From NCBI RefSeq assembly GCF_946463545.1, contig NZ_OX296583.1, positions 905,035 to 969,034 of the forward strand: 64,000 bases of DNA, read 5' to 3'. Both the position numbers and the translations under genes were made by a program. This document shows, in pieces, positions 1 through 64,000 of this stretch; the first letter of the stretch is position 1; every line of letters begins with the position of its first letter. Source of the stretch: Methanothermococcus thermolithotrophicus DSM 2095 (GTDB taxonomy: Archaea > AGJL01 > Methanococci > Methanococcales > Methanococcaceae). Below the pieces are notes generated by a model. It made no database searches, was not told the origin of the DNA, and was given only the letters and a program-made list of their open reading frames with translations.

Positions 1-622
1 GAACACCTATGTGTGCTTTTTTTAGATTTTTACTTAATTCCGAACATATGAATTCCATAGACTGTGGTGTGGCACAACCTACTGTATCCGCAATATGGAC
101 CCTATCTGCACCGTGTTCCTCTGCATTTTTATGAATTCTTATAATATCTTCGATTGGAGTTCTTGTAGCATCTTCAGCTGAGAAGGCAACAAATAATCCA
201 TGGTCTTTTGCATACTCTATTGCTTTCATTCCCATTTCTTCTACTTCATCAAGAGTTTTATTAAATTTATACTTCAAATGGAGTGGTGATGTAGCTATAA
301 ATGTTATTATACCATCTACGTCACATTTTAATGCTTTATCAATATCATCTTTTAGAACCCTACATAGGGCAAGTATATCAGCGTTTAAACCTTCATTGGC
401 GATTGATCTTACTGCATCTCCCTCTTTTTCGGATACTACTGGAAATCCTGCTTCAATTTGTTTAATTCCCAATTCATCTAATTTCCTAGCAATTTCTAGT
501 TTTTCTTCTTTGGAAAAACACACACCTGGTGTTTGTTCTCCATCTCTTAATGTTGTATCATACAGATAAATGTCTTTTAATTTTAATTTTGGGTTATAAG
601 GTGATACTGCTTTCCAATCCAT
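1..622 (-). CDS. aksA: Homocitrate synthase AksA (N-terminal part)
   Basis: Translating the minus strand from the ATG at 622 gives MDWKAVSPYNPK..., then the alpha-isopropylmalate/homocitrate synthase signature DTTLRDGEQTPG at about residue 23 and an open frame to the window edge, about 207 codons. The C-terminal half lies outside the window. AksA condenses 2-oxoglutarate with acetyl-CoA and supports the chain-elongation cycles that make the 2-oxosuberate precursor of coenzyme B. The N-terminus closely resembles the methanococcal AksA sequences I remember, which separates it from LeuA and CimA. Downstream of the conserved metal and substrate motif the HIADTVGCATP segment, another family hallmark, is also present. 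The upstream region holds an inverted repeat (685-756). Confidence 0.9.
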   Translation of the reverse strand, partial: MDWKAVSPYNPKLKLKDIYLYDTTLRDGEQTPGVCFSKEEKLEIARKLDELGIKQIEAGFPVVSEKEGDAVRSIANEGLNADILALCRVLKDDIDKALKCDVDGIITFIATSPLHLKYKFNKTLDEVEEMGMKAIEYAKDHGLFVAFSAEDATRTPIEDIIRIHKNAEEHGADRVHIADTVGCATPQSMEFICSELSKNLKKAHIGV

Positions 623-684
623 AATAATACCTCTATTGATGATTTAACAATATATATTGGATTTATTAGTTGGTATCAACTATT

Positions 685-756
685 AGTCGTTAACGATTTA
701 ATAAATATCATCTGAAACTAGGATGGATAAATATGGTGTAATTTCGTTGACGACTG
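685..756. repeat. Inverted repeat upstream of aksA
   Basis: AGTCGTTAACGA (685-696) and TCGTTGACGACT (745-756) are inverted repeats matching at 11 of 12 positions, 48 bases apart. A smaller dyad, TAGTTG-4-CAACTA, lies between them and aksA. The pair sits between the stop of the marker protein 3 gene and the aksA start, so it could be regulatory, or it could be related to the long-spaced inverted repeats seen at other promoters in the window. Function not known. Confidence 0.45.
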
Positions 757-823
757 CGACCACACGTGATCTAAATAAGTACAATTATCATAATTTATTA
801 CCATAATTTAATATGATTTGAGA

Positions 824-2326
824 TTAATCCTTAACTTCCAGTATGTATAGGGTATCCCCACTTTTGATCTTTTTGAGAACATCTGAATTTTTTACTATTT
901 TAGCAACAACATTGGTTCCTTCAAAGGATTCACCAGTAGGACCGTATTTGTCACTTTTACTTAGTCTAACTCCTATGTATCCCTTATATTTCTTCACCAT
1001 GTTTGTTACCGCTATGTAACCTCCGTCCAATGTATCTTGAGGGGTGTTTTCGGGTAACAATCCCTTTGCATATTCCAGATTTCTTTCAAACATTGCCATA
1101 TCCTTGTGACTTAGATATACCTTTAGTTTTCCTATTCTCTTTGTGGTTAATCCTGTAGTTTTTCTAAAGTACCATGCTGTTACAGGGGCGTCTTCATCGA
1201 ATATTTTAATGTAAAGAATATCATCTGGAGATATTCCTTTTGTGGTTACCTCTCCACTTTTTATAATATCCATTGTATATTCGGGGCTTTGATCTACAAC
1301 AATCGCATCTTCATCAGCTATTCCGTCTAAATTATGTTTAATATTATGCTTTTTAAACAGTTCTTTAGCTTCTTTTTGGGTTTTACCAATAGCGTTTAAT
1401 CTCTCGGGTTTAGTCAATACCGTTATTATACCACTATCTGAAAAATCAACTAAATCCATTCCTTTGGTTATTTTACCTACTATCGTATGGGATAACGTGG
1501 AAACCCTATTTTCCTTGTAAATATATACCTTCCCTACACCAGTTCCTGTGTTTCTAACAGATATAACTCCTCTATCCCTATCCTCAAAGTTTTCTTCATC
1601 AATTAATAAAGTCTGCAATCTACAGTCAGCGACATAAGTATTTGTATGCTCTGTAACTTCGAAATAACCATCTTCCATAATTGCAAGGCTGTGTTCAACG
1701 CTTTTTGGTGGTCCATCAAATTCAGCTTCAGAGTAGGTATATATTTTCCAGCCGTCCTGTAGCTTAGTGTTTAAATCATTAGTTACAACGTAATCTATTT
1801 CCTCTTTAGACTCCCTTAATGGCTCAATTGATATTATTTTATCTTCAGGTTTTAAATTGGATAAAACCCTTTTTCCACCGATTAATATACCTATTTTTGG
1901 ATTTTCAAGACCATATACTTCTTCCAGGTCTTTTCTAATAAAAACAAGGTGTCCCTCATTTTTATCAAGTCCAGAAATACTTAAAACAACGTCCCATTTT
2001 TTTAATTTTTTCTTGTCGGCACTTACGTTCAAGTCTATTGTTATCGCACCAAATGCTAAATCCGATACTCCTTTCCATCGTAAAGTTTTATTTTCAAAGG
2101 ATTTGTAGTTTTTATTCCAGAACTCTACAGTTTCGTTATGTTCCGTTATTACAAGAATCATGGGCCCTTTGGTAGTTAATATTCTATATTTTTTTGATTC
2201 TTCTTCTACCTTTGTTTTTACCCCTTTGATAATTACAATATTGGCCCCTTCAACATAAGGTTCCCCACTTATGACATCTTTAAGAAGTTTCCCTGACTTT
2301 GGTTTATCATTTACAAGTACTTCCAT
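824..2326 (-). CDS. Methanogenesis marker protein 3 (UPF0288 family)
   Basis: This 500-residue soluble protein matches my memory of the UPF0288 / methanogenesis marker 3 family, which is restricted to methanogens and relatives. Its N-terminus ([15 protein letters not shown]) is a small beta-rich module; the C-terminal third contains a cyclophilin-like stretch with [11 protein letters not shown]. The biochemical role is not established as far as I know. Start: ATG at 2326 with a GGAGCTGATG-like ribosome binding site upstream. It lies downstream of nothing obvious on its strand and is followed by aksA about 200 bases later; the two are probably separate transcripts because aksA has its own spacer with an inverted repeat. 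The family assignment is from recall of sequence and length, not a search. Confidence 0.75.
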
Positions 2327-2669
2327 AAATCATCAGCTCCATATCCTAATCAGATCATAATATATAGTAAGATAATGTTAATAATATCATTGTTTTTTAA
2401 ATTATATTAATTTATCAAAACTATTTTATACTTAAATGAGATATCATATAAGCTAATCGTACCATATCTATATATATTGCATTTTAAATATTTTATAAAT
2501 TGAACAAACTTTGATTTTTGTCAATTTTATGGTTCTGAGTATGGTGGTGTGTATTATAAAACATACAATAATTAAATGAAATTTCCAATGATTACATTAT
2601 ATTATATGAAATTATGAAATTTATCAAGTATTCAGAAAATATATGGATTTAAGATATTATTTAGTTATT

Positions 2670-2713
2670 GGACAAAGTTGTCCGATCGAGCTCTGTAACT
2701 TTTTCGGTTACAG
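2670..2713. other. Twin hairpins in 457-base intergenic region
   Basis: The stretch 2327-2783 between two divergent genes is AT-rich without a gene. It holds GGACAA-AG-TTGTCC (2670-2683) and CTGTAAC-7-GTTACAG (2693-2713), with GAGCTC between them, then a TATA-like ctatatatta about 40 bases before the YhbY gene. The hairpins could be part of a leader, an operator or one more of the dispersed palindromes. No tRNA or known riboswitch fold was recognised. Confidence 0.4.
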
Positions 2714-2783
2714 CGGGTAATAGGAAATCGCACACTGCTATATATTATCTATTTTAGGACAATTAACAATTATGAGTGATATT

Positions 2784-3167
2784 ATGAGTGAAATTACGAA
2801 AGATAAAAGAGTAACATCAAAAGCCAAGAAGATACTTAGGGCCAAGTCACACGATATAGGGCCTGTAGTATGGGTTGGGAAAGAAGGAGTCGATAAAGTA
2901 ATTGCTGAAGTTAAAAGGCAACTAAAGGATAAAAGTCTTATAAAAATAAAAATAAGAAAAAGTGCACTGGAAAGTGAAGATAAAAAAGAAATTGCAGAAA
3001 AAATTGCCCGTGAAACCAACTCAGAAATAATAAGTTTGGTGGGTAATGTAATAACATTATTTAGGCCAAAAGAAGGCTGGAAAAGTTATTCTACTAGAAA
3101 AATTAAGAAAAATAAATACATTCAAGAATTTGAAATGTTTAGATCCAATAGAAATTTAAGAAAATAA
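2784..3167 (+). CDS. CRS1/YhbY-domain RNA-binding protein
   Basis: About 127 residues. The central part (SKAKKILRAKSHDIGPVVWVG...) has the YhbY/CRM fold signature: a charged helix, then a conserved GP.V.VGK.G motif, then a helix followed by ...ISLVGNVITLFRP, matching the GK.GVT..vi and vG..ivlYR motifs of the family. YhbY proteins bind RNA and associate with pre-50S ribosomes in bacteria; the archaeal single-domain forms are presumed to act in ribosome or RNA maturation. An ATG at 2772 is in frame, but the one at 2784 is preceded by AGTGAT at the spacing used by most genes here, so I prefer 2784. A basic tail (KKNKYIQEF...) extends beyond the domain. It lies upstream of the rps19e cluster but is separated by about 300 bases. 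Confidence 0.8.
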   Translation: MSEITKDKRVTSKAKKILRAKSHDIGPVVWVGKEGVDKVIAEVKRQLKDKSLIKIKIRKSALESEDKKEIAEKIARETNSEIISLVGNVITLFRPKEGWKSYSTRKIKKNKYIQEFEMFRSNRNLRK

Positions 3168-3287
3168 TGTATTGATAACGTATGATAGAAAATAATATAT
3201 ATGGGGTTACCGAATTATAATAAAGATTGCCCGGTCACGGATATTTTGAGTTACACACATATTTAGTTTTAAATTTCTCTAATTGTC

Positions 3288-3367
3288 GGAGCTCTACTTC
3301 CGAACACGTTCGCAACTTCGTTGTGATATGAAGTGAAGAGCTCTCTCTTTGAAATCTTTTGATTTCA
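3288..3367. repeat. Compound palindromic element before rps19e
   Basis: This stretch holds several nested self-complementary units: an outer pair beginning GAGCTCT..CTTC and ending GAAG..AGAGCTC, inner CGAAC-AC-GTTCG and CAAC-TTC-GTTG, and a separate TGAAATC-TTTT-GATTTCA hairpin at 3350-3367. It belongs to the family of short palindromes around a small centre described elsewhere in this annotation. It lies in the 299-base gap between the YhbY gene and rps19e; the rps19e promoter (tatataatgg near 3410) is downstream of it. Confidence 0.55.
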
Positions 3368-3466
3368 TTAATTCCATGGTGTTTTTTTCTTAACTATTAG
3401 GATACACTATATAATGGAAAAATAGATAACTAATTCATTAACAGAAATGTAAATAGAGGTGTTGAA

Positions 3467-3877
3467 ATGGTAACTGTTTATGACGTCCCTCCAACAAAAT
3501 TAATTGAAAAATTAGCAGAAAAGTTAAAAGAAATGGGCATTGAAGAACCAGCTTGGACAAAATTTGTTAAAACAGGAGCTCACAAGGAAAGAAGACCAGA
3601 AGATGATGGCTGGTGGTACATAAGATGTGCTTCAGTTCTAAGAAAAATATATACCAATGGTCCTGTTGGTGTTGAAAGATTAAGAACCGCATACGGTGGA
3701 AGAAAGAACAGAGGACACGCTCCTGAGAGATTTGTAAAAGGTAGTGGGAACATTATTAGAACTGCATTACAGGCTTTGGAAAGCAAAGAATTAGTTGCAA
3801 GAACAGAAAAAGGAAGAATTATCACTGGAAAAGGACAATCATTAGTTGATAATACTGCAAAAGAAATTGCGGAATAG
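3467..3877 (+). CDS. rps19e: Small ribosomal subunit protein eS19
   Basis: 136 residues, standard length for archaeal S19e. The characteristic segments are visible: [18 protein letters not shown] at the N-terminus, [48 protein letters not shown] and the C-terminal ALESKELV...GRIITGKGQ. The protein binds the 30S subunit head and is needed for 18S/16S rRNA maturation in its eukaryotic homologue. ATG start with a GAGGTG ribosome binding site. It heads a typical archaeal cluster with PDCD5, a PP-loop protein and L39e, all on the same strand with short gaps, so probably one transcript. A TATA-like element lies about 55 bases upstream of the start. Confidence 0.97.
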
Positions 3878-3965
3878 AATAATTTAATTATGATTATTAT
3901 TAAATAATCTTCTAATTTTCACACGTGTCTTTTTAGACGTATTAATCTTCAGTTGAGGGGGTTAT

Positions 3966-4307
3966 ATGGACCCAGAAGAAATAAAAAAACAGAAAATGTT
4001 GGAACTACAAAAGAGATATGAAGAAGAACAAAATCTCCAACAGATCCAACAGCAACAACAAATGCAATACGAACTTCAAAAACAAAAAATACTTAGGCAA
4101 ATTTTGTCCGAAGAAGCCAGATCAAGATTGGCAAGGATAAAACTCGCAAAACCTGAATTTGCCGAACAAGTTGAAGTGCAACTTATTCAGCTCGCCCAGA
4201 TGGGAAGACTTCCTATTCCAGTTTCAGATGCTCAATTAAAAATGCTGTTAGATAAGATATACGAGGCCAATAAACCTAAAAAAGAAATCAAGATAATGAG
4301 AAAATAA
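3966..4307 (+). CDS. PDCD5/TFAR19-family DNA-binding protein
   Basis: 113 residues with a glutamine-rich helical N-terminus (EEEQNLQQIQQQQQMQYELQ) and the conserved core ILSEEARSRLARIKLAKPEFAEQVE followed by LIQLAQMGRLPIPVSDAQLK. These are the hallmarks of the archaeal/eukaryotic PDCD5 family, small three-helix-bundle proteins that bind DNA in vitro. The cellular role in archaea is unclear. Its position between rps19e and the PP-loop/L39e genes is the usual archaeal arrangement. The start ATG follows GAGGGGGTTAT. No unusual features beyond the long glutamine-rich helix. Confidence 0.93.
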   Translation: MDPEEIKKQKMLELQKRYEEEQNLQQIQQQQQMQYELQKQKILRQILSEEARSRLARIKLAKPEFAEQVEVQLIQLAQMGRLPIPVSDAQLKMLLDKIYEANKPKKEIKIMRK

Positions 4308-4323
4308 AAAATGTTGGTTATCT

Positions 4324-4917
4324 ATGAAAGCCTATGTTTTATTCAGCGGTGGAAAGGATAGCTCTTTATCCGCCATGATTCTGGAAAAGTTGGGCTATGA
4401 AATTCAGCTTATAACTGTAAACTTTGGAGTGTTGGATTCCTACAGGCATGCCCAAGAAACTGCAAAAATACTTGGTTATCCACATGAAGTTGAATTCTTA
4501 GATAGGGAGTTACTTGAAAAATCGGTAGATATTATTTTAAGTGATGGGTACCCTGCAAATGGGATTCAATACCTTCATAAGTCAGTACTTGAAATTCTCG
4601 CCAGCAAATACAAGATTATTGTGGACGGGACAAGAAGGGATGATAGGGTCCCTAAACTGACTCATTCAGAGGTTCAAAGCCTTGAGATGAAATATAAAAT
4701 TGAGTATATAACTCCACTTATGGGCTTTGGTCACAAAACCTTAAGAAATCTTGTTAACAATTATTTTATAGTATCAGAAAAAGAAAGTGAAGAAATTTTA
4801 AAATCTGACTATGAAACTGAAATAAGGGAGGTCATAAGGCAGAGAGGTGAAGACCCTCTGAAGTACTTCCCAAAGCATATTCAGTCAAGAGTGGTAGGAC
4901 TTATAAATAAACCTTAA
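4324..4917 (+). CDS. PP-loop superfamily ATPase
   Basis: 197 residues. The pyrophosphate-binding PP-loop SGGKDSS is at residues 8-14, followed by the expected strand-helix pattern (YEIQLITVNFGVLDSYRHA) and a later IIVDGTRRDD motif that resembles the second substrate-binding signature of ATP-pyrophosphatases. Proteins of this group adenylate a carbonyl oxygen, as in tRNA thiolation, lysidine formation or NAD synthesis, but this archaeal subgroup has no proven substrate that I know of. The gene is conserved beside S19e, PDCD5 and L39e in archaea, which suggests a role in translation or RNA modification. It lies 16 bases after the PDCD5 gene and 42 bases before rpl39e, consistent with one operon. 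Confidence 0.8.
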   Translation: MKAYVLFSGGKDSSLSAMILEKLGYEIQLITVNFGVLDSYRHAQETAKILGYPHEVEFLDRELLEKSVDIILSDGYPANGIQYLHKSVLEILASKYKIIVDGTRRDDRVPKLTHSEVQSLEMKYKIEYITPLMGFGHKTLRNLVNNYFIVSEKESEEILKSDYETEIREVIRQRGEDPLKYFPKHIQSRVVGLINKP

Positions 4918-4959
4918 GTTCTACAGCTCTCTTAGAAAGAGTATTATTGAGGTGAAATA

Positions 4960-5115
4960 ATGGCAAGCAACAAACCTTTGGGTAAAAAATTAAGACTGGC
5001 TAAGGCTTTAAAACAAAATAGAAGAGTACCATTATTTGTAGTTGGAAAAACAAAAGGTAAAGTAAGATCACACCCAAAAATGAGACATTGGAGAAGAAAA
5101 AACCTTAAATTATAA
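4960..5115 (+). CDS. rpl39e: Large ribosomal subunit protein eL39
   Basis: A 51-codon reading frame translates as [18 protein letters not shown]..., ending [14 protein letters not shown]. Length and the NRRVP and RHWRR motifs are diagnostic for L39e, a tiny basic protein that lines the nascent-peptide exit tunnel. The ribosome binding site GAGGTGA precedes the ATG by four bases. It closes the rps19e cluster; L31e and eIF6, which often follow in other archaea, are absent here, because the next gene (comB) is on the opposite strand. Confidence 0.96.
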
Positions 5116-5179
5116 GTGGTTTATATTTGATATTGGAAAATCTTATTTTTCATGGATTCTTATTTTATTCAAGGATTAA

Positions 5180-5923
5180 TTAAATCCTAACTATTTTACC
5201 ATCTTTATACATTCCAACAGTTTTTTGGATATTTTCAGAGGTACAGAATATTAAATCTTCATAGTATCCTAAGTTTTTTAAGTTATTTGCAGAATTTGAA
5301 TTCATTATCAAACTTTTCCAGTCCATTTTTGTTAAACACCTGGCACTGGTTAGTTCTTCATTATGGTGGCTATTTTCTTCTTTTATAAGTTTTAGAAGAT
5401 GATCCGTTATTAATCCCGCACCTACAAAGTCTTCAATTGCAAATTTTCCTTTCCTATGACAGGGTATCAATAAAATATCCTTATTATGTTCCTTTGATAT
5501 TTGGTATGCCTTCTCTGCCACATACTTTGCGTTTGTTATTGAGCCCAATAATATGTGATCACAGGTTATACTCTTTAAAATTCTTGTTCCGTTTGTTGTC
5601 GTTAGAACGATATCCTTTCCATTTTTTACTTGGGATAGTATTTTATCCTTATTCCGTCTTATTTCAATAGGGGAGTTTCCGAAATCAAAATTTTCTAGTT
5701 TTTTTCCATTTCTCTCTCCAATTTTAATGGCGTTATTATATGTACTGGCTTCCTCTACACTGTCAGTTATATATATGTTATCGCATAATTCCAATAATGT
5801 GCATATTGTTGTAGAGGCTCTAAGAACATCTATAACTATGGTGCAGAAGTCTTTAAGGTCGAAAGGTTCTGAATTTTCACACGTTCTTCTCTGAATAAAA
5901 TCGAATGATATTGACACATTCAT
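5180..5923 (-). CDS. comB: 2-phosphosulfolactate phosphatase ComB
   Basis: 247 residues resembling the ComB family throughout: TIVIDVLRASTTICTLLE near residue 30, GERNGKKLENFDFGNSP near 70, and LTTTNGTRIL near 108. ComB removes phosphate from 2-phosphosulfolactate to give sulfolactate, the second step of the phosphoenolpyruvate route to coenzyme M, and depends on Mg2+. It is a cytosolic enzyme. ATG start, with GGTGATT upstream on the minus strand. That ribosome binding site overlaps the one used by the divergent DUF116 gene, and only 21 bases separate the two start codons, so the comB promoter must lie inside the neighbouring coding sequence. Confidence 0.92.
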   Translation of the reverse strand: MNVSISFDFIQRRTCENSEPFDLKDFCTIVIDVLRASTTICTLLELCDNIYITDSVEEASTYNNAIKIGERNGKKLENFDFGNSPIEIRRNKDKILSQVKNGKDIVLTTTNGTRILKSITCDHILLGSITNAKYVAEKAYQISKEHNKDILLIPCHRKGKFAIEDFVGAGLITDHLLKLIKEENSHHNEELTSARCLTKMDWKSLIMNSNSANNLKNLGYYEDLIFCTSENIQKTVGMYKDGKIVRI

Positions 5924-5929
5924 TATTTA

Positions 5930-5940
5930 ATCACCGTGAT
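5930..5940. promoter_or_regulatory. Palindromic ribosome binding site shared by divergent genes
   Basis: ATCAC-C-GTGAT is a perfect dyad. Read on the minus strand it supplies GGTGAT for comB (start at 5923), and read on the plus strand it supplies GTGAT for the DUF116 gene (start at 5945). The intergenic space is 21 bases, too small for two archaeal promoters. Confidence 0.7.
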
Positions 5941-5944
5941 AATT

Positions 5945-6598
5945 ATGGGATTTATGGAATTTACAGGTTATGGAATATTTGAATATCTAGGTATAATTTT
6001 TGCCGCCATCCTATTAATAGTATTGCTAATAACAACGGTAGCTCTTACTTTGGGGTATTTCCTTGTTAAAAGGGATAAACTTCTATTTCCCAAGATATTA
6101 CTTTACATTGCAAATAACTTCTATTCTGCACTTCTAAGGGTATTTCTTCTTGTAGGGACTGAAGATACTTTTTATAAGGCAGGGATAGATTTTTACAACA
6201 GATATTACTCAAATAAATTCAAAAAAGCCAGAAATAAAGTTTTGGTACTCCCACACTGTCTTAGGGATTTAAAATGTCCTGGGAAATTGGGCTTAAATGG
6301 TGTCGAATGTGTTCACTGCGGTCGGTGTTCTATTGGGGATATAATAAAGGTTGCAGAAAAAAATAACTACAAGGTTTTTATTGTCCCAGGTTCCACATTT
6401 CTAAAGAGGGTGCTGAAAGAACATAGGCCAGGCGGGGTTTTCGGTGTAGCCTGCTACAGTGATTTATTTCATGCAATGAACTATCTTTCAAGGAAAGGGG
6501 TACCAACTCAAGGACAGCCCCTTATAAAAGATGGATGTGTAAATACGCTAGTGGATGTTGAGGAGCTCATAAGCAGGTTAAGTGAAAATTCTAATTGA
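5945..6598 (+). CDS. DUF116 membrane protein
   Basis: 217 residues. Residues 10-45 form one or two hydrophobic membrane segments (FEYLGIIFAAILLIVLLITTVALTLGYFL, listed here only in part by position), followed by a cytosolic domain with a cysteine cluster: PHCLRDLKCP, then ECVHCGRC, then VACYSDL and DGCVNT. The CxxxxxxC and CxxCxxC patterns suggest a metal or Fe-S site. The sequence matches the DUF116 family of archaea and some anaerobic bacteria, whose function is unknown. A GTG nine bases earlier is in frame, but ATG at 5945 has correct spacing to GTGAT. It is divergent from comB with overlapping ribosome binding sites. Confidence 0.8.
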   Translation: MGFMEFTGYGIFEYLGIIFAAILLIVLLITTVALTLGYFLVKRDKLLFPKILLYIANNFYSALLRVFLLVGTEDTFYKAGIDFYNRYYSNKFKKARNKVLVLPHCLRDLKCPGKLGLNGVECVHCGRCSIGDIIKVAEKNNYKVFIVPGSTFLKRVLKEHRPGGVFGVACYSDLFHAMNYLSRKGVPTQGQPLIKDGCVNTLVDVEELISRLSENSN

Positions 6599-6614
6599 TA
6601 ATCAAAGTATATGA

Positions 6615-6735
6615 CCAAATCTTTTAAAAAAGATTTGGGTTGAACAAAAATCACTTTGTGATTTTTGTAGCTCACCTTCGTTTCACTCAGGTGACTTCAA
6701 AACCTGATACCTACTCAACTTTGTTGAGTAGGTAT
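6615..6735. repeat. Cluster of four palindromes with 2-4 base centres
   Basis: The 305-base gap before the Get3 gene is dominated by hairpins: CCAAATCTTTT-AA-AAAAGATTTGG (6615-6638), CAAAAATCAC-TTT-GTGATTTTTG (6645-6667), TCACCT-11-AGGTGA (6672-6694) and ATACCTACTCAAC-TTT-GTTGAGTAGGTAT (6707-6735, 13 bp arms). The first may act as a terminator for the DUF116 gene. The arms differ in sequence while each stays self-complementary, and two centres are exactly TTT, the pattern shared by elements near 36.4, 39.3, 51.4 and 53.0 kb. Confidence 0.8.
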
Positions 6736-6903
6736 ATTTTAGTATAATGGATTTAAGTTTTGCTGTGTCAAACACTATAAATCGATATTAAAAACATATA
6801 AAAATATGAAGGTACTACTAATGATATTAAACTACCTATCAAAATAAGGATATGGGTACATAGTTTAATACATTTTAACACGTATATTGATTATGGTGAT
6901 ATT

Positions 6904-7908
6904 ATGTTATCAAAAATAAAGAACTCATTGAAGGGACTTACAAAACAGAAATTGGAAAAGGAAAACGGTACAAAGTACATAATGTTCGGTGGAAAAGGTG
7001 GTGTTGGTAAAACTACAATGAGTGCGGTTACTGGGATTTTCTGTGCAGAACAAGGTTTAAAAACAGTTATTGTTTCTACAGACCCTGCCCACTCTTTGAG
7101 AGATAGCTTTGAACAAGAATTCGGCCACGAACCTACAAAAGTTAATGGTATGGACAACCTCTATGTTGTTGAAATTGACCCTCAAAAAGCCATGGAAGAG
7201 TATAAGGATAAATTGAAAAGTCAGGTGGATGAAAATCCTATGCTCGGTGGAATGTTAGAAGAACAGTTAGAAATGGCTTCATTATCCCCAGGTACTGACG
7301 AAAGTGCGGCATTTGATGTATTCCTAAGGTACATGGATAGCAATGAGTTTGATGTAGTTGTATTTGATACAGCTCCTACAGGACACACCTTAAGATTTTT
7401 AGGACTTCCTGAAATTATGGATAAGTACATGACAAAAATGATCAAGTTGAAGAAACAGATGAGCGGCTTCATGAAGATGATGAAAAAAATGATGCCATTT
7501 GGTGGTAAAGGGGAAGATATAGATTACGACAAGGCATTGGAAGAAATGGAAGCTATGAAGGAAAAAATAACAAGGGCAAGAAACATTTTAGCCGACCCTG
7601 AAAGAACCTCATTTAGATTAGTTGTTATCCCTGAAGAAATGAGTATTTTAGAAAGCGAAAGGGCAATGAGAGCTCTAGAAAAATACAAGATTCCAATAGA
7701 TGCTGTAATAGTTAACCAGGTAATCCCTGAAGATGTCGAATGTGACTTCTGTAGGGCAAGAAGAGGACTCCAGCAAAAAAGATTGGAGACCATAAAAGAG
7801 AAATTTGGAGAAAAAGTCATAGCTCATGTTCCTCTGTTGAGAACTGAAGCTAAGGGATTGGATGCATTAAAAGAAATCTCAAAAGTACTCTATGGAAACA
7901 AAGAGTAA
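6904..7908 (+). CDS. Get3/ArsA-family tail-anchored protein targeting ATPase
   Basis: 334 residues. The deviant Walker [11 protein letters not shown] is at about residues 29-38, followed by [12 protein letters not shown] (switch I, A-loop region), [14 protein letters not shown] (switch II) and a methionine-rich segment [19 protein letters not shown] that forms the hydrophobic client-binding region in Get3. ECDFCRARR supplies the CxxC used for zinc-mediated dimerisation. The lack of the arsenite-binding cysteines and of an arsB or arsenic regulator nearby favours targeting of tail-anchored membrane proteins over arsenite pumping. Single ATPase domain, normal length. ATG after GGTGAT. Stand-alone gene. 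Confidence 0.9.
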
Positions 7909-8019
7909 TTAATTAAATTATAAAAAAGCTTTTTTACTTTTCTTTTATTTTTAATGGCTTTATGCATTAGTAAAAATTATAAAAAAATAAAATTTTTAGA
8001 TTCTTTATTGTTATTTATT

Positions 8020-8463
8020 TTAACAGTTTAACTCTTTTCCCTGAGCTCTGTCCAGTACTACTTCTACTATTCTATCATCTGCGCCCATGGGCTCCCTGTA
8101 TATTATTTCCACATCTTCTGGAACTTCCAGTTTTTCATGGTCATGGTGGTGATGATGGTGACCATGATGATGGTGGTCGTGGTCATCATCATCTTCTCCA
8201 TCATAAACCCCTAAAATTTTTGGAATGTCTCTTTTAGTATGGTTTCCATGGGCTAAGAAAACAGGAACAACAATAACTTTTTTAGCACCTTTTTCAATAA
8301 CTTTCTTTACAGCTTGAGGTATTGTAGGCTCATTAAACTCCATCATACCTACTTCTACAATTGGATAGGTCCCTTTTTCCTTTATTTTTTCTGCAATTGC
8401 ATAAACGGTCTCTTTTGAGTATGGTAGCCTACTACCATGGCCAACTAAAACTAATGCTTCCAT
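8020..8463 (-). CDS. cfbA: Sirohydrochlorin nickelochelatase CfbA
   Basis: 147 residues from the ATG at 8463, which follows GGAGG; an upstream in-frame start at 8505 lacks a ribosome binding site. LVGHGSR gives His9, and VFLAHGNHTKRDIP gives His72 and His75, the metal-site histidines of the short CbiX/CfbA chelatases. A histidine-rich insert (HDHHHHGHHHHHHDH, residues about 97-111) is typical of CfbA and may store or deliver nickel. The enzyme inserts Ni2+ into sirohydrochlorin, the first committed step to coenzyme F430; cfbE, the last ligase of the pathway, is 3.5 kb downstream. It works as a homodimer. Cobalt chelation for B12 is a known alternative activity. Confidence 0.93.
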   Translation of the reverse strand: MEALVLVGHGSRLPYSKETVYAIAEKIKEKGTYPIVEVGMMEFNEPTIPQAVKKVIEKGAKKVIVVPVFLAHGNHTKRDIPKILGVYDGEDDDDHDHHHHGHHHHHHDHEKLEVPEDVEIIYREPMGADDRIVEVVLDRAQGKELNC

Positions 8464-8550
8464 AATGTGCCTCCGTTGTGTAATATTTTTACAATGGTTT
8501 TTCATACAATAATATATATAGCTTTCTATATGCTACTTCTAAATTAAAAA

Positions 8551-8566
8551 CTTCGGAGCTCCGAAG
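8551..8566. repeat. 16 bp perfect palindrome centred on GAGCTC
   Basis: CTTCGGAGCTCCGAAG lies alone in the 295-base AT-rich gap between the divergent cfbA and site-2 protease genes. The same CTTCGGAGCTCC core recurs at 13.85 and 19.46 kb. It combines the two repeat features of this window, the GAGCTC excess and the TTCG/CGAA arms. It could be an operator or a member of the dispersed palindrome family. The rest of the gap holds only AT-rich sequence. Confidence 0.6.
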
Positions 8567-8758
8567 GAATCTTATATATGTTTATTCAGCGAAGTTTTTA
8601 GCCCTGGATTTTACTTAATATAAAAACCAATTTATAGTTATTGATGAAATATTAGCACTATACGTTATTACATTAATTTAAAATAACCAATACTAAATAA
8701 ATAGTTAATATTACGTAATGTACTGGCAATATGTACTTTAATATATTAGGTGAAACGC

Positions 8759-9886
8759 ATGGCCGTATCTTCAACGACCGTATTACTTCTATTTATTGTA
8801 ATATGGACTATATTGTATTTAATTAATTTAAAAAAAGATAAATTAAATGTCAATTTAAATTTACAGACATATATTGGAATATTTGGAATTTTAAGGACGC
8901 AAGTTGGGATGAAAATAATAAAAAAAGTAGGAAAATATCCAATATGGCAAAAACTTGCTATCGCATGTATTCCAATATGTATTCTTATAAGTATATTCAC
9001 ATTTTATTCGTTTATGGATTCTACCTTAAATTTGTTTAACGGAAATATTCCAAAAGAATCTTCAAAGCCGGTTATCTTCCTCTTTGGTAGTTTGATTCCA
9101 TGGATTCCCGGGGTTATAGCGCTTATAATTGGTATAACGTTCCATGAACTGGCTCACGGTATTGTGGCATATTCGTTTAAACAAAAAATAAAAAGCACAG
9201 GACTTCTATTGTTGCTGGGCATCCCATTGGGGGCCTTTGTGGAAATAGGCGACGACTTTAAAAATGCAAGTAAAAAAACAAGGGGAGCAATAGCCTCAGC
9301 TGGTCCTATGGCAAATATAATAATATTTTTGATGGTACTTTTAATAACGCCGTACTTTTATGGGATTTCGACACCCTTAACAATAGCCACCATTCTAGAT
9401 GATTCCCCAGCATATGGAAATCTAATTGAAGGGGATGTAATTTATTCTATTAATGGAAAACAAATAAACTCGTTGCAGGATTTCTATGATGTTGTAAAGG
9501 GCATAAAACCTAATGAAAAAGTGAAAATAAGTATTTTGAGAAACGATGAGGTTAATACTCTAGAGTTGGTTACGTCTAATGAAGGTAAAATTGGAATTAT
9601 TGTAGAACCATCTAAAAGTCTTACGTTTGTCCTTCAGACGCTCTTCTGGACCTCAATGTTAAATATGCTACTAGGTTTCTTTAATTTATTGCCTGCATTA
9701 CCTTTGGATGGTTACCATGTATGGAATGCTCTTCCTGAATTAATAAGGGATTTGAAGAAGAATAGCAAATTAACGGCAAAAGTTTCCAAGTATATCGAGT
9801 ATATAATAAACGAGAAAAACCTAAATTCCATTAGCTTACTTGTTTGGATGACTATATTTGTTTCTATGGCTTATTCATTCCTTTAA
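8759..9886 (+). CDS. Site-2 protease family (M50) intramembrane metalloprotease with PDZ domain
   Basis: 375 residues from the ATG preceded by GGTGAAACGC. Membrane segments are at the N-terminus (about 5-25), near 75-95, and around the active site: TFHELAHGIVAYSF carries the HExxH zinc motif, and PALPLDGYHVWNALP near the C-terminus carries the LDG motif whose aspartate is the third ligand. A PDZ domain (SPAYGNLIEGDVIYSINGK onward, about 210-280) sits between the two, as in RseP-type enzymes. Such proteases cleave transmembrane segments of regulatory or signal proteins. The substrate here is unknown. A GTG nine bases upstream is a weaker start. The C-terminus is a further hydrophobic helix. 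Confidence 0.9.
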   Translation: MAVSSTTVLLLFIVIWTILYLINLKKDKLNVNLNLQTYIGIFGILRTQVGMKIIKKVGKYPIWQKLAIACIPICILISIFTFYSFMDSTLNLFNGNIPKESSKPVIFLFGSLIPWIPGVIALIIGITFHELAHGIVAYSFKQKIKSTGLLLLLGIPLGAFVEIGDDFKNASKKTRGAIASAGPMANIIIFLMVLLITPYFYGISTPLTIATILDDSPAYGNLIEGDVIYSINGKQINSLQDFYDVVKGIKPNEKVKISILRNDEVNTLELVTSNEGKIGIIVEPSKSLTFVLQTLFWTSMLNMLLGFFNLLPALPLDGYHVWNALPELIRDLKKNSKLTAKVSKYIEYIINEKNLNSISLLVWMTIFVSMAYSFL

Positions 9887-9975
9887 TTATGAATATTCTA
9901 CTATCAACTTTTTTTAAAGATATCAACATATTTAAGATATAACAATTTATAATGACAAAATTTTAAAGGGAGATC

Positions 9976-10839
9976 ATGATAACAATCGTATGTGCTGAAG
10001 GAGGATCTACAATTTATTCGCTAAAGAGGGCAATAGAAGACTCGGGGGAAAAGTGTGACATACTCTTACTTTCAGATGATAAGTTATTAGTTGAGAGGGA
10101 ATACACCATTAAAACCGATCTTATCCACTCAAGATGTGGAATTGGTGACTATCTAGATAGGCTCACACTTTTTTCATGGCAGGTGTTAAATGCTCTTGAA
10201 GCTGAAGGACATTTTTTTATAAATCCACTTAAAACAATATACAACTCTTCCGATAAGTTTAAAACAATTAAAATACTGGATAAGAACAAAATAAAAACTC
10301 CAAAAACTGGATTAATCAGGGATTATTATGATGCCAAAAGATTCATGGAAAAAAATAATATTGAATATCCTGTGGTTTTGAAGAATTCATTTTCAAAGTG
10401 TGGAACTTCAGTACATATTGCAAAATCAGACGATGATTTGAAAAAACTAACAAAAAAAGCCATATGGGAAGGAAAACTTATTCAGGAGTATATAGATTTT
10501 AGAGATAAAGAAAATGGACGATACAAGGATATGAGGATTTTGGTTGTTGATGGGGAGGTTGTAGGTGGTTATAGGAGGGTGAGTGATAATTTTATAACAA
10601 ATTTATATGGTGGGGGAACAATAGAAAACCTAAACATAGATGATGAAATTGAAGAAATTGCTTTAAAATGTGCGGAATCTATGAACGGATATATTATGGG
10701 GGTAGATATACTGCCAAAAGATGGGGAATATTATATAGTAGAAACCAACACTGCACCGGGAACAAAAGGATTTAGAACACTTGGAATTGATGCAGATAAA
10801 AAAATAGCAGAATGCCTTATAAGGTATAAAAAGAGATAG
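9976..10839 (+). CDS. RimK-type ATP-grasp ligase, candidate glutamate ligase of cofactor tailoring
   Basis: 287 residues with the ATP-grasp order: N-terminal Rossmann-like domain, then EYPVVLKNSFSKCGTSVHIA (nucleotide-binding strand and loop), LIQEYIDF, KDMRILVVDGEVVGGYRRVS (RimK-type RxxVvdgevvga.rR motif), and the metal-binding end GVDILPKDGEYYIVETNTAPGTKG. RimK relatives in methanogens include CofF, which adds the alpha-linked glutamate to F420, and MptN, which adds glutamate to tetrahydromethanopterin. The sequence alone does not let me choose. It follows the protease gene by about 90 bases and has GGGAGAT before the ATG. Confidence 0.75.
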   Translation: MITIVCAEGGSTIYSLKRAIEDSGEKCDILLLSDDKLLVEREYTIKTDLIHSRCGIGDYLDRLTLFSWQVLNALEAEGHFFINPLKTIYNSSDKFKTIKILDKNKIKTPKTGLIRDYYDAKRFMEKNNIEYPVVLKNSFSKCGTSVHIAKSDDDLKKLTKKAIWEGKLIQEYIDFRDKENGRYKDMRILVVDGEVVGGYRRVSDNFITNLYGGGTIENLNIDDEIEEIALKCAESMNGYIMGVDILPKDGEYYIVETNTAPGTKGFRTLGIDADKKIAECLIRYKKR

Positions 10840-10917
10840 TTTTTGATAATGATTAATGATTTAGCGACTTAAATTCAACTAGAGTTGGGGTATATTAAGA
10901 TATAAAAGGATGATACT

Positions 10918-11652
10918 GTGTTGGAAACTCTTATATTCTCATTTTCTTTCGTAATTTTAGCACTGATTGTAATATATAAAGAAGAACTGGGGTTTGGGAA
11001 GGAAGTTTTAATAGCTGAGATATTGGCATTAGTCCAGCTTATAATTCTAGGGTATGTCATCAACCTTATTTTTAGTTTGGGTATGATTTATGCTATGGCC
11101 ATGGTCCTTGCAATGATTGTAGTTGCTTCATTTATTGTTAAAAGAAATTTAAATATGGATAAATTAAATCGTGAAATAATTATTAGTTCATTCTTATCAA
11201 TACTAACAACAGCTACAATATCCCTAGTTATTCTGTTATTCTCAAAAACCATAGCACTTGAGCCCAGGTATATTATACCATTAATGGGCATGGTAGTGGG
11301 AAATTCAACAAATGTAATTTCTTTAAGTTTGGATAGGTTGTTGAATGATTTAAAATCAAATAAGGATGTTTTATGGGGATATTTGGCGCTGGGTGCTACG
11401 GAAAAACAGGCAGTACAACCGTTTATAAAAAAAGCAATAAGGTCGGCCCTCACCCCACAGTTAAATACAGCAAAAGCCGTTGGAGTTATATTTATTCCAG
11501 GTGCAATGGTAGGTATGCTTTTGAGTGGGATAGATCCATTATATGCTTCAAAAATTCAAATTACCATAATGTGGATGGTTATGAGCTCTGCAATAATATC
11601 TTCACTAATGGCGTGTTATCTAGTATCTAAAAGTTTTATCTATAAATTGTAG
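10918..11652 (+). CDS. UPF0014/FetB-family membrane permease
   Basis: 244 residues, strongly hydrophobic with about seven membrane segments. The central conserved block LEPRYIIPLMGMVVGNSTNVISLSLDRL and the later LGATEKQAVQPFIKKAIRSALTPQLN, then TAKAVGVIFIPGAMVGMLLSGIDP, match the UPF0014 family, which includes E. coli FetB, an ABC permease that exports iron with the ATPase FetA. No ATPase gene is adjacent, so the partner, if any, is elsewhere. The frame begins with GTG TTG after GGATGAT. The last codons (around 11634-11646) are echoed twice in the downstream spacer. Confidence 0.87.
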   Translation: MLETLIFSFSFVILALIVIYKEELGFGKEVLIAEILALVQLIILGYVINLIFSLGMIYAMAMVLAMIVVASFIVKRNLNMDKLNREIIISSFLSILTTATISLVILLFSKTIALEPRYIIPLMGMVVGNSTNVISLSLDRLLNDLKSNKDVLWGYLALGATEKQAVQPFIKKAIRSALTPQLNTAKAVGVIFIPGAMVGMLLSGIDPLYASKIQITIMWMVMSSAIISSLMACYLVSKSFIYKL

Positions 11653-11656
11653 CTAA

Positions 11657-11873
11657 TTTGGATCCAACATTTTTTAAAGGTTGGATGGGATGCTATTTAA
11701 TAGCCAAGTGTTTTATCTATAAACTGTAGGCTAATAAGATGAACTTCCTTCTGAGTTTATTACCGCGACCGACGTGTGATGATGTAAAGATTATCGTTAA
11801 CTTTGGATCCAACATTTTTTAAAGGTTGGATGGGATGCTATTTAATAGCCAAGTGTTTTATCTATAAACCGTA
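11657..11873. repeat. 72 bp direct repeat carrying a hairpin and an echo of the upstream gene end
   Basis: Copies at 11657-11728 and 11802-11873 match at 71 of 72 positions. Each has ATCCAACATTT-TTT-AAAGGTTGGAT (one mismatch in 11 bp arms), then GCTAT-TTA-ATAGC, then TTTTATCTATAAA. The last block also forms the final codons of the UPF0014 gene (11634-11646), so the unit seems to have arisen by copying the gene's 3' end with its terminator. The copies are separated by 73 bases containing GCGACCGACGTG, which resembles a motif upstream of aksA. No gene in this 334-base gap. Confidence 0.85.
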
Positions 11874-11986
11874 AATAAATAATAATTCGAATTTTCGAAT
11901 TTCATTTAAATGTTATTCAAAACTAAAAAATAATATTTATTAATAAGTTCATATTTAATAATATTTTTAAAAAAATTAGTGATAAG

Positions 11987-13237
11987 ATGATTTTAGTTAT
12001 AGATGTGAATCATGGTGCACTGGATTTGGCAAAGGAGCTCCTAAATTTAGGTTATGATGTAGATGTTTGGGACATATATGGAAAACTAGAGAAGGATGTT
12101 TTAAAAGGTTATTTAGATGTTGTTAAAAAAATAAATTTAATTAAATCAAAAGAAAAACCCGTATTCGAAAATTACGATAAAATTATTGCACCAATACATT
12201 GTCCAATAGATTTTCCCTTCGTCCCGTTCCATGATGCAGTTTCAGAGATAATAAAAGAAAAATACGGAAAAATCCATAAAAAATTTATTGAAGTTACCGG
12301 AGTTAAAGGTAAAACCACTACAACAGAAATGATAAATTTTATTTTAAAGGATGATTATAATGTATTCTTACATAACAGCAACAAAGGTTCAATAACTCCT
12401 GTTATACTATTGAATATTCTTGAGGAAAATGAAAATAACATAGACAATATTGATTACTTTATTTTTGAAGTTTCTCTTGGATTGACTTCCTGTGGATACG
12501 GTGCAATAACGAATATAGCCGAAAACTACCCTATAGCAGGGGGTAGAAGAAACGCACTGGTAAAGATGGATTTTCTAAAAAATGCGGATAAGAAATACGT
12601 CAATAAATTCATAATAGACGATTTTAATATCCCAATAGATTTAAAAGATTTAAATGATATTAATTTGATAAATTCGGAAGATGTGGAAATTTTGTCTAAA
12701 TATCCTTTAAAATACAAATATAACAATCTTTTAGTCCAATTTAACAAAAATATATTTGGTAAACACCTTGTAGAAGATTCTATGTTTGCCATTGAAATAT
12801 CCAAGAATTTTTTAGATTATGAAACCATATTGGAAAGAATAAAAAGATTTAATTTAAAAAACAGAATGAATATTGAGAAAAAAGGTAGCAACTATATAAT
12901 CAAAAACATAAATCCAGGATTAGACCTTAAAGCTATAGATTATGCAATAAACGATTTCATAGGATCTTTTAATAGTGGCTACATTGTTGTTGGTGGAGAT
13001 TTTGGATGTACCTGCGAAGAGATAAATATTGAAAGGCTATCAAATGTCATAAAAAAATGGAAAAATAAAAATAAAAACATTAGATTCTTATTTGCTGGAG
13101 ATGTTGGTAAGAGGTTAAAAGATTATGTTAAACCAACCTTTTTAGAAAACTCTAAGGTTCTATCCAATGTGGACGATATATTCAATCTTGAATTGGGCGA
13201 CAACGTCCTTATAATATACAGAACTTCGATAATCTAA
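11987..13237 (+). CDS. cfbE: Coenzyme F430 synthase CfbE (Mur-ligase family)
   Basis: 416 residues. The Mur-ligase P-loop TGVKGKTTTTEM is at about residues 104-115; VSLGLTSCGYGAITNIAENYPIAGG follows with the magnesium-binding and family-specific motif. The N-terminal MILVIDVNHGALDLAKEL segment is typical of the methanogen-specific MurF-like protein that closes the last step of F430 synthesis, an ATP-dependent ring formation from the seco-acid. The absence of any other murein or pseudomurein gene nearby supports CfbE over a cell-wall ligase. ATG after GTGATAAG. Its stop overlaps the convergent HD-hydrolase stop by four bases. cfbA is about 3.5 kb upstream. Confidence 0.9.
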   Translation: MILVIDVNHGALDLAKELLNLGYDVDVWDIYGKLEKDVLKGYLDVVKKINLIKSKEKPVFENYDKIIAPIHCPIDFPFVPFHDAVSEIIKEKYGKIHKKFIEVTGVKGKTTTTEMINFILKDDYNVFLHNSNKGSITPVILLNILEENENNIDNIDYFIFEVSLGLTSCGYGAITNIAENYPIAGGRRNALVKMDFLKNADKKYVNKFIIDDFNIPIDLKDLNDINLINSEDVEILSKYPLKYKYNNLLVQFNKNIFGKHLVEDSMFAIEISKNFLDYETILERIKRFNLKNRMNIEKKGSNYIIKNINPGLDLKAIDYAINDFIGSFNSGYIVVGGDFGCTCEEINIERLSNVIKKWKNKNKNIRFLFAGDVGKRLKDYVKPTFLENSKVLSNVDDIFNLELGDNVLIIYRTSII

Positions 13238-14613
13238 TTAACAGCTACACTATAATCGTATCTAAAAGTCCCCCTAACTTTTACGACTTTTTCATTTACT
13301 AACCCACAAAATACCAACTTCTGTAGTTCAGAGAATAGTTCTGATTCAGTGATGCCGTTATCTTTGGCGATTGTAATAAGGTTACCCCTGCCTTTAATTA
13401 CGTCGTATTCTTTCAATACATTTAAAAGAACACTATCTATTGGTTTTTCTTTTACAAACTCCAAGATGGATTCTTTTTTATTGTCCAATTCTCCAGCCAA
13501 TTCTTTAGCTTTTTTAGGAGCTGCGTAAATCCTAACGTCCCATGATTTAATATATGCAGATTTTAAACTCTTTGCAAGCGGGGATATTTCGTCCAATCTG
13601 TACTTTTTACCGTTCATTATTACCGTAATTCTATTTTCATCCATTTTAGGATATCCTGGAATATCCAAAAATATCTTAGTTTCAAATTTCTCAGATAGTT
13701 CATATTCAAATTCTTTTATATTCTCTTCAGTTAGGTTTATGAGTGCCCATCTTTCCTCGGGAGTTAATTCACCATATCTATAGGTCACAATGTTTTTAAA
13801 TAAGTCCCTTCTATCCAACATCTTGATTAGATTATGCCCCTCGCTATCTTCGGAGCTCCTCAATTTACTGATTAGATCAATATCATCCATTATAGAAAGA
13901 TCTTTCAGGCTAAATAGGTTTTCATCAATGGCAGTAATTACTGCATTTTTTAACATAGTTTCGGCAATTCTTGATGCAGGATGCATATAAACCGTAGGAT
14001 ACATTTGATATCTTGCAATTAATAGCGATTCTACTGCAGTCATTCCTTTTTCTATTACTCCCAATTTTGGACCAACGTCTTCGAATACTGTGATACATCT
14101 CATCAATCTTGCAAGGTCAAATGAACCGTATGCCACCCCGGTATGATAGCTATCCCTAACTAAATAATCCATTCTATCTGCATCAACATCCCCACTTAGT
14201 AGTATTCCTTCAAAACCTTTGGGAGATAGTACTTCCAAAATTTCTTTTGGACTATAGTTTTCAAATTCCATTTTTTTTATCTTTTTACGGGTAAAATATT
14301 CGTGGCTGTATCCTGAGATTTCTAATGTGTGTGAAAATGGTGGATGACCTATGTCATGTAAGAGTCCTGCAATTCTGGTTAAGTTAGTATCTACATTTTC
14401 TAAATTTTCTGATATTTCTCCGGCAATATACATTGTTCCAAGGGAGTGTTCAAATCTTGTATGGTTTGCACTAGGGTAAACAAGACATGTAAGTCCAGTC
14501 TGTTTTATATTTCTCAATCTTTGGACCTCTATACTGTCCATTATGTTAATTTCATCACCATGTATGAAAATGTCCTTATGTATGGGGTCCCGTATTATTT
14601 TCGTCTTAATCAT
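13234..14613 (-). CDS. HD-domain phosphohydrolase, SAMHD1/dNTPase-like
   Basis: 459 residues. The N-terminus has RDPIHKDIFI and RLRNIKQTGLTCLVYPSANHTRFEHSLG, then AGLLHDIGHPPFSH (HD pair), and GDVDADRMDYLVRDSYHTG, the set of H..HD..D motifs found in SAMHD1 and archaeal HD phosphohydrolases. These enzymes hydrolyse dNTPs or related phosphoesters with a bound divalent metal. The C-terminal part beyond about residue 380 resembles a winged-helix segment. I see no clear ribosome binding site before the ATG, so it may be leaderless. Its 3' end overlaps cfbE (convergent) by four bases, leaving no room for an intergenic terminator. Confidence 0.87.
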   Translation of the reverse strand: MIKTKIIRDPIHKDIFIHGDEINIMDSIEVQRLRNIKQTGLTCLVYPSANHTRFEHSLGTMYIAGEISENLENVDTNLTRIAGLLHDIGHPPFSHTLEISGYSHEYFTRKKIKKMEFENYSPKEILEVLSPKGFEGILLSGDVDADRMDYLVRDSYHTGVAYGSFDLARLMRCITVFEDVGPKLGVIEKGMTAVESLLIARYQMYPTVYMHPASRIAETMLKNAVITAIDENLFSLKDLSIMDDIDLISKLRSSEDSEGHNLIKMLDRRDLFKNIVTYRYGELTPEERWALINLTEENIKEFEYELSEKFETKIFLDIPGYPKMDENRITVIMNGKKYRLDEISPLAKSLKSAYIKSWDVRIYAAPKKAKELAGELDNKKESILEFVKEKPIDSVLLNVLKEYDVIKGRGNLITIAKDNGITESELFSELQKLVFCGLVNEKVVKVRGTFRYDYSVAVN

Positions 14614-14756
14614 GTTATAAAATATATTTTAAACAATATATAAATCTTTTATATGATATAAAAAAAGATGTGGGTATTTTTAATTTTAATTTTATTTAAT
14701 AATAAATGAAATTAATTGAGATAGAAAAAATAGGATAAGAAATATGTTTATTTATC

Positions 14757-16958
<2,202 letters not shown>

Positions 16959-17125
16959 TCACCCCAATTGATTATGAATAATTATGAATTTGATTATTAT
17001 ATTATAATAATATTCCAATACATTATAATATAACATTATTATGCCTTAGAAGTTCTATATAAAGTTTTTGGTTTTGTGCATATTTATACACAACCATATT
17101 AATTAGTAGTGATATTATTTCACCC

Positions 17126-17482
17126 TTATTTCTTTGGAATATCCATCATATGATAACGGTAGTATCTTGTAAAACCGCAGTTTCTACATCTTACATAAAG
17201 TCCAGATTCGGTTATTAAAATGTCCTGTAATTCAAGAGCATTACAGTTATAACATTCAACCTTTTTTTCTAAAATCCAGTTGTCATATCTTCTTTTTTTC
17301 TTTTTTTCGGTTTCAATTATGTCACTATCTTCAATATCTGCTTTTTTTATAATATAGTATCTAGTGGCCTCACAATTTGAACACTTTACAAAAGCTTGGT
17401 TTGAATATATTTCGATTATTTGATCTGCAATTACCCCACAGTTATAACATTTTGTATTGTAGTTTAATCTCCAATTCTCCAT
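17126..17482 (-). CDS. Protein with duplicated zinc-ribbon module
   Basis: 118 residues made of two similar halves: residues 10-50 with CYNCG..., then CSNCEATRYYII; residues 75-115 with CYNCNA..., then CRNCGFTRYYRYH. Each half has CxxC-about 20-CxxC, expected to bind one zinc, and each ends with a TRYY motif, so the gene arose by internal duplication. A lysine/arginine stretch (KKKKRRY) lies between the halves. I do not recognise the family; nucleic acid binding is a guess. It is upstream of cdc48 on the same strand, separated by about 170 bases of AT-rich sequence. Confidence 0.75.
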   Translation of the reverse strand: MENWRLNYNTKCYNCGVIADQIIEIYSNQAFVKCSNCEATRYYIIKKADIEDSDIIETEKKKKRRYDNWILEKKVECYNCNALELQDILITESGLYVRCRNCGFTRYYRYHMMDIPKK

Positions 17483-17596
17483 ACTTCGGCCCTCCCCTTT
17501 ATATAATATATTTTGTAAAACAGGATATTTAAAAATTACTAAATAAATTAACTGGATGGGCTATGAACATAAAAAATAAAATTAAGAATAAAAAAC

Positions 17597-18100
<504 letters not shown>

Positions 18101-18105
18101 TTAAA

Positions 18106-18792
18106 TTATTCCTCTTTCAAATGCTTTTCCAAATAATAGTTAATTAACTCTTCACCATTTAAGTGTATTAGATTATGTTTTTCAGCATACTTTTTGGTTT
18201 CATTTTTATTCATTGCATTTCCATCATCGCCCATCATCTCACAGATTGTGGTGATTGGAACCAATCCTGCCATCTCTGCAAGAGCAACCGTCATTTCGGT
18301 GTGGCCTTTTCTCCTATTTACAAGACCTTCAGCAGCTCTTAAGAGTACAACATGTCCAGGACTTCTAAATTCATTACCAAAATCATTATACCTTCCTTCT
18401 TCACACATTTCTGTAAATTTCTTAATTGTCAGAGCTCTGTCGTTGTCGGTAATTCCAGTGAATGTTTTTCTATGGTTGATCGTTATTGAGAATGATGATT
18501 TTTCGTCGTAAGGAATGTCATTAGGGTATAATTCTTTTAGTACCGGGAATTTTTGAGAAGCAACATCTAAAACATCCACCATAAATGGAATTCCAATTTC
18601 CTCACAGAATTTTGGATGGATTGCAGTACATATTAAACCGCCGCCATCTTTTCTCATAGTCCTTATATGTGATGGGGTTATATGTTGTGAAGCTACAACC
18701 ATATCGGTTTCCCCTTCCCTGTCGTCGTCATCGAATATTAATACCATTTTTCCGTTTCTAAGAGCTTCCATTGCTTTCTCAACATTGTTCAT
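18106..18792 (-). CDS. ribB: 3,4-dihydroxy-2-butanone 4-phosphate synthase
   Basis: 228 residues with the family motifs [16 protein letters not shown] near residue 20 (acidic Mg2+ loop), [13 protein letters not shown], and [27 protein letters not shown] (C-terminal catalytic block). The enzyme turns ribulose 5-phosphate into formate and the four-carbon unit of riboflavin. It is monofunctional: no GTP cyclohydrolase II domain follows. The gene sits between ribK and ribC with short spacers, and ATG follows GAGGG. Confidence 0.95.
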
Positions 18793-18828
18793 TTATTTCC
18801 CTCATTATCTACTTTAATAAAGAATTTA

Positions 18829-19215
18829 TTATTTTGTTACAATTTTAACAATATCGCCATTGCTTAAAGACAAGAATTTCCTTAATTTAATAGGGGCTAT
18901 AATTTCAAGTATGTTTGATGAATGGCAAGTTTTTTTAGGTGCCACTATGGCCCCATCTATAGTATGACCTTCTTTATTAATTATAGTTACTGGTATTACT
19001 TTAAGGCCATAAAATTTTTTGTTGTTGTAGTAAAAATCGCCAACTTCCAAAGGATTTAACTTGTCTAAATTTATAGTTTCATTTAATTTAATATTTAATG
19101 TTCCTTCATAAGGCTCAAAACCTAAAATTTCTTTAAATTTTTGTTTATACGGGGGCAGACTCATATAGTAACTGCCTTCACCTCTTCCTGGAACTAATCT
19201 ACCTAAAAATTTCAA
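18829..19215 (-). CDS. ribK: CTP-dependent riboflavin kinase
   Basis: 128 residues, matching the stand-alone archaeal RibK (DUF120): GRLVPGRGEGSYYMSL near the start, GFEPYEGTLNIKL, and TIDGAIVAPKKTCH. RibK phosphorylates riboflavin to FMN with CTP. In other archaea the domain is fused to a winged helix that represses rib genes; here the helix is absent, so any regulator is elsewhere. Start is TTG with GGTGG upstream. The operon ribK-ribB-ribC begins here, and a 14 bp arm TGCACACCACTATA (minus strand, 19254-19241) with a distant inverted partner lies 25 bases before the start. Confidence 0.93.
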   Translation of the reverse strand: MKFLGRLVPGRGEGSYYMSLPPYKQKFKEILGFEPYEGTLNIKLNETINLDKLNPLEVGDFYYNNKKFYGLKVIPVTIINKEGHTIDGAIVAPKKTCHSSNILEIIAPIKLRKFLSLSNGDIVKIVTK

Positions 19216-19240
19216 TATACCACCATATACTATGAAGATT

Positions 19241-19387
19241 TATAGTGGTGTGCATTACTTACATCTAATGAATGCAGATAATTTATTTAAACATGAATAT
19301 ACCTTGTTAAATTAAATTAAGCTTATTTACTGAAGTTATTTAATTTATAATGTATTAATAGTTCATTTAAAATTGCACACCACTATA
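19241..19387. repeat. Long-spaced inverted repeat at ribK promoter
   Basis: TATAGTGGTGTGCA (19241-19254) and TGCACACCACTATA (19374-19387) are perfect 14 bp inverted repeats 119 bases apart. The arm near ribK supplies the likely TATA element. Three other promoters in this window have pairs that also start TATAGT but carry different following bases. The 477-base gap 19216-19692 holds this pair, the next pair at 19539-19658, and otherwise AT-rich DNA. Confidence 0.8.
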
Positions 19388-19528
19388 TATAGTTTTACCG
19401 ATACCAATATATGGTTCATATGTTTAAGCACATATTGTAATGTTATTGGAAATTGAGTGTCACTTCGGAGCTCCCAAACTTAGATTTTTATTCAATGTAG
19501 TTCATGAAGTGTGAGTGGAAAATATATT

Positions 19529-19658
19529 GCAGAACAACTATAGTCATTCTGCAATTAGATTTCATTTAACATAACTCAAATTTAAATTAGATGTTTGTTA
19601 TCATACCTTAAATTCATTTGAAGAAATGGGTTATGAAACATATCGCAGAACGACTATA
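19529..19658. repeat. Long-spaced inverted repeat at MTA phosphorylase promoter
   Basis: TATAGTCATTCTGC (19539-19552) and GCAGAACGACTATA (19645-19658) are inverted repeats matching at 13 of 14 positions, 92 bases apart. The distal arm overlaps a local dyad, GCAGAACAACTATA (19529-19542) facing TATAGTCATTCTGC. The proximal arm runs into ACTATATATT, a fitting TATA element about 35 bases before the TTG start of the next gene. Confidence 0.75.
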
Positions 19659-19692
19659 TATTAACAATACTACCTAAAATTGGGTGATATGA

Positions 19693-20454
19693 TTGATAGG
19701 GATTATTGGAGGAACCGGTGTATCTTCTATCCTAAAAAAAGGGGAAGAGAAAATAGTGCATACTAAATACGGAAAATCAAAGGTTTTAATAGATAAAGAT
19801 AACGATGTTGTTTTACTGTTTAGGCATGGATTAAAGCATAACACCCCGCCCCATAAAATAAACTATAGGGCAAACATCTATACCTTGAAAAAGTTGGGTG
19901 TTGATAGAATCTTAGCTATAAATTCAGTAGGTTCATTAAGAAAAGAAATAAAACCCGGAACTTTTTTTATTCCTAACGATTTTTTAGAGTTTACAAAGAT
20001 GAGAGAGTGTACATTTTACGATGGTGATGATGGGAAGGTTGTGCATATCGATGTTTCAGAGCCCTACTGCCCTGAATTAACAAAAGTTTTAAAGGATATA
20101 TTTGAACGCAGGAAATATGAGTATCATGAAGGAGTTTATGTTTGTACCGAAGGGCCAAGATTCGAGACAAAAAAAGAGATAGAAATTTATGGAAATTGGG
20201 GACATATTGTTGGAATGACGGGATATCCTGAAGTAGTTCTGGCGAGAGAACTTGAAATGTGTTATGCCTCAGTATGTAATATTTCAAACCACTGTACCGG
20301 AATATCGCCTAATAAATTAACTGTAGATGAAGTTTTTGAAACTATAAAGGAAATGGAAGAAAAGATTTTGAAGGTTGTTGAAGAATTTGTGAATTATGAT
20401 TTTGGGGAAAGAACCTGCGCGTGTAAGGATGCCCTTAAGTGTGCAGTGATTTAA
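19693..20454 (+). CDS. MTA/MTI phosphorylase (MTAP-type purine nucleoside phosphorylase)
   Basis: 253 residues with GIIGGTGVSSIL, then FRHGLKHNTPPHKINYRANI (phosphate-binding histidine block), CTEGPRFETKKEIEI and VGMTGYPEVVLARELEMCYAS, the MTAP signatures. Enzymes of this type cleave 5'-methylthioadenosine or its deaminated form methylthioinosine to methylthioribose 1-phosphate. In Methanocaldococcus the homologue prefers methylthioinosine, following the deaminase DadD. The product is the substrate of MtnA, encoded at 55.5 kb. The start is TTG after GGGTGAT; an overlapping ATG is out of frame. The promoter carries a long-spaced inverted repeat. Confidence 0.9.
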   Translation: MIGIIGGTGVSSILKKGEEKIVHTKYGKSKVLIDKDNDVVLLFRHGLKHNTPPHKINYRANIYTLKKLGVDRILAINSVGSLRKEIKPGTFFIPNDFLEFTKMRECTFYDGDDGKVVHIDVSEPYCPELTKVLKDIFERRKYEYHEGVYVCTEGPRFETKKEIEIYGNWGHIVGMTGYPEVVLARELEMCYASVCNISNHCTGISPNKLTVDEVFETIKEMEEKILKVVEEFVNYDFGERTCACKDALKCAVI

Positions 20455-20492
20455 TAATTCGTTGAATTGTATGAAAACAAAATTGTGAGATT

Positions 20493-21128
20493 ATGGCTAA
20501 AACAATTAGGATAATCGAAAATGAGCTCGAAGAACATATCGAAGAAATTAAAAAAGCTCAAAAAATGATATTGGATGGAAAAGTTGTAATCTGTGGAACC
20601 GATACCCTCTATGGTTTATGTGCGAATGCACTGGATTCAAAAGCTGTAATGAAGATATACGATATAAAAAAGAGAGACACAAATAAACCAATTTCTGTAA
20701 GTCTTAAGGATAAAAGCGATATTGAAAAATATGTCTATGTAGATAAAAAAGCCCAAAAAATCATTGATAAGTTTTTACCTGGTCCAATTACTTTGATTTT
20801 AAAAAAGAAAAATGGTGTAAATGGCATACCTGATGTGGTGGCTAAAGATTACATTGGAATAAGAATTCCTGATAATGCAGTTGTAAGGGAGCTCGCAGTA
20901 GTTCCATTAACTTCGACAAGTGCAAATTTAAGTGGGGAAGGAGCTCCAACATCTGTGGATGGTATTAGCAAAGAGTTAATGGAAAAAGTAGATTTAATCA
21001 TCGATACTGGATCCTGTAAGTACAAAAAACAATCTACCATTGTAAAAATAGGAAAGGATGGAAAATTAGAACTAATAAGAGAAGGTGCAATTCCATTTAA
21101 TGATATATTAAAAGAAGTAGAAAAATAA
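20493..21128 (+). CDS. Threonylcarbamoyl-AMP synthase (Sua5/YrdC family)
   Basis: 211 residues. VVICGTDTLYGLCANA, IYDIKKRDTNKPISVSL (KRxxxxPl-type substrate motif), LPGPITLILKKK, IGIRIPDN and PLTSTSANLSGEGAPTS together define the YrdC domain, which makes threonylcarbamoyl-AMP from threonine, bicarbonate and ATP for t6A37 modification of tRNA. The C-terminal Sua5 domain is missing, so this is the short TsaC-like form. It follows the MTA phosphorylase gene by 38 bases with ATG after GTGAGAT, probably cotranscribed. The convergent thiC gene ends six bases away. Confidence 0.92.
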   Translation: MAKTIRIIENELEEHIEEIKKAQKMILDGKVVICGTDTLYGLCANALDSKAVMKIYDIKKRDTNKPISVSLKDKSDIEKYVYVDKKAQKIIDKFLPGPITLILKKKNGVNGIPDVVAKDYIGIRIPDNAVVRELAVVPLTSTSANLSGEGAPTSVDGISKELMEKVDLIIDTGSCKYKKQSTIVKIGKDGKLELIREGAIPFNDILKEVEK

Positions 21129-21133
21129 TAATT

Positions 21134-22414
21134 TTATCTCTTTCCGAGCTCTTCTACCATAAGTAAAGCACAGTACTTTCCGCAAATACTACATGCTTTT
21201 TCATCTGATGAAGGGATTTCTTCTCTCATTTTTTTAGGTTTTTCTTTATCAATGGCTAATTCAAACTGTTTTTCCCAGTCATGGTTTTTTCTGGCATATG
21301 CCATTTCTACTTCTTTTTCCCACGCTAATGAGTTTCCTCTAGCAACATCTGCAGCTTGTGCAGCTATTTTTGATGCAACAAGACCTTCTTTAACATCTTC
21401 TTCTTTCATTATTCTAACGTGTTCTGACGGGGTAACATAACATAGGAAGTTGGCTCCACTGTATGCAGCAATTGCCCCACCAATTGCAGATGTTATATGG
21501 TCGTATCCTGGAGCTAAATCTGATACAATTGGACCTAAAACATAGAATGGTGCATTTTTACAAAGTGTCTTTTGTATTTTCATGTTTGCCTCTATGTTGT
21601 TTAATGGGACGTGTCCTGGACCTTCGACCATTACCTGAACTCCAGCTTCCCTACATCTATCTACCAATTCACCTAATACTATAAGCTCATGAATTTGTGG
21701 CCTATCTGTGTTGTCGGGTAAACAACCTGGTCTCATTCCATCCCCTAAACTCAATGTAACATCGTGTTCATACAGTATTTCAAGGAGGTAGTCAAAGTTT
21801 TCATAGAGCGGGTTTTCCTTTTGATTGTGAAGTATGTAGGCAGTTAAGAATGCCCCTCCCCTACTTACTACTCCCATTATTCTTTTGTCTTTAGTTAGTG
21901 ACTCAACGCTTTGTTTTGTAATTCCGCAGTGAAGGGTCATGAAGTCTACTCCTTCTTTCGCCTGCCTTTCAATAACTTTGAATATTAGGTCTTCATCCAT
22001 ATCTACTACTTTGCCACCTTTCTTTCCCATTTCAACTCCAACTTCATATATTGGAACAGTACCTATTGGCAGATTTGTGTTTTTCATAATTTTTTTTCTT
22101 ATTTCTATTAAGTCTCCTCCAGTACTCAAATCCATTATGGCATCTGCACCATATTTTTCAGCAATTTCTACTTTTTTAAGTTCCATATCTATATCAACAT
22201 AATCTGGGGATGTTCCTATGTTTACGTTAACCTTTGTTCTTAAACCATCACCAATTCCAACAGGTTTTGTGTTTCTGTTTACGTTTTTTGGAATAACAAC
22301 ATGACCTTTAGCTATTAGTTTTTTTAGTTTTTCTATGTCCATTCTTTCTTCGTTTGCTACAAATTCCATCTCTCTTGTAACTATTCCGTTTTTAGCATCA
22401 CTCATTTGAGTCAT
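21134..22414 (-). CDS. thiC: Phosphomethylpyrimidine synthase ThiC
   Basis: 426 residues, the short archaeal form without the bacterial N-terminal extension. VNVNIGTSPDYVDIDMELKK, MDLSTGGDL, GTVPIYEV, MTLHCGITKQ, GDGMRPG, MVEGPGHVPL and the C-terminal ACSICGKYCALLM (CxxCx4C) iron-sulfur site are all visible. ThiC is a radical SAM enzyme that rearranges aminoimidazole ribotide to HMP phosphate. The kinase for the next step, fused to ThiN, is at 39.6 kb. ATG after GGATGTGAT; a second ATG four codons later is possible. Confidence 0.97.
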   Translation of the reverse strand: MTQMSDAKNGIVTREMEFVANEERMDIEKLKKLIAKGHVVIPKNVNRNTKPVGIGDGLRTKVNVNIGTSPDYVDIDMELKKVEIAEKYGADAIMDLSTGGDLIEIRKKIMKNTNLPIGTVPIYEVGVEMGKKGGKVVDMDEDLIFKVIERQAKEGVDFMTLHCGITKQSVESLTKDKRIMGVVSRGGAFLTAYILHNQKENPLYENFDYLLEILYEHDVTLSLGDGMRPGCLPDNTDRPQIHELIVLGELVDRCREAGVQVMVEGPGHVPLNNIEANMKIQKTLCKNAPFYVLGPIVSDLAPGYDHITSAIGGAIAAYSGANFLCYVTPSEHVRIMKEEDVKEGLVASKIAAQAADVARGNSLAWEKEVEMAYARKNHDWEKQFELAIDKEKPKKMREEIPSSDEKACSICGKYCALLMVEELGKR

Positions 22415-22610
22415 AATATCACATCCAAATTAATATCTCGAAAACTGAAAATATTTTCAATCCCTTCTGCTCGCTCGGAGAAAATATAATCATTTGACAA
22501 TATGTAACATAAATAAATGCCAATTTAATAAAATATTTTACTTTTTAGATTTTTAATGTATTTTTAATATTTAACAATTAATCAACATATTTTATTTGCA
22601 TGTTTGTATA

Positions 22611-22722
22611 TATAGTGTTTTCATAATAAGATACACTTATCCGTAGTTAAATATGTAAAAAACTGAATATCCATAATTTAAAGTTATAGATGTTAATTAG
22701 TTGTTTTGTGAAAACACTATAA
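22611..22722. repeat. Long-spaced inverted repeat at dph2 promoter
   Basis: TATAGTGTTTTCA (22611-22623) and TGAAAACACTATA (22710-22722) are perfect 13 bp inverted repeats 86 bases apart in the 345-base gap between thiC and dph2. The proximal arm ends 37 bases before the dph2 ATG and looks like its TATA element. The rest of the gap contains GAAAATATTTTC near 22448 and AT-rich sequence. Confidence 0.8.
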
Positions 22723-22759
22723 TTATGGTTATTTAAATAGATAATTGTAACGTGGTAAT

Positions 22760-23698
22760 ATGTGGGATTTAGAAACTGAAAGAGTTATAGATGAGATAAA
22801 AAACAGAAATGCGAGATTGGTTTTATTTCAAGCACCAGAAGGCTTAAAAAGAGCCGTAGAACAAGAAATCGAAAAAATAAAGAAGCAGGTATCTGCAGAA
22901 CTTGTCATATGGGGAGAAACATGCTTTGGGGCATGTGATTTATGCGATGAAGAGATAAAAATGTTGGGAGCTGATTTGGTTGTTCACTATGGGCATGAAC
23001 CTCTACCATATGTTAATCCATCGATTCCAACGGTTTTTGTCCATGCTTACTATAGTAAAGAGGATGAAAACATTGTAAAAAATGTTGAAGAAATATTAAA
23101 GGACATGGATGGAGAAGTTATTGTGGCAACTACAATTCAATTTAAGAAAGCCTTGGAGAAGTTTAATCCGGTCGTTATTTTAGGATGTAGGGCAAATATT
23201 GAAAATGCAAATGTGGATAATGTCTTATTTGTAGGTACTGGAAGGTTTCATCCTCTGATGATAGCATACAAACTTAAAAAGTCTGTTAAAATATACAATC
23301 CATTAACTGGGGCGGTTTCCCAAATAACAGACGAAGAGATAAAAAAACTTATTAAAAAAAGAATTGGGAAAGTTTCAAAACTTTTAATCGATCCTCCAAA
23401 AAAAGTTGGAGTTATACTCTCCACTAAAAAAGGTCAATGTAGAATAAGGATATTTGAAAAGGTTGTAGAGCTCCTAAGGGAAAATGATATAAATTATATT
23501 CCTATTGTTCTGAACAACATATCTCCCCAGTATCTAATATACAAAGTGGATGCCTATGTGGTATGTGCCTGTCCAAGAATAGTTATGGATGATTATTCTC
23601 TTTACGATAAACCATTGATAACTCCAAAAGAGCTCGAAATGTTTATCAATAAAGATTTTGACTATGTGTTCGATGAAATTCTTGAATGGGATTTTTAA
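22760..23698 (+). CDS. dph2: 2-(3-amino-3-carboxypropyl)histidine synthase Dph2
   Basis: 312 residues. Three widely spaced cysteines expected for the unusual radical SAM cluster are present: in GETCFGACDLCD near residue 55, in VVILGCRANI near 141, and in VCACPRIVMDD near 270. Archaeal Dph2 is a homodimer that transfers the aminocarboxypropyl group of SAM to a histidine of elongation factor 2, the first step of diphthamide. Length is normal. ATG after GTGGTAAT. Stand-alone gene. Confidence 0.94.
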   Translation: MWDLETERVIDEIKNRNARLVLFQAPEGLKRAVEQEIEKIKKQVSAELVIWGETCFGACDLCDEEIKMLGADLVVHYGHEPLPYVNPSIPTVFVHAYYSKEDENIVKNVEEILKDMDGEVIVATTIQFKKALEKFNPVVILGCRANIENANVDNVLFVGTGRFHPLMIAYKLKKSVKIYNPLTGAVSQITDEEIKKLIKKRIGKVSKLLIDPPKKVGVILSTKKGQCRIRIFEKVVELLRENDINYIPIVLNNISPQYLIYKVDAYVVCACPRIVMDDYSLYDKPLITPKELEMFINKDFDYVFDEILEWDF

Positions 23699-23800
23699 TA
23701 AACTTCAGCTTTACAGAGGGTGTTAAAAAGAAAATATATTATATGGAAATTCTATTGAAAAATTAAATTAAATAAAAATAAGGATATAAATAGCTGATTT

Positions 23801-24187
23801 TTATTCAAAAATGTCATCAACACTGTCTACAGCATCATCTACAAAATCAGTGACATCTTCAATTACTTCACCAGCATTTTCAAGCATGTCTCCATCAACC
23901 ATATCTTCAACAGCATCAGCTATTAAGCTACCTGCAGCAACTCCAGCAGTAACCGCTGCAGCAGTACCTAACAAATTAGATCCACTTCCTCCTGAACCAG
24001 ATGCTCTCCCCCCGGTATGATTTGTATAAACAGTCCCACGACTTGCAACAGATCTGTGGCCTGCCACAGGGTGAGCCACACCTTGATTAACATAAACAAC
24101 TTCTTTTTTTCTTCCAAATAATATATAACCTAAAATTAAACCTGCTAAAAACACCCCTCCAAGAATAATCCATCCGGTAGTTGCCAA
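23801..24187 (-). CDS. Small membrane-anchored acidic protein of unknown function
   Basis: 128 residues starting with TTG after GGTGATATT. Residues 5-24 form one membrane segment ending LFGRKKE (positive-inside). A glycine/serine linker near 57-72 leads to an alanine-rich hydrophobic stretch (LLGTAAAVTAGVAAGSLIA) and a strongly acidic tail with repeated VEDMVD/VIEDVTDFVDDAVD/SVDDIFE. I do not recognise the family. The topology suggests a membrane-associated protein with a charged cytoplasmic end. It is followed by the K+ channel gene upstream on the same strand, about 90 bases away, perhaps by chance. Confidence 0.7.
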   Translation of the reverse strand: MATTGWIILGGVFLAGLILGYILFGRKKEVVYVNQGVAHPVAGHRSVASRGTVYTNHTGGRASGSGGSGSNLLGTAAAVTAGVAAGSLIADAVEDMVDGDMLENAGEVIEDVTDFVDDAVDSVDDIFE

Positions 24188-24280
24188 AATATCACCTAAC
24201 AGTTTATATCAAATTATCTAAATATATCTTATCTATAACGTTTTATTTAATTTTTTAGGTATTATACCCTCAATAATTAT

Positions 24281-25198
24281 TTATTTTTGAACACCAATAA
24301 CTACTAACACATCTCCTTTTTTTACTACAAAATTACTGTCCGGATTAGTGGTTAGTTTCCCGTCCCTTAAAATTCCAATAATGGTTAAATTTTTCTCATT
24401 TTTTAGTTTTACAAAGAGATCAATAAACTTCATATCTTCATTTTCCCACTTAATTTCAAAAATGTCACTACCATATTTGCATGTACTAGTATCTTCAAAA
24501 AACATAACTACTGAGCTCTCAAATATGGAGCTTGCCAACAACCTACCGGCAAATCCTTCAGATAAAATAACAAAATCAGCTCCAGAATGTCTTAACAGAT
24601 CAAAATTATCATCCTTTATGCATTTTACTATTATTGTAGCTTTTGGATTTAACTGTCTCGTAACTAAAGTAATTAAAATACTCTTAGAATCATCATTTGT
24701 AGAAATTATTACATACTTGGCCTTATCAATGCCTGCCTTTTTTAGAATCTCTTTGTCGTCTAATTCACCAACAACATAGTCGTGGTTGTAAATAGGAGAT
24801 TCTGAAACTATAACTACATCGTCTTTTATATTATTGGCCCTTAATTCAGCTAAACACTCCTTGCTTGCTTCATTCCAACCTATTATAACAATATGGTCTT
24901 TCTTTTTCATAGATAGTATCCCCTGAAACTTTGCTATATTCATATCAAAGATGTGATTTATCATCAAACTTGCCAAAGTTGAATACACCCCTATTCCTGT
25001 TAAGGCTATTGCCATTGCTAAGAACCTACCATATGTGGTTTTTGGAGTAATGTCTCCATAACCTATAGTAGTCATAGTTATTATGGTCCAATACAAGCTA
25101 TCTAAAAAACTGACATGTTCTGCTATCGAAAAAGCAATTGAATAAGTTAAAGTTAGAACTGCAAATATCCCCAATATTATTAAAAAATTGTTTTTCAT
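24281..25198 (-). CDS. Two-helix potassium channel with RCK (TrkA-N/TrkA-C) domain
   Basis: From the ATG at 25198 the protein has 305 residues: first membrane helix (about 4-26), pore with the selectivity filter TIGYGD, second membrane helix ending SLMINHIF, then an RCK domain with HIVIIGWNEASKECL (nucleotide-binding start) and a C-terminal TrkA-C fold ending FVVKKGDVLVVIG. This is the MthK/MjK architecture of ligand-gated K+ channels. The frame stays open for 42 more codons upstream, but that part is not membrane-like and no good ribosome binding site is seen there, so I prefer the shorter start. Homotetramer in the membrane; regulation by Ca2+ or nucleotide is inferred from the family. Confidence 0.88.
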   Translation of the reverse strand: MKNNFLIILGIFAVLTLTYSIAFSIAEHVSFLDSLYWTIITMTTIGYGDITPKTTYGRFLAMAIALTGIGVYSTLASLMINHIFDMNIAKFQGILSMKKKDHIVIIGWNEASKECLAELRANNIKDDVVIVSESPIYNHDYVVGELDDKEILKKAGIDKAKYVIISTNDDSKSILITLVTRQLNPKATIIVKCIKDDNFDLLRHSGADFVILSEGFAGRLLASSIFESSVVMFFEDTSTCKYGSDIFEIKWENEDMKFIDLFVKLKNEKNLTIIGILRDGKLTTNPDSNFVVKKGDVLVVIGVQK

Positions 25199-25530
25199 AT
25201 TTCCACGTAGTATTATATATTTGATCAGTATATCCCTATGTTCAATAACTATGGATATTTTTTTACAAATTATTTCGTATGATTCATAATTTAAACGTAG
25301 GTTTTGAATATTGTTAAATAACAATATTATTCGTTGCCAGTATATAGTTTTTTGAGATATGGGGTAATCTGAGATGGGTTTTACCTAGAAACCAACTTTA
25401 TAGATTTTATTGGAGGTGAAAGTAAAAAAATGTTTATTACTTATAAAGCAATTGGTTAGTAATGAAGCCAATTGTATGATCTACATTTGGTAATATTCAC
25501 CATATATTTATTTGATAATCTTTTTCAACC

Positions 25531-25546
25531 GAAAAGTTTATATATT
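25531..25546 (+). promoter_or_regulatory. tRNA-Leu promoter (BRE and TATA box)
   Basis: GAAAAGTTTATATATT is a textbook archaeal BRE plus TATA box. Transcription would begin about 25 bases downstream, near 25570, just before the tRNA 5' end at 25579. Confidence 0.8.
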
Positions 25547-25578
25547 AGTTTTGAATACTTATAGATGCAAGCACCTGA

Positions 25579-25663
25579 GCAGGGGTCGCCAAGCCTGGTC
25601 AAAGGCGCCGGACTTAAGATCCGGTCCCATAGGGGTTCGAGGGTTCAAATCCCTTCCCCTGCA
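25579..25663 (+). tRNA. tRNA-Leu (TAA anticodon)
   Basis: GCAGGGG pairs with CCCCTGC to form the acceptor stem. The anticodon arm is CCGGA-CTTAAGA-TCCGG with anticodon TAA, read as leucine. A long variable arm (about TCCCATAGGGG) fits the class II tRNALeu shape, and the T arm is GAGGG-TTCAAAT-CCCTT. The gene ends with discriminator A, and CCA is not fully encoded (the next bases are CTTTT). No intron is seen. The 590-base gap between the channel gene and pdxT holds this tRNA, its promoter and AT-rich sequence. Confidence 0.95.
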
Positions 25664-25788
25664 CTTTTTATTTTGGGAAAATATATTTATAGATTTAGAT
25701 ATATGGTTAATATTACATAATCATAAGTAATAATATTATAAATATAATATTAATATGGATCATAATTATTTTATATATTGGTGAAATT

Positions 25789-26355
25789 ATGAAGATAATT
25801 GGAGTTTTGGGTATTCAAGGAGATATTGAGGAACACGAAGATGCTATAAAAAAAATAGACTGTATTCCTAAAAGAGTTAGAACTGTTGAGGATTTGAAGG
25901 ATATAGATGCCCTCGTAATACCTGGTGGAGAGAGTACCACCATGGGAAAACTAATGGAGAAGTATGGATTTATCGGAGCTCTAAGAAATTCAAACATTCC
26001 AATACTTGGAACTTGTGCAGGAATGGTTTTACTTTCAAAAGGAACAGGTAGGGAACAGCCTTTGTTAAAATTGATGAATATCACTATAAAAAGGAACGCA
26101 TATGGAAGCCAAAGGGAAAGTTTTGAAAAAGAAATTGAGTTAAATGATTGTGGGGAAAAGGTCCATGCAGTATTTATAAGAGCTCCTCTTGTAGATGAAA
26201 TATTAAGTGATGATGTTAAAATTATAGCAAAAGATGATGAAAATATAGTGGGTGTTAAAGAAGGTAAATATATGGCAATAGCTTTCCACCCTGAACTTTC
26301 AGAAGATGGATATAAAGTATATAAGTATTTTTTAGAAGAGATAGTAAAAAAATAA
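25789..26355 (+). CDS. pdxT: Pyridoxal 5'-phosphate synthase glutaminase subunit
   Basis: 188 residues. [16 protein letters not shown] at the start, [26 protein letters not shown] (catalytic cysteine in GTCAGM), and FHPELSEDG with the histidine and glutamate of the triad define PdxT. It releases ammonia from glutamine for PdxS, which makes PLP from ribose and triose phosphates. pdxS is not adjacent, which is common in Methanococcales. ATG after GGTGAAAT. Normal length. Confidence 0.95.
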
Positions 26356-26374
26356 TATATATCTGTATTATAAT

Positions 26375-29300
26375 TTATTCTTTTATTTTTTGCAGCATGT
26401 TGTTAATCTCATATTTTATATATGGATTTTCATGGTTTTTAAGTTCTACGAGCTCTTCCAATATAATTTTATCTACCTTTTGAATAATGTCATCTTTTTT
26501 AAAGTATCTTATTAGATATAGTTTTGAGTCATCGTCTAAAGTACTATTTTTTAAATATGTTATTATACCTTCAGCCACTTTATTAATAACTTCCACAGAA
26601 CATGTATGTGAACACTCGTAAAGTAATCCCATAACTTTCCTAAGGATGATCCATCTTTCATCTTTTTTTATCAATCCTAAAATTTTTTCTGCAAGGTCTA
26701 GATCCATTTTATATTCTCTATTTTTTAAAAGATATTGTAATGCATCAAGTGTTTCCATTTGTATGTATATATTTCCATAGTCAAATAACTTCTTAATTAA
26801 CGGTAAATAATCTATATCATCTGGGCCATCAATAATTGATTTAATGAGCCAATGTTCTCTTTTTATCATGATCGTCATCAATAATTTCAAGGCTTTAGTT
26901 GACATGAGGTGGTATTCATTGAATAATATCAATTTAAGAAGTGTGTTGAATACAAACCTTCGTTTTTCATCTATTATTTTTAGAATATGCTTATCCTCAT
27001 GATTTATTTTGTCGATTATTATGTCCATCATAACTATGTTTAGTATAATATGCTGTTTAGATTCAAGAAATTTTGCCAAATCAGTTGCTCGGGTTTCAGG
27101 ATTGATATTAAAGTCTAAAAGATCTTTTGATGATAAGTAAGTAATGGAGTAGTACACGTTTTTCCAATCGGGATCGTTTATATCGTCCGTTTCTTTTATG
27201 TCTGATGATCTATTTTTCAGATATTCTTCTAACTCTTTTTTCTCTTTTAAAATGGCTCTGCTTTCAATATCATCTACTTTTTCCAATATTTTTAAGGATA
27301 AATCTAATATTCTCTGATTAACTGTGGTATATATTGCTAATTCTTTTACAATATCGATTATTTCATCACTTACTATAAATCCTTCTTTTATATGGCTTAA
27401 TAATTCCCTAAGTCCATATATTCTCATTACAACAATAAGTTCGTTTAATGCTATTTTTAGTACTTTTTCTTTTACTTTTGGCAATTTTGGATATTTCTCT
27501 TTGATACTTTGAACTAGTTTTTTAGCCAATTCATTATTTTTTTCTTTCAATATTATTAATTCTTCAAGAATATAGAACGATTTTAAATATGGCACATCCT
27601 CCAAATACATGTTTCGTTCTAAGAAGTTTAAAATATTCTCTATCTTTTCTGTATCGTTCTTATTAATTGCTTTTCTCAGTAGTTTTTTTAACCTTATAAA
27701 AGCTGCCTTTCTTAGTATTGGATTTTTTATGGCATTTTCAAGAATCTCAAATCTTTCAAAAATGCCTTCATCGAAATAACTCTGCAAATCCTTTGATTCT
27801 GGGAAATACTCCAATAATTCTTTACAAATTTTTCTTATGGTGCTTTTTCTATCGGTTAAATATTTAGTAGCTATGACGGATAATAATTTTTCCCTTATTT
27901 CCTTATCTTCTAAGATTTCAGGATATTTTTTAAGTAAATCATAGTATAATAAACCGTATTCAAGTCTAATTTCCCAGTACCAGTCGTCACAATAGTGCGC
28001 TGTATTTATAATAATGTTTTTGGGGGGTTTGTATCCTCTGTGAACTATTATTCTTAAGATCCAAACCCCGACGTTTCTTACCAAATATACACTATCTTTA
28101 ATTAATTTTTTTATTAATTCATAGTTGGATTTTATGTATGAAGGGAGCGAATATAACGAGTTTCCTAACTCTTTTGCCCCTTTATATCTATTCAACCAAT
28201 CGTTACTCATTATAAGGGCGTTTGCAGCTCTTAGAATCTTGGAGTGTTCAAAGATATCTAGATTCTGAAAGTACTCCATGACATTTTTTCTTAAGTAGGG
28301 ATGATGTACTGGAGATAGGCATTCATATCTCTTCAGTTCAAGTATTAGGGGCATTCCTTTGTAGTAACATAGATGATGTTCCCTTATTATTTTTGCCAAG
28401 TCTATTCTATTGACAATATTTTTTACTTCGTTTTTGAATTCTTGATTTGAAATGTAGATATTATACAATACCTTGAGGGCGTAAGCTCTTGCAATGTAGT
28501 TGTCATTAAGGTTTTTTGTAATTGAGTCAAATAACTTTTTAACATACTTACGGTCTATATGTATTAATGGTCCCAACTCAAGAATAAAGTTTTTGAACAA
28601 GAATATTGACGCAGCTCTTAATGACCAACCATCACTTTCGAGATTTTTAATAACCTTGTCCATAAGTTCTATAACTATTTCGGGACTTTCACTGTATATC
28701 TCCTTAAGTATGTCACAGTGCCTTCCAATGGTTAGTATGGACATGACTTTAATTAATTTATCCCCATGATCTATGTTCTTTATAAGTTCTATTATCTCTT
28801 CTTTTTTAATGGATTTTTTAAAGTACAGGAATACTACGGATTTAGACATTTCCTCGGCATTTTTGGTATTAAATATATCGGATATATTGCTTTCACTAGG
28901 CCTTTTTACTAAAAAGTACAATTTTCTTAATACTTGTGCATTTATATTTTTAAATTCTTCAAGTATCTCAATGGCAATTAGTTCTAAAAGTTCATACTCA
29001 TCCTTCATGGAGATCATTACTATTTCAGGTAGCGAATTTTTTAAATAATCTGGGGTAAATAATGAGATGGAAGCCAATCCTATAAGTCCATGAGCTCTCT
29101 CAAAGGGATCTCTTGAATATAGTTTGTTTGTAAGATCTATTACACATCTGTTTATTATTTCAGGATTTAATGAGTCAATTATACGCTTTGCAAATTCTGA
29201 TATTGATCTATTGGTTGAATGGCACTCTAAATAAATTAAGATCAGTAGATCTATTGTTACCACAAGATATTTTGTAATAATAGTTTTTAATGAAGTTAGT

Positions 29301-29491
29301 AAATTCAATTTAACTGCTAAGTTGTTATCTTCAGATAACTTTAGGATATCATCACTTATTTCGTGGATTTTTTGTCCGTTTTTGATATAACTTATCATTT
29401 TTGCAGCTTCTGCTCTATGTTTCCAGTTTTCAGATACCAAATATCTCCTAAAAAGTTCAATTAACTCATCTTCAGACATGTTTTTATACAT
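26375..29491 (-). CDS. Large HEAT-like helical-repeat protein
   Basis: 1038 residues, almost entirely predicted as alpha-helix, with many pairs of amphipathic helices of about 35-40 residues (for example WKHRAEAAKMISYI, NDNYIARAYALKVLYNIY, WLNRYKGAKELGNSL, SVYLVRNVGVWILRII). This resembles HEAT/ARM solenoids used as scaffolds. No catalytic motif, signal peptide or membrane segment is visible. I do not recognise a named family. It stands alone between pdxT (convergent) and cooC (divergent). ATG after AGGGAGT. Composition matches its neighbours, so no sign of recent transfer. Confidence 0.8.
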   Translation of the reverse strand: MYKNMSEDELIELFRRYLVSENWKHRAEAAKMISYIKNGQKIHEISDDILKLSEDNNLAVKLNLLTSLKTIITKYLVVTIDLLILIYLECHSTNRSISEFAKRIIDSLNPEIINRCVIDLTNKLYSRDPFERAHGLIGLASISLFTPDYLKNSLPEIVMISMKDEYELLELIAIEILEEFKNINAQVLRKLYFLVKRPSESNISDIFNTKNAEEMSKSVVFLYFKKSIKKEEIIELIKNIDHGDKLIKVMSILTIGRHCDILKEIYSESPEIVIELMDKVIKNLESDGWSLRAASIFLFKNFILELGPLIHIDRKYVKKLFDSITKNLNDNYIARAYALKVLYNIYISNQEFKNEVKNIVNRIDLAKIIREHHLCYYKGMPLILELKRYECLSPVHHPYLRKNVMEYFQNLDIFEHSKILRAANALIMSNDWLNRYKGAKELGNSLYSLPSYIKSNYELIKKLIKDSVYLVRNVGVWILRIIVHRGYKPPKNIIINTAHYCDDWYWEIRLEYGLLYYDLLKKYPEILEDKEIREKLLSVIATKYLTDRKSTIRKICKELLEYFPESKDLQSYFDEGIFERFEILENAIKNPILRKAAFIRLKKLLRKAINKNDTEKIENILNFLERNMYLEDVPYLKSFYILEELIILKEKNNELAKKLVQSIKEKYPKLPKVKEKVLKIALNELIVVMRIYGLRELLSHIKEGFIVSDEIIDIVKELAIYTTVNQRILDLSLKILEKVDDIESRAILKEKKELEEYLKNRSSDIKETDDINDPDWKNVYYSITYLSSKDLLDFNINPETRATDLAKFLESKQHIILNIVMMDIIIDKINHEDKHILKIIDEKRRFVFNTLLKLILFNEYHLMSTKALKLLMTIMIKREHWLIKSIIDGPDDIDYLPLIKKLFDYGNIYIQMETLDALQYLLKNREYKMDLDLAEKILGLIKKDERWIILRKVMGLLYECSHTCSVEVINKVAEGIITYLKNSTLDDDSKLYLIRYFKKDDIIQKVDKIILEELVELKNHENPYIKYEINNMLQKIKE

Positions 29492-29641
29492 AATACTCCC
29501 TATTAAAGCTATGATATCAAATAATTATGAGACTGTTCCAACCTATACATCAATATACAGTATGCTACTAACATTGTTGTTATCATTAAAATACATATCT
29601 CTTTATAAATGTATGTGATATTATTTTTAGTGGGTGGTAAT

Positions 29642-30394
29642 TTGACCAAGATCATAGCTATAAGTGGAAAAGGCGGAACTGGAAAAACGATGTTCTCAAC
29701 CCTGCTAATAAAGGCATTATCGAAAAAGACAAATAGTATATTGGTTATTGATGCAGATCCTGACTCAAATCTTCCTGAAACATTAGGTGTTGAAGTCGAA
29801 AAGACAATAGGAGATATAAGAGAAGAGCTAAAAAAACTTGTGGAAGAGGATAAATTATCCCCTGGAATTTCAAAACAAGATTATTTACTAGGAAAAGTCT
29901 ATGAAATAATAGTTGAAACAGAAAACTATGATTTATTGGTTATGGGAAGACCAGAGGGAAGTGGTTGTTACTGTAGTGTAAATAACTGGTTAAGGCAGAT
30001 AATTGATAGTCTTGCAAAATCTTACGAGTATGTGGTTATAGATACTGAGGCTGGATTGGAACATCTCAGTAGAAGAACCACTCAAAATGTAGATAAAATG
30101 GTAGTGGTCACTGATGCGTCTAAAAGAGGACTGGGAACTGCAAAGAGGATAAAAAAACTTGCAGATGAACTCGACATAAAATTTAAAGACATATACGTGG
30201 TTGCAAACAAGGTTAATGAAGAAAATGAAAATATAGTTGAAGAAAACGCCACAGTGTTGGGACTCAATTTGGTTGGAAAGCTACCATACAACGAAGAAAT
30301 ATCAAAGTATGATCTAGTAGGAAAGCCATTATTTGAACTGCCTGACGACAATGAAGTATTCAAAAAAGTTATGAAAATTGTAGAGAAATTTTAA
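29642..30394 (+). CDS. CooC/MinD-family nickel-insertion ATPase
   Basis: About 250 residues from the TTG that follows GGGTGGTAA; an ATG 33 bases earlier is in frame but has no ribosome binding site. The deviant Walker A SGKGGTGKT begins near residue 8, DADPDSNLPE follows, and MGRPEGSGCYCSVNN contains the CxC that bridges the CooC dimer through zinc or nickel. VVIDTEAGLEHLSRRT is also typical. CooC-type ATPases load nickel into carbon monoxide dehydrogenase. The CODH/ACS genes are not in the window. Its 3' end overlaps the convergent oxidoreductase gene by four bases. Confidence 0.88.
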   Translation: MTKIIAISGKGGTGKTMFSTLLIKALSKKTNSILVIDADPDSNLPETLGVEVEKTIGDIREELKKLVEEDKLSPGISKQDYLLGKVYEIIVETENYDLLVMGRPEGSGCYCSVNNWLRQIIDSLAKSYEYVVIDTEAGLEHLSRRTTQNVDKMVVVTDASKRGLGTAKRIKKLADELDIKFKDIYVVANKVNEENENIVEENATVLGLNLVGKLPYNEEISKYDLVGKPLFELPDDNEVFKKVMKIVEKF

Positions 30395-31581
30395 ATATTA
30401 ATATTAAATTGGTTCATAACCTTCATAACGCTTAGGGCCACGCCTTCAACCTCAATACCGCCTTTTCCTTTGACACCATCACCAACTAGATATAATCTAT
30501 CGTTTACAATAGGGTCCAAGTCAGTTCCATTTGATGCATGATTGACAGGCCAGTTGTCCATATAGCTTTGAATATGTAAAATTTCATAATCAATTTCATT
30601 AAATAGGTCCTCAATATCATCCAGCACAATATCAATTTCTTTTTTAGTGTTGTTTCTTAGCTGGGTGGCATGTACCATAACTAAATGATATCCTTCTTTT
30701 GCTAAACTTCTATCCACGTTTGAAGGCTGGTTTAAACCATTTACTCGTTCACTATCTACAGTAAATAAAACTCCATTGTGCTCTATAATTCCTTTTTTAC
30801 TTCCAATGCTTACCTTAATACCTTTTGACGGTTTTGGTTCTTTTTTCATAAAATTAATGTTGCTAATTTCCTGAGTTAGTTTTGGAGATAAGTTGCTGAT
30901 TACAACGTCAAACTCGTTTTCTGAGTTTATGTATCCTTTATCGTCATCCAATTCTATCCTATCAACGGTATAGTTTGTTACTATCTTTCCGCCATTTTTA
31001 TTGATCACTTCTATAAGACTGTCAATAACCCCTTTACAACCGCCTATTGGTATTCCAGGACCTCCAAACTTATAGTAATTTTTTGCAATTTCTAAAATTT
31101 CATCCATTGGAGTATCGTATGCATTTAAACTCAGGGCCCAACCAGTAAATGAGTTTCCAACTTTAATGGCTAAATCTATATCCTCTAAAAACTCCCCGAA
31201 GGACATTTGTTTATCAATTCTACCCAATTTTAAATTAGCCACCATTTTTAAGCCTTTTAATTTATCCTTCATTCCAACGGTATTAAAGAGCTCGTTGAAT
31301 AAATAATTTCTTCCGTTTACCCTAAACATTCCATCCGGATTTGAATTAATAATTTTAACATTGCAGCCGGCTTTTCTAAGTAATTGGGCTAAATAGCCAT
31401 CGTTTCCATGGGGTATCATGTGCAGAGCTCCTGTTGTAAGCTGATAATCTTTATAACATATGTTTGTAAATCTCCCACCTGGAAACGGTAGTTTTTCATA
31501 GATGGTAACATCGTGATATTTTGATAACAGTGCACCAGATAACAAACCGCCTAACCCGGCCCCAACAATTCCGATTTTCAT
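30391..31581 (-). CDS. FAD-dependent oxidoreductase, phytoene desaturase/GGR-like
   Basis: 396 residues beginning KIGIVGAGLGGLLSGALLS, an FAD dinucleotide-binding motif, followed by YEKLPFPGGRF (PGGR motif of the phytoene desaturase group), and ending LYLVGDGVKGKGGIEVEGVALSVMK, the second FAD-contacting segment. The group includes carotenoid desaturases and related isoprenoid reductases and oxidases; the exact substrate cannot be named. ATG after GGCGATATA. It is convergent and overlapping with cooC. Confidence 0.82.
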   Translation of the reverse strand: MKIGIVGAGLGGLLSGALLSKYHDVTIYEKLPFPGGRFTNICYKDYQLTTGALHMIPHGNDGYLAQLLRKAGCNVKIINSNPDGMFRVNGRNYLFNELFNTVGMKDKLKGLKMVANLKLGRIDKQMSFGEFLEDIDLAIKVGNSFTGWALSLNAYDTPMDEILEIAKNYYKFGGPGIPIGGCKGVIDSLIEVINKNGGKIVTNYTVDRIELDDDKGYINSENEFDVVISNLSPKLTQEISNINFMKKEPKPSKGIKVSIGSKKGIIEHNGVLFTVDSERVNGLNQPSNVDRSLAKEGYHLVMVHATQLRNNTKKEIDIVLDDIEDLFNEIDYEILHIQSYMDNWPVNHASNGTDLDPIVNDRLYLVGDGVKGKGGIEVEGVALSVMKVMNQFNINI

Positions 31582-31675
31582 TATATCGCCTTTTTAGGTA
31601 AATTTAACATAATAAAATAATACGTATATAATTAAAAGAATTAAAAAAGAGATTATTTAAATTTATATGTTGCAT

Positions 31676-32908
31676 TTATCCATACATTACAGATAAATGT
31701 GGAGTGGTCATGTTTATTTTACCTGTTTTACCAGTTACCTTTTCTATGGCCCTTTCGAAGTCCTGCATTGTTACATAGTCTCTTTCTTCCCTTATTGCAA
31801 ACATACCGGCTTCTGTACATATTGCCTTTAAGTCTGCACCAACACAACCTTCGGTCAATTTGGCGACATCACTTAAGTCCATATCTTTTAAGTTCATCCT
31901 TTCAGTGTGTATCTTTAATATTTCTAATCTACCTTTTTCATCAGGTGCAGGAATATCTATGATTCTGTCAAATCTTCCAGGCCTTAATATCGCTGGATCC
32001 AATATATCCAATCTGTTAGTTGCTGCAATGACTTTTACATCCCCTCTTGCATCGAATCCATCCATTTCAGCAAGTAGTTGCATTAATGTTCTCTGTACTT
32101 CTCTATCTCCGCCGGTTAATGACTCTGTTCTTTTGCTTGCCACTGCGTCTATTTCATCGATGAATACGATACATGGAGCTTTTTCCTTAGCCAATTTAAA
32201 TACATCTCTTACTAATTTGGCACCTTCACCAATGAATTTTTTAACGAGCTCTGAACCTACAACCTTTATAAATGCTGCGTTGGTTTCATGTGCTACAGCC
32301 TTTGCAAGTAAGGTTTTACCGGTTCCTGGAGGTCCGTATAATAAAATACCTTTTGGAGGGTCAATACCTACTTTTTCAAACAATTCAGGTTTTTTCAGTG
32401 GTAACTCAACAACTTCCTTAACTTCCTGGATTTGTTCTTTTAAGCCCCCAATATCTTCAAATGTTACGTCTGGCTTCTCATCAACTTCCATGGCCAGAGC
32501 TCTGTAATCTTTTTCTTTAGGTAACACATCAACTACCGCTAAAGTCTGCTGATTTAAACAGATCCTTGTTCCCGGAACTATATCATCAGGGTTTACAAAC
32601 TGTGATACGTTAACTAAGAAATTAGGTCCTGTTGAACTTTTTACAACGACCTTTCTGTCGCTTATTTTATCGATAACTGTTCCAAGTATTAATGGTGGAA
32701 TTCTTAATTTATCGAGCTCTCGTTTCAGTATTTCGTTTTCTTTTTTCAACTGTGTATTTTCTCTGCTTAAGTCCTTATTTTCAAGCTCTAACCTAAGTAA
32801 TTTACTCTCCAATTCAGCTATGTAGGTTTTTTCTTTAAAATTCTCTAATTCATTTAAGTCCATTTCCTTTTTCTCATTTACATCGTCGTATTCGTCAGGG
32901 TAGTTCAT
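31676..32908 (-). CDS. pan: Proteasome-activating nucleotidase PAN
   Basis: 410 residues from the second ATG, which is preceded by GGAGGTATTATTT; an ATG five codons earlier overlaps that ribosome binding site. The N-terminal coiled coil ([20 protein letters not shown] and onward, to about 70) leads to an OB domain, then one AAA+ domain with [20 protein letters not shown] and [19 protein letters not shown]. The C-terminus ends HLSVMYG, close to the HbYX motif that docks in the 20S proteasome. PAN is a hexamer that unfolds substrates for the archaeal proteasome. Together with Cdc48 at 15 kb it provides two unfoldases in this window. Confidence 0.96.
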
Positions 32909-33117
32909 AAATAATACCTCCATAATAGGTACGATAGGATGATGATAATTAATTATAATATATAAAGTACATAATATATCTCTAATTATATATATTTAAT
33001 TAGGTTATTACAAATACTAATTTAATAGATATTATTAAGTAAGTGTAGTAATTAAAGTTTCAATAAATATATGTTTTAATATAATATTTTTATAATCTAA
33101 TGGTAATAGGTGGATTT

Positions 33118-33603
33118 ATGTTATGTGAGCTCTGTGGAAAGGAAGTTAAAAACTTATTACACGTAAGAATTGAAGGAGCAGAAATGCAGGTTTGCGAAGA
33201 ATGTGCGAAATTTGGAATTGCTCCAAAAAGTTACTCGAGAAAACCTAGGGCTGTAGGAACTAAAATGCCCCAAAATAATAAAAAGACCGTAAGAAGAAGG
33301 CCTACAAGAGATATATTCGATAATTTGAAAATCATTGTTGAAGATTACGGCACTATTATAAAGGAAGCTAGAGAGAAAAAAGGAATGAAATTGGAAGATT
33401 TAGCTAGAAAAATAGGCATTAAAGAATCTACACTCCATAAAATTGAGAGAAATGAACTTGAACCAGAAGAAAAATATGTAAAACGTCTTGAAAAAGAGTT
33501 AAACATCAACCTCTACGAAGAAGGTGAGCAGGAATATAGTGCAGGCTCTTCAGAACAGGAATTTACTTTAGGGGATTTTGTAAAGGTAAAGAAAAGAAAA
33601 TAA
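33118..33603 (+). CDS. Multiprotein bridging factor 1 homologue
   Basis: 161 residues from the ATG following GGTGGATTT. The N-terminal zinc ribbon has CELCGKEV and CEECAKFG, a basic linker follows, and the helix-turn-helix of the Cro/MBF1 type runs from about 86 to 145 (IIKEAREKKGMKLEDLARKI with GIKESTLHKIERNE). Archaeal MBF1 binds the ribosomal small subunit and may couple transcription and translation. The tail EFTLGDFVKVKKRK is typical. Stand-alone gene. Confidence 0.92.
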   Translation: MLCELCGKEVKNLLHVRIEGAEMQVCEECAKFGIAPKSYSRKPRAVGTKMPQNNKKTVRRRPTRDIFDNLKIIVEDYGTIIKEAREKKGMKLEDLARKIGIKESTLHKIERNELEPEEKYVKRLEKELNINLYEEGEQEYSAGSSEQEFTLGDFVKVKKRK

Positions 33604-33636
33604 TTTTTTAATTTTTTAGCCAGTTAGTTAATGAAA

Positions 33637-34416
33637 TTAGTTAATGAATGTGCCTTTAACTCTTTTCAGAAGGGCATCATATATATTTCCTTTTTTGTTT
33701 CCATTGAATATTACGGTTTTTATGCCCAGGTTATAGGATTCCATAACTTTTAAGTACATTCCGCCGGTTACATCGTTTTTATCAGATGGTTTTAGAAACT
33801 TTAAAACTTCGTTGATGTTTTCTGAGTTTATTCTTTCAATAACCTTTAAATTTGAATCAAGTACTCCATCTACATCTGAGGCGTGAAGACTTAAATCAGG
33901 GTTTAATTTTTTTGTTAAGTATGGCAAAGCATGATCTCCTGAAAATATTTTGAAATTTTCGTTATTTTCATCAATTACAATATCTCCATGGATTACTGGG
34001 ACTAAACCTCTTTTTAACATACCTTCAATTGCAAAAGTGTCAAAGTGTAGGTTAGAATCGTCGGTACTGTTGAAAGCTATAAATGATGAAGGCTGTATTG
34101 AAACTGCAGGGACCTCGTAGTCTTGAAGTGTGTCAATTACTATGTTGTTGAATCTCCTCATTGATTTTTGAATTTCCCAGAATCCATGGTCCATGTTTTC
34201 GAATCCATGTTCTTTTTTATATTTTTTTGCCACAGGATGTCCAAAAGAACCGCCCCCATGGATGATAATAAGTTTTAAATCTTTTCCATTTTCTTTGTAG
34301 TGTTCCATTGCATTTTTGATTTCCATTGAAATTCTTTCTAAATTATCCCATTTTATAGAAAAAGGCATGTTTTTATCGCATAAAATACTACCGCCGAGTT
34401 TTAAAACTGCAAACAA
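33637..34416 (-). CDS. Isopentenyl phosphate kinase
   Basis: 259 residues of the amino-acid-kinase fold. AVLKLGGSILCDK at the start, IIIHGGGSFGHPVAKKYK with the family-specific histidine after GGGSFGH, VPVIHGDIVIDE, and FSGDHALPYLTKKL are all diagnostic. It phosphorylates isopentenyl phosphate to IPP in the archaeal mevalonate pathway. Start TTG after GAGGTGAAAAT. Next on the same strand downstream there is only a convergent MBF1 gene. Other mevalonate-pathway genes are not in this window. Confidence 0.92.
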   Translation of the reverse strand: MFAVLKLGGSILCDKNMPFSIKWDNLERISMEIKNAMEHYKENGKDLKLIIIHGGGSFGHPVAKKYKKEHGFENMDHGFWEIQKSMRRFNNIVIDTLQDYEVPAVSIQPSSFIAFNSTDDSNLHFDTFAIEGMLKRGLVPVIHGDIVIDENNENFKIFSGDHALPYLTKKLNPDLSLHASDVDGVLDSNLKVIERINSENINEVLKFLKPSDKNDVTGGMYLKVMESYNLGIKTVIFNGNKKGNIYDALLKRVKGTFIN

Positions 34417-34504
34417 ATTTTCACCTCATATAAAATCACAGTGATGAATAAAAAAACAGATATTGATATTGGTGTATATATGGAAAGAAAAGATTAATTA
34501 TAAT

Positions 34505-35362
34505 TTATTCGGGGCGGTCTTTGAAATAGGGTAAATTGTTATTAGTGGTTACTAAAATAGGTTTGTCTACTTCTTTCATTCTTTCTAAAATTAGTTCTTT
34601 TCCAGTTTGGGTTAATGCAAATATCGGCACCGAGCTCCCAGCCTGAGCTCTAACATGTTCTTTAATACCTTCAGCTACTTCCTTGGATGCACAGGCAGTA
34701 ATCAAATCAAAATATTTCAAGTATTTCTTAACTTCAGAGCTCTCACTCCCGGTAGTGTGTACTCCAAAAACAACTATTTTCACATGTTCATTTTCTAGTT
34801 CTTTAATTTTTTCTGATTCTTCTAAGTTGGATATGGTCACACCGATTCTTTTGTATCCTAGCTCTATGGCCCTTTTAGCCCCTTCGTATTGATTGATTTC
34901 AGCAGTTTCTTTGTTAAGCACGACTCCTCCGGCATTTTCTATTTTTTCAATAACCTTGGGGATTGGTGTGGTTTTAACTATTCCTGAAATTCTCCCACAG
35001 AGCCCTTGAACCAGTTTTGGATTGTTCGTTATTACAGTTCCAGCACAATCTGATACTACTACAACGGCATCAAGTAATTTATTTTTAAGGGACGTCATAA
35101 ATATTTCTGAAGTTCCAAATCCCACTATGCAATCTTCAACTTCAACTACTCTGTTTTCAGTAAATAACCCAAAATCCTTTATCCTAAATTCTATGTTCTT
35201 TTTGATGCTTTCTTTAGTTATTTCCGTTATTCCTCTATGCTTTGCAAACAATGGGCAGTATTTTATTACAGGCTCTCCAACTTCAACAACTTCACCGTTT
35301 TTCACGACAACCCTTGTTTTACCAAGAGCTTCCATTATGTGAATATCTTCATTTTTATCCAT
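34505..35362 (-). CDS. Methanogenesis marker protein 8 (DUF2099)
   Basis: 285 residues. The N-terminus (HIMEALGKTRVVVKNGEVVEVGEP, described here by its position 8-31) followed by YCPLFAKHRGI and VVSDCAGTVITNNP matches the methanogenesis marker 8 family as I recall it, which is present in nearly all methanogens. The function is unknown. Three conserved cysteines (CPLF, CAGTV, CGRIS) suggest metal or cofactor binding. ATG with a weak GGGA upstream. It lies between isopentenyl phosphate kinase and the sepF/GTPase pair on the same strand. Confidence 0.8.
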   Translation of the reverse strand: MDKNEDIHIMEALGKTRVVVKNGEVVEVGEPVIKYCPLFAKHRGITEITKESIKKNIEFRIKDFGLFTENRVVEVEDCIVGFGTSEIFMTSLKNKLLDAVVVVSDCAGTVITNNPKLVQGLCGRISGIVKTTPIPKVIEKIENAGGVVLNKETAEINQYEGAKRAIELGYKRIGVTISNLEESEKIKELENEHVKIVVFGVHTTGSESSEVKKYLKYFDLITACASKEVAEGIKEHVRAQAGSSVPIFALTQTGKELILERMKEVDKPILVTTNNNLPYFKDRPE

Positions 35363-35408
35363 TGAAAATCCCTGTTTTTATTGATTAAACTTTTTTTCGA
35401 ATCTATCA

Positions 35409-35825
35409 TTATTTAATTTCAGTATTGTGTTTTGAAGGAATCTTTTTTACTTTTTCATCTTCCTTAACTAATTTTTCAATTACTGTGTTATTTGGGACCA
35501 CCATTATCTTGTTGTCACACAATCTAACTATTTTTCCGCCATTTGTTGCGACTTTATTTTTTAAACATGTAAGTATCTTCACATAATCATCGTCTAGATC
35601 TCTTTCCAAGTTTATGGTGTTTGCAATAACCAAATACCCTGCTTCTAACATTATTGCTATGTCTGTGACATCCCTGAGGTCTTCAAGATCGCAGACTTTT
35701 ATTTTTATTGTATTGGTATCGTCATAGACTTTTACAGGAATTTCAACGTATTCTTCAATAGGTACCGGACCACTAGTTTTTAGTGAGTCCTTACCTCCAA
35801 AAATCTTTTTTATCTTATTTAACAC
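35409..35825 (-). CDS. sepF: Cell division protein SepF
   Basis: 138 residues from the GTG at 35825. The N-terminal LNKIKKIFGG is a short amphipathic helix of the kind that anchors archaeal SepF to the membrane, and the rest is the DUF552 fold (YVEIPVKVYDD, then DIAIMLEAGYLVIANTINLERD, then GGKIVRLCDNKIMVVP). SepF tethers FtsZ at midcell. A GTG three codons earlier overlaps the stop of the upstream GTPase gene (GTGA), but GGTGAT is better placed for 35825. The tight coupling suggests that the two proteins are made together. Confidence 0.88.
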   Translation of the reverse strand: MLNKIKKIFGGKDSLKTSGPVPIEEYVEIPVKVYDDTNTIKIKVCDLEDLRDVTDIAIMLEAGYLVIANTINLERDLDDDYVKILTCLKNKVATNGGKIVRLCDNKIMVVPNNTVIEKLVKEDEKVKKIPSKHNTEIK

Positions 35826-35830
35826 CCTAA

Positions 35831-36388
35831 TCACCTTTTTATTATATCTAAAATAGCATTGATTAGTATATCCACTCCCTCGTAGGTGGTAGCGGATGTT
35901 AAAAATACCCTATTTTGCAACCTACTTTCAACATATTTCTTTAGGGATTCTCTATTTATATCGTCAATTAAGTCACATTTGTTGATAACTACTATAATAA
36001 ATTTTCGATATCGGTATTTCAATAGGTGATGCAGTTTTTCAAAGCTTTTTGATAGTCCCTTTTCCCCGTCTATTATATGTATTATCATATCAGCGTCTTC
36101 TATTTCTTCATAGGTTTTCTGAAGTACGCTGCCAACCATAATTGGGGATTTTTTTTCGTCAGAGGAGTATAAACCGCCTAAATCTACAAAAACAACGTCT
36201 GCAAATTGTGGTTCTTTTTTCTGCCGACCTATTTTTATTTTTCCCCAAAATTTTTTTATTGGCCTCTTCGTCGTACCTCCAATTTCTGAAACTTCTGAAA
36301 TGTATTTTCCAAAAATTAAGTTTATCAATGAGGATTTGCCCGAGTTCTCAGGCCCAATAATTGCTATTTTTAATTGTTTATTACTCAT
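35831..36388 (-). CDS. Small Ras-like/Era-type GTPase upstream of sepF
   Basis: 185 residues from the ATG that follows GGTGATATC. G1 is GPENSGKSS near residue 13, DLGG occupies the G3 place (D-x-x-G), G4 is NKCD, and SATT near the end is a G5-like motif. G2 is probably the threonine pair in GGTTKRP. The group resembles archaeal small GTPases with no known role. The overlap with sepF suggests a role linked to division or membrane attachment, which is an inference from context only. Upstream lies a dense palindromic repeat cluster (36404-36514). Confidence 0.82.
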   Translation of the reverse strand: MSNKQLKIAIIGPENSGKSSLINLIFGKYISEVSEIGGTTKRPIKKFWGKIKIGRQKKEPQFADVVFVDLGGLYSSDEKKSPIMVGSVLQKTYEEIEDADMIIHIIDGEKGLSKSFEKLHHLLKYRYRKFIIVVINKCDLIDDINRESLKKYVESRLQNRVFLTSATTYEGVDILINAILDIIKR

Positions 36389-36409
36389 GATATCACCTGA
36401 ACGTCGAAG

Positions 36410-36514
36410 CAAATCCTTCGGATTTGTCTCGACCTCGAGAAGCTATGAAATCGAAATCTATAATTTCGAGTTATAAAAATCTTGTATAGATTTTTATTCA
36501 AATCCGAAGGATTT
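36410..36514. repeat. Palindromic element cluster upstream of the GTPase gene
   Basis: CAAATCC-TTC-GGATTTG (36410-36426), AAAAATC-7-GATTTTT (36475-36495) and AAATCC-GAA-GGATTT (36500-36514) lie between two divergent genes. The sequence GATTTTTATTCAA in it recurs at 19.48 and 51.95 kb, and GTCGAAGCAAATC recurs near 39.47 kb, showing that this is one family. Transcription of the GTPase-sepF pair must start in or beside these elements. Confidence 0.75.
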
Positions 36515-36648
36515 TCATTCAATCACCTAATGAAGTGTAAGGTGGGATGTAAAATCGTTAGATTTTCATTTAATTAATAATGTAGAACGCTATATATTTA
36601 GTAAAACACCATATATAATACTTAGAAAGATCCAATTTGAGGGGTATT

Positions 36649-37449
36649 ATGAAAGTTGCAGCTGTGTTTGACTCATCAGGAACCCTTATTAGTATTAGGA
36701 GAATAATAAAAGATATAAATTCTCAAAAATTCATATGTAACTGTCAGACCGTGGATATTGTAGATGAGAAAAAAGGAAGAGCTCTGATTATTATAAAAGA
36801 AGGTCTTCCTGAAATTATAGAAAATCAGGACCCTGATACGTTAATATCGGATTTTTTGAGTAAAGTAGATTGGGGAGTGTCTTACTGTAACCCTCCAATA
36901 GATAGAAACGGAGTATTCAAGGATAAAACTACAAAAATAAAAGAGCTCCAAGATCCACTAAATGTGATGAAAAGATTTGAGATACAAACCGGATATGGTT
37001 CTGCAGTGATAGCAGATACTTTAAATGGGCAGGTAGAATATACCGTAGCTACAGGAGGTTGTATATTCCCAGAGGTCCCAGAAACCGTTAGAAGATTAAA
37101 AGAAATGGGCGTCAAAGTCTTTGTTGCCTCAGGAGATAGTAAAAACTTTATTGAGAGAATAAGTGAATTGGTGGGGATTAATAAAAAATATATAATGCCT
37201 GAGGCACATCACGAATTAAAAAAGGATCTAGTTCTGAACTTAAAAAAGGAAGGCTATAAGGTTGTAATGATAGGGGATGCTTCGAATGATGTCCCTGCAA
37301 TGGTTGAAAGTGATCTTTCAATAGTTACTCTTCAAAATGGAAATGTATCAAAAAAAGCCCTTGAAGTAGCAGATATTAAAGTAGATAATATACTAGAGGT
37401 AGTCGATATTGTGGATAAATTCATAAAAAACGAAAAAAGAAAAGAATAA
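36649..37449 (+). CDS. HAD-superfamily protein, methanogen type
   Basis: 266 residues from the ATG after GAGGGGTATT. VAAVFDSSGTLISIRRI holds a HAD motif I variant (DSSGTL, with serine where the second aspartate would be). VKVFVASGDSKNFIERIS supplies motif II, DLVLNLKKEG the lysine motif, and MIGDASNDVPAMVESD motif IV. A replaced second aspartate usually lowers simple phosphatase activity and suggests an ATPase-like or atypical role. The segment at about 30-110 is a cap or insert with several cysteines (FICNCQ, SYCNPP). Specific function unknown. The similarity is to HAD domains of P-type ATPase relatives, but no membrane segments are present. Confidence 0.75.
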   Translation: MKVAAVFDSSGTLISIRRIIKDINSQKFICNCQTVDIVDEKKGRALIIIKEGLPEIIENQDPDTLISDFLSKVDWGVSYCNPPIDRNGVFKDKTTKIKELQDPLNVMKRFEIQTGYGSAVIADTLNGQVEYTVATGGCIFPEVPETVRRLKEMGVKVFVASGDSKNFIERISELVGINKKYIMPEAHHELKKDLVLNLKKEGYKVVMIGDASNDVPAMVESDLSIVTLQNGNVSKKALEVADIKVDNILEVVDIVDKFIKNEKRKE

Positions 37450-37488
37450 AAGAAAAGAATAAATAAATCTAAAAAATGTATCAAATAA

Positions 37489-38703
37489 TTAGAAGGTGGT
37501 TACCTTACCTTCCATTATCATTTCAGTTACTTTTCCTATATTGTTGAGCCAGTTTTGAGCTATTTCTTTTGCTTTTGGTTCGATATCCTTTATATCATAT
37601 CCTTCTTCTGTGATTAGTTCAATGTCAAGGATTTTTGGCTGGTCTATAGGTTTACCTATCTGGCTTAGTATTCTAATATAGCATTCTTTAACTCCTTCTA
37701 ATTCAGCAACATCGTTTGCAATGAAGTTTGCCAATATATTGTATATTTTACCAATGTGATTTATTGGGTTTTTACCGCTTGTAGCTTCCATACTCATAGG
37801 TCTAAATGGTGTAATTAATCCATTTGCCCTGTTTCCTCTTCCTACGGAACCATCGTCTCCCATTTCAGCTGAAGTTCCTGTAACGGTTAAGAATATGGAT
37901 TCTTCATCATCTGCTGTGTTTACGCATACTTCAACTTCATAGCCATCTACAATTTTATTTGCAAGTTCTTCAACTTTTTTCTTAGCCTTTTCTTTTACTT
38001 CTTCATATTCTTCATAGGAGTTTACATATTTCCCTACTACTGCCAGAGCTATTGTTAATGTTATTTTTTTACCTTCTCTTAAACCCATAACTTTAATATC
38101 TTCTCCTACGGCAGGAATTTCTTTTTTTAACTCTGGGCTGTTTAACAATCTTTCAGTTTCTAAAACCAATCTTTCAGTTGTACTAAGCGGTGCGTAACCT
38201 ACACCAAATGAAGTGTCGTTTGCGAGAGGTATTGCTTCTTTCTGCCTGTCAAATACTTCTACTAAGTCAACGGAACCTTGCCCTATTCTACAGTCAACTA
38301 TTATATCCTTATCTAAGTCCGCATTCCTCAAGATTTTTTTCAAGTACTCTCTTGCAGCATTTACTGCAGTTGTGCCAACTGGTAACTTTATTACCCTATC
38401 GTTTTCTTTGTCCACAACTTCCATTGTGGCCCTTCCAGAGAGTAATATATAAATCGGACTTACAAGGTGTCCTCCACCTAACTCTGGGTATGCATAGCCT
38501 CCAACAAGTTCAACTTGGTCTGTGTTGTGATGCAGAACTACCCCCATTTTTTCCTTGTACATTTCACATAATGCAACACTTACACTTTCAGCTATACCAT
38601 CACAAATGCTGTCTGGATGTCCCAACCCTTTCCTTTCTACAATTTCGACTGGAGCTTCTTCTACAGGTATTTTGTCCAATTTTTTTACGAATATATTTGC
38701 CAA
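37489..38703 (-). CDS. S-adenosylmethionine synthetase, archaeal type
   Basis: 404 residues from the TTG placed after GGTGG; a GTG three codons earlier is possible. [91 protein letters not shown] and the terminal GKVTTF match the archaeal methionine adenosyltransferase family (type gene MJ1208 as I recall). It makes SAM from ATP and methionine. The class is distant from bacterial MetK in sequence but shares the fold. It stands alone; the region upstream (38.7-39.6 kb) is gene-poor. Confidence 0.95.
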
Positions 38704-38796
38704 TAAAACCACCTTATAAGTTGTATATTAAATAGTACCATACTATAAGGAGTAAATATAATTAATATACTTTAGCTTAATTTCAATGAAGCTAAA

Positions 38797-39130
38797 CTAT
38801 GAATTATCTCGCCTTGCGGACGGGGTTGAAGGCAAACCATTTATTGGTTTGTTCTTTTTTATAATTACGCCTTTAACCTTTCCTTTGATATTCCTGTGTA
38901 GTTTTATAGGAATTCTCCGTTTTAGATAGTATGGGTCTTTATTTTCGTAATCAATCTTAAAGGCAGATTGATTGTATTCTAATGTTTTGTGGTGGTTCTT
39001 GATGATTTGAACCTTAATTTACCTACCTTATAACCGTTCTTTTTTAATACACCTAATGCTTTGAGGTTCCTAAAGCTTGTTATTCACCATTTGAAGGACT
39101 TTGGAATGGACTTTTTTAAGTTCAGGATTT
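38797..39130 (-). pseudogene. Remnant of an IS200/IS605-type tnpB (orfB)
   Basis: Minus-strand translation gives, in two frames joined by a frameshift near 39,000, RNLKALGVLKKNGYKVGKLRF and then KTLEYNQSAFKIDYENK..., RRIPIKLHRNIKGKVKGVII, ending KKNKPINGLP and a stop at 38797. This order (NIKAL.KLKKNG.KVG.LRFK, then YNQSGFKI, then IPI.LHR.IKGK.K.VIIKK) is that of the N-terminal third of TnpB proteins of archaeal IS605 elements. An in-frame stop interrupts the part before RNLKAL. The catalytic RuvC and zinc-finger parts are missing, so the gene is dead. A small hairpin (38833-38851) has landed at the truncation end. Confidence 0.75.
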
Positions 39131-39282
39131 TCTTTTTTATTGGGTTATCAGTTTTTGAGCGTCCATTTTGTTTAGTTTTGGATTTTTCCTTATGGCATCC
39201 AAAAGATAATGCAGATATATCTACAAATTTTCAGGTGCTCCACTATTATATGTTTCTTGGATACTCTTGGAAGGGTATCGAA

Positions 39283-39485
39283 GAAAATCCTTCGGATTTT
39301 CTGACCCACAAAACTCTTCGAGTTTTGTCGGGAATCCTGAACTTATAAGTCTCCATCATCATCGCATCACGATTTGATTACTTATAAATAGTATCTTATC
39401 ACCCACTATTTATAAATATTTGCCTGCATTTCCGAGCAATCGAAGCGAATCCAAAGGATTCGCTGTCGAAGCAAATCAAAGATTT
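39283..39485. repeat. Palindrome cluster in the gene-poor 38.7-39.6 kb region
   Basis: GAAAATCC-TTC-GGATTTTC (39283-39301), ACAAAACTC-TTC-GAGTTTTGT (39308-39328), TTATAAATAGT-12-ACTATTTATAA (39382-39415), GCGAATCC-AAA-GGATTCGC (39445-39463) and AAATC-AAA-GATTT (39473-39485) lie between the tnpB remnant and the end of thiDN. A 95-codon frame runs through part of the region on the plus strand but has no convincing ribosome binding site and no recognisable product. The remaining 39.49-39.65 kb is plain spacer. Confidence 0.75.
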
Positions 39486-39648
39486 TTGCCGATTCATAAA
39501 TTATTAGTTGGTGATTTTACAAATTCGAAAGATTTGTAGAACGGAAGGGACTTCTTGCGGAATATGTTAAAAATGAATGTTTTCAAAAGTAAAACAAGGA
39601 AAATGTAAGATCAAGGCTTTATACATAAAGATTAAGCACATACGGGAT

Positions 39649-40956
39649 TTAAAATCCGCTATTAGTTAGTATGTATTCTTCTATTTTTTGTACCTTTTTA
39701 ATTACATCTACTGCATCGTATCCAAGTACTCTTATCATAGGTTCTTTTCCATCCCCTCCCCTATCATATACTATGTCCAACTTTACTTCTTCTTTGGCAG
39801 GATCTAAATCGTTGTTTAGAATATAGTTGGTAAACGCTGTTTTAGTACCCCACTCCATTGATGAAACCATTGGTGGTTCATCTTTTCGATTAAATGAAGA
39901 TACTTTAAACCCGAGCTCCCCTTCTTCCAATTTTTTTACAAGTACATCATCATATTTTATGTTCATACAGGCCCTTATTTTTGGATTAAACTGGTTAGCT
40001 GCCAATATTATCTTTGCAATATGTTCAGAAGCCCCAAATTCAACATCTCCAACTATATAAAAACCTCCTAACTTGTTCCTTATTATTCTACCGGTTAATG
40101 CAGCTACATCATGGTAGTTGTCAGGTAAAACCAAGCTTTCGGCAATATTGGATCCAACTTCTGGAACAAGTGAAAAATCCATCTTTTTTAATAAATATAC
40201 TGCATAGTTGATATTGTCTATTACTTTTTTCTTGTTTATATAGGTTGGATTTGAGTTGTATCCATATTTGGTCTTTTCTGCATAAATAACAGAAGATAAA
40301 ACCAATTTTTTGGCTTCTTTAATTGAATCTGTAAGAGTACATCCTTTTGAAAGAAAAGAAGCAATAGCTGAAGAAAAAACACAGCCAGTTCCATGGACTT
40401 CCTTTTCTATCTTTTTAGCTTGGATAGCAAATATCTCTTTACCATCGAATTTTTGGAGCCTGTCCTTTACCCCAGTAACTAGAACATGAGTTTCTTTAAA
40501 ATCATTTAGATCCTTATCTTTAATAAATTTCATTATATATTCATATTCTTCTTTGTTTGGAGTTATTAAATACGATTTTTTGAATAATTCTAAATATTTA
40601 TCCATTAATTCATTATCTACAAATTCATAGTTTGTAGTTGATTTAATAACTGGATCACATACTACCTTGAAACCATATTTTTTTTGAAATTCTAAAATCA
40701 AATCAATGGAATCTTTGGTTAATACTCCAGTTTTTACAATAGAAACTTCAAAATCTTCAAAAATGGCATCCAACTGATTCTTAATTTCGTCCCTTGGCAG
40801 GTCTGTTTTATTGTATACTTTTAAACTGTTTTGAGGAATGATGGAGGTAATGATGGTTAGTGGATTGCATTCAAGAACTTTTATTGTTTTTGCATCTGCA
40901 ACTATTCCAGCACCTCCAGTTGGATCGTATCCACCTATTGCAAGAACGTTAGTCAT
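39649..40956 (-). CDS. thiDN: Bifunctional HMP(-P) kinase / thiamine-phosphate synthase ThiDN
   Basis: 435 residues. The N-terminal domain (1-250) is ThiD: NVLAIGGYDPTGGAGIVADAKT, VCDPVIKSTT, LITPNKEEYEYI and HGTGCVFSSAIASFL (kinase anion hole). The C-terminal domain (about 265-430) is ThiN: VPEVGSNIAESLVLPDN, VAALTGRII, EFGASEHIAKI and YDRGGDGKEPMIRVLG. ThiD phosphorylates HMP phosphate made by ThiC, and ThiN joins it to the thiazole phosphate, replacing ThiE. The fusion is common in archaea. ATG after GGTGATTGT. Confidence 0.94.
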   Translation of the reverse strand: MTNVLAIGGYDPTGGAGIVADAKTIKVLECNPLTIITSIIPQNSLKVYNKTDLPRDEIKNQLDAIFEDFEVSIVKTGVLTKDSIDLILEFQKKYGFKVVCDPVIKSTTNYEFVDNELMDKYLELFKKSYLITPNKEEYEYIMKFIKDKDLNDFKETHVLVTGVKDRLQKFDGKEIFAIQAKKIEKEVHGTGCVFSSAIASFLSKGCTLTDSIKEAKKLVLSSVIYAEKTKYGYNSNPTYINKKKVIDNINYAVYLLKKMDFSLVPEVGSNIAESLVLPDNYHDVAALTGRIIRNKLGGFYIVGDVEFGASEHIAKIILAANQFNPKIRACMNIKYDDVLVKKLEEGELGFKVSSFNRKDEPPMVSSMEWGTKTAFTNYILNNDLDPAKEEVKLDIVYDRGGDGKEPMIRVLGYDAVDVIKKVQKIEEYILTNSGF

Positions 40957-41013
40957 ACAATCACCAAATATTTTTTAAAATCACCGAGGTTCTTAAATGT
41001 CATTTAAAGTTTC

Positions 41014-41925
41014 TTAAAACTTCAAAGGATGGTATTCTCTTTTTATGATAGGAATATCTGAAAAACAATCTGAGGTTATTGAGTTTAATATAAATCCATC
41101 CATATTTTTTAGATAAACCAACAAACATCCTTTTATTGTAACATTCATATTAGGGGCGTTCTTTTTTATTTCATCCACCAGAAGCAAAAGATCCTTGATG
41201 CGCCCGGTTTTTTCAAGATTCCCTATATTTTTTAAATTTTCAAGGTTTTTCTCATGTACGACAAGTTGGTGTATCATCATTTCTTTAACTCCAAAATCAT
41301 TTAAGATTTTTCCAAGATTTATAAGTTCTTCTTCGTTGAAATTTGGTATGTATATACTTCTTACAATGGTGTGAAAGTATTTTGACGATAATTTGATGTT
41401 TTCAAGAACTTTATCAAAGGTATCTGAACCTGTTAATTTTTCATGGGTTTCAGGTTTTGAAGCACTTAAACTTATCATGATTAAATCAAGACCAAGTTCT
41501 TTAAACTCTTTTAATAAATCTTCATTAAGATTTACTCCATTTGTCTGTAAATCACATCTTAATCCTAAAGATTTAACATATTTTATGGCTTTTTTTACTT
41601 TTTCTGCATACAACAAAGGCTCTCCATACTGGCTTATTGTAACTGCCCTGTATTTACTTAAGTCGCCATATATTCCGGGTTTTACATTTGTTAATTTGGA
41701 ATAGCAAAATATACAGTCGTGGTTACACTCTTGAGTTAATTCTATTGTGGGATGATGGTGGGGATCTTTATTATTTAGATCTAATCCTTCACATCCTATA
41801 CAGTGCTTAATAACCTTTAGGTCCTTTACAATATTTTCTAATCTATCGCAGATATCATTCCTCAAGACTATCTTTGAGCCTGGCGGAGAACTACCTTCAA
41901 ACTCTAAATTCTGCTCAATTTTCAA
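41014..41925 (-). CDS. Radical SAM protein, methanogen type
   Basis: About 303 residues from the TTG following GGGTGATAAC. The cluster motif is CNHDCIFC (CxxxCxxC) after TIELTQE at about residue 66-73; YGEPLLYAEKV is the GGE-like SAM motif, and LQTNGVNLNEDLL follows. A pair of cysteines upstream (HCIGCEG) and others late in the chain (GCLLVY, DCFSD) might hold an additional metal. I do not recognise the substrate. The gene lies between thiDN and the DUF169 gene, divergent from the latter. Family-level call only. Confidence 0.85.
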   Translation of the reverse strand: MKIEQNLEFEGSSPPGSKIVLRNDICDRLENIVKDLKVIKHCIGCEGLDLNNKDPHHHPTIELTQECNHDCIFCYSKLTNVKPGIYGDLSKYRAVTISQYGEPLLYAEKVKKAIKYVKSLGLRCDLQTNGVNLNEDLLKEFKELGLDLIMISLSASKPETHEKLTGSDTFDKVLENIKLSSKYFHTIVRSIYIPNFNEEELINLGKILNDFGVKEMMIHQLVVHEKNLENLKNIGNLEKTGRIKDLLLLVDEIKKNAPNMNVTIKGCLLVYLKNMDGFILNSITSDCFSDIPIIKREYHPLKF

Positions 41926-41991
41926 GTTATCACCCAAAAAAATATATCGAAAGCTATTTATTCATGCATTTTAATAAATTATAGTACATAT

Positions 41992-42100
41992 AATGGTATT
42001 GTCAGAATGGTATTGTCAAAGGGGGTGTGTAGTCTATATACACAAATAGAAAGATTTATATAGTTGATGGTTGCTTATAATTGTGTATTGACAATACACA
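41992..42100 (+). promoter_or_regulatory. Candidate operator region of the DUF169 gene
   Basis: AATGGTATTGTCA occurs twice in tandem (41992-42004 and 42006-42018). A TATA element gatttatatag lies near 42053. TGTGTATT-GAC-AATACACA (42082-42100) is a dyad near the expected start of transcription, and TGACAATAC (42089-42097) in it is the inverted form of the GTATTGTCA in the tandem repeats. The arrangement of two sites upstream and one at the start site suggests a looping or cooperative repressor, but the protein is unknown. Confidence 0.5.
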
Positions 42101-42159
42101 CACGCACACTAACTAATATCCCAGGAGACTATATATGATTATATAATTGAGGTGGTAAA

Positions 42160-42852
42160 ATGGATGTACAAAATATAAAAGAATATGGTGCAAAATTACA
42201 GGAGCTCTTAGGTTTAGAGTATCCTGCTACAGCAGTAAAATTAGTAAAATCAAAAGATGAAATTCCTGAAGGATATGCAGAAATTGATGAAGCAAAAAGG
42301 CACTGTGAAATGATACAAATTGCGAGAAAAGAAGGTAAAAAATTCTATGCTTCACTGGATAAACAGGCATGTAAAGGGGGAGCTTACGCAATAGGAGTTC
42401 TCCAGGATGCTCCAGAACCACTTAAAACAGGTAAATTATACCATAAATTAGGAAACTTTGCTACAGAAGAAGGGGCTGTAAAGACAGTAGGAGCTATTCC
42501 AAGAGTTAAAGAAGCTATGTATGCTAGTGTATATGCACCATTAAATGATGCAGATTTTGAACCAGATTCAATTGTACTTACCTGTACTCCAAAACAAGGG
42601 TTAAGATTAACTCAGGCTTTATTGTACAAGGATGGTGGAAGATTCCAGGCAGACTTTTCAGGAATTCAGTCCTTATGTGCAGATGCAGTAGCTGCAGTTA
42701 AAACTAGAGGGGTTGCAAATGCTACACTGGGCTGTAACGGTTCAAGAAAGTATGCGGAAATAAAGGATGGAGAATTGGTATTTGCGTTCCCATTAAGCGA
42801 TTTAGAAAATGTTATTGAAGCTTTAGAACACTTCAAAGAAATTTGGGGATAA
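42160..42852 (+). CDS. DUF169 family protein
   Basis: 230 residues. YPATAVKLVKSKDEIPEGY, HCEMIQIARKEGKKFYASLDKQACKGGAYAIG, and the C-terminal ANATLGCNGSRKYAEIKDGELVFAFP match DUF169, a family of methanogens and anaerobes of unknown function that often carries conserved cysteines (here near residues 49, 70, 148, 170 and 188). Metal or Fe-S chemistry is possible. ATG after GAGGTGGTAA. It precedes the thioredoxin and TusA-DsrE genes but has a strong repeat-rich break after it, so they are probably not cotranscribed. Confidence 0.83.
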   Translation: MDVQNIKEYGAKLQELLGLEYPATAVKLVKSKDEIPEGYAEIDEAKRHCEMIQIARKEGKKFYASLDKQACKGGAYAIGVLQDAPEPLKTGKLYHKLGNFATEEGAVKTVGAIPRVKEAMYASVYAPLNDADFEPDSIVLTCTPKQGLRLTQALLYKDGGRFQADFSGIQSLCADAVAAVKTRGVANATLGCNGSRKYAEIKDGELVFAFPLSDLENVIEALEHFKEIWG

Positions 42853-42853
42853 A

Positions 42854-42969
42854 TATAGTAGTTCGCGTTATAAGTTAATGAAAACTACAATTAAATTAAG
42901 GGAGAATAATTACTATTTGAAATTTCATAAAGGATTATCAATATTGCAAAAAATTCGCGAACAACTATA
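42854..42969. repeat. Long-spaced inverted repeat at thioredoxin promoter
   Basis: TATAGTAGTTCGCG (42854-42867) and CGCGAACAACTATA (42956-42969) are inverted repeats matching at 13 of 14 positions, 88 bases apart. The proximal arm ends 42 bases before the ATG and supplies a TATA-like element; the distal arm begins two bases after the DUF169 stop codon. Confidence 0.75.
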
Positions 42970-43011
42970 CAATTTACAAATATATTTTAATTTTTATGGC
43001 GGGTGATAAAA

Positions 43012-43254
43012 ATGGTTAAAGTAGAAGTATTTACATCTCCAATGTGCCCACATTGTCCTGCTGCAAAGAGGGTTGTTGAAGAGGTTGCAGGTGAAGTTGA
43101 AGGGGTTGAAGTTGAACATGTAAATGTAATGGAAAATCCAGAAAAGGCTGCAAAATATGGAATAATGGCGGTACCTACAATAGTAATTGATGGGGAAGTT
43201 AAATTCGTAGGAGCTCCAACAAAAGAAGCTTTAAAAGAAGAACTTATGAAATAA
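43012..43254 (+). CDS. Small thioredoxin/glutaredoxin-like protein
   Basis: 80 residues from the ATG that follows GGGTGAT; a GTG at 43003 overlaps that ribosome binding site. VEVFTSPMCPHCPAAKRVVEE carries the CPHC redox motif and VPTIVIDGEVKFVG holds the cis-proline segment. It is the minimal thioredoxin fold found in methanococci, where such proteins are reduced by F420-linked or other reductases and act on disulfides. The following TusA-DsrE gene begins within 40 bases, suggesting a shared role in sulfur transfer or thiol chemistry. Confidence 0.92.
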   Translation: MVKVEVFTSPMCPHCPAAKRVVEEVAGEVEGVEVEHVNVMENPEKAAKYGIMAVPTIVIDGEVKFVGAPTKEALKEELMK

Positions 43255-43290
43255 TAATTGAATATACCTACCTATGCTTGGGGGGATAAA

Positions 43291-44109
43291 TTGATAAGAG
43301 AAATATCCGTAAAATCTCTAAGAAGCCCATCTCTATTAGTTGAGAGGGTTTTGGAGAAAATGAAAGATGGTCTTTTAATTGTTGAAACCGACGGTGAAGA
43401 ACAAATAAAAGATCTGGAAAACCTAATAAAGAAAATGGGATATAAAATGGAAGTTGAAGGCAACAATGTAAAAGTCCATGTTGGCGAAATATCCGCAAGT
43501 AAATCTATCAACGTAGTTGGTGCTACATGTCCAGGACCTATTATGATGGTTACTGAGGTTCTGGATGGCATGGAAGTTGGGGAAATTTTGGAAATAACTG
43601 CAGGGAAAAACGCATTAACTGATTTAACAGAAGGATTAAAAAGTACAGGACATGATGTTCTGTCTGTTGAAGACCTTGGAAATGGGAGCTATAAAATATT
43701 GATTAAAAAAGGCGAGAAAAAAGAAGAAGGGGCAGTATCTGTAAATATTGATGAGATATTTATAATAAACACCACAGGAACTGGAAATGCAGAGAAGGCA
43801 TATTCCACATTTATGATGGCAGATGTTGCAAGTAAGATGAAGTTAAAACCAACTATATTCTTGATGCTTGATGGTGCAAGCTTGGCTATGAAGGGAGAAT
43901 GCAGCAAAGTTAAACATCCTGACTTTCCAAAATTATCCGATCTGGTAAAAATGGCCCTAAATAATGGCATAAAGGTTTATGTCTGTGAATTGAGTGCTAA
44001 ATTCAGAGGAATATCTGAGAAAAATCTTGAAGAAGGCTTTGAAATTGCAGGAGCTCCAACTTTCTTCAACTATTTATCAAAACCAAACGTAAGGCCAGTA
44101 TGGCTTTAA
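43291..44109 (+). CDS. Tandem TusA domains fused to a DsrE domain
   Basis: 272 residues from the TTG after GGGGGGATAAA; a TTG eleven codons earlier lacks a ribosome binding site. Residues 1-65 look like a TusA fold (SVKSLRSPSLLVERVLEKM) in which the usual CPxP cysteine is serine. Residues 70-140 are an active TusA domain with GATCPGPIMMVTEVL. Residues 155-272 resemble DsrE (FIINTTGTGNAEKAYSTFMMADVA..., then KVYVCELSAKFRGI). TusA and DsrE pass persulfide sulfur between proteins. The order suggests an intramolecular sulfur relay, for instance for thio-cofactor or tRNA thiolation. Downstream of thioredoxin, likely one operon. Confidence 0.85.
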   Translation: MIREISVKSLRSPSLLVERVLEKMKDGLLIVETDGEEQIKDLENLIKKMGYKMEVEGNNVKVHVGEISASKSINVVGATCPGPIMMVTEVLDGMEVGEILEITAGKNALTDLTEGLKSTGHDVLSVEDLGNGSYKILIKKGEKKEEGAVSVNIDEIFIINTTGTGNAEKAYSTFMMADVASKMKLKPTIFLMLDGASLAMKGECSKVKHPDFPKLSDLVKMALNNGIKVYVCELSAKFRGISEKNLEEGFEIAGAPTFFNYLSKPNVRPVWL

Positions 44110-44145
44110 ATTTTAAATTTTTATTATTCTTAATCGGTGGTAGCT

Positions 44146-44475
44146 ATGAATGAAATTATAACTCTTATTTCACTCTCGGTAATTTTTGGGAGTATGCTCT
44201 CGGGATTTGCCACATTTAGAATGACTGGAATGAGATTGATGCCCCACTTTGCAACTCTTATGCTGGCTTTCTTATTTACACTGGCTTCTTTGTATATGGA
44301 CAGCAGTATTATATTTTATGCGGCAATTGCACTTCAAATAATAACGCCATTAACGATATGTGGAACTATATGTAATATACTAAAAACTCAGTTCCAAAAT
44401 ACTGGAATATATTCGGCACATCTGGGATTTATGGGTATTTTAATCGTACTGGCGTTAGGAAATCTTCTCATGTAG
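44146..44475 (+). CDS. Small integral membrane protein
   Basis: 109 residues from the ATG preceded by GGTGGTAGCT. Three or four membrane helices are visible (about 2-22, 32-50, 54-75 and 90-108) with the loop FRMTGMRLMPHFATL. The size and the MRLMPHFATL loop recall MnhG-like small subunits of Mrp antiporters and energy-converting hydrogenases, so it might be an unlinked Ehb or Eha membrane subunit, but the match is weak. It follows the TusA-DsrE gene by 36 bases. Function unassigned. Confidence 0.65.
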   Translation: MNEIITLISLSVIFGSMLSGFATFRMTGMRLMPHFATLMLAFLFTLASLYMDSSIIFYAAIALQIITPLTICGTICNILKTQFQNTGIYSAHLGFMGILIVLALGNLLM

Positions 44476-44620
44476 GTCTTTTTAGTGTTTAGTGTTTTGA
44501 GCATATAGTTAAATATTTAATTTCTTTTTGAATTCTAATAAGTTTGTGACTGTTAAGTATCTATAAAAATTTAAAAGTATAAGATTATTTTATTATCAAA
44601 GCACTATTTTTGGTGATTAA

Positions 44621-45196
44621 ATGGTATTGGAAACGGTCATGCAGGCAGATATCAGTTTATTTTATTTAATAAACTCAGGATTCAACAGTAATTTTTTTAA
44701 CGATTTTATGGTATTTATTTCTGAAACAACGTATCTTGTAGTTTTTTTAACAATTGGGGCACTTTTTCTAAAAAATAGGGAGCTCTTTTATAAAGCTGTA
44801 ATTTCTATTTTTCTTCTATCTCTGATAGTTTATGCTTTAAAATATGGTATAAACGAACCTAGGCCCTATTATGTCCTCAACAACCTTACTGTATTAGTTC
44901 CTATGGAAAATGAGCCTTCCTTTCCAAGTGGGCATACGTCGCTAGCGTTTGGACTTTGGACAATATTAAACATGAGTTTTAAAAAAGTAAATATTGAAAA
45001 AAAATACCAATACATGATTTCAATTATTTTTCTATTATGGGCATTTACCGTAGCATTTAGTAGGATTTATGTTGGAGCTCACTACCCACACGATGTTTTA
45101 GGTGGCATCTTCACTGGTGTTTTTTTCGGCATAGTGTTCTATAAAATCGCAGATAGGATATATGACCGTTCTGTGAATTCAAGAGCTCGAAAATAA
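44621..45196 (+). CDS. PAP2-family membrane phosphatase
   Basis: 191 residues with five or six membrane helices. The three active-site motifs are visible: KYGINEPRP (KxxxxxxRP), PSFPSGHTS (PSGH) and SRIYVGAHYPHD (SRxxxxxHxxxD). Such enzymes remove phosphate from lipid or polyprenyl phosphates on the outer face of the membrane, and in archaea may recycle dolichyl or undecaprenyl-type carriers. ATG after GGTGATTAA. Alone on its strand; the convergent atwA gene ends 11 bases downstream. Confidence 0.9.
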   Translation: MVLETVMQADISLFYLINSGFNSNFFNDFMVFISETTYLVVFLTIGALFLKNRELFYKAVISIFLLSLIVYALKYGINEPRPYYVLNNLTVLVPMENEPSFPSGHTSLAFGLWTILNMSFKKVNIEKKYQYMISIIFLLWAFTVAFSRIYVGAHYPHDVLGGIFTGVFFGIVFYKIADRIYDRSVNSRARK

Positions 45197-45207
45197 AAAA
45201 GAATAAA

Positions 45208-46875
45208 TTATTTAATATTTTTAATTGTTTTATTGTTGAGGAATTTTGAATTACTTCTCTCGATAAATAATTCACACACTTCTTCAGGAGCTCCCTGTGC
45301 AATTATTTTCCCTTCGTCAATCAATACCGCCCTATCGCTTATCTCCTTAATCAATTCTACATGGTGACTTATTAAAACAATGGTAGTTCCTAACTCATCG
45401 TTTATTTTTTTAAGGTAGTTTGAAACATCCCTTAAGGTTACAGGGTCCAAGTCTCCAAATGGCTCATCCAATAAAAGAATTTTTGGTTTTGATACCAGCT
45501 GTAAAGCAATTGCGGCTCTTACTTTTTCTCCGCCACTTAGTTCTCTTGGTGTTTTTTTCAGAACGCTTTCATCTAAATCCAGTGCACTCAATATCTCTTT
45601 TGAGTTCAATTCTTCAGCAACTGCAGGGAATAAATACTTAATAACGTCCTCACTAACTCCCAATTTTTCCAGCTTGTTTTTCATCTCAGGTTCTGGTAGG
45701 TCTATTAACTGGTAGAGTCCATCTACAACTTTTGGAGACAGTCCTAACTCTTTGGATTTTAATTTTGCATTTGCCAATGCCTTTTCACCTTTTATTCCCA
45801 ACCTATACTTTAAAATTTCCTCAAGTGTTAAATAAGGAGTTAACGAAAATTCCTGATGCATTACACCTATCTTTCTTCTTAAATTTATCCTTTCCCAGCC
45901 GTAATCACTTAAATCGATTCCTTCTATTTTTACAGCACCACTATCTGGGAGCTCAACTCCTGCAAGAAGTCTTAAAAGGACGGATTTACCTGTACCGCTA
46001 GGACCAATAATTGATAAAATCTCCTTTTCTTTAACATCGAATGATACATTCTTCATATTGAGTGTTTCTCCACCTCGAACAACAAAGTATCTCTTTGAAA
46101 CATCCTTTACTTCAATTATACTGTTGTCAGATGGTGTTGTTTTTCTAAAGTACGGTTCTTTTAAATCTTTTAAGAATTCATTTACAACTTCTTCAGGAGC
46201 TCCTTCCATCTTTATTTTTCCATCTTCTATAAGGATGCACCTATGGCACAGGTATTTGTGAATTTCAGGAAGATGGGATGTTATTATTATTGTTATGTTT
46301 AATTTTTCGTTAATGTTCTTTAAAACATCTAAGAGCGCTTGTTTTGAAGCAGGACATGACATTGTAGCAGGTTCGTCCAACAATAAAACTCCTTCTCCAG
46401 TCTCGTACATTTTGGCTATTTGCCTTCCCAATATCAACCTCTGTTTTTCTCCACCACTGAGTATATTTGAAAATGCATTCTTCTTATGTTCCAATCCAAC
46501 TAATTTTAAAATTTCCAGGGCAGTTTTTTCGTATTCTTCCCATTCGTATTCCATTGGTAAGCTTTCATCAGAGTTGTTTCTTACCGCATAGATTTTCCTT
46601 ATTATATTATATATTGCAGGCTCAGCCCATAGTGCAAAGTTTCTTTGTAAATGTATGGCTGTTATTCCCCTAAAATTACCTGTTTTACCGAATATTTCAA
46701 CTTCTCCATCGTAGGATTTTTCGGACCCTCTGAGTATATTAATCAATGTGGATTTACCTGCACCAGACCTCCCAATTATTCCTAAAATCTCGCCTTTTTT
46801 TACTTCAAAACTTAAATTGTCCAATACGGTTTTTTCTCCGTATTTTTTTGTTAGATTTTTAACTATAACGGTCAT
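45208..46875 (-). CDS. atwA: Methyl-coenzyme M reductase activation component A2 (AtwA)
   Basis: 555 residues from the ATG that follows GGTGAGATT; an in-frame ATG 39 bases upstream lacks a ribosome binding site. Two ABC ATPase domains follow each other: the first has GRSGAGKST, LSGGEKQRL and LLLDEPATM, the second GPSGTGKSV, LSGGEKVRA and LLLDEPFGDLDP. The cysteine-containing DEPATMSCPASK in domain one is characteristic of AtwA as I recall it. AtwA works with other proteins and ATP to reduce the nickel of F430 in methyl-CoM reductase. No membrane partner is present, as expected for this soluble form. Confidence 0.9.
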   Translation of the reverse strand: MTVIVKNLTKKYGEKTVLDNLSFEVKKGEILGIIGRSGAGKSTLINILRGSEKSYDGEVEIFGKTGNFRGITAIHLQRNFALWAEPAIYNIIRKIYAVRNNSDESLPMEYEWEEYEKTALEILKLVGLEHKKNAFSNILSGGEKQRLILGRQIAKMYETGEGVLLLDEPATMSCPASKQALLDVLKNINEKLNITIIITSHLPEIHKYLCHRCILIEDGKIKMEGAPEEVVNEFLKDLKEPYFRKTTPSDNSIIEVKDVSKRYFVVRGGETLNMKNVSFDVKEKEILSIIGPSGTGKSVLLRLLAGVELPDSGAVKIEGIDLSDYGWERINLRRKIGVMHQEFSLTPYLTLEEILKYRLGIKGEKALANAKLKSKELGLSPKVVDGLYQLIDLPEPEMKNKLEKLGVSEDVIKYLFPAVAEELNSKEILSALDLDESVLKKTPRELSGGEKVRAAIALQLVSKPKILLLDEPFGDLDPVTLRDVSNYLKKINDELGTTIVLISHHVELIKEISDRAVLIDEGKIIAQGAPEEVCELFIERSNSKFLNNKTIKNIK

Positions 46876-47075
46876 AATCTCACCTAAACCTGCTAATTGT
46901 TGAAGTTTTCTCAAAACACATTAAATTACGCTTATTTTTCAGTTTTGAGGTAGTTCTATTGATACCATAATCTTTAAATACAAAGTTTCTTAAACCTATT
47001 TATCATTATAATTAATGATAGATTATTGAGGACCATTTTGATTTTAAGTTATTACTTACATCCTTGGTGATATAA

Positions 47076-47432
47076 ATGGATTTACAAATGGCTTCATTTA
47101 TAACTGCTGGGCTTCTAATGGTGGTTGGGTTGTATGGAACTTTCTTTGTTGACAATGTTATTAAAAAAATTATCGCCTTATCTGCATTGGGAAATGGTGT
47201 AAATTTAACACTAATTGCGATAGGATATACTGGAGGAATAGTTCCAATAAAATCTCCTGAAATGGCATTTTCCCTATTTTCTGTTGTAAGTACATACCCA
47301 CTTCCCCAGGCCCTGGTGTTAACAAACATAGTTATTGAAGCATCAATGCTGGCTATAATGCTTGCACTTTCAATAGTATTCTACCGAAAATATAAAACAC
47401 TTAAGTCTTCTGTAATTTTGAAAGAGGATTAA
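47076..47432 (+). CDS. ehbE: Energy-converting hydrogenase B subunit E (MnhC/NuoK-like)
   Basis: 118 residues with three membrane helices. KKIIALSALGNGVNLTLIAIGY and the loop SVVSTYPLPQALVLTNIVIEASMLA are the MnhC/NuoK pattern (PLPQALVLT). It opens the Ehb cluster, whose gene order E-F-G-H/I-J-K-L-M-O matches what I remember from Methanococcus maripaludis. Ehb is a membrane [NiFe] hydrogenase that uses ion gradient to make low-potential reduced ferredoxin for carbon assimilation. ATG after GGTGATATAA. Confidence 0.85.
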   Translation: MDLQMASFITAGLLMVVGLYGTFFVDNVIKKIIALSALGNGVNLTLIAIGYTGGIVPIKSPEMAFSLFSVVSTYPLPQALVLTNIVIEASMLAIMLALSIVFYRKYKTLKSSVILKED

Positions 47433-47458
47433 ATGGATTTAAAATACCAACGGTGAGA

Positions 47459-48910
47459 ATGATGAATTTACTTCCTCTGATTGTAGTGTTCCCACTTATG
47501 ATGGCTATAGTATTTAACTATATATACGGCAAAAATAAGTTGATCAAGTTTATAACATTTTTAATGGCAGGTTTGCTTTTGATACTTCCTTTTATTGGAA
47601 GCTATGGGTATTACTATTTTGGGGGACATGGATTAGAAAGCGGACTGATTTCTGGAATTTCGTACTTGTACACTCCTGTAAAACAGATCATAATCCTTAC
47701 TTTGATGTTGATAGGTTCTCTAGTTCTTATTACTGGAATGGGTGAAAAGAAAGTAAATGGTTTATTTGTAGCTTTAACTTTAATGGGTTTAGCCAGCGTT
47801 TCAGCGGTAGTTTTAGCAGACGATTTATTCAATATCTATGTGTTTTATGAGATTGTAGCAATAGCCCAGACTGGACTTGTTATAGCCTCAGGAACTGAAA
47901 ACGCATACAGGGCTGCATTTAGGTATCTTTTAACTGGGACTTTTGCAGGATCTTTGTTACTGTTAGGTGTGGCATTTTTACTGGCTTCAACTGGAACTCT
48001 AAATATTTCCGATATGCACAATTATCTTCTAAATAATCCTGCATCTCCCACCATATATGGCGGGCTTTTGATGCTTGTTATTGGGCTTTGTTATGGTAGT
48101 GGTTTCCCTCCGTTCCATACAGTTAAAGCAGATTTGTATGCAAGGGCCAAACCTTTCATGGCATCAGTACTTCAAACATTCTCCAAGTTTATCCTTGTAG
48201 CAATGATGATAGTGATTTTCAAACTGTTCTATGGGCTCCCATTCTTTAACTCAGCTCATGGAGCTCTAATCGCACTTTCAGTATTTGGGATGGTATTTGG
48301 AGTTGTAATGGCATTACTACAGAGTGATTATAGGAAGCTTCTTTCATACCATGCCATAAGTCAAGGGGGATACGTTGCGGCAGGTCTTGCACTTGGAACA
48401 CCTCTAGGAATCGTGGCAGGTATATTCCATGCAATAAATCACGTTATCTATAAGAGTGCCTTATTCTTGGGGGCAAATATCGTAGGTAAGAAAAAATCAA
48501 ACAATCTGGAAAAATTGGGAGGACTCTTGCCTGTAATTCCAACTGCTGCATTTATGGTTTTATGTGCAAAGCTTGCAATAAGTGGGGTTCCGCTTTTCAA
48601 CGGATTTCAAAGTAAACTTTTACTTGTAGAGGCTGCTATGAATGCAAATTTACCTGAGTTGGCAATTATAATGATTTTAGTTAGTATAGGTACGTTTGTT
48701 TCAATGATGAAGGCGTTCTACCTGATTTACTTAAAACCATGTAGTGAGGAACAGCTTGAAGAGTACAAGAAAGTCAAGATCTCAAGGTACGAAATATTTT
48801 CCCTTGCAGTGCTTACATTCCTATGTATATTGCTTGGAATCTATCCAAACCTTGTAACCGACTACATATACCCATTTGCGAATGAAATTGGAAGAGTTTG
48901 GAGTTTGTAA
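47459..48910 (+). CDS. ehbF: Energy-converting hydrogenase B subunit F (MnhD/NuoN-like)
   Basis: 483 residues with about 13-14 membrane helices, from the ATG preceded by CGGTGAGA. The proton-translocating antiporter core is visible: YVFYEIVAIAQTG (conserved glutamate of helix 5), GFPPFHTVKADLYARAKP (loop with conserved lysine), LLSYHAISQGGY and HAINHVIYKSALF (conserved lysine and histidine). It is one of the likely ion-pumping subunits of Ehb. It starts 26 bases after ehbE. Confidence 0.88.
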   Translation: MMNLLPLIVVFPLMMAIVFNYIYGKNKLIKFITFLMAGLLLILPFIGSYGYYYFGGHGLESGLISGISYLYTPVKQIIILTLMLIGSLVLITGMGEKKVNGLFVALTLMGLASVSAVVLADDLFNIYVFYEIVAIAQTGLVIASGTENAYRAAFRYLLTGTFAGSLLLLGVAFLLASTGTLNISDMHNYLLNNPASPTIYGGLLMLVIGLCYGSGFPPFHTVKADLYARAKPFMASVLQTFSKFILVAMMIVIFKLFYGLPFFNSAHGALIALSVFGMVFGVVMALLQSDYRKLLSYHAISQGGYVAAGLALGTPLGIVAGIFHAINHVIYKSALFLGANIVGKKKSNNLEKLGGLLPVIPTAAFMVLCAKLAISGVPLFNGFQSKLLLVEAAMNANLPELAIIMILVSIGTFVSMMKAFYLIYLKPCSEEQLEEYKKVKISRYEIFSLAVLTFLCILLGIYPNLVTDYIYPFANEIGRVWSL

Positions 48911-48997
48911 TATATGAAATGTAATAACTTAACTTAATTTAACTGTAGCTAGCTAATTAAAACAGTTTTATCTTTCTTTTAGTTTTTTGGTGAAATT

Positions 48998-49306
48998 ATG
49001 GCATACGATAAGTTTCAAAAGGAAATGAGTGATAAAAAACATGGAGACGGCATATCTGTTGGAGCAGGATATACTGGGGAATTTACCCTTTACGGATCTT
49101 TGGTAATTTCAGTTTTCCTACTTGCCAGGGTATTTAATGATGTATTGTTTGCACTCATAGGAGCTTCCATACTTGGAATAGCACTATCATGGAGACCTCT
49201 AATATTCAAATTTCAAAAGGAAAATTCAAACGAAATTGGTAATCAAATGTTTTGGATTTCCATGTTTTGCGGAGCTCTGTCTTTGGTTATTTACTTTACC
49301 AGATAG
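48998..49306 (+). CDS. ehbG: Energy-converting hydrogenase B subunit G
   Basis: 102 residues: a charged N-terminus (YDKFQKEMSDKKHGDG), then about three membrane segments. The small size and the position between ehbF and the MnhB-like gene identify it as EhbG; the sequence alone would only say small membrane protein. ATG after GGTGAAATT. The stop lies 32 bases before the next start. Confidence 0.75.
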   Translation: MAYDKFQKEMSDKKHGDGISVGAGYTGEFTLYGSLVISVFLLARVFNDVLFALIGASILGIALSWRPLIFKFQKENSNEIGNQMFWISMFCGALSLVIYFTR

Positions 49307-49338
49307 TTCTTAGTTGCTCATTCGTTGAGGTGAAAAAT

Positions 49339-50103
49339 ATGACGATAAGTCGGGAAGTTGCAGTTTCTTTATCATATGTTATATTTGGTTCGGCAATTTT
49401 GTATTCTACATTAAACATAAATGTGGTTGAAGGGGTTAATTATATCTACACTCATGGATACATAGTTCCAAACCTTGTAACCGCGGTTTTGTTTGATTGG
49501 AGGAGCTTTGATACTCTTGGGGAATGTTTAATTTTAGTTAATTCTGTTCTAGTTACTGGAATGGTATTTGGAAGAGGATTATTTGGTCATGATTTTCTCA
49601 AAGAAGTTTATGGAAACAGCGGTGTAAGCCATGATGAAGTATCAGACGGATTTACCCCAATAATAAAAGTTTTAGCAATGCCTATGAGCATCGTTTTAAT
49701 GGCTTTAGGGCTTGTTATAATTCTTGGGGGTCATATAACTCCAGGGGGAGGATTTCAAGGGGGTTCTTTAATAGCGGCTGCATATATCCTCGGTATAGTG
49801 GCATTTGGGTCAGAAAGTCCTTTGGAATTTAAACATGGATTTTTAGAATTCCTTGAGAGTTTTGGGGCATTATTATTTATGATACTTGGTCTCTTGGGAA
49901 TTGTGGTTTCAGGATATTATCTATTTAACTTCAACAGCTTCTTTGGCATGCCGGTATTTTTATCGCCAGCTGGCTTGGAAAATACTGGGATAATTCCTTA
50001 TCTAAACATTGCGGTAGGATTAAAGGTTTTAGCGGGTTTATCTACACTTACATTCTTGCTAACTAGTGAAAAAGTTATCAAAGAACATATCAATAAAATC
50101 TAG
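49339..50103 (+). CDS. Energy-converting hydrogenase B subunit H/I (MnhB-like)
   Basis: 254 residues from the ATG after GAGGTGA. The first 90 residues contain helices with LINVVEGVNY-like loops and an FGRGLFGHDFLKE turn, and the rest is an MnhB domain with GGHITPGGGFQGGSLIAAAYILGIV, the signature of that family. The gene appears to combine the H and I subunits of the Methanothermobacter nomenclature, by length and position. It is a membrane component of Ehb. Confidence 0.78.
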   Translation: MTISREVAVSLSYVIFGSAILYSTLNINVVEGVNYIYTHGYIVPNLVTAVLFDWRSFDTLGECLILVNSVLVTGMVFGRGLFGHDFLKEVYGNSGVSHDEVSDGFTPIIKVLAMPMSIVLMALGLVIILGGHITPGGGFQGGSLIAAAYILGIVAFGSESPLEFKHGFLEFLESFGALLFMILGLLGIVVSGYYLFNFNSFFGMPVFLSPAGLENTGIIPYLNIAVGLKVLAGLSTLTFLLTSEKVIKEHINKI

Positions 50104-50131
50104 ATTGTAGTCACTATGTAATGGTGGTATT

Positions 50132-50392
50132 ATGTATGGCATGGCCTTTAATGGATTATTTAGTATTAACACGATGTTTCTTTCAATGGTTGGGATTGTC
50201 CTCGGCGTTTTATTGGGCGTAAATATTAAACAATATAATAGTTTATTGTTTTGGCTGATTACGGCCCTATTTATATCTTATTTAATTGGCCCTCTTCCGT
50301 ATTACGGCAATTTACCAATTTCGTACGTGTTCTTCTTTTCAACTATAGGTATCTTACTTGGGAATTTTATAAGAAGCCTACTTAGGGGATAA
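50132..50392 (+). CDS. ehbJ: Energy-converting hydrogenase B subunit J
   Basis: 86 residues with three membrane helices, ATG after GGTGGTATT. A glycine-rich first segment (MVGIVLGVLLGVNI) and LIGPLPYYGNLPISY loop are visible. The assignment rests on position between the MnhB-like subunit and the polyferredoxin. Its stop is one base before the ehbK ATG, so translation is likely coupled. Confidence 0.75.
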   Translation: MYGMAFNGLFSINTMFLSMVGIVLGVLLGVNIKQYNSLLFWLITALFISYLIGPLPYYGNLPISYVFFFSTIGILLGNFIRSLLRG

Positions 50393-50393
50393 A

Positions 50394-51917
50394 ATGATTG
50401 TAACCGACGTAAAAAAATGTAAACTATGTAAAGATGAAGAAGTAGCTCCCGAATGCATTAAAGTATGTCCCACAAATGCAGTTAAGGTAGTGGCAGATAA
50501 GGCTTTTTCATGTATAACCTGCGGAACCTGTGCAAGGGAATGTCCAACAAAGGCGATAAAAAAGAACGAATACGGCGGATATTACGTAGATAGAAAAAAA
50601 TGTACTGGCTGTGGAATTTGTGCAAATGTATGCCCTATAAGCATAATTGAGATAATAGATGATGAAAAAATTGGGAAAAAGCATCCAATGGGAATCTGCG
50701 TAATGTGCGGTTTATGTGCTGAAGCCTGCCCAAATCATGCGAGAATGTGCCTCAATGTAAGCGAAATGAAGAGTATGAAAAATAAGGTGCTTCTTGACAG
50801 GTATTTAATGATATTTAAGACGCATGGAAATATCAAGGAACATATTCAGGAAGAAAAACCTGCTAAAATAATAAAAGAAAAGGATAAAAGGAAAATAAGG
50901 ACTTCAATAGATATAGATATAGGCGGCAAATGTGTTGAGTGCGGTAGATGCATTTACCTATGTCCAAAAAACACGATATTGGAAAAAGAGGAAGTTGATG
51001 GCTGTACAGGATGTAATATTTGTGAGTTAGTCTGTCCAAATGAAGCTATTGAATATGGGGTTGTAGACGAAGAGAAATGTGTTTTATGTGGAAACTGCAT
51101 AGAAAAATGTCCAAAAGAAGCCCTGGAAATAAAGAACTTCAAGATAGTTAAAACTAAAGAGGATGAAAAGGCCACTCCATTGAAACATTGTATAAACTGC
51201 GGCTTATGTGTTGATAGATGTCCTTCTGAAGCTTTAAGGATTGAAAATAGTAAAATTCTTTACGACCCATCAATATGTAGTTTATGTAATACTTGTGTTA
51301 AAATCTGCCCTCAAGGAGTTAGAGTCAACAAAGGAGATCGGAGCGAAGCGAAGAGTGTAAAATCACAAAGTGATTTTAACTTCGAACCTTCGGTTCGATG
51401 CAACGAAATGCGAAGCATTTCGTCTAATTATGTGGATGGTGGCTGTGTCTTATGCAATATCTGTGTTAAAAACTGCCCTGAAGATGCCATACAGATAAAA
51501 GAAGTTGAAAAGTTCGAAATAATAAAGGATGTTAACTGTATAGGTTGCGGCACCTGTTCAAATGTCTGTCCAAACGATGCTATAACTGTAAAAATTACCA
51601 AATTTTCTCCAAAAGTTTCAAGCGAAGTTATATTTGACGATAACTGCGTAATGTGTGAAAACTGTGCTATACACTGTCCAAGGGACGTTATTCCAAATAC
51701 AACAGGCCATAAAAAAGTTGTAGATAGGGAAAACTCATACATTAGGACTGATATGGATTACTGTATAGAATGCGGTCTCTGTAACAAAATATGTCCTAAT
51801 GAAGCTATAGATAAAGGTAAAATAGATTGGGATAACTGTGAGCTCTGCTCTGCCTGTGTGAATATATGTCCTACGCATGCGGTTAATATTTACAGAACAT
51901 GGGTTGAGAGACCGTAA
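50394..51917 (+). CDS. ehbK: Energy-converting hydrogenase B polyferredoxin EhbK, with in-frame palindromic insertion
   Basis: 507 residues containing about fourteen CxxCxxCxxxCP [4Fe-4S] motifs, from CKLCKDEE...CIKVCP at the start to CELCSACVNICP near the end, arranged as tandem ferredoxin pairs. EhbK carries electrons between the hydrogenase core and soluble ferredoxins. Between the ninth motif (CSLCNTCVKICP) and the tenth (CVLCNICVKNCP) the reading frame passes through a 93-base palindrome cluster that adds about 31 polar residues (DRSEAKSVKSQSDFNF and more). This segment has no ferredoxin character and its DNA matches intergenic repeats, so it looks like an insertion tolerated in a linker. 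Confidence 0.9.
   Translation: MIVTDVKKCKLCKDEEVAPECIKVCPTNAVKVVADKAFSCITCGTCARECPTKAIKKNEYGGYYVDRKKCTGCGICANVCPISIIEIIDDEKIGKKHPMGICVMCGLCAEACPNHARMCLNVSEMKSMKNKVLLDRYLMIFKTHGNIKEHIQEEKPAKIIKEKDKRKIRTSIDIDIGGKCVECGRCIYLCPKNTILEKEEVDGCTGCNICELVCPNEAIEYGVVDEEKCVLCGNCIEKCPKEALEIKNFKIVKTKEDEKATPLKHCINCGLCVDRCPSEALRIENSKILYDPSICSLCNTCVKICPQGVRVNKGDRSEAKSVKSQSDFNFEPSVRCNEMRSISSNYVDGGCVLCNICVKNCPEDAIQIKEVEKFEIIKDVNCIGCGTCSNVCPNDAITVKITKFSPKVSSEVIFDDNCVMCENCAIHCPRDVIPNTTGHKKVVDRENSYIRTDMDYCIECGLCNKICPNEAIDKGKIDWDNCELCSACVNICPTHAVNIYRTWVERP
51335..51427. repeat. Palindromic element inside ehbK
   Basis: Three consecutive palindromes lie within the coding region: AAAATCAC-AAA-GTGATTTT (51359-51377), CGAACC-TTC-GGTTCG (51383-51397) and CGAAATGC-GAA-GCATTTCG (51404-51422). 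The left end, CGGAGCGAAGCGAAGAG, and the right end, TTTCGTCTAAT, recur in a related copy at 53007-53054 after ehbM. The element leaves the reading frame open. Confidence 0.85.
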
Positions 51918-52011
51918 AAGGACTGTAGGCTTTTTCCACAATACGTGGATTTTTATTCAATCCAACACCTTTTCTAAATGGGTTGGGATAAAAATGATAA
52001 AAAGGGATAAT

Positions 52012-52545
52012 ATGGATTTAAAAAACCTTGCCAGAGTTTTTATTTCAGGATTTTACGAAAACCTTGAAAGAATAGTTTTTGGAACCGACAGGTACACCTC
52101 AACTGAAATGAGAAACAAAATATTGGCTGGAATAGAGCTCCCTAAATCAGTATTTGATGAGCTCTGTATTGGGTGCGGTGGATGTGCAAATACCTGTCCA
52201 ACGAAAGCTATTGAGATGATTCCAGTAGAACCTGTGAATCTAACTGAAAATTATGTAAAAGATGCAGTTCCAAAAATAAACGATGAAAAATGTATTTACT
52301 GCCTTTACTGCCATGATTTCTGCCCGGTATTTGCGTTATTCAATGAGGTATCTCCAATACATCCAAGACATGTTGGAGATGAACACATTGAGATAGATTT
52401 ATCAAAATTGCTTGAAAAGCCTGTGGAGATTCCAGAGGAACAGATAAAGAAAATAGCCAATATTCTTTCCATAAATATTTCAAAAATTATTCAGGATGAA
52501 AAAAAGCAAAGGCAAAAAATAGATCTTAAAGATAGGATTAATTAA
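52012..52545 (+). CDS. ehbL: Energy-converting hydrogenase B ferredoxin subunit EhbL
   Basis: 177 residues from the ATG after AAAGGGATAAT; earlier in-frame starts at 51994 and 51877 run into repeat sequence and the end of ehbK. Two [4Fe-4S] motifs, [12 protein letters not shown] and [12 protein letters not shown], are followed by a helical C-terminus. It is the NuoI-like electron carrier of the complex. The 94 bases between ehbK and this start carry an imperfect palindrome (CCAC-AATAC-GTGG, then CCAACACC-10-GGGTTGG). Confidence 0.85.
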
Positions 52546-52564
52546 GAGTTTTAAAGGTGGGCAT

Positions 52565-53014
52565 ATGTTAAAGGAACTTTCAAGAAAGAAGTGTATTCAC
52601 ATAATGCTGGTTTACACTGGAGGATGCAACGGTTGCGATATTGAGGTTGTAAACTGTGTACTTTCCCCATATTATGATGTAGAACAGTATAATGTATTTT
52701 TAACTTGGAATCCAAGGGAAGCTGATATTTTAGTTGTTACCGGATGCGTTACAAAGGCTGTTTCAGAATCACTTAAGAAAATATACGATGAAATTCCTGA
52801 ACCTAAGGCAGTTGTTTCAGTTGGGGCCTGTGCATTAATGGGTGGGGTTTATAACAACATAGGCGGAGATTTAGGAACTTCGAATTTTATAGATGGTCCT
52901 GTTGATAATATAATTCCCGTAGATATTAAAGTTCCAGGATGTCCACCAAGACCTGAGGATGTAATAGATGGTGTAATAAAAGCCCTACCTAAGATTTTAG
53001 AGGATTCGGAGTGA
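52565..53014 (+). CDS. ehbM: Energy-converting hydrogenase B small subunit EhbM (NuoB-like)
   Basis: 149 residues. [26 protein letters not shown] and [15 protein letters not shown] provide the four cysteines that bind the proximal [4Fe-4S] cluster next to the NiFe site. The large subunit EhbN is not in this operon, which agrees with what I recall from other Methanococcales, where it is unlinked. ATG after AAAGGTGGGCAT. The stop codon lies in the first bases of a palindromic element, so the native 3' end may have been altered. Confidence 0.9.
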
Positions 53015-53054
53015 AGCGAAGAGCAGCGAAAACCGAAGGTTTTCGTCTAATGAT
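53007..53054. repeat. Palindromic element at the ehbM-ehbO junction
   Basis: CGGAGTGAAGCGAAGAG begins at 53007, the ehbM stop TGA is within it (53012-53014), then CGAAAACC-GAA-GGTTTTCG (53027-53045) and TTTCGTCTAATGAT. Both flanks match the copy inside ehbK. The ehbO ribosome binding site AGGAGGT follows immediately. Confidence 0.8.
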
Positions 53055-53069
53055 AGGAGGTCATATATT

Positions 53070-54038
53070 ATGTTTGATGAGGTTTTATCAGTTTTAGGAA
53101 TCCCCCTTATGGCATTTGCCGTTTCCACATGGATTCCAGGAATACAGAGGAAAATTCAGGCAAGAATACAGCAGAGAGTAGGTCCCTCTATAGCAGCTCC
53201 CGGATATTGGGCATTGTTTAAGTTTTTATACAAGAGTTTAAAAGAACCAGTGGCGAGAGCTCCTAAGTTATATAAGATTCTACCTGCCGTGAGCTTTATA
53301 GTTATTTGGACTATTCTGGCCATGACGTCACTTACTCACTTCCACATACTTTCAAATGGGCTCGGACTTATAGGGCTTTTAAAAATCGAGGAGATGGTCT
53401 ATATAATTATGGGCTCCCTTTCATCGTCGGTAATGGGGACTAGAATGCCATTTATCGACGAATGCAAAGGAAGTAGCTTTTTAAAAACTGTTAAAATGAC
53501 GTTGGAACAATTAGGTGCAGTTAGGGCATTTAAATTAATTACTGTAGGTTCATTTCCATTTTATGTGGCTACTTTAATTCCATTCATACCACACAAGACC
53601 ATATACTTAAAAGAAATCATTGGAAGTGAATTTTTGTTTACTTTAGGCGGTCTTTTTGGAGCAATAGCCTATATGATAGGGTATATTATAATGGTAAAGG
53701 ATTATCCGTTCTCAATAATGCACACAAAGGCTGACGTTATAGAAGGACCTACAATGGAGTATTCTGCAAAGTATAGGGCATTATATTTGAGTGTTAAAGA
53801 GTTACTTATGATAACTCTTGGAAGTCTATTTGCAACACTATACCTTGGAATTGCACCGGATATTACCAATCCAATAACAATTATAGAGAACTTTACGATA
53901 GCCCTCGTATTTCCAATAATAACCTCCATTGTAAGTGCCTACACCCCAGTATTTACATTTAGACAGTTATATCCAGTTTCATTATTTACTACTGTAATTG
54001 CATTTATTGGAGTCATATTTGCTTTATTGGGAATCTAA
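53070..54038 (+). CDS. ehbO: Energy-converting hydrogenase B subunit O (NuoH-like)
   Basis: 322 residues with about eight membrane helices. PGIQRKIQARIQQRVGPSIAAPGYW is the NuoH/EchB signature (RxQ.R.GP), and KADVIEGPTMEYSAKYRALYLSVKEL is the second conserved loop (EGP..EYS). This subunit links the peripheral hydrogenase arm to the ion-translocating membrane arm. ATG after AGGAGGTCATATATT, an unusually strong ribosome binding site. It is the last Ehb gene here; moeA converges 31 bases downstream. Confidence 0.9.
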   Translation: MFDEVLSVLGIPLMAFAVSTWIPGIQRKIQARIQQRVGPSIAAPGYWALFKFLYKSLKEPVARAPKLYKILPAVSFIVIWTILAMTSLTHFHILSNGLGLIGLLKIEEMVYIIMGSLSSSVMGTRMPFIDECKGSSFLKTVKMTLEQLGAVRAFKLITVGSFPFYVATLIPFIPHKTIYLKEIIGSEFLFTLGGLFGAIAYMIGYIIMVKDYPFSIMHTKADVIEGPTMEYSAKYRALYLSVKELLMITLGSLFATLYLGIAPDITNPITIIENFTIALVFPIITSIVSAYTPVFTFRQLYPVSLFTTVIAFIGVIFALLGI

Positions 54039-54069
54039 TAAAATATTTCATCTGTGAAAAAGAAAAAAA

Positions 54070-55272
54070 TTAAAACAAATAAACATCCACCAATTCTCCT
54101 TTCTCGTATCCTTCAACATTTTCATCTATTATTACATATCCGTCTGCTGCAGTCATAGATGATATAACTCCACTTCCAGTTATTCTAAGTGGTTCTACAC
54201 AGGATTTGTTTTCTTCTTCAACAATTTTGATCCTAACAATATCGGTTCTTCCCAGTGTGGAAGCAAGGTTTCTTTTTAAAGGTAATTTTATAGATTTTCT
54301 AGGTTTGAAGTAGTTTCTAACAAATAGTTCATATTGAACAGCTGAAGCTACAGGATAACCTGAAAGTACAAAAATAAGTTTTTTATCTGGACCATATTTG
54401 GCAAATCCAATTGGTTTTCCAGGTCGTATTTGAACTCCATGGAATATGAACTCTCCCAATTCTTTAATTGATTCTATGGTGTAATCCCTGTCCCCTACAG
54501 AAGTTCCGCCAGTTGTTATAACTACGTCGTTCTCTTCAAGTGCTTTTTCCAAGGTTTCTTTTATTTTTTTCTTGCTATCACCCACTCCTTTGTAAATTTT
54601 TGGGGTCAATCCAGTTTCTTTTATTAAAGAATGAAGCATAAATGAGTTTGAATTTATAATCCTACCTTCTTTTTCAAGGTCTTCTATCTTATTAAAATCA
54701 TCTAAATCAATTAATTCGTCACCAGTTGATATTATTCCCACGCTTAGATTGTAACACTTAACTTTCTTAATACCGAGGGAAGAGAGTATTGCAATGTGGT
54801 AGGCTGTAATAACTTCGCCCTTTTTAAGAATCAAATCTCCTCTTTTAACATCCTCCCCAATTCTTGCCACGTTTTCATTTGGATGAACTCCGCTGTAAAT
54901 TTCAACAAAATCATCTTCTTCGTTGCAGTATTCTTTCATAACAACGGCATTAGCCCCTTCAGGAATTTTCATTCCAGTTGATATTTTAACGCATTCATTT
55001 TCATCAATTGAATCTCCTTCGACCAAATTTAAAATTATTACGTTGTTCTCTGAAGCTCCAAATGTATCTTCTGCCCTAACTGCATACCCGTCCATGGCAG
55101 CTTTGTTAAACATGGGAAGGTCTGCTGGAGAATAAACATCTTCAAAAGAAACTTTACCCAATGAATTCAATAGATCTTCTTCCTTGAACTTGTTCTTTAA
55201 AAATTCATCCCACTTTTTAAATACTATTTCCTTAGCTGTGTTATATTTGATTAATTCTTTTACAAATTTCAT
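54070..55272 (-). CDS. moeA: Molybdopterin molybdenumtransferase MoeA
   Basis: 400 residues with the MoeA order: linker domain ADLPMFNKAAMDGYAVRAED (PxFDxSAMDGyA motif), ISTGMKIPEGANAVVMKE, then the MogA-like domain SVGIISTGDELID, VITTGGTSVGDRDYT, and the C-terminal beta domain with LSGYPVASAVQYELFVRNY. It inserts molybdenum (or tungsten, likely in this lifestyle) into molybdopterin for formylmethanofuran and formate dehydrogenases. ATG after CAGGTGATTGA. About 270 bases of AT-rich spacer separate it from mtnA; nothing recognisable in it beyond a GGTGGTGTGCAG motif resembling the ribK arm. Confidence 0.94.
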   Translation of the reverse strand: MKFVKELIKYNTAKEIVFKKWDEFLKNKFKEEDLLNSLGKVSFEDVYSPADLPMFNKAAMDGYAVRAEDTFGASENNVIILNLVEGDSIDENECVKISTGMKIPEGANAVVMKEYCNEEDDFVEIYSGVHPNENVARIGEDVKRGDLILKKGEVITAYHIAILSSLGIKKVKCYNLSVGIISTGDELIDLDDFNKIEDLEKEGRIINSNSFMLHSLIKETGLTPKIYKGVGDSKKKIKETLEKALEENDVVITTGGTSVGDRDYTIESIKELGEFIFHGVQIRPGKPIGFAKYGPDKKLIFVLSGYPVASAVQYELFVRNYFKPRKSIKLPLKRNLASTLGRTDIVRIKIVEEENKSCVEPLRITGSGVISSMTAADGYVIIDENVEGYEKGELVDVYLF

Positions 55273-55544
55273 TCAATCACCTGAACCGACGTAAGAATAT
55301 TATCATATCTTATACCATAAAACTATAACTTAACCATATCATATCTAATTGGTGGTGTGCAGTTTTATTAAACATGTACATACATAAAATTAAACTAAAT
55401 ATTTTGTTTAATTAAAAATATGAACAATTAAAGTAAATTTCAGTTATTATCTATTATTTTATGTAATGCATACCAATATAAATACATCTTATAGTTATGA
55501 TGACATATCAATCAAGATTGGATTTATAGCTGGATGGTGAGTAT

Positions 55545-56519
55545 ATGGAAAAGAAAAATGACTTAAAACCAATAGTATGGGATGATGAAAAGAACCAGTT
55601 GATATTAATCGATCAAAGGAAGCTCCCACATAAATTGGAGTATTTTATTTGTAAAGATTATAAGGACGTATGTTTTGCCATTAAAGATATGGTTGTAAGG
55701 GGAGCTCCTGCAATAGGTGTAGCTGCAGCCTATGGAATGGCACTTTCTGAGATAAACAACGACAATATTGAAAAATCCTATGAAGAATTAAAAAGTACCA
55801 GACCTACTGCAGTAAATCTATTCTGGGCTTTGGATAGAGTTATTAAAGCTTATCATAATGGAAATTCCATACTTGATGAGGCTAAAAAAATTCATGAGGA
55901 AGACATAGAGCTCTGCAGAAAAATAGGTGAAATTGGGGAGAAATTAATTGATGATGGAGATACTGTTTTAACCCACTGTAACGCAGGAGCTCTTGCAACT
56001 TCTGCCTATGGGACCGCTTTAAGTGTAATCAGATTTGCCCATTATAACGGCAAGAATATCAAAGTTATTGCCGATGAAACAAGACCAAGATTACAAGGGG
56101 CAAAACTAACGTGTTTTGAACTTAATTACGAAGGGATTCCTGTTAAAGTAATTCCCGACAACATGGCTGGCCTTATAATGAGTAAAGGAATGGTTGACAA
56201 GATCGTTGTTGGAGCAGATAGAATTTTAGGGGATTATCATGTATTCAACAAGATAGGAACGTATTCCCTTGCAATACTTGCAAAGTACCACAACATTCCT
56301 TTTTACGTGGCTGCCCCGTATTCCACCTTTGATTTTAAAAACAAAGTTGAAGACGTGATTATTGAAGAAAGGGATGAAAGAGAAGTTTTATTTATCGATG
56401 GTGTTAGAATAGCCCCTGAAGGAGTTTCTGCATACAACTATGCATTTGATTGCACTCCGCCGGAGTTGATAACAGGAATAATAACTGAAAAAGAGGTAAT
56501 TTATCCAAATAAGAAATAA
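55545..56519 (+). CDS. mtnA: Methylthioribose-1-phosphate isomerase
   Basis: 324 residues. VVRGAPAIGVAAAYGMAL, STRPTAVNLFWALDR, VLTHCNAGALATSAYGTAL (catalytic cysteine in HCNAG), ADETRPRLQGAKLTCFEL and VVGADRILGDYHVFNKIGTY (aspartate of GADR) are the MtnA motifs. The enzyme isomerises methylthioribose 1-phosphate to the ribulose form. With the MTA/MTI phosphorylase at 19.7 kb it covers two steps of methylthioadenosine or 5'-deoxyadenosine salvage. ATG after GGTGAGTAT. Confidence 0.94.
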   Translation: MEKKNDLKPIVWDDEKNQLILIDQRKLPHKLEYFICKDYKDVCFAIKDMVVRGAPAIGVAAAYGMALSEINNDNIEKSYEELKSTRPTAVNLFWALDRVIKAYHNGNSILDEAKKIHEEDIELCRKIGEIGEKLIDDGDTVLTHCNAGALATSAYGTALSVIRFAHYNGKNIKVIADETRPRLQGAKLTCFELNYEGIPVKVIPDNMAGLIMSKGMVDKIVVGADRILGDYHVFNKIGTYSLAILAKYHNIPFYVAAPYSTFDFKNKVEDVIIEERDEREVLFIDGVRIAPEGVSAYNYAFDCTPPELITGIITEKEVIYPNKK

Positions 56520-56700
56520 ATTAAAAATTAATTTTTTTACTTAAGTTTTAAGTTATATTGACCTAATTTCAAAAAATTATTTAAACAACTAACATCATTA
56601 CATTGAGTATCGATGACTTTATTTTGTACAATAGTTTTGTAATACGTACTATGATGATTGATACGATTAAACACAATTAAGATTAGGATAAGGTGAAATA

Positions 56701-58017
56701 ATGTTTTTATTAGGCGATTGGAGAAGAACAAATTATTCAAATGAAGTAAAACCAGAAATGGATGGGGAAGAAGTTATATTGATGGGATGGGTTCACTCAA
56801 TAAGAGCATTAGGTAAGCTGGCATTCATAATTTTGAGGGATAGAGAAGGAACCATCCAAATAGTAGTTCCAAAACAAAAGGTATCTGAAGAAACATTCGC
56901 AACCGCAAAAAAAATAGGAAAAGAAGACGTTATTGCAGTAAAAGGTAAAGTCGTTGCAAATGAAAAGGCACCTAACGGATTTGAAGTTATACCTACTGAA
57001 ATCAGAATATTGAATAAGGCAGAAACACCACTTCCATTGGATCCATCTGAAAAAGTACCTGCAGATATTGATACAAGACTTGATAAAAGATTCTTAGATT
57101 TAAGAAGACCAAAAATACAGGCTTTATTCAGAATAAGGTCTGAAATGTTGAAATCAGTTAGAAACACATTCTACGAAGAAGGATTTATTGAAGTAAACAC
57201 TCCAAAATTGGTTGCAAGTGCAACAGAAGGGGGAACAGAACTATTCCCGATTTCATACTTTGAAAAAGAGGCATTTTTAGGTCAAAGTCCACAGCTCTAT
57301 AAACAGATGATGATGGCAAGTGGTTTTGACAAGGTATTTGAAATTGGACCAATATTCAGGGCAGAAGAACACAACACAAGAAGGCACTTAAACGAGGCAA
57401 TATCCATAGATACAGAAATGTCATTCTCAGATGATAGAGATGCTATGGATGTGCTTGAAAAAGTAGTTTATAACACATTTGTAGATATTTACGAAAACAG
57501 GGAAAAAGAAATTGAGTTATTGGGAATCGACTTCAAACTCCCTGAGAAAAAATTCGATAGAATAACCTACGATGAGGCTGTTGATATTGCAAACTCAAAA
57601 GGTGTAGAAATCGAATGGGGAGAAGACCTTTCAAGAGCTGCTGAAAAGGCTATTGGAGATGAAATGGGCGATTTGTACTTTATAACAGATTGGCCATCTA
57701 AAACCAGACCGTTCTATACATTACACGATGAGAAAAATCCTGAAATATGTAAGGCATTTGACCTAATGTACAAAGAGCTCGAGCTCTCATCAGGAGCTCA
57801 GAGGGTTCATAAATACGATCTACTTGTGGAAAACATAAAAAGCATGGGAATGAATCCTGAAGGATTTGGAACATACTTAGAAGCGTTTAAGTATGGAATG
57901 CCACCACATGCAGGCTGGGGATTAGGTGCAGATAGATTTATGATGATTCTGACCTGCCAAGAAAACATTAGGGAATGTGTATTATTCCCAAGAGACAGGC
58001 AGAGATTAACACCATAA
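56701..58017 (+). CDS. aspS: Aspartyl-tRNA synthetase, archaeal type
   Basis: 438 residues. An OB-fold anticodon domain ([29 protein letters not shown], given by position 22-50) precedes the class II catalytic core with motif 2 [17 protein letters not shown] and motif 3 [22 protein letters not shown] is also characteristic. The archaeal type lacks the bacterial GAD insert. It may be discriminating or may also charge tRNA-Asn; that cannot be told here. The last codons (CGC-like AGA TTA ACA CCA TAA) are the first bases of a tandem 84 bp repeat, so the 3' end and spacer have been duplicated. ATG after AGGTGAAATA. Confidence 0.95.
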
Positions 58018-58269
58018 CAACACTTTTAAAGGGTTTAAGAAGAAATATTATATTTTGGAATCCAAACCTTTTTTTAAAAGGTTTGGAGATTAACACCATA
58101 ACAACACTTTTAAAGGGTTTAAGAAGAAATATTATATTTTGGAATCCAAACCTTTTTTTAAAAGGTTTGGAGATTAACACCATAACAACACTTTTAAAGG
58201 GTTTAAGAAGAAATATTATATTTTGGAATCCAAACCTTTTTTTAAAAGGTTTGGAGATTAACACCATAA
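58002..58269. repeat. Three tandem 84 bp repeats starting in the 3' end of aspS
   Basis: The unit begins at GATTAACACCATAACA, which is the end of aspS, and contains ACACTTTTAAAGGG, an AT-rich stretch and the hairpin CCAAACCTTTT-TTT-AAAAGGTTTGG. Full copies start at about 58004, 58088 and 58172 with no differences that I can see, and a fourth partial copy ends at 58269 before unrelated sequence. Each 84-base unit is a multiple of three, which leaves long open frames on both strands (about 108 and 99 codons); I do not regard these as genes. The hairpin may be the aspS terminator. Confidence 0.92.
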
Positions 58270-58352
58270 TTTACTTTAATAAGTACATATTTTATAAATA
58301 ATGAAAATTAAATTAAGTTATTGAAATTATTGAATTTAAAAAGGTGTATAAA

Positions 58353-58640
58353 ATGGTTTCAAAAGACGATATAATAAATGCTTTGAAAAAAGTTGCAGAC
58401 CCGCACATGGGTGTGAGTATCGTAGATATGGGATTAATAAACGATGTAGAAGTAGATGAAGAAGGAAACGTGTCCTTTACACTAACCCCGACAAACCCAG
58501 GATGTATGAGTGTTATTGGAATGGCAGCAGGTGCAAAACAAGCTGCTAGTGAAGTTGAAGGGGTAAAAAGCGTTAAAGTGACCGTTAAAGGACACATGAT
58601 GGAAAATGATATTAACGAGATTTTGAGTAGAGAAGAATAA
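58353..58640 (+). CDS. MIP18/DUF59-family iron-sulfur assembly protein
   Basis: 95 residues from the ATG after AAAGGTGTATAAA. DDIINALKKVADPHMGVSIVDMGLI holds the DPE-like DPH motif and VDMGL segment, and NPGCMSVIGMAA holds the conserved cysteine after TPTNPGC. DUF59 proteins (SufT, MIP18, PaaD) help in Fe-S cluster assembly on target proteins. A GTG nine bases upstream is possible. It follows the aspS repeat block and precedes hisS. Confidence 0.9.
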   Translation: MVSKDDIINALKKVADPHMGVSIVDMGLINDVEVDEEGNVSFTLTPTNPGCMSVIGMAAGAKQAASEVEGVKSVKVTVKGHMMENDINEILSREE

Positions 58641-58741
58641 TAAATAAGATCAAGAATAACAAAAATTTTTAAACTTCTTTTTTTGATTTTTTTTAGTATA
58701 GTTTTTTTAAAATTTAATAAATTCAATGTAGGGAGGAAACA

Positions 58742-59992
58742 ATGTTTCAAAAACCAAAAGGAACTAGAGATTTTTTACCTGAAGAAATGAAAAAAAGGAA
58801 AGTTATTGAAGGTAAATTAAGAGAAGTTTTTGACAGCTACAATTTTAAAGAAATAGCCACCCCAACCTTTGAGAGTTTTGAGCTCCTATCAAAAAAAACC
58901 GGGGAAGAAATAAGGAACCAACTGTTTGTTTTTAAAGACCATGGAGACAGGGAGATGGGTTTAAGACCTGAATTAACGTCCTCTGTTGCTAGGTTCTATA
59001 TAAATGAACTTAAGAACTTACCAAAACCTGTAAAGATATACTACTTTGCAAACTGTTTTAGATATGAAAATCCTCAGGCAGGTAGATATAGGGAATTTTG
59101 GCAGATGGGCTGTGAATTAATAGGTAGCAGCCGACCAATAGCAGATGCAGAAGTTATAAACTTGGCAATTGAGGGTTTGAAAAACATTAACATGGATTTT
59201 GAAATACATATCGGTCATTTAGGTGTTTTAAAAGGAGTATTTGAGAAGTTGGGAATATCCGGGGACGAAGAGACTAAAATAAGAAGGTTGATTGATAAGG
59301 AAGATTTGGAAAATTTAAAAAAGCTCTTGGAAGAAATTGAAAATACAAAGGGAATTGAAGTCAAAAACATTATATTTGAAGTTTTAGAATGCAAAGGTGG
59401 AAAAGAGGTTATATCCATACTAAAGGAAAAATTATCTGATTTTCCAACTTCCATAGATGCTTTAAACAACTTAGAAGAGATTTTAGAATTTGTAAAACAT
59501 GAATATATTATTAACTTTGGTATAGCAAGAGGTTTGGATTACTACACAGGTATGGTATTTGAAATATACGGTAAGAGAGAAGGTGCAAGGCAAGTATGCG
59601 GTGGAGGAAGATATGATAATTTAATAGAGCTCTTTGGTGGAGAAAGTACCCCTGCAGTTGGTTTTGCATATGGTTTTGACAGAATAATGTTGAATATAGA
59701 TGATTTTGAAGTGGAAGAAGAAGCCATATTGGTAGCTCCAGTTAAAAACGACGAGAAATTATTAAAAGAATGTCAAAAAATTGTGAATATATTGAGGGAA
59801 AATTCCAAAGTAGCTGAAATAGATTTAATGGGCAGAAAACTCGGTAAAGTATTGAACTATGCCAACAGCGTAGGAATTAAGAAAGTAATCATAGTTGGTG
59901 AAAAAGAGCTAAGTGAAGGAAAAGTTTCTTTAAGAGATATGAAAACAGGAGAGCAGGAATTAATAAATTTAGACGATATAAAAAATATTTAA
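58742..59992 (+). CDS. hisS: Histidyl-tRNA synthetase
   Basis: 416 residues. [16 protein letters not shown] at the start, motif 1 with [15 protein letters not shown], motif 2 [29 protein letters not shown] (positions about 99-127), the HisA motif [17 protein letters not shown], His[15 protein letters not shown] and motif 3 [14 protein letters not shown] are all present. A C-terminal anticodon domain ([12 protein letters not shown] onward) closes the protein. Normal length. ATG after GGGAGGAAACA. About 100 bases after the DUF59 gene. Confidence 0.97.
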
Positions 59993-60015
59993 GTATGTAT
60001 ATTTGTTAAATAATA

Positions 60016-60198
60016 TTACAACTTATTTTTTAAGTTTTCATTTTCGTCCTTTAACTTTTCATAGATTTTTTTGTATGGTTCAGGATCCAAACCAGTTTCC
60101 TTAACCATGTCAATTAAAGCTTCAAAATGTTCTTCAGTATGTTCTAAGGTATGGAGTAGTTTTTTTATTTTCTTTTCTTTTTCAGTCATTTCAACCAT
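60016..60198 (-). CDS. Small helical protein
   Basis: 60 residues from ATG after GGTGATAAG: EKEKKIKKLLHTLEHTEEHFEALID and a second helix KKIYEKLKDENENLKNKL. Two histidines in each turn of the first helix and a coiled-coil second helix are visible. Good ribosome binding site and charged composition support a real gene. No family recognised. It lies convergent with hisS, 24 bases apart. Confidence 0.6.
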   Translation of the reverse strand: MVEMTEKEKKIKKLLHTLEHTEEHFEALIDMVKETGLDPEPYKKIYEKLKDENENLKNKL

Positions 60199-60469
60199 CT
60201 TATCACCTATTATTTATTTTACTTGACGAAAATCCCTTAATTTTAGGAATATCGACAAGACCGAAGGTTTTGTGAATCTTAACGAAAACCTTTAATCTGC
60301 TTCAATGTCTTGATATTATTCATTATATAGTAATATTATTTTATATTTTATATTACTTTTTATTACTTTAGTTTAGATATGGTACTAAAATTTTTAATAA
60401 ACAATGTAAATTCAAAAAATAGTAAAAACTTAAATAAATTTTAAATATATAATAAAAAACATAATAATA

Positions 60470-60739
60470 TTATTTTTCCAGGACTATTTCAATGGTAGAG
60501 ATGTTTACACTTTTTCCATCGTCGTTTTGTACTTTATCAGTGCCTAAATTTATTTCTTTTACTTTTACTTCTGGTAAAAACCTATTTCTTACCATTTCCT
60601 CGACATCTACTGCTCTGCTAATTGCCTTCCCCCTAGCTTTTATTCTAACTTCTTTAGCGTTTTCGGTGTTAAACTGGGTGATCACTGCTAGAACATAATT
60701 CATTACTCCCTTGTTCCCTACATATACTGTACTGTCCAT
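60470..60739 (-). CDS. albA: Chromatin protein Alba
   Basis: 89 residues: [20 protein letters not shown] (with GNKPVMNYV-like start), then [23 protein letters not shown] and [12 protein letters not shown]. Length and motifs match archaeal Alba, a dimeric double-stranded DNA- and RNA-binding protein. The lysine usually acetylated in Sulfolobus, near residue 11-16, is replaced by a shorter GNKGV loop. ATG after AAAGGAGGGATATC, a strong site fitting an abundant protein. The 270 bases between this gene and the small helical protein contain AGACC-GAA-GGTTT near 60.26 kb, another palindrome-like unit, and AT-rich DNA. Confidence 0.94.
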
Positions 60740-60849
60740 GATATCCCTCCTTTACGAATAAATCAATATGAATTGGTGATATATATACTTTGTCAATTAA
60801 TTTAAATATACATATTTAGTGACTGATATTATATATTATTGGTGGAACA

Positions 60850-61533
60850 ATGATAAATAAAAATTCCAAGATTCAAATTGAAGGTTGTGATGGTGTTATA
60901 GCCAATATAATAGATTGGGATATTGTTGAAAAGCTTGTAAAAAATGATATTACGCCTGTAGAGGTTATAGGTAAAGGGCATCGGGGTATTGTTTTAAAAG
61001 GATTTAGTGAGAAATATAAGGATTCTAACGGTAATTATATTCAATTGGCCATAAAGATTCCAAGAAAGGATACTCCGAAAAACACAATATTTCATGAAGG
61101 AACAGTATTGGAAAAAACAAACAAATTCAATGTGGGACCAAAAGTCTATGAATTCACTAACGAATATCTTTTAATGGAATATGTTGAGGGAATCACATTA
61201 AGGGATTATATCGATAGATGTAATAAGGAAGAAATCCTGTGGATAATTGAAGAATCACTAAGACAATGTTTAAAACTCGATTTGCATAGTATAGACCATA
61301 CCGAGATTCAAGGGGGAAAGCACATAATAATTAGTAAACATAAAATATATATCATCGATTTTGATAAGGCAAGATTGAAAAATCCTCATAACTTTACCAG
61401 CGCAATGTCGCTTTTCTTTGGAGGGGGATATATCTCGGAAAAGGTGAAAAATATTTTAAACATGTCCGAAGAAGAAGAGAAGGATTTAAGAAAACTTGCC
61501 AAGCTTTATAAAAATTGTTTTAAGGAAAAATAA
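60850..61533 (+). CDS. Archaeal Ser/Thr-type protein kinase
   Basis: 227 residues. VIGKGHRGIVLKGF is a glycine-rich loop, LAIKIPRKDT gives the VAIK-type lysine, LLMEYVEGITLRDYID the hinge, HTEIQGGKHIIIS stands in the catalytic-loop position, and KIYIIDFDKARLKNP carries the DFD metal motif. It resembles the small archaeal kinase group of COG2112 or a RIO/ABC1 relative. The substrate is unknown. ATG after GGTGGAACA. It is followed by a YaaA-like gene and a UvrD-like helicase with gaps of 31 and 19 bases, which suggests an operon. Confidence 0.83.
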   Translation: MINKNSKIQIEGCDGVIANIIDWDIVEKLVKNDITPVEVIGKGHRGIVLKGFSEKYKDSNGNYIQLAIKIPRKDTPKNTIFHEGTVLEKTNKFNVGPKVYEFTNEYLLMEYVEGITLRDYIDRCNKEEILWIIEESLRQCLKLDLHSIDHTEIQGGKHIIISKHKIYIIDFDKARLKNPHNFTSAMSLFFGGGYISEKVKNILNMSEEEEKDLRKLAKLYKNCFKEK

Positions 61534-61564
61534 AACCGATAATAAAAAATAAATAAGGGAAACT

Positions 61565-62017
61565 ATGGGAAACACCAATAAAAAATACTTATTAATTTTA
61601 TCCTGTTCAAAAACAAAGAAGAATGTTGATAGAGCTCCTGCAATAGAGCTCTACGATGGTATGTATTATAAAGTTTTAAAAAAGAACTATCCAACTAATG
61701 CGAATTTAGATATATTAATACTATCTGCAAAGTACGGTTTAATCGAATCCAATGAAATAATTGATTATTATGATCAACTAATGACTAATAAAAGAGCGGA
61801 AGAATTAAAGGATAATGTTAAATCAAAACTAAAAGAGGTTTTAAAAAATAATAATTACGATACCATATTCATAAACTTAGGCAAAGTATATGAGAAGGCA
61901 TTTGATGATGAGTGCAGGGAGCTCTTAGAAAACTATAATACACATTGGATTGGGGGCATGATTGGAGAGAGGCTCCAGCAATTGAAAGAATGGCTTATAT
62001 CAATTAATAATAAATAA
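61565..62017 (+). CDS. YaaA/DUF6884-like protein
   Basis: 150 residues. YLLILSCSKTKKNV at the start (SCSK.K motif), APAIELYDGMYYKVLKK, and LDILILSAKYGLIESNEIIDYYD match proteins of the YaaA/DUF6884 type, in which the SCSKTK segment and SAKYGLI loop bind DNA or nucleotide. Members are found beside DNA-repair, modification and defence genes. Role here is inferred from the SF1 helicase that follows 19 bases later. ATG after AAGGGAAACT. Confidence 0.8.
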   Translation: MGNTNKKYLLILSCSKTKKNVDRAPAIELYDGMYYKVLKKNYPTNANLDILILSAKYGLIESNEIIDYYDQLMTNKRAEELKDNVKSKLKEVLKNNNYDTIFINLGKVYEKAFDDECRELLENYNTHWIGGMIGERLQQLKEWLISINNK

Positions 62018-62036
62018 AATAACAACGGGGGTTAGA

Positions 62037-64000
62037 ATGACATTAAATCCAAATGAATTTATAAACTCTATTGAATCAATACTGGGGTATGAGCTCAACG
62101 AGGAACAAAAGGAAGTAATACTTCACAAAGATGGTCCCTTATGGGTTGTGGCAGGTCCTGGTTCTGGTAAAACTGAAGTTTTGGTGGTTAGAACTTTAAA
62201 GCTTATTTATGTGGATGAGGTAGATCCAAAATCCATAATATTAACCACATTTACAAAGAAGGCTTCTCAAAACTTATTTAATAGGATTTTAAATCATTCA
62301 AATAAACTTTGTGATATACATCCTGAGTTAAAAGAGCGTGACATTGATATTCATAGTTTAAGGGTTGGGACACTCCACAGTTTATGTTCCGACATAATGA
62401 AGGAATATAAATATGTAGATTATGAAAATTACAAACTAATGAATGAAATGGAAAACTACCTTTTTGTATACAATCACTGCGAGCTCGTAAAAAATGCAAA
62501 ATACTACGATGAGAAATTATGGAAAAGATTTATGTATTTAGTTAGAAAATGGGACGGCGATAATAAACAATGGATTATTGATTATAAAGATAGAGCTCGA
62601 CTGACTAATGCCATAATTACCTTGTTTAATAGAATTGTGGAAGATAGGTTGGATTTAGATAAAATGAAGGGGAGCTCTAAAAGTCACTACAGAATATTGG
62701 CAGAAGAATATGAAAAATTTATTGATAAATTGGAGGAATTTAAATTATGCAACTTTGCCACGGTACAGTTAAAGTTCCTTGAATTTTTAAATTCTGAGGA
62801 TGGTGAGTTATTCTTAAATGGTGGTGGGCACAATCCAAGAATAGAATATATTATGGTGGATGAATACCAAGACACCAATCCAATTCAGGAGGAAATATAT
62901 TTTGAGCTGGCAAAGCATACTGAAAATAAAAATTTATGCGTCGTAGGGGATGATGACCAAGCCTTGTATCGATTTAGAGGGGGAACTGTTGACTGCATGG
63001 TGAGGTTTGATGATTCATGTATGGAAAGGTTAGGAGCTCCGAAGGAAAGTGTCAAAAAAATATTTTTAAAGTCAAATTATAGGTCGCATAAGGATATTGT
63101 GAATTATTATAATAAATATATTAAATCCTTCGAAAACCTAAAAAATGTTGAAATGGAAAAAGCAAGAGTTAAGGACAAGCCCCCATTGGAGCCAAAAAAA
63201 CCAATTACTGAAACATATCCAGCTTTAAGTTACCTAGAAGAAGAAACAGATGAGGAATTGGCAAAGAAGGTTGTAACTGCTGTAAAATATTTTAAAGAAA
63301 ATAACATTGTTGAGGATTATTCTCGGTGTGTGCTGTTAATTAGAAGCACACGGGAGATGGATTATAATGGAGAAAATTCGTTTGTAGGTCATGTTGTAAA
63401 GGGATTATCCAATAACGGTATTGAAACCTATAACCCAAGGTCTAAGAATTTTTTAAGTCAGGAGGAAATAAAATTGGCATTGGGGGCATTTGTATCCATT
63501 GTGGATGATGATCTATATGTACTGGAAAATAAACTGAGCTCGGAAAGTATAAGTTCTGAGGTCGTAAAGTGGTTTGAGAAGTATGAAAAAAATAAGGATA
63601 AATATCCTGAATTAAAAGAATATGTAGATAAATCTGTTGAGAAAATCAAAAGCATGAAGTCGGGAGAATGGACCAATGCAACCATTCAAGGTATTCTTTA
63701 TAAAATATTTGCATGTAGTCCGTTTTTAGAGTGGATGGATGACCCTGAAAAAAGTTGTAGGCTGGCAAAACTCACCCAAATATTTGATAGCTATTCAGCC
63801 ACGCCAACGGATAATCCTGATGTGAGTATGGGAGCTCTGAAAATTGATTCAGAGGAAGATGGAAAAATTGACACAGAATGGTTGATAAACTTTTATGGCT
63901 CGTTGGTGGGGCACTTTATAAATGGAGTAGATGATTTAGAGGATGAGGAAGTAATTATTCCTGAGGGAAAATTTCCAATTATGACTGTACATCAGGCAAA
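62037..64000 (+). CDS. UvrD/Rep-type superfamily 1 helicase (N-terminal part)
   Basis: The frame opens at ATG 62037 after CGGGGGTTAGA and continues to the window edge, about 654 codons. Motifs in order: Q-motif NEEQKEVI (residues 21-28), Walker A AGPGSGKTE (39-47), Ia TTFTKKA, II VDEYQDTNP (about 274-282), III VVGDDDQALYRFRGG, IV SNYRSH, and MTVHQAK, the start of motif V, at the edge. SF1A helicases are less common in archaea than SF2 enzymes, and this one has an insert of about 100 residues between Ia and II. Its upstream partners are a YaaA-like protein and a kinase. Confidence 0.92.
   Translation, partial: MTLNPNEFINSIESILGYELNEEQKEVILHKDGPLWVVAGPGSGKTEVLVVRTLKLIYVDEVDPKSIILTTFTKKASQNLFNRILNHSNKLCDIHPELKERDIDIHSLRVGTLHSLCSDIMKEYKYVDYENYKLMNEMENYLFVYNHCELVKNAKYYDEKLWKRFMYLVRKWDGDNKQWIIDYKDRARLTNAIITLFNRIVEDRLDLDKMKGSSKSHYRILAEEYEKFIDKLEEFKLCNFATVQLKFLEFLNSEDGELFLNGGGHNPRIEYIMVDEYQDTNPIQEEIYFELAKHTENKNLCVVGDDDQALYRFRGGTVDCMVRFDDSCMERLGAPKESVKKIFLKSNYRSHKDIVNYYNKYIKSFENLKNVEMEKARVKDKPPLEPKKPITETYPALSYLEEETDEELAKKVVTAVKYFKENNIVEDYSRCVLLIRSTREMDYNGENSFVGHVVKGLSNNGIETYNPRSKNFLSQEEIKLALGAFVSIVDDDLYVLENKLSSESISSEVVKWFEKYEKNKDKYPELKEYVDKSVEKIKSMKSGEWTNATIQGILYKIFACSPFLEWMDDPEKSCRLAKLTQIFDSYSATPTDNPDVSMGALKIDSEEDGKIDTEWLINFYGSLVGHFINGVDDLEDEEVIIPEGKFPIMTVHQA

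Follow-up and report, generated by a model that had tools for sequence, protein, structure and literature searches.

The paired 14-bp arms upstream of ribK in Methanothermococcus thermolithotrophicus DSM 2095 are almost certainly the terminal inverted repeats (TIRs) of a protein-less miniature inverted-repeat transposable element (MITE) of ~147 bases, and it is highly probable, taking the reading as a whole, that this MITE is of the IS630/Tc1-mariner type. What looked like puzzling, covarying promoter repeats is thereby explained as ordinary mobile DNA.

A MITE in the ribK spacer

In the window, by which we mean the whole 64,000-nucleotide stretch analyzed, the arm TATAGTGGTGTGCA lies at 19241-19254 and its exact inverse at 19374-19387, a perfect 14-bp pair with an inner distance of 119 bases, as the sequence-only reading had reported, and an outer length of 147. 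That reading had judged such a match unlikely by chance. When perfect inverted repeats with arms of ≥14 bp and a reach of at most 260 bp are counted, the window has three, against 0 to 2 (mean, 0.3) in 20 dinucleotide shuffles. Its gene label was also correct: ribK, encoding a CTP-dependent riboflavin kinase (18829-19215, minus strand; PF01982, E=3e-33), has a TTG start, 25 bp upstream of which lies the near arm, and is followed on the minus strand by the gene for DHBP synthase. A phosphorylase superfamily protein of the methylthioadenosine/nucleoside phosphorylase type (PF01048) is encoded on the opposite side of the spacer (19693-20454, plus strand). The spacer had been given as 170 bases; it is in fact 477 bp long (19216-19692) and holds more than one element.

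The full copy at 19241-19387 (plus strand) is 147 bp long and A+T-rich, has no ORF (none of 80 amino acids was found inside it), and matches the model of its family, here called family A, with an E value of 1.4e-25. Its left-type end (TTACTTAC...) faces ribK and its right-type end (ATTTTAA...) is distal. It shows what is expected of a MITE, namely less than 200 bp of noncoding DNA, TIRs, and dispersed copies at unrelated sites, and also the TA at both termini expected of the IS630/Tc1-mariner type. From the IS630-type ends of its relatives, we presume TA target-site duplications at 19241-19242 on the ribK side and 19386-19387 on the distal side.

Distribution of family A

With at most one mismatch allowed, the 14-mer TATAGTGGTGTGCA marks 39 ends in the 1.706-Mb genome (G000), compared with 1 for the reversed pattern, and most of these matches form inward-facing pairs 108 to 310 bp apart. 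Left-type ends consist of the arm plus TTACTTACTTAACTAATAAATACAG and right-type ends of the arm plus ATTTTAARTNAACTAATNAATACATTA. By BLAST, the 147-bp element is ~71 to 85% identical to other loci across most of its length. A sequence-only model of 150 positions finds ~28 distinct loci, and the total comes to ~31 once decayed and short copies recognized by their arms are added, in a census based on searches plus chosen stretches of the genome. Most copies are 108 to 152 bp long. Between copies, pairwise identity is 95% in the left and 87% in the right TIR columns and 68% in the interior, and the flanking sequences at loci of family A, as at those of family B (below), are unrelated from site to site. 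The sequence-only reading had thus been right to suggest remnants of small elements, but not that their ends match only each other, as ~30 further copies genome-wide match these.

Two decayed copies lie elsewhere in the window. One, of 133 bp at 55348-55480 (minus strand), is matched by the model at G000:C1:960386-960514 with an E value of 2.8e-4; the other, of 203 bp at 2540-2742 (plus strand), is a weaker call that was missed by the 150-position model, with 2 and 3 mismatches in its arms and an interior that by eye resembles a 200-bp copy at G000:C1:151719-151918. Two family A derivatives of ~45 bp (L024 and L026, at G000:C1:1425216 and 1464191) have arms that nearly touch and are possible internal-deletion hairpins. 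The stretches between single arms at L022, L060, and L062, where a parent element was sought, contain ordinary genes only.

Three further elements in the window

Three more TATAGT pairs described by the sequence-only reading hold up, at 19539-19658, 22611-22721, and 42854-42969; in each, the two arms agree at 13 of 14 bases, and the inner spacings are ~85 to 92. The first, a 120-bp element with the TIR TATAGTC[A/G]TTCTGC, shares the ribK spacer, 151 bp away from the family A element and with its distal end 34 bp upstream of the phosphorylase gene; it belongs to family B, whose arms (TATAGTCGTTCTGC) have 48 matches versus 0 for the control pattern, with ~38 loci by model. The second (element C, 111 bp; arms, TATAGTGTTTTCA) is present in a single copy in this genome. 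The third (element D, 116 bp; arms, TATAGT[A/T]GTTCGCG) has a second copy at G000:C1:517004-517146 and a TIR like that of a MITE of the Methanococcaceae genus g4. The arms of families A and B have only TATAGT in common, and a TATAGT common to all with pair-specific 8-mers is thus what a set of MITE families, A, B, C, and D, presents.

Insertion junctions

No target duplication beyond TATA was seen. TATAGT would be the TA of the target duplication joined to the transposon terminus TAGT, with the next 8 bases specific to the family, and the lack of any duplication outside TATA is accounted for in this way. The presumed TA duplication rests on IS630 biology and on the logic of junctions between elements. 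In the ribK spacer, the B copy at 19539 interrupts a probable older B-type element at 19388-19542, placed partly by inference: it has a clear right arm (GCAGAACAACTATA, at 19529-19542) and a degraded left end, and its right half is 72% like G000:C1:750894-750983. The two B-type ends meet at 19529-19552 in the sequence GCAGAACAACTATAGTCATTCTGC, and CGACTATATATT is read at the other end of the B copy; the junction of CAACTA with TAGTCA...CGACTATATATT is consistent with insertion into a TA, and once the B element is taken out together with one TA, what is left is ...CAACTATATTAACAA, the expected end of the older element. At L003, an end of family B and one of family A have a TA in common (GACTATATAGTGG), and in G006, a genome from another genus of Methanococcaceae, a 178-bp element is nested in another at a TA. 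These abutting and nested junctions (window 19529-19660, L003, and L133) are consistent with TA insertion, short of proof.

Several MITE copies are also split by a far shorter repeat of another kind (L134, L136, L137, L139, and L142 in G006; L004, L008, L029, L061, and L067 in G000). These hairpins, for example GGCAAAACC...GGTTTTGCC bearing a GTATA tail on one side in G006 and TCGACGAAACCTTCGGTTTCGTCGA and AAAATCACGAAGTGATTTTT in G000, look like ~30-bp REP-like mobile palindromes whose exact insertion points are given by the MITE copies. Palindromes of the same hairpin kind (TCCAAACCTTTT/AAAAGGTTTGGA) occur at window positions 58002-58269 in an 84-bp perfect direct tandem repeat of ~3 copies. 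The window also holds a 92-bp direct repeat (11638-11728 and 11782-11873; 91% identical) and, at 36411-36514, a 16-bp perfect inverted repeat, AAATCCTTCGGATTTG, itself nearly palindromic, with an outer span of 104 bp.

Relatives and covariation of the arms

A search for exact family A ends across 84,980 genome species and viral contigs, from which this genome itself was possibly left out, returned a few scattered matches in unrelated bacteria and viral contigs, which we took as chance. Three exact 14-mers in genus g3 were dismissed in the same way; they have no partner arm and apparently lie inside genes. A DNA search of plasmids and phages gave no match. One decayed family A half is present in G007, and a related MITE occurs in G003 and especially in G006, where one G003 copy has more than 20 counterparts. 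Within the stretches of G006 that were analyzed, 14 arm-matched elements carry TATAGTTGTGTGCG (7 elements), TATAGTCGTGTGCG (5), TATAGTTGTTTGCG (1), or TATAGTTGTTTGCC (1), and the two sides are always alike: TIR position 7 is C/C in five and T/T in nine, with no mixed copy. Random pairing would give this pattern with a probability of 1 in 2002, a figure that is biased since the elements were chosen as arm-matched. The arms do therefore covary, as the sequence-only reading had proposed, and most strongly in this sister genus; the covariation may reflect coadaptation to transposase variants or homogenization of the arms.

Gene context and promoter function

To within a few bases, all 39 copies examined from families A, B, C, and D are intergenic, although the first gene call placed 37 bases of one family A copy (L019) inside a predicted ORF. 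Eighteen lie between divergent genes, 15 between codirectional genes, and 4 between convergent genes, and 2 have one neighbor uncalled, in contexts taken from a simple home-made codon-usage caller. Element ends fall 20 to 40 bp from a start codon in 8 of 52 cases, compared with 10.5% of TA sites in window spacers (p=0.17), a test that is approximate because the gene starts, and hence the start distances, come from that caller. The repeats had been described as promoter associated, but their sites occur in every gene orientation, convergent included, with no excess at 20 to 40 bp; the element class as a whole is untied to promoters.

The same data bear on the proposal that the pairs are divergent twin promoters, with a TATA box in each arm driving transcription outward both ways. 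TATA is present in the arms, 25 bp separate the near arm from the ribK start codon, and 18 of the 39 copies sit between divergent genes. Against this, four copies sit between convergent genes, ends are not enriched at promoter distance, and what is conserved extends beyond TATA to whole arms and homologous interiors; the copies do not have the arrangement of archaeal divergent promoters, with genes on both sides at a fixed TATA distance. Moreover, the genome-wide search for generic TATAGT...ACTATA pairs suggested by the sequence-only reading gave 17 and 28 pairs versus 21 and 26 in the reversed-pattern control, hence no enrichment; only the arm-matched families exceed the control. Twin promoters are thus very improbable. 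The ribK-near arm may by chance act as a TATA-like sequence, as a single case. It is also conceivable, if unlikely, that the outward TATA (ACTATA) of MITE ends supplies ready-made archaeal TATA boxes that reset flanking promoters such as that of ribK, while concerted evolution, through arm-to-arm conversion or coselection, keeps the two arms of each copy identical and has given rise to the arm-matched subtypes in Methanococcaceae.

Slimmer still are the chances of a regulatory cruciform or RNA hairpin under selection for arm pairing. The window copy does fold better than its shuffles (z = -3.7), and arms covary both between families and within G006, but such folding is expected of any element with TIRs, the arms measure at least 14 bp while the interiors differ, Rfam gave no match, and the copies are lineage specific and untied to particular genes. 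A cruciform, which had also been suggested, could form at any inverted repeat; the MITE explanation does without it.

Probable link to IS630 transposons

Insertion of IS630/Tc1-mariner elements takes place at a TA, which becomes duplicated, and a TA target together with a MITE habit is typical of IS630. Under the MITE explanation, an IS630-like transposase would have recognized the bases that follow TATAGT and are specific to each family, and would have moved the element, by excision or copying, into a TA that was thereby duplicated; the arms would change together because both ends must suit one transposase, and the family A copy near ribK would have landed 25 bp from the start codon. A Pfam profile search for DDE_3 (PF13358, IS630 family), the only DDE family covered, identified it in 2 of 36 Methanococcales genomes, G032 and G017, and gave no match in the present genome or in G006, even though G006 has some almost identical copies. 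As neither an IS630 transposase in the genome nor an empty site of a MITE copy was found, mobilization by such a transposase is something we infer, with considerable confidence. An IS630 transposase in the same genome is usual for an active MITE family but not required of a fossil one, and with the transposase gone the copies here would be fossils.

The archaeal IS630 elements themselves support the connection. That of G032 (C64) is bounded by TATAGTGTTTTTCAAAATGTTTTGGAAAA and the inverse of TATAGTTCTTTTCAAAATATTTTGGAAAA, with a 33-bp TIR beginning TATAGT; in G017, the blocks shared between copies start and end within a few bases of TATAGT and ACTATA, with the TIR TATAGTCAAGCACATAATT/TATAGTTAAGAACATAATT; and on the Methanohalobium plasmid pMETEV01, TATAGT and ACTATA lie just outside a gene with an IS630 annotation, whose product is the closest plasmid-encoded relative of the G032 transposase. 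All three thus have TATAGT...ACTATA at both ends, like the MITEs here, but are ~1.1 kb long with a DDE_3 transposase and differ from families A and B in the bases after TATAGT. Overlap with the A and B TIRs is limited to TATAGT, and a fuller likeness is seen only for element C, whose arms closely resemble the G032 TIR (TATAGTGTTTTTCAAAAT; also given as TATAGTGTTTTTCA). A search of relatives for the empty site of the G032 element gave matches to a single flank at a time.

Could another transposase, for example a TA-targeting one of the IS5/IS427 type, have moved the MITE and share the TATAGT terminus by chance? The absence of PF13358 from this genome, and from G006 despite its recent copies, would agree with this, as would the sharing of just TATAGT between the three IS630 elements and families A and B. 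We nevertheless consider it improbable, given TATAGT at both ends of three archaeal IS630 elements, the near match of the element C arms to the full G032 TIR, and the TA target and MITE habit typical of IS630. An autonomous element with exact A, B, or D arms plus a transposase was not found; the parent of the MITEs may be lost, lie on an unsampled plasmid, or belong to another transposase family.

Comparison with known systems

Methanococcaceae harbor what look like unlisted Tc1/mariner-type MITE families, and a TATA motif recurring upstream of archaeal genes should be viewed with caution, as it can be a transposon end. In length, TIRs, TA termini, A+T richness, intergenic sites, and hairpin folding, these elements agree with the published bacterial MITE class (Correia, RUP, and ERIC: <200 bp, TIR, TA termini, A+T-rich, intergenic; PMC2229807). 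Correia, or NEMIS (CREE), elements of Neisseria are ~100 to 155 bp, protein-less, mostly intergenic, and present in many copies with TA termini (PMC2229807). Their TIR starts TATAGTGG, published as TATAGTGGATTAACAAAAACCGG... (PMC5039591), and begins TATAGTGGATTAAC (PMC5039591, PMC9778887). Family A agrees with it in the first 8 bases (TATAGTGG) and then reads TGTGCA; this common start is apparently due to convergence or IS630 constraint. Family A lacks the ~26-bp TIR TATAGTGGATTAAC/AAATTT... of Correia elements, its interiors are unrelated to theirs, its host is archaeal, and the promoter, IHF, and RNase III features belong to Correia elements. Matching in 8 bases only, family A is thus Correia-like in its working, yet not Correia. 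RUP of Streptococcus pneumoniae (107 bp, intergenic, with a short TIR and a TA target) has been proposed to be mobilized in trans by IS630-Spn1 (PMC2229807), a partner in the same species, whereas no exact-TIR partner was found for the elements here. A survey of archaeal MITEs (Sulfolobus and others) listed 39 to 44 kinds in 30 archaeal genomes and does not mention Methanococcus or Methanothermococcus species in its main text (PMC3852290). Archaeal MITEs are in general nonautonomous TIR elements derived from insertion sequences, as here, and the ribK repeat is a fresh example of this known type of genomic parasite, not a special promoter.

Follow-up and report, generated by a model that had tools for sequence, protein, structure and literature searches.

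The ehbK locus and its palindromic insertion

The DNA analysed here (the window, 64 kb in length) comprises positions 905035-969034 of a genome that consists of a single contig of 1,706,496 bp. The source organism, labelled G000 in the set of 21 genomes searched, is a Methanococcaceae methanogen with no congener in that set; its family is presumably represented there by M. okinawensis, M. aeolicus, M. vannielii and Methanotorris igneus. Copies of the repeat described below were scored with R1, a covariance model built on eight copies. The relevant features of the window are as follows.

50394-51917, + strand: ehbK-type polyferredoxin ORF, host of the element; 507 aa with many Fer4 motifs; orthologues in 20 of 20 relatives searched
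51339-51428, + strand: palindromic insertion in ehbK, 90 nt or 30 codons (RSEAKSVKSQSDFNFEPSVRCNEMRSISSN), in which two degenerate units of the element are compounded; without counterpart in 20 relatives
51339-51382, + strand: ehbK unit 1, 44 nt; canonical head CGGAGCGAAGCGAAGAG, hairpin TAAAATCAC-AAA-GTGATTTTA and a degenerate tail; R1, 36.0 bits, E 2.7e-7 (search of the window)
51383-51428, + strand: ehbK unit 2, 46 nt; head hairpin CGAACC-TT-CGGTTCG, hairpin ACGAAATGC-GAA-GCATTTCGT and a CTAAT end; R1, 32.9 bits, E 1.6e-6 for 51391-51428 (search of the window)
53007-53051, + strand: single 45-nt unit at the end of a hydrogenase small-subunit ORF (52565-53014); R1, 66 bits, E 4.3e-15
6639-6690, - strand: wider-family copy with the CACC...GGTG type of head, outside ORFs; E 7e-6
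39277-39320, - strand: divergent wider-family copy; E 5e-5

The first-pass annotation had described three palindromes in a row inside ehbK, and three inverted repeats were indeed found there: TAAAATCACAAAGTGATTTTA (51358-51378), CGAACC-TT-CGGTTCG (51383-51398) and ACGAAATGCGAAGCATTTCGT (51403-51423). Perfect stems of at least 9 bp number 19 in the window, versus 2.5 in shuffled sequence. When folded as DNA, the 90-nt stretch reaches -24.7 kcal/mol (z = -6.4), a value matched by none of 200 shuffles; folded as RNA, its z score is -4.7. The architecture of unit 2 is that of another copy, at genome positions 69855-69899.

The insertion is situated at the turn between CSLCNTCVKICP and CVLCNICVKNCP, two CxxCxxCxxxCP motifs, in agreement with its initial placement between two ferredoxin motifs. 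That annotation gave its bounds as 51335-51427, or about 31 residues; the insertion itself was upheld, and comparison with homologues refined the bounds to those listed above. The junction slides by 1-2 nt because AT/T is common to both ends. The inserted residues had also been said to be devoid of Fe-S character. No Fe-S motif is present among them, as stated, but a single Cys is (VRCNEM). The genes neighbouring ehbK are the same in one relative (locus L034 of genome G008).

The copy at 53.0 kb had been noted as intergenic. The copy is real but only in part intergenic: it contributes the final codons of the hydrogenase small-subunit ORF together with its stop (TCG GAG TGA, 53006-53014). Its TGA is the stop of that ORF, and the element therefore now ends the gene. 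The head of this copy is CGGAGTGA where the other canonical heads have CGGAGCGA. Elsewhere in the window, at 58061-58255, a 27-nt palindrome (TCCAAACCTTTTTTTAAAAGGTTTGGA) occurs in three copies with an exact spacing of 84 nt.

Empty sites in the EhbK proteins of relatives

Protein searches and alignments of EhbK across Methanococcales revealed that residues ~316-344 are missing in all 20 relatives. In nearly every genome, residues 1-315 and ~345-506 align, with nothing between them. A MAFFT alignment of 21 EhbK proteins places the junction at VNKGD | ... | YVDGG, versus NKGDYISGG and similar sequences in the relatives. Homologues carrying the same residues in non-palindromic codons were looked for and none was found among the 20 relatives. 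Short extra residues are present at this loop in two of them (G018 and G008). The EhbK of G008 (L034, 2603-4351) is also lengthened by several Asn/Lys-rich low-complexity stretches, another way of extending linkers.

Only one relative has a long insertion at this point, of ~31 residues. This is G019 (L015), which we take to be M. jannaschii, and its insertion is encoded by a different palindromic repeat, with 14-nt arms CAGGACTTTCGCAG / CTGCGAAAGTCCTG. A 13-nt version of the arm, with up to two mismatches allowed, gave 85 matches in G019 versus 21 in G000, and those in G019 are often paired ~76 nt apart. The other Methanocaldococcus relatives of G019 are without an EhbK insertion. Two dispersed palindromes that are unrelated to each other have therefore inserted near the same codons of EhbK in two lineages. 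A tolerant surface turn is the simplest reading of this double hit. The insertion in G019 is very likely one of the MJREs of M. jannaschii, repeats which reportedly average ~100 bp and lie in coding regions in three cases. R1 has 11 matches in G019, and these could correspond to one MJRE group.

A dispersed family of modular hairpin elements

The element unit is ~45 nt long and consists of the head CGGAGCGAAGCGAAGAG followed by CTAC, a hairpin and a TYAAT end. Some 110 copies of this palindromic family are dispersed in the genome. The recurrence of the ehbK flanks, first noticed at 53.0 kb, extends to the whole genome in the case of the head: GGAGYGAAGCGAAGAG has eight exact and five one-mismatch occurrences genome-wide, versus none in a reversed control, and it is found twice in the window (51340 and 53008) where 0.01 occurrences are expected. 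The TTTCGTCTAAT flank alone is weaker evidence, with two exact occurrences in the window and five with up to one mismatch versus 2.2 expected. Most of the GGAGYGAAGCGAAGAG heads lead into a CTRC-like motif, then a hairpin and finally a TYAAT-like end, and the aligned units are 43-47 nt long, most often 45 nt. R1 yielded at least 142 matches in G000 at E values up to 10 and at least ~79 at E<0.01; scoring covered 150 of 950 candidates, and the copy number obtained is therefore a minimum. With a loose tail pattern, 107 matches were obtained genome-wide, compared with seven in the reversed control.

The design of the family is modular, in that variable heads are joined to a common AGCTAC-hairpin-TTCAAT tail, and several of the heads are themselves hairpins (CGGAG..., CACC...GGTG, CGCTTA...TAAGCG and CGAACC...GGTTCG). 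The conserved parts of the unit are a 17-nt head, a covarying 9-bp hairpin and the TYAAT-like end. When 22 distinct tails of the same length were compared, 99% of the cells in the nine stem pairs were paired and 38 changes were two-sided; the covariation score was reached in none of 500 shuffles, and all slid versions scored far lower. The tail copies are related to one another, and the covariation is therefore to be read as maintained pairing and not as a set of independent events.

A search of the element against the covariance models of Rfam gave no match at E values up to 1, and none was found in viral contigs or plasmids. The 21-nt head, searched in other genome contigs, has two matches, both in unrelated MAGs. 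Near some of the elements, hairpin arrays of another class (GACTCACAAAA... / TCGAAGCAAATT...) were observed, with near-identical 54-nt copies, at G000:C1:7773, 423989, 780898, 1049436, 1134956 and 1578175.

Copies within protein-coding genes

ORFs with a minimum of 150 codons contain 17 of the 112 catalogued matches, or 16 elements since ehbK contributes two; all of them are open throughout, although the set was in part ascertained by being open. Both orientations and all three sense frames are represented. The hosts, named from their sequences, are hemC, a hef-type helicase-nuclease, an acylphosphatase-domain protein, cofD, an intein inside a secretion-type ATPase, ehbK, bioF, a metallo-beta-lactamase-fold protein, a SAM methyltransferase, a BchH/CobN-like chelatase subunit, a RamA-like ferredoxin-ASKHA protein, a YgiQ-type radical SAM protein, hel308, tfrB, a HepT-like protein and an ORF at 73.5 kb. 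A copy in a GH57 gene at 227.7 kb is a weaker match. The element in the secretion-type ATPase (G000:C1:785711-788626) is inside the intein itself, and an element is likewise present in the Hel308 intein of G019.

As in EhbK, residues at the element are missing in relatives. In the BioF alignment, exactly 15 residues are missing in five relatives; the corresponding figures are 13-15 for the BchH/CobN-like protein, 15 for YgiQ and ~19-23 for TfrB and CofD. For hemC, match lengths and residue counts give 15 missing residues. When genes broken out of frame by an element were sought, three loci were flagged, each of which proved to be a pair of distinct neighbouring genes.

The consensus of the element is free of stops in sense frames 0, 1 and 2 and in antisense frame 0. 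In another antisense frame, the only obstacle is the terminal TGA; the hemC copy is open in this frame. Since stops are absent from all three of its sense frames and from one or more antisense frames, the element can enter genes in several phases and orientations without truncating them. The spans of the model matches occur in all phases outside genes and are often not multiples of three, inside genes as well; in-frame status thus depends on the exact junctions or on compensating changes, and the variability of the spans means that the element by itself does not determine the phase. As judged from sequence, the repeat has entered at least 15 genes in frame, each of which apparently gains ~15-30 aa and remains unbroken. 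The original proposal of a repeat inserted in frame in a protein gene is supported by the relatives that lack the EhbK residues and by these copies in other genes. No peptides encoded by the element were found among PDB sequences.

Distribution across Methanococcales

R1 matches at E values up to 1e-3 were obtained in 12 of the 21 genomes and in none of five Methanococcus-type genomes. A wider search, nominally at the level of the phylum, covered 36 genomes, all of the same order, and agrees with this pattern. Related copies are thus patchy across Methanococcales. In-frame copies in relatives were found in the Hel308 intein of G019, a glycosyltransferase (G009), a HAD phosphatase (G018) and an ATPase (G020).

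Two of the in-gene copies are shared with G004, presumably M. aeolicus. The RamA-like copy has 89% DNA identity with its counterpart there, with indels that are net whole codons. The hel308 gene with its intein and element (G000:C1:1457000-1459165) is 99.1% identical in DNA over 2.08 kb to that of G004 (L167), an organism of another genus. These identities suggest that host genes carrying the copies were transferred, recently in the case of hel308.

Possible origins of the insertion

The ehbK stretch is best explained by a palindromic element, dispersed and non-autonomous, that inserted as a tandem or compound and belongs to the ~110-copy family described above; the probability of this reading is put at roughly 0.85. 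Elements would land widely, and purifying selection would remove those copies that shift the frame or hit folded cores. The survivors would then be found at surface turns, which in EhbK is the turn between two ferredoxin motifs, where the additional 15-30 residues would be translated and tolerated as a roughly neutral loop. Spread may be due to a trans-acting activity that recognises the hairpin and the end, and copies may travel between species inside genes and IS elements. Translation of the insertion, its approximate neutrality and mobilisation in trans are all inferred.

The loop in EhbK does tolerate variation in length, as the short extra residues in G018 and G008 indicate, and the 30 residues might accordingly be old, lost in the relatives and palindromic by coincidence. 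Absence from all 20 relatives, drawn from four other genera, the match of the insert DNA to a genome-wide repeat and a fold that is extreme in comparison with shuffles make such an ancestral linker barely credible. It was rejected together with pure chance, given the absence in relatives and a fold far beyond that of shuffles. The strong hairpins predicted in the mRNA also raise the question of whether the insert is removed or skipped at the level of RNA or translation, as an archaeal intron or by bypassing of the kind seen in some yeast mitochondria. All 16 in-gene elements are stop-free and in frame, whereas most would be expected out of frame if such inserts were excised; the scan for split genes brought to light none with an element out of frame, and Rfam offers no match. 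Removal or bypassing is therefore very improbable. Only marginally more probable is the recruitment of the peptides for a function, such as the tuning of electron transfer or a protein interaction in the hydrogenase complex. The two independent palindromic insertions at the same EhbK turn in two genera, the Cys added by the insert and the retention of the RamA-like insert in G004 with net whole-codon changes would fit such a role. Against it, the peptide sequence is set by the frame in which the repeat landed, the orthologues work without the insert, and a shared tolerant turn explains the convergence.

A different question is how the units spread. They may derive from, or be mobilised by, single-strand transposition of the IS200/IS605 type, landing 3' of an (A)AT target with TYAAT as the right end. 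This proposal is compatible with the insertion of a dispersed element as set out above, and is regarded as a possibility that is rather unlikely. TYAAT-type ends follow heterogeneous AT/T left flanks, which fits insertion without a long target duplication; no clean duplication is seen, yet YAAT-type ends and AT/T before the head are. TnpB is found in 11 of the 12 element-positive genomes and one of the nine element-negative genomes, so that the presence of the two agrees in 19 of 21 (Fisher p ~4e-4, a statistic that ignores relatedness), and copies are nested in TnpB transposons of several species. On the other hand, Y1_Tnp is present in only four of the 21 genomes and not in this one, a search of G000 for the Y1 (HUH) transposase (PF01797) having given no match. 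The ends of the TnpB transposon in G004 also look different from the element, copies of which appear to be nested passengers there. That the unit might be the right end of TnpB transposons, a narrower idea, was considered and dropped, as in G004 the element appears to be such a passenger and the IS ends look different. The co-occurrence of TnpB and the element remains a lead.

In several species, elements were observed nested within TnpB genes or at their ends (L127, L129, L223, L231 and others), and such elements could be carried between hosts by these genes. More speculatively, miniature hairpins transposed as single strands and open in most frames might be a recurrent source of protein loops throughout the order, with the EhbK turn as a hot spot that two unrelated palindrome families hit independently in two genera.

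Comparison with known systems

Selfish repeats would here be becoming protein in archaea, in ~15 genes of one genome, which looks larger than the M. jannaschii case. The EhbK turn, hit twice independently, offers a natural replicate. Empty sites are available in relatives, among them culturable methanogens, and related copies occur across the order; with the empty sites and the many in-gene copies, the translation of the inserts, their neutrality or use and their mobiliser are directly testable.

In-frame palindromic elements are known in Rickettsia (RPE), where they are 105-146 bp long and were first reported in 19 reading frames; a guanylate kinase carrying one was shown to be translated and active (PMC2229807). 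The first-pass annotation took these as the closest parallel. The parallel is right in kind, but the closest precedent is archaeal: M. jannaschii has palindromic repeats with coding potential (MJRE), some of them fused into protein genes (Suyama, Lathe & Bork 2005, FEBS Lett 579:5281, as summarised in PMC2229807 and PMC2996958). By description, the MJREs resemble the present elements as dispersed palindromic repeats, some in protein genes, of an archaeon of the same order; here, the unit is ~45 nt and 16 in-gene copies occur in one genome. The RPEs (Ogata 2000) and their Wolbachia counterparts, likewise compared by description, are selfish palindromes found in frame in conserved genes as well as between genes. 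The RPEs differ in being bacterial and 105-146 bp long, as opposed to a ~45-nt unit (90 nt as the ehbK compound) that is found in three sense frames and in antisense.

REP/RAYT elements (GTAG/CGTC-tagged; PMC3733652) are similar in being 20-40 bp hairpins that carry conserved tags close to the foot and occur in many copies, whereas here the genome has no Y1/RAYT-type transposase and in-gene copies are frequent. The miniature elements of IS200/IS605 share the terminal hairpin, the AT-rich fixed right end and the lack of an obvious target duplication; they differ in that no matching autonomous IS end was found for the present units, which are nested inside such ISs. A search of the openly licensed literature returned no earlier report of such elements in this organism. 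Two traits of the general kind to which RPE, the Wolbachia elements and MJRE belong, a many-copy dispersed palindrome and in-frame insertions in conserved genes that orthologues lack, are both present here. Taken together, the element family is a new and extensive archaeal case of an already known kind, in which the convergent hit in EhbK is notable.
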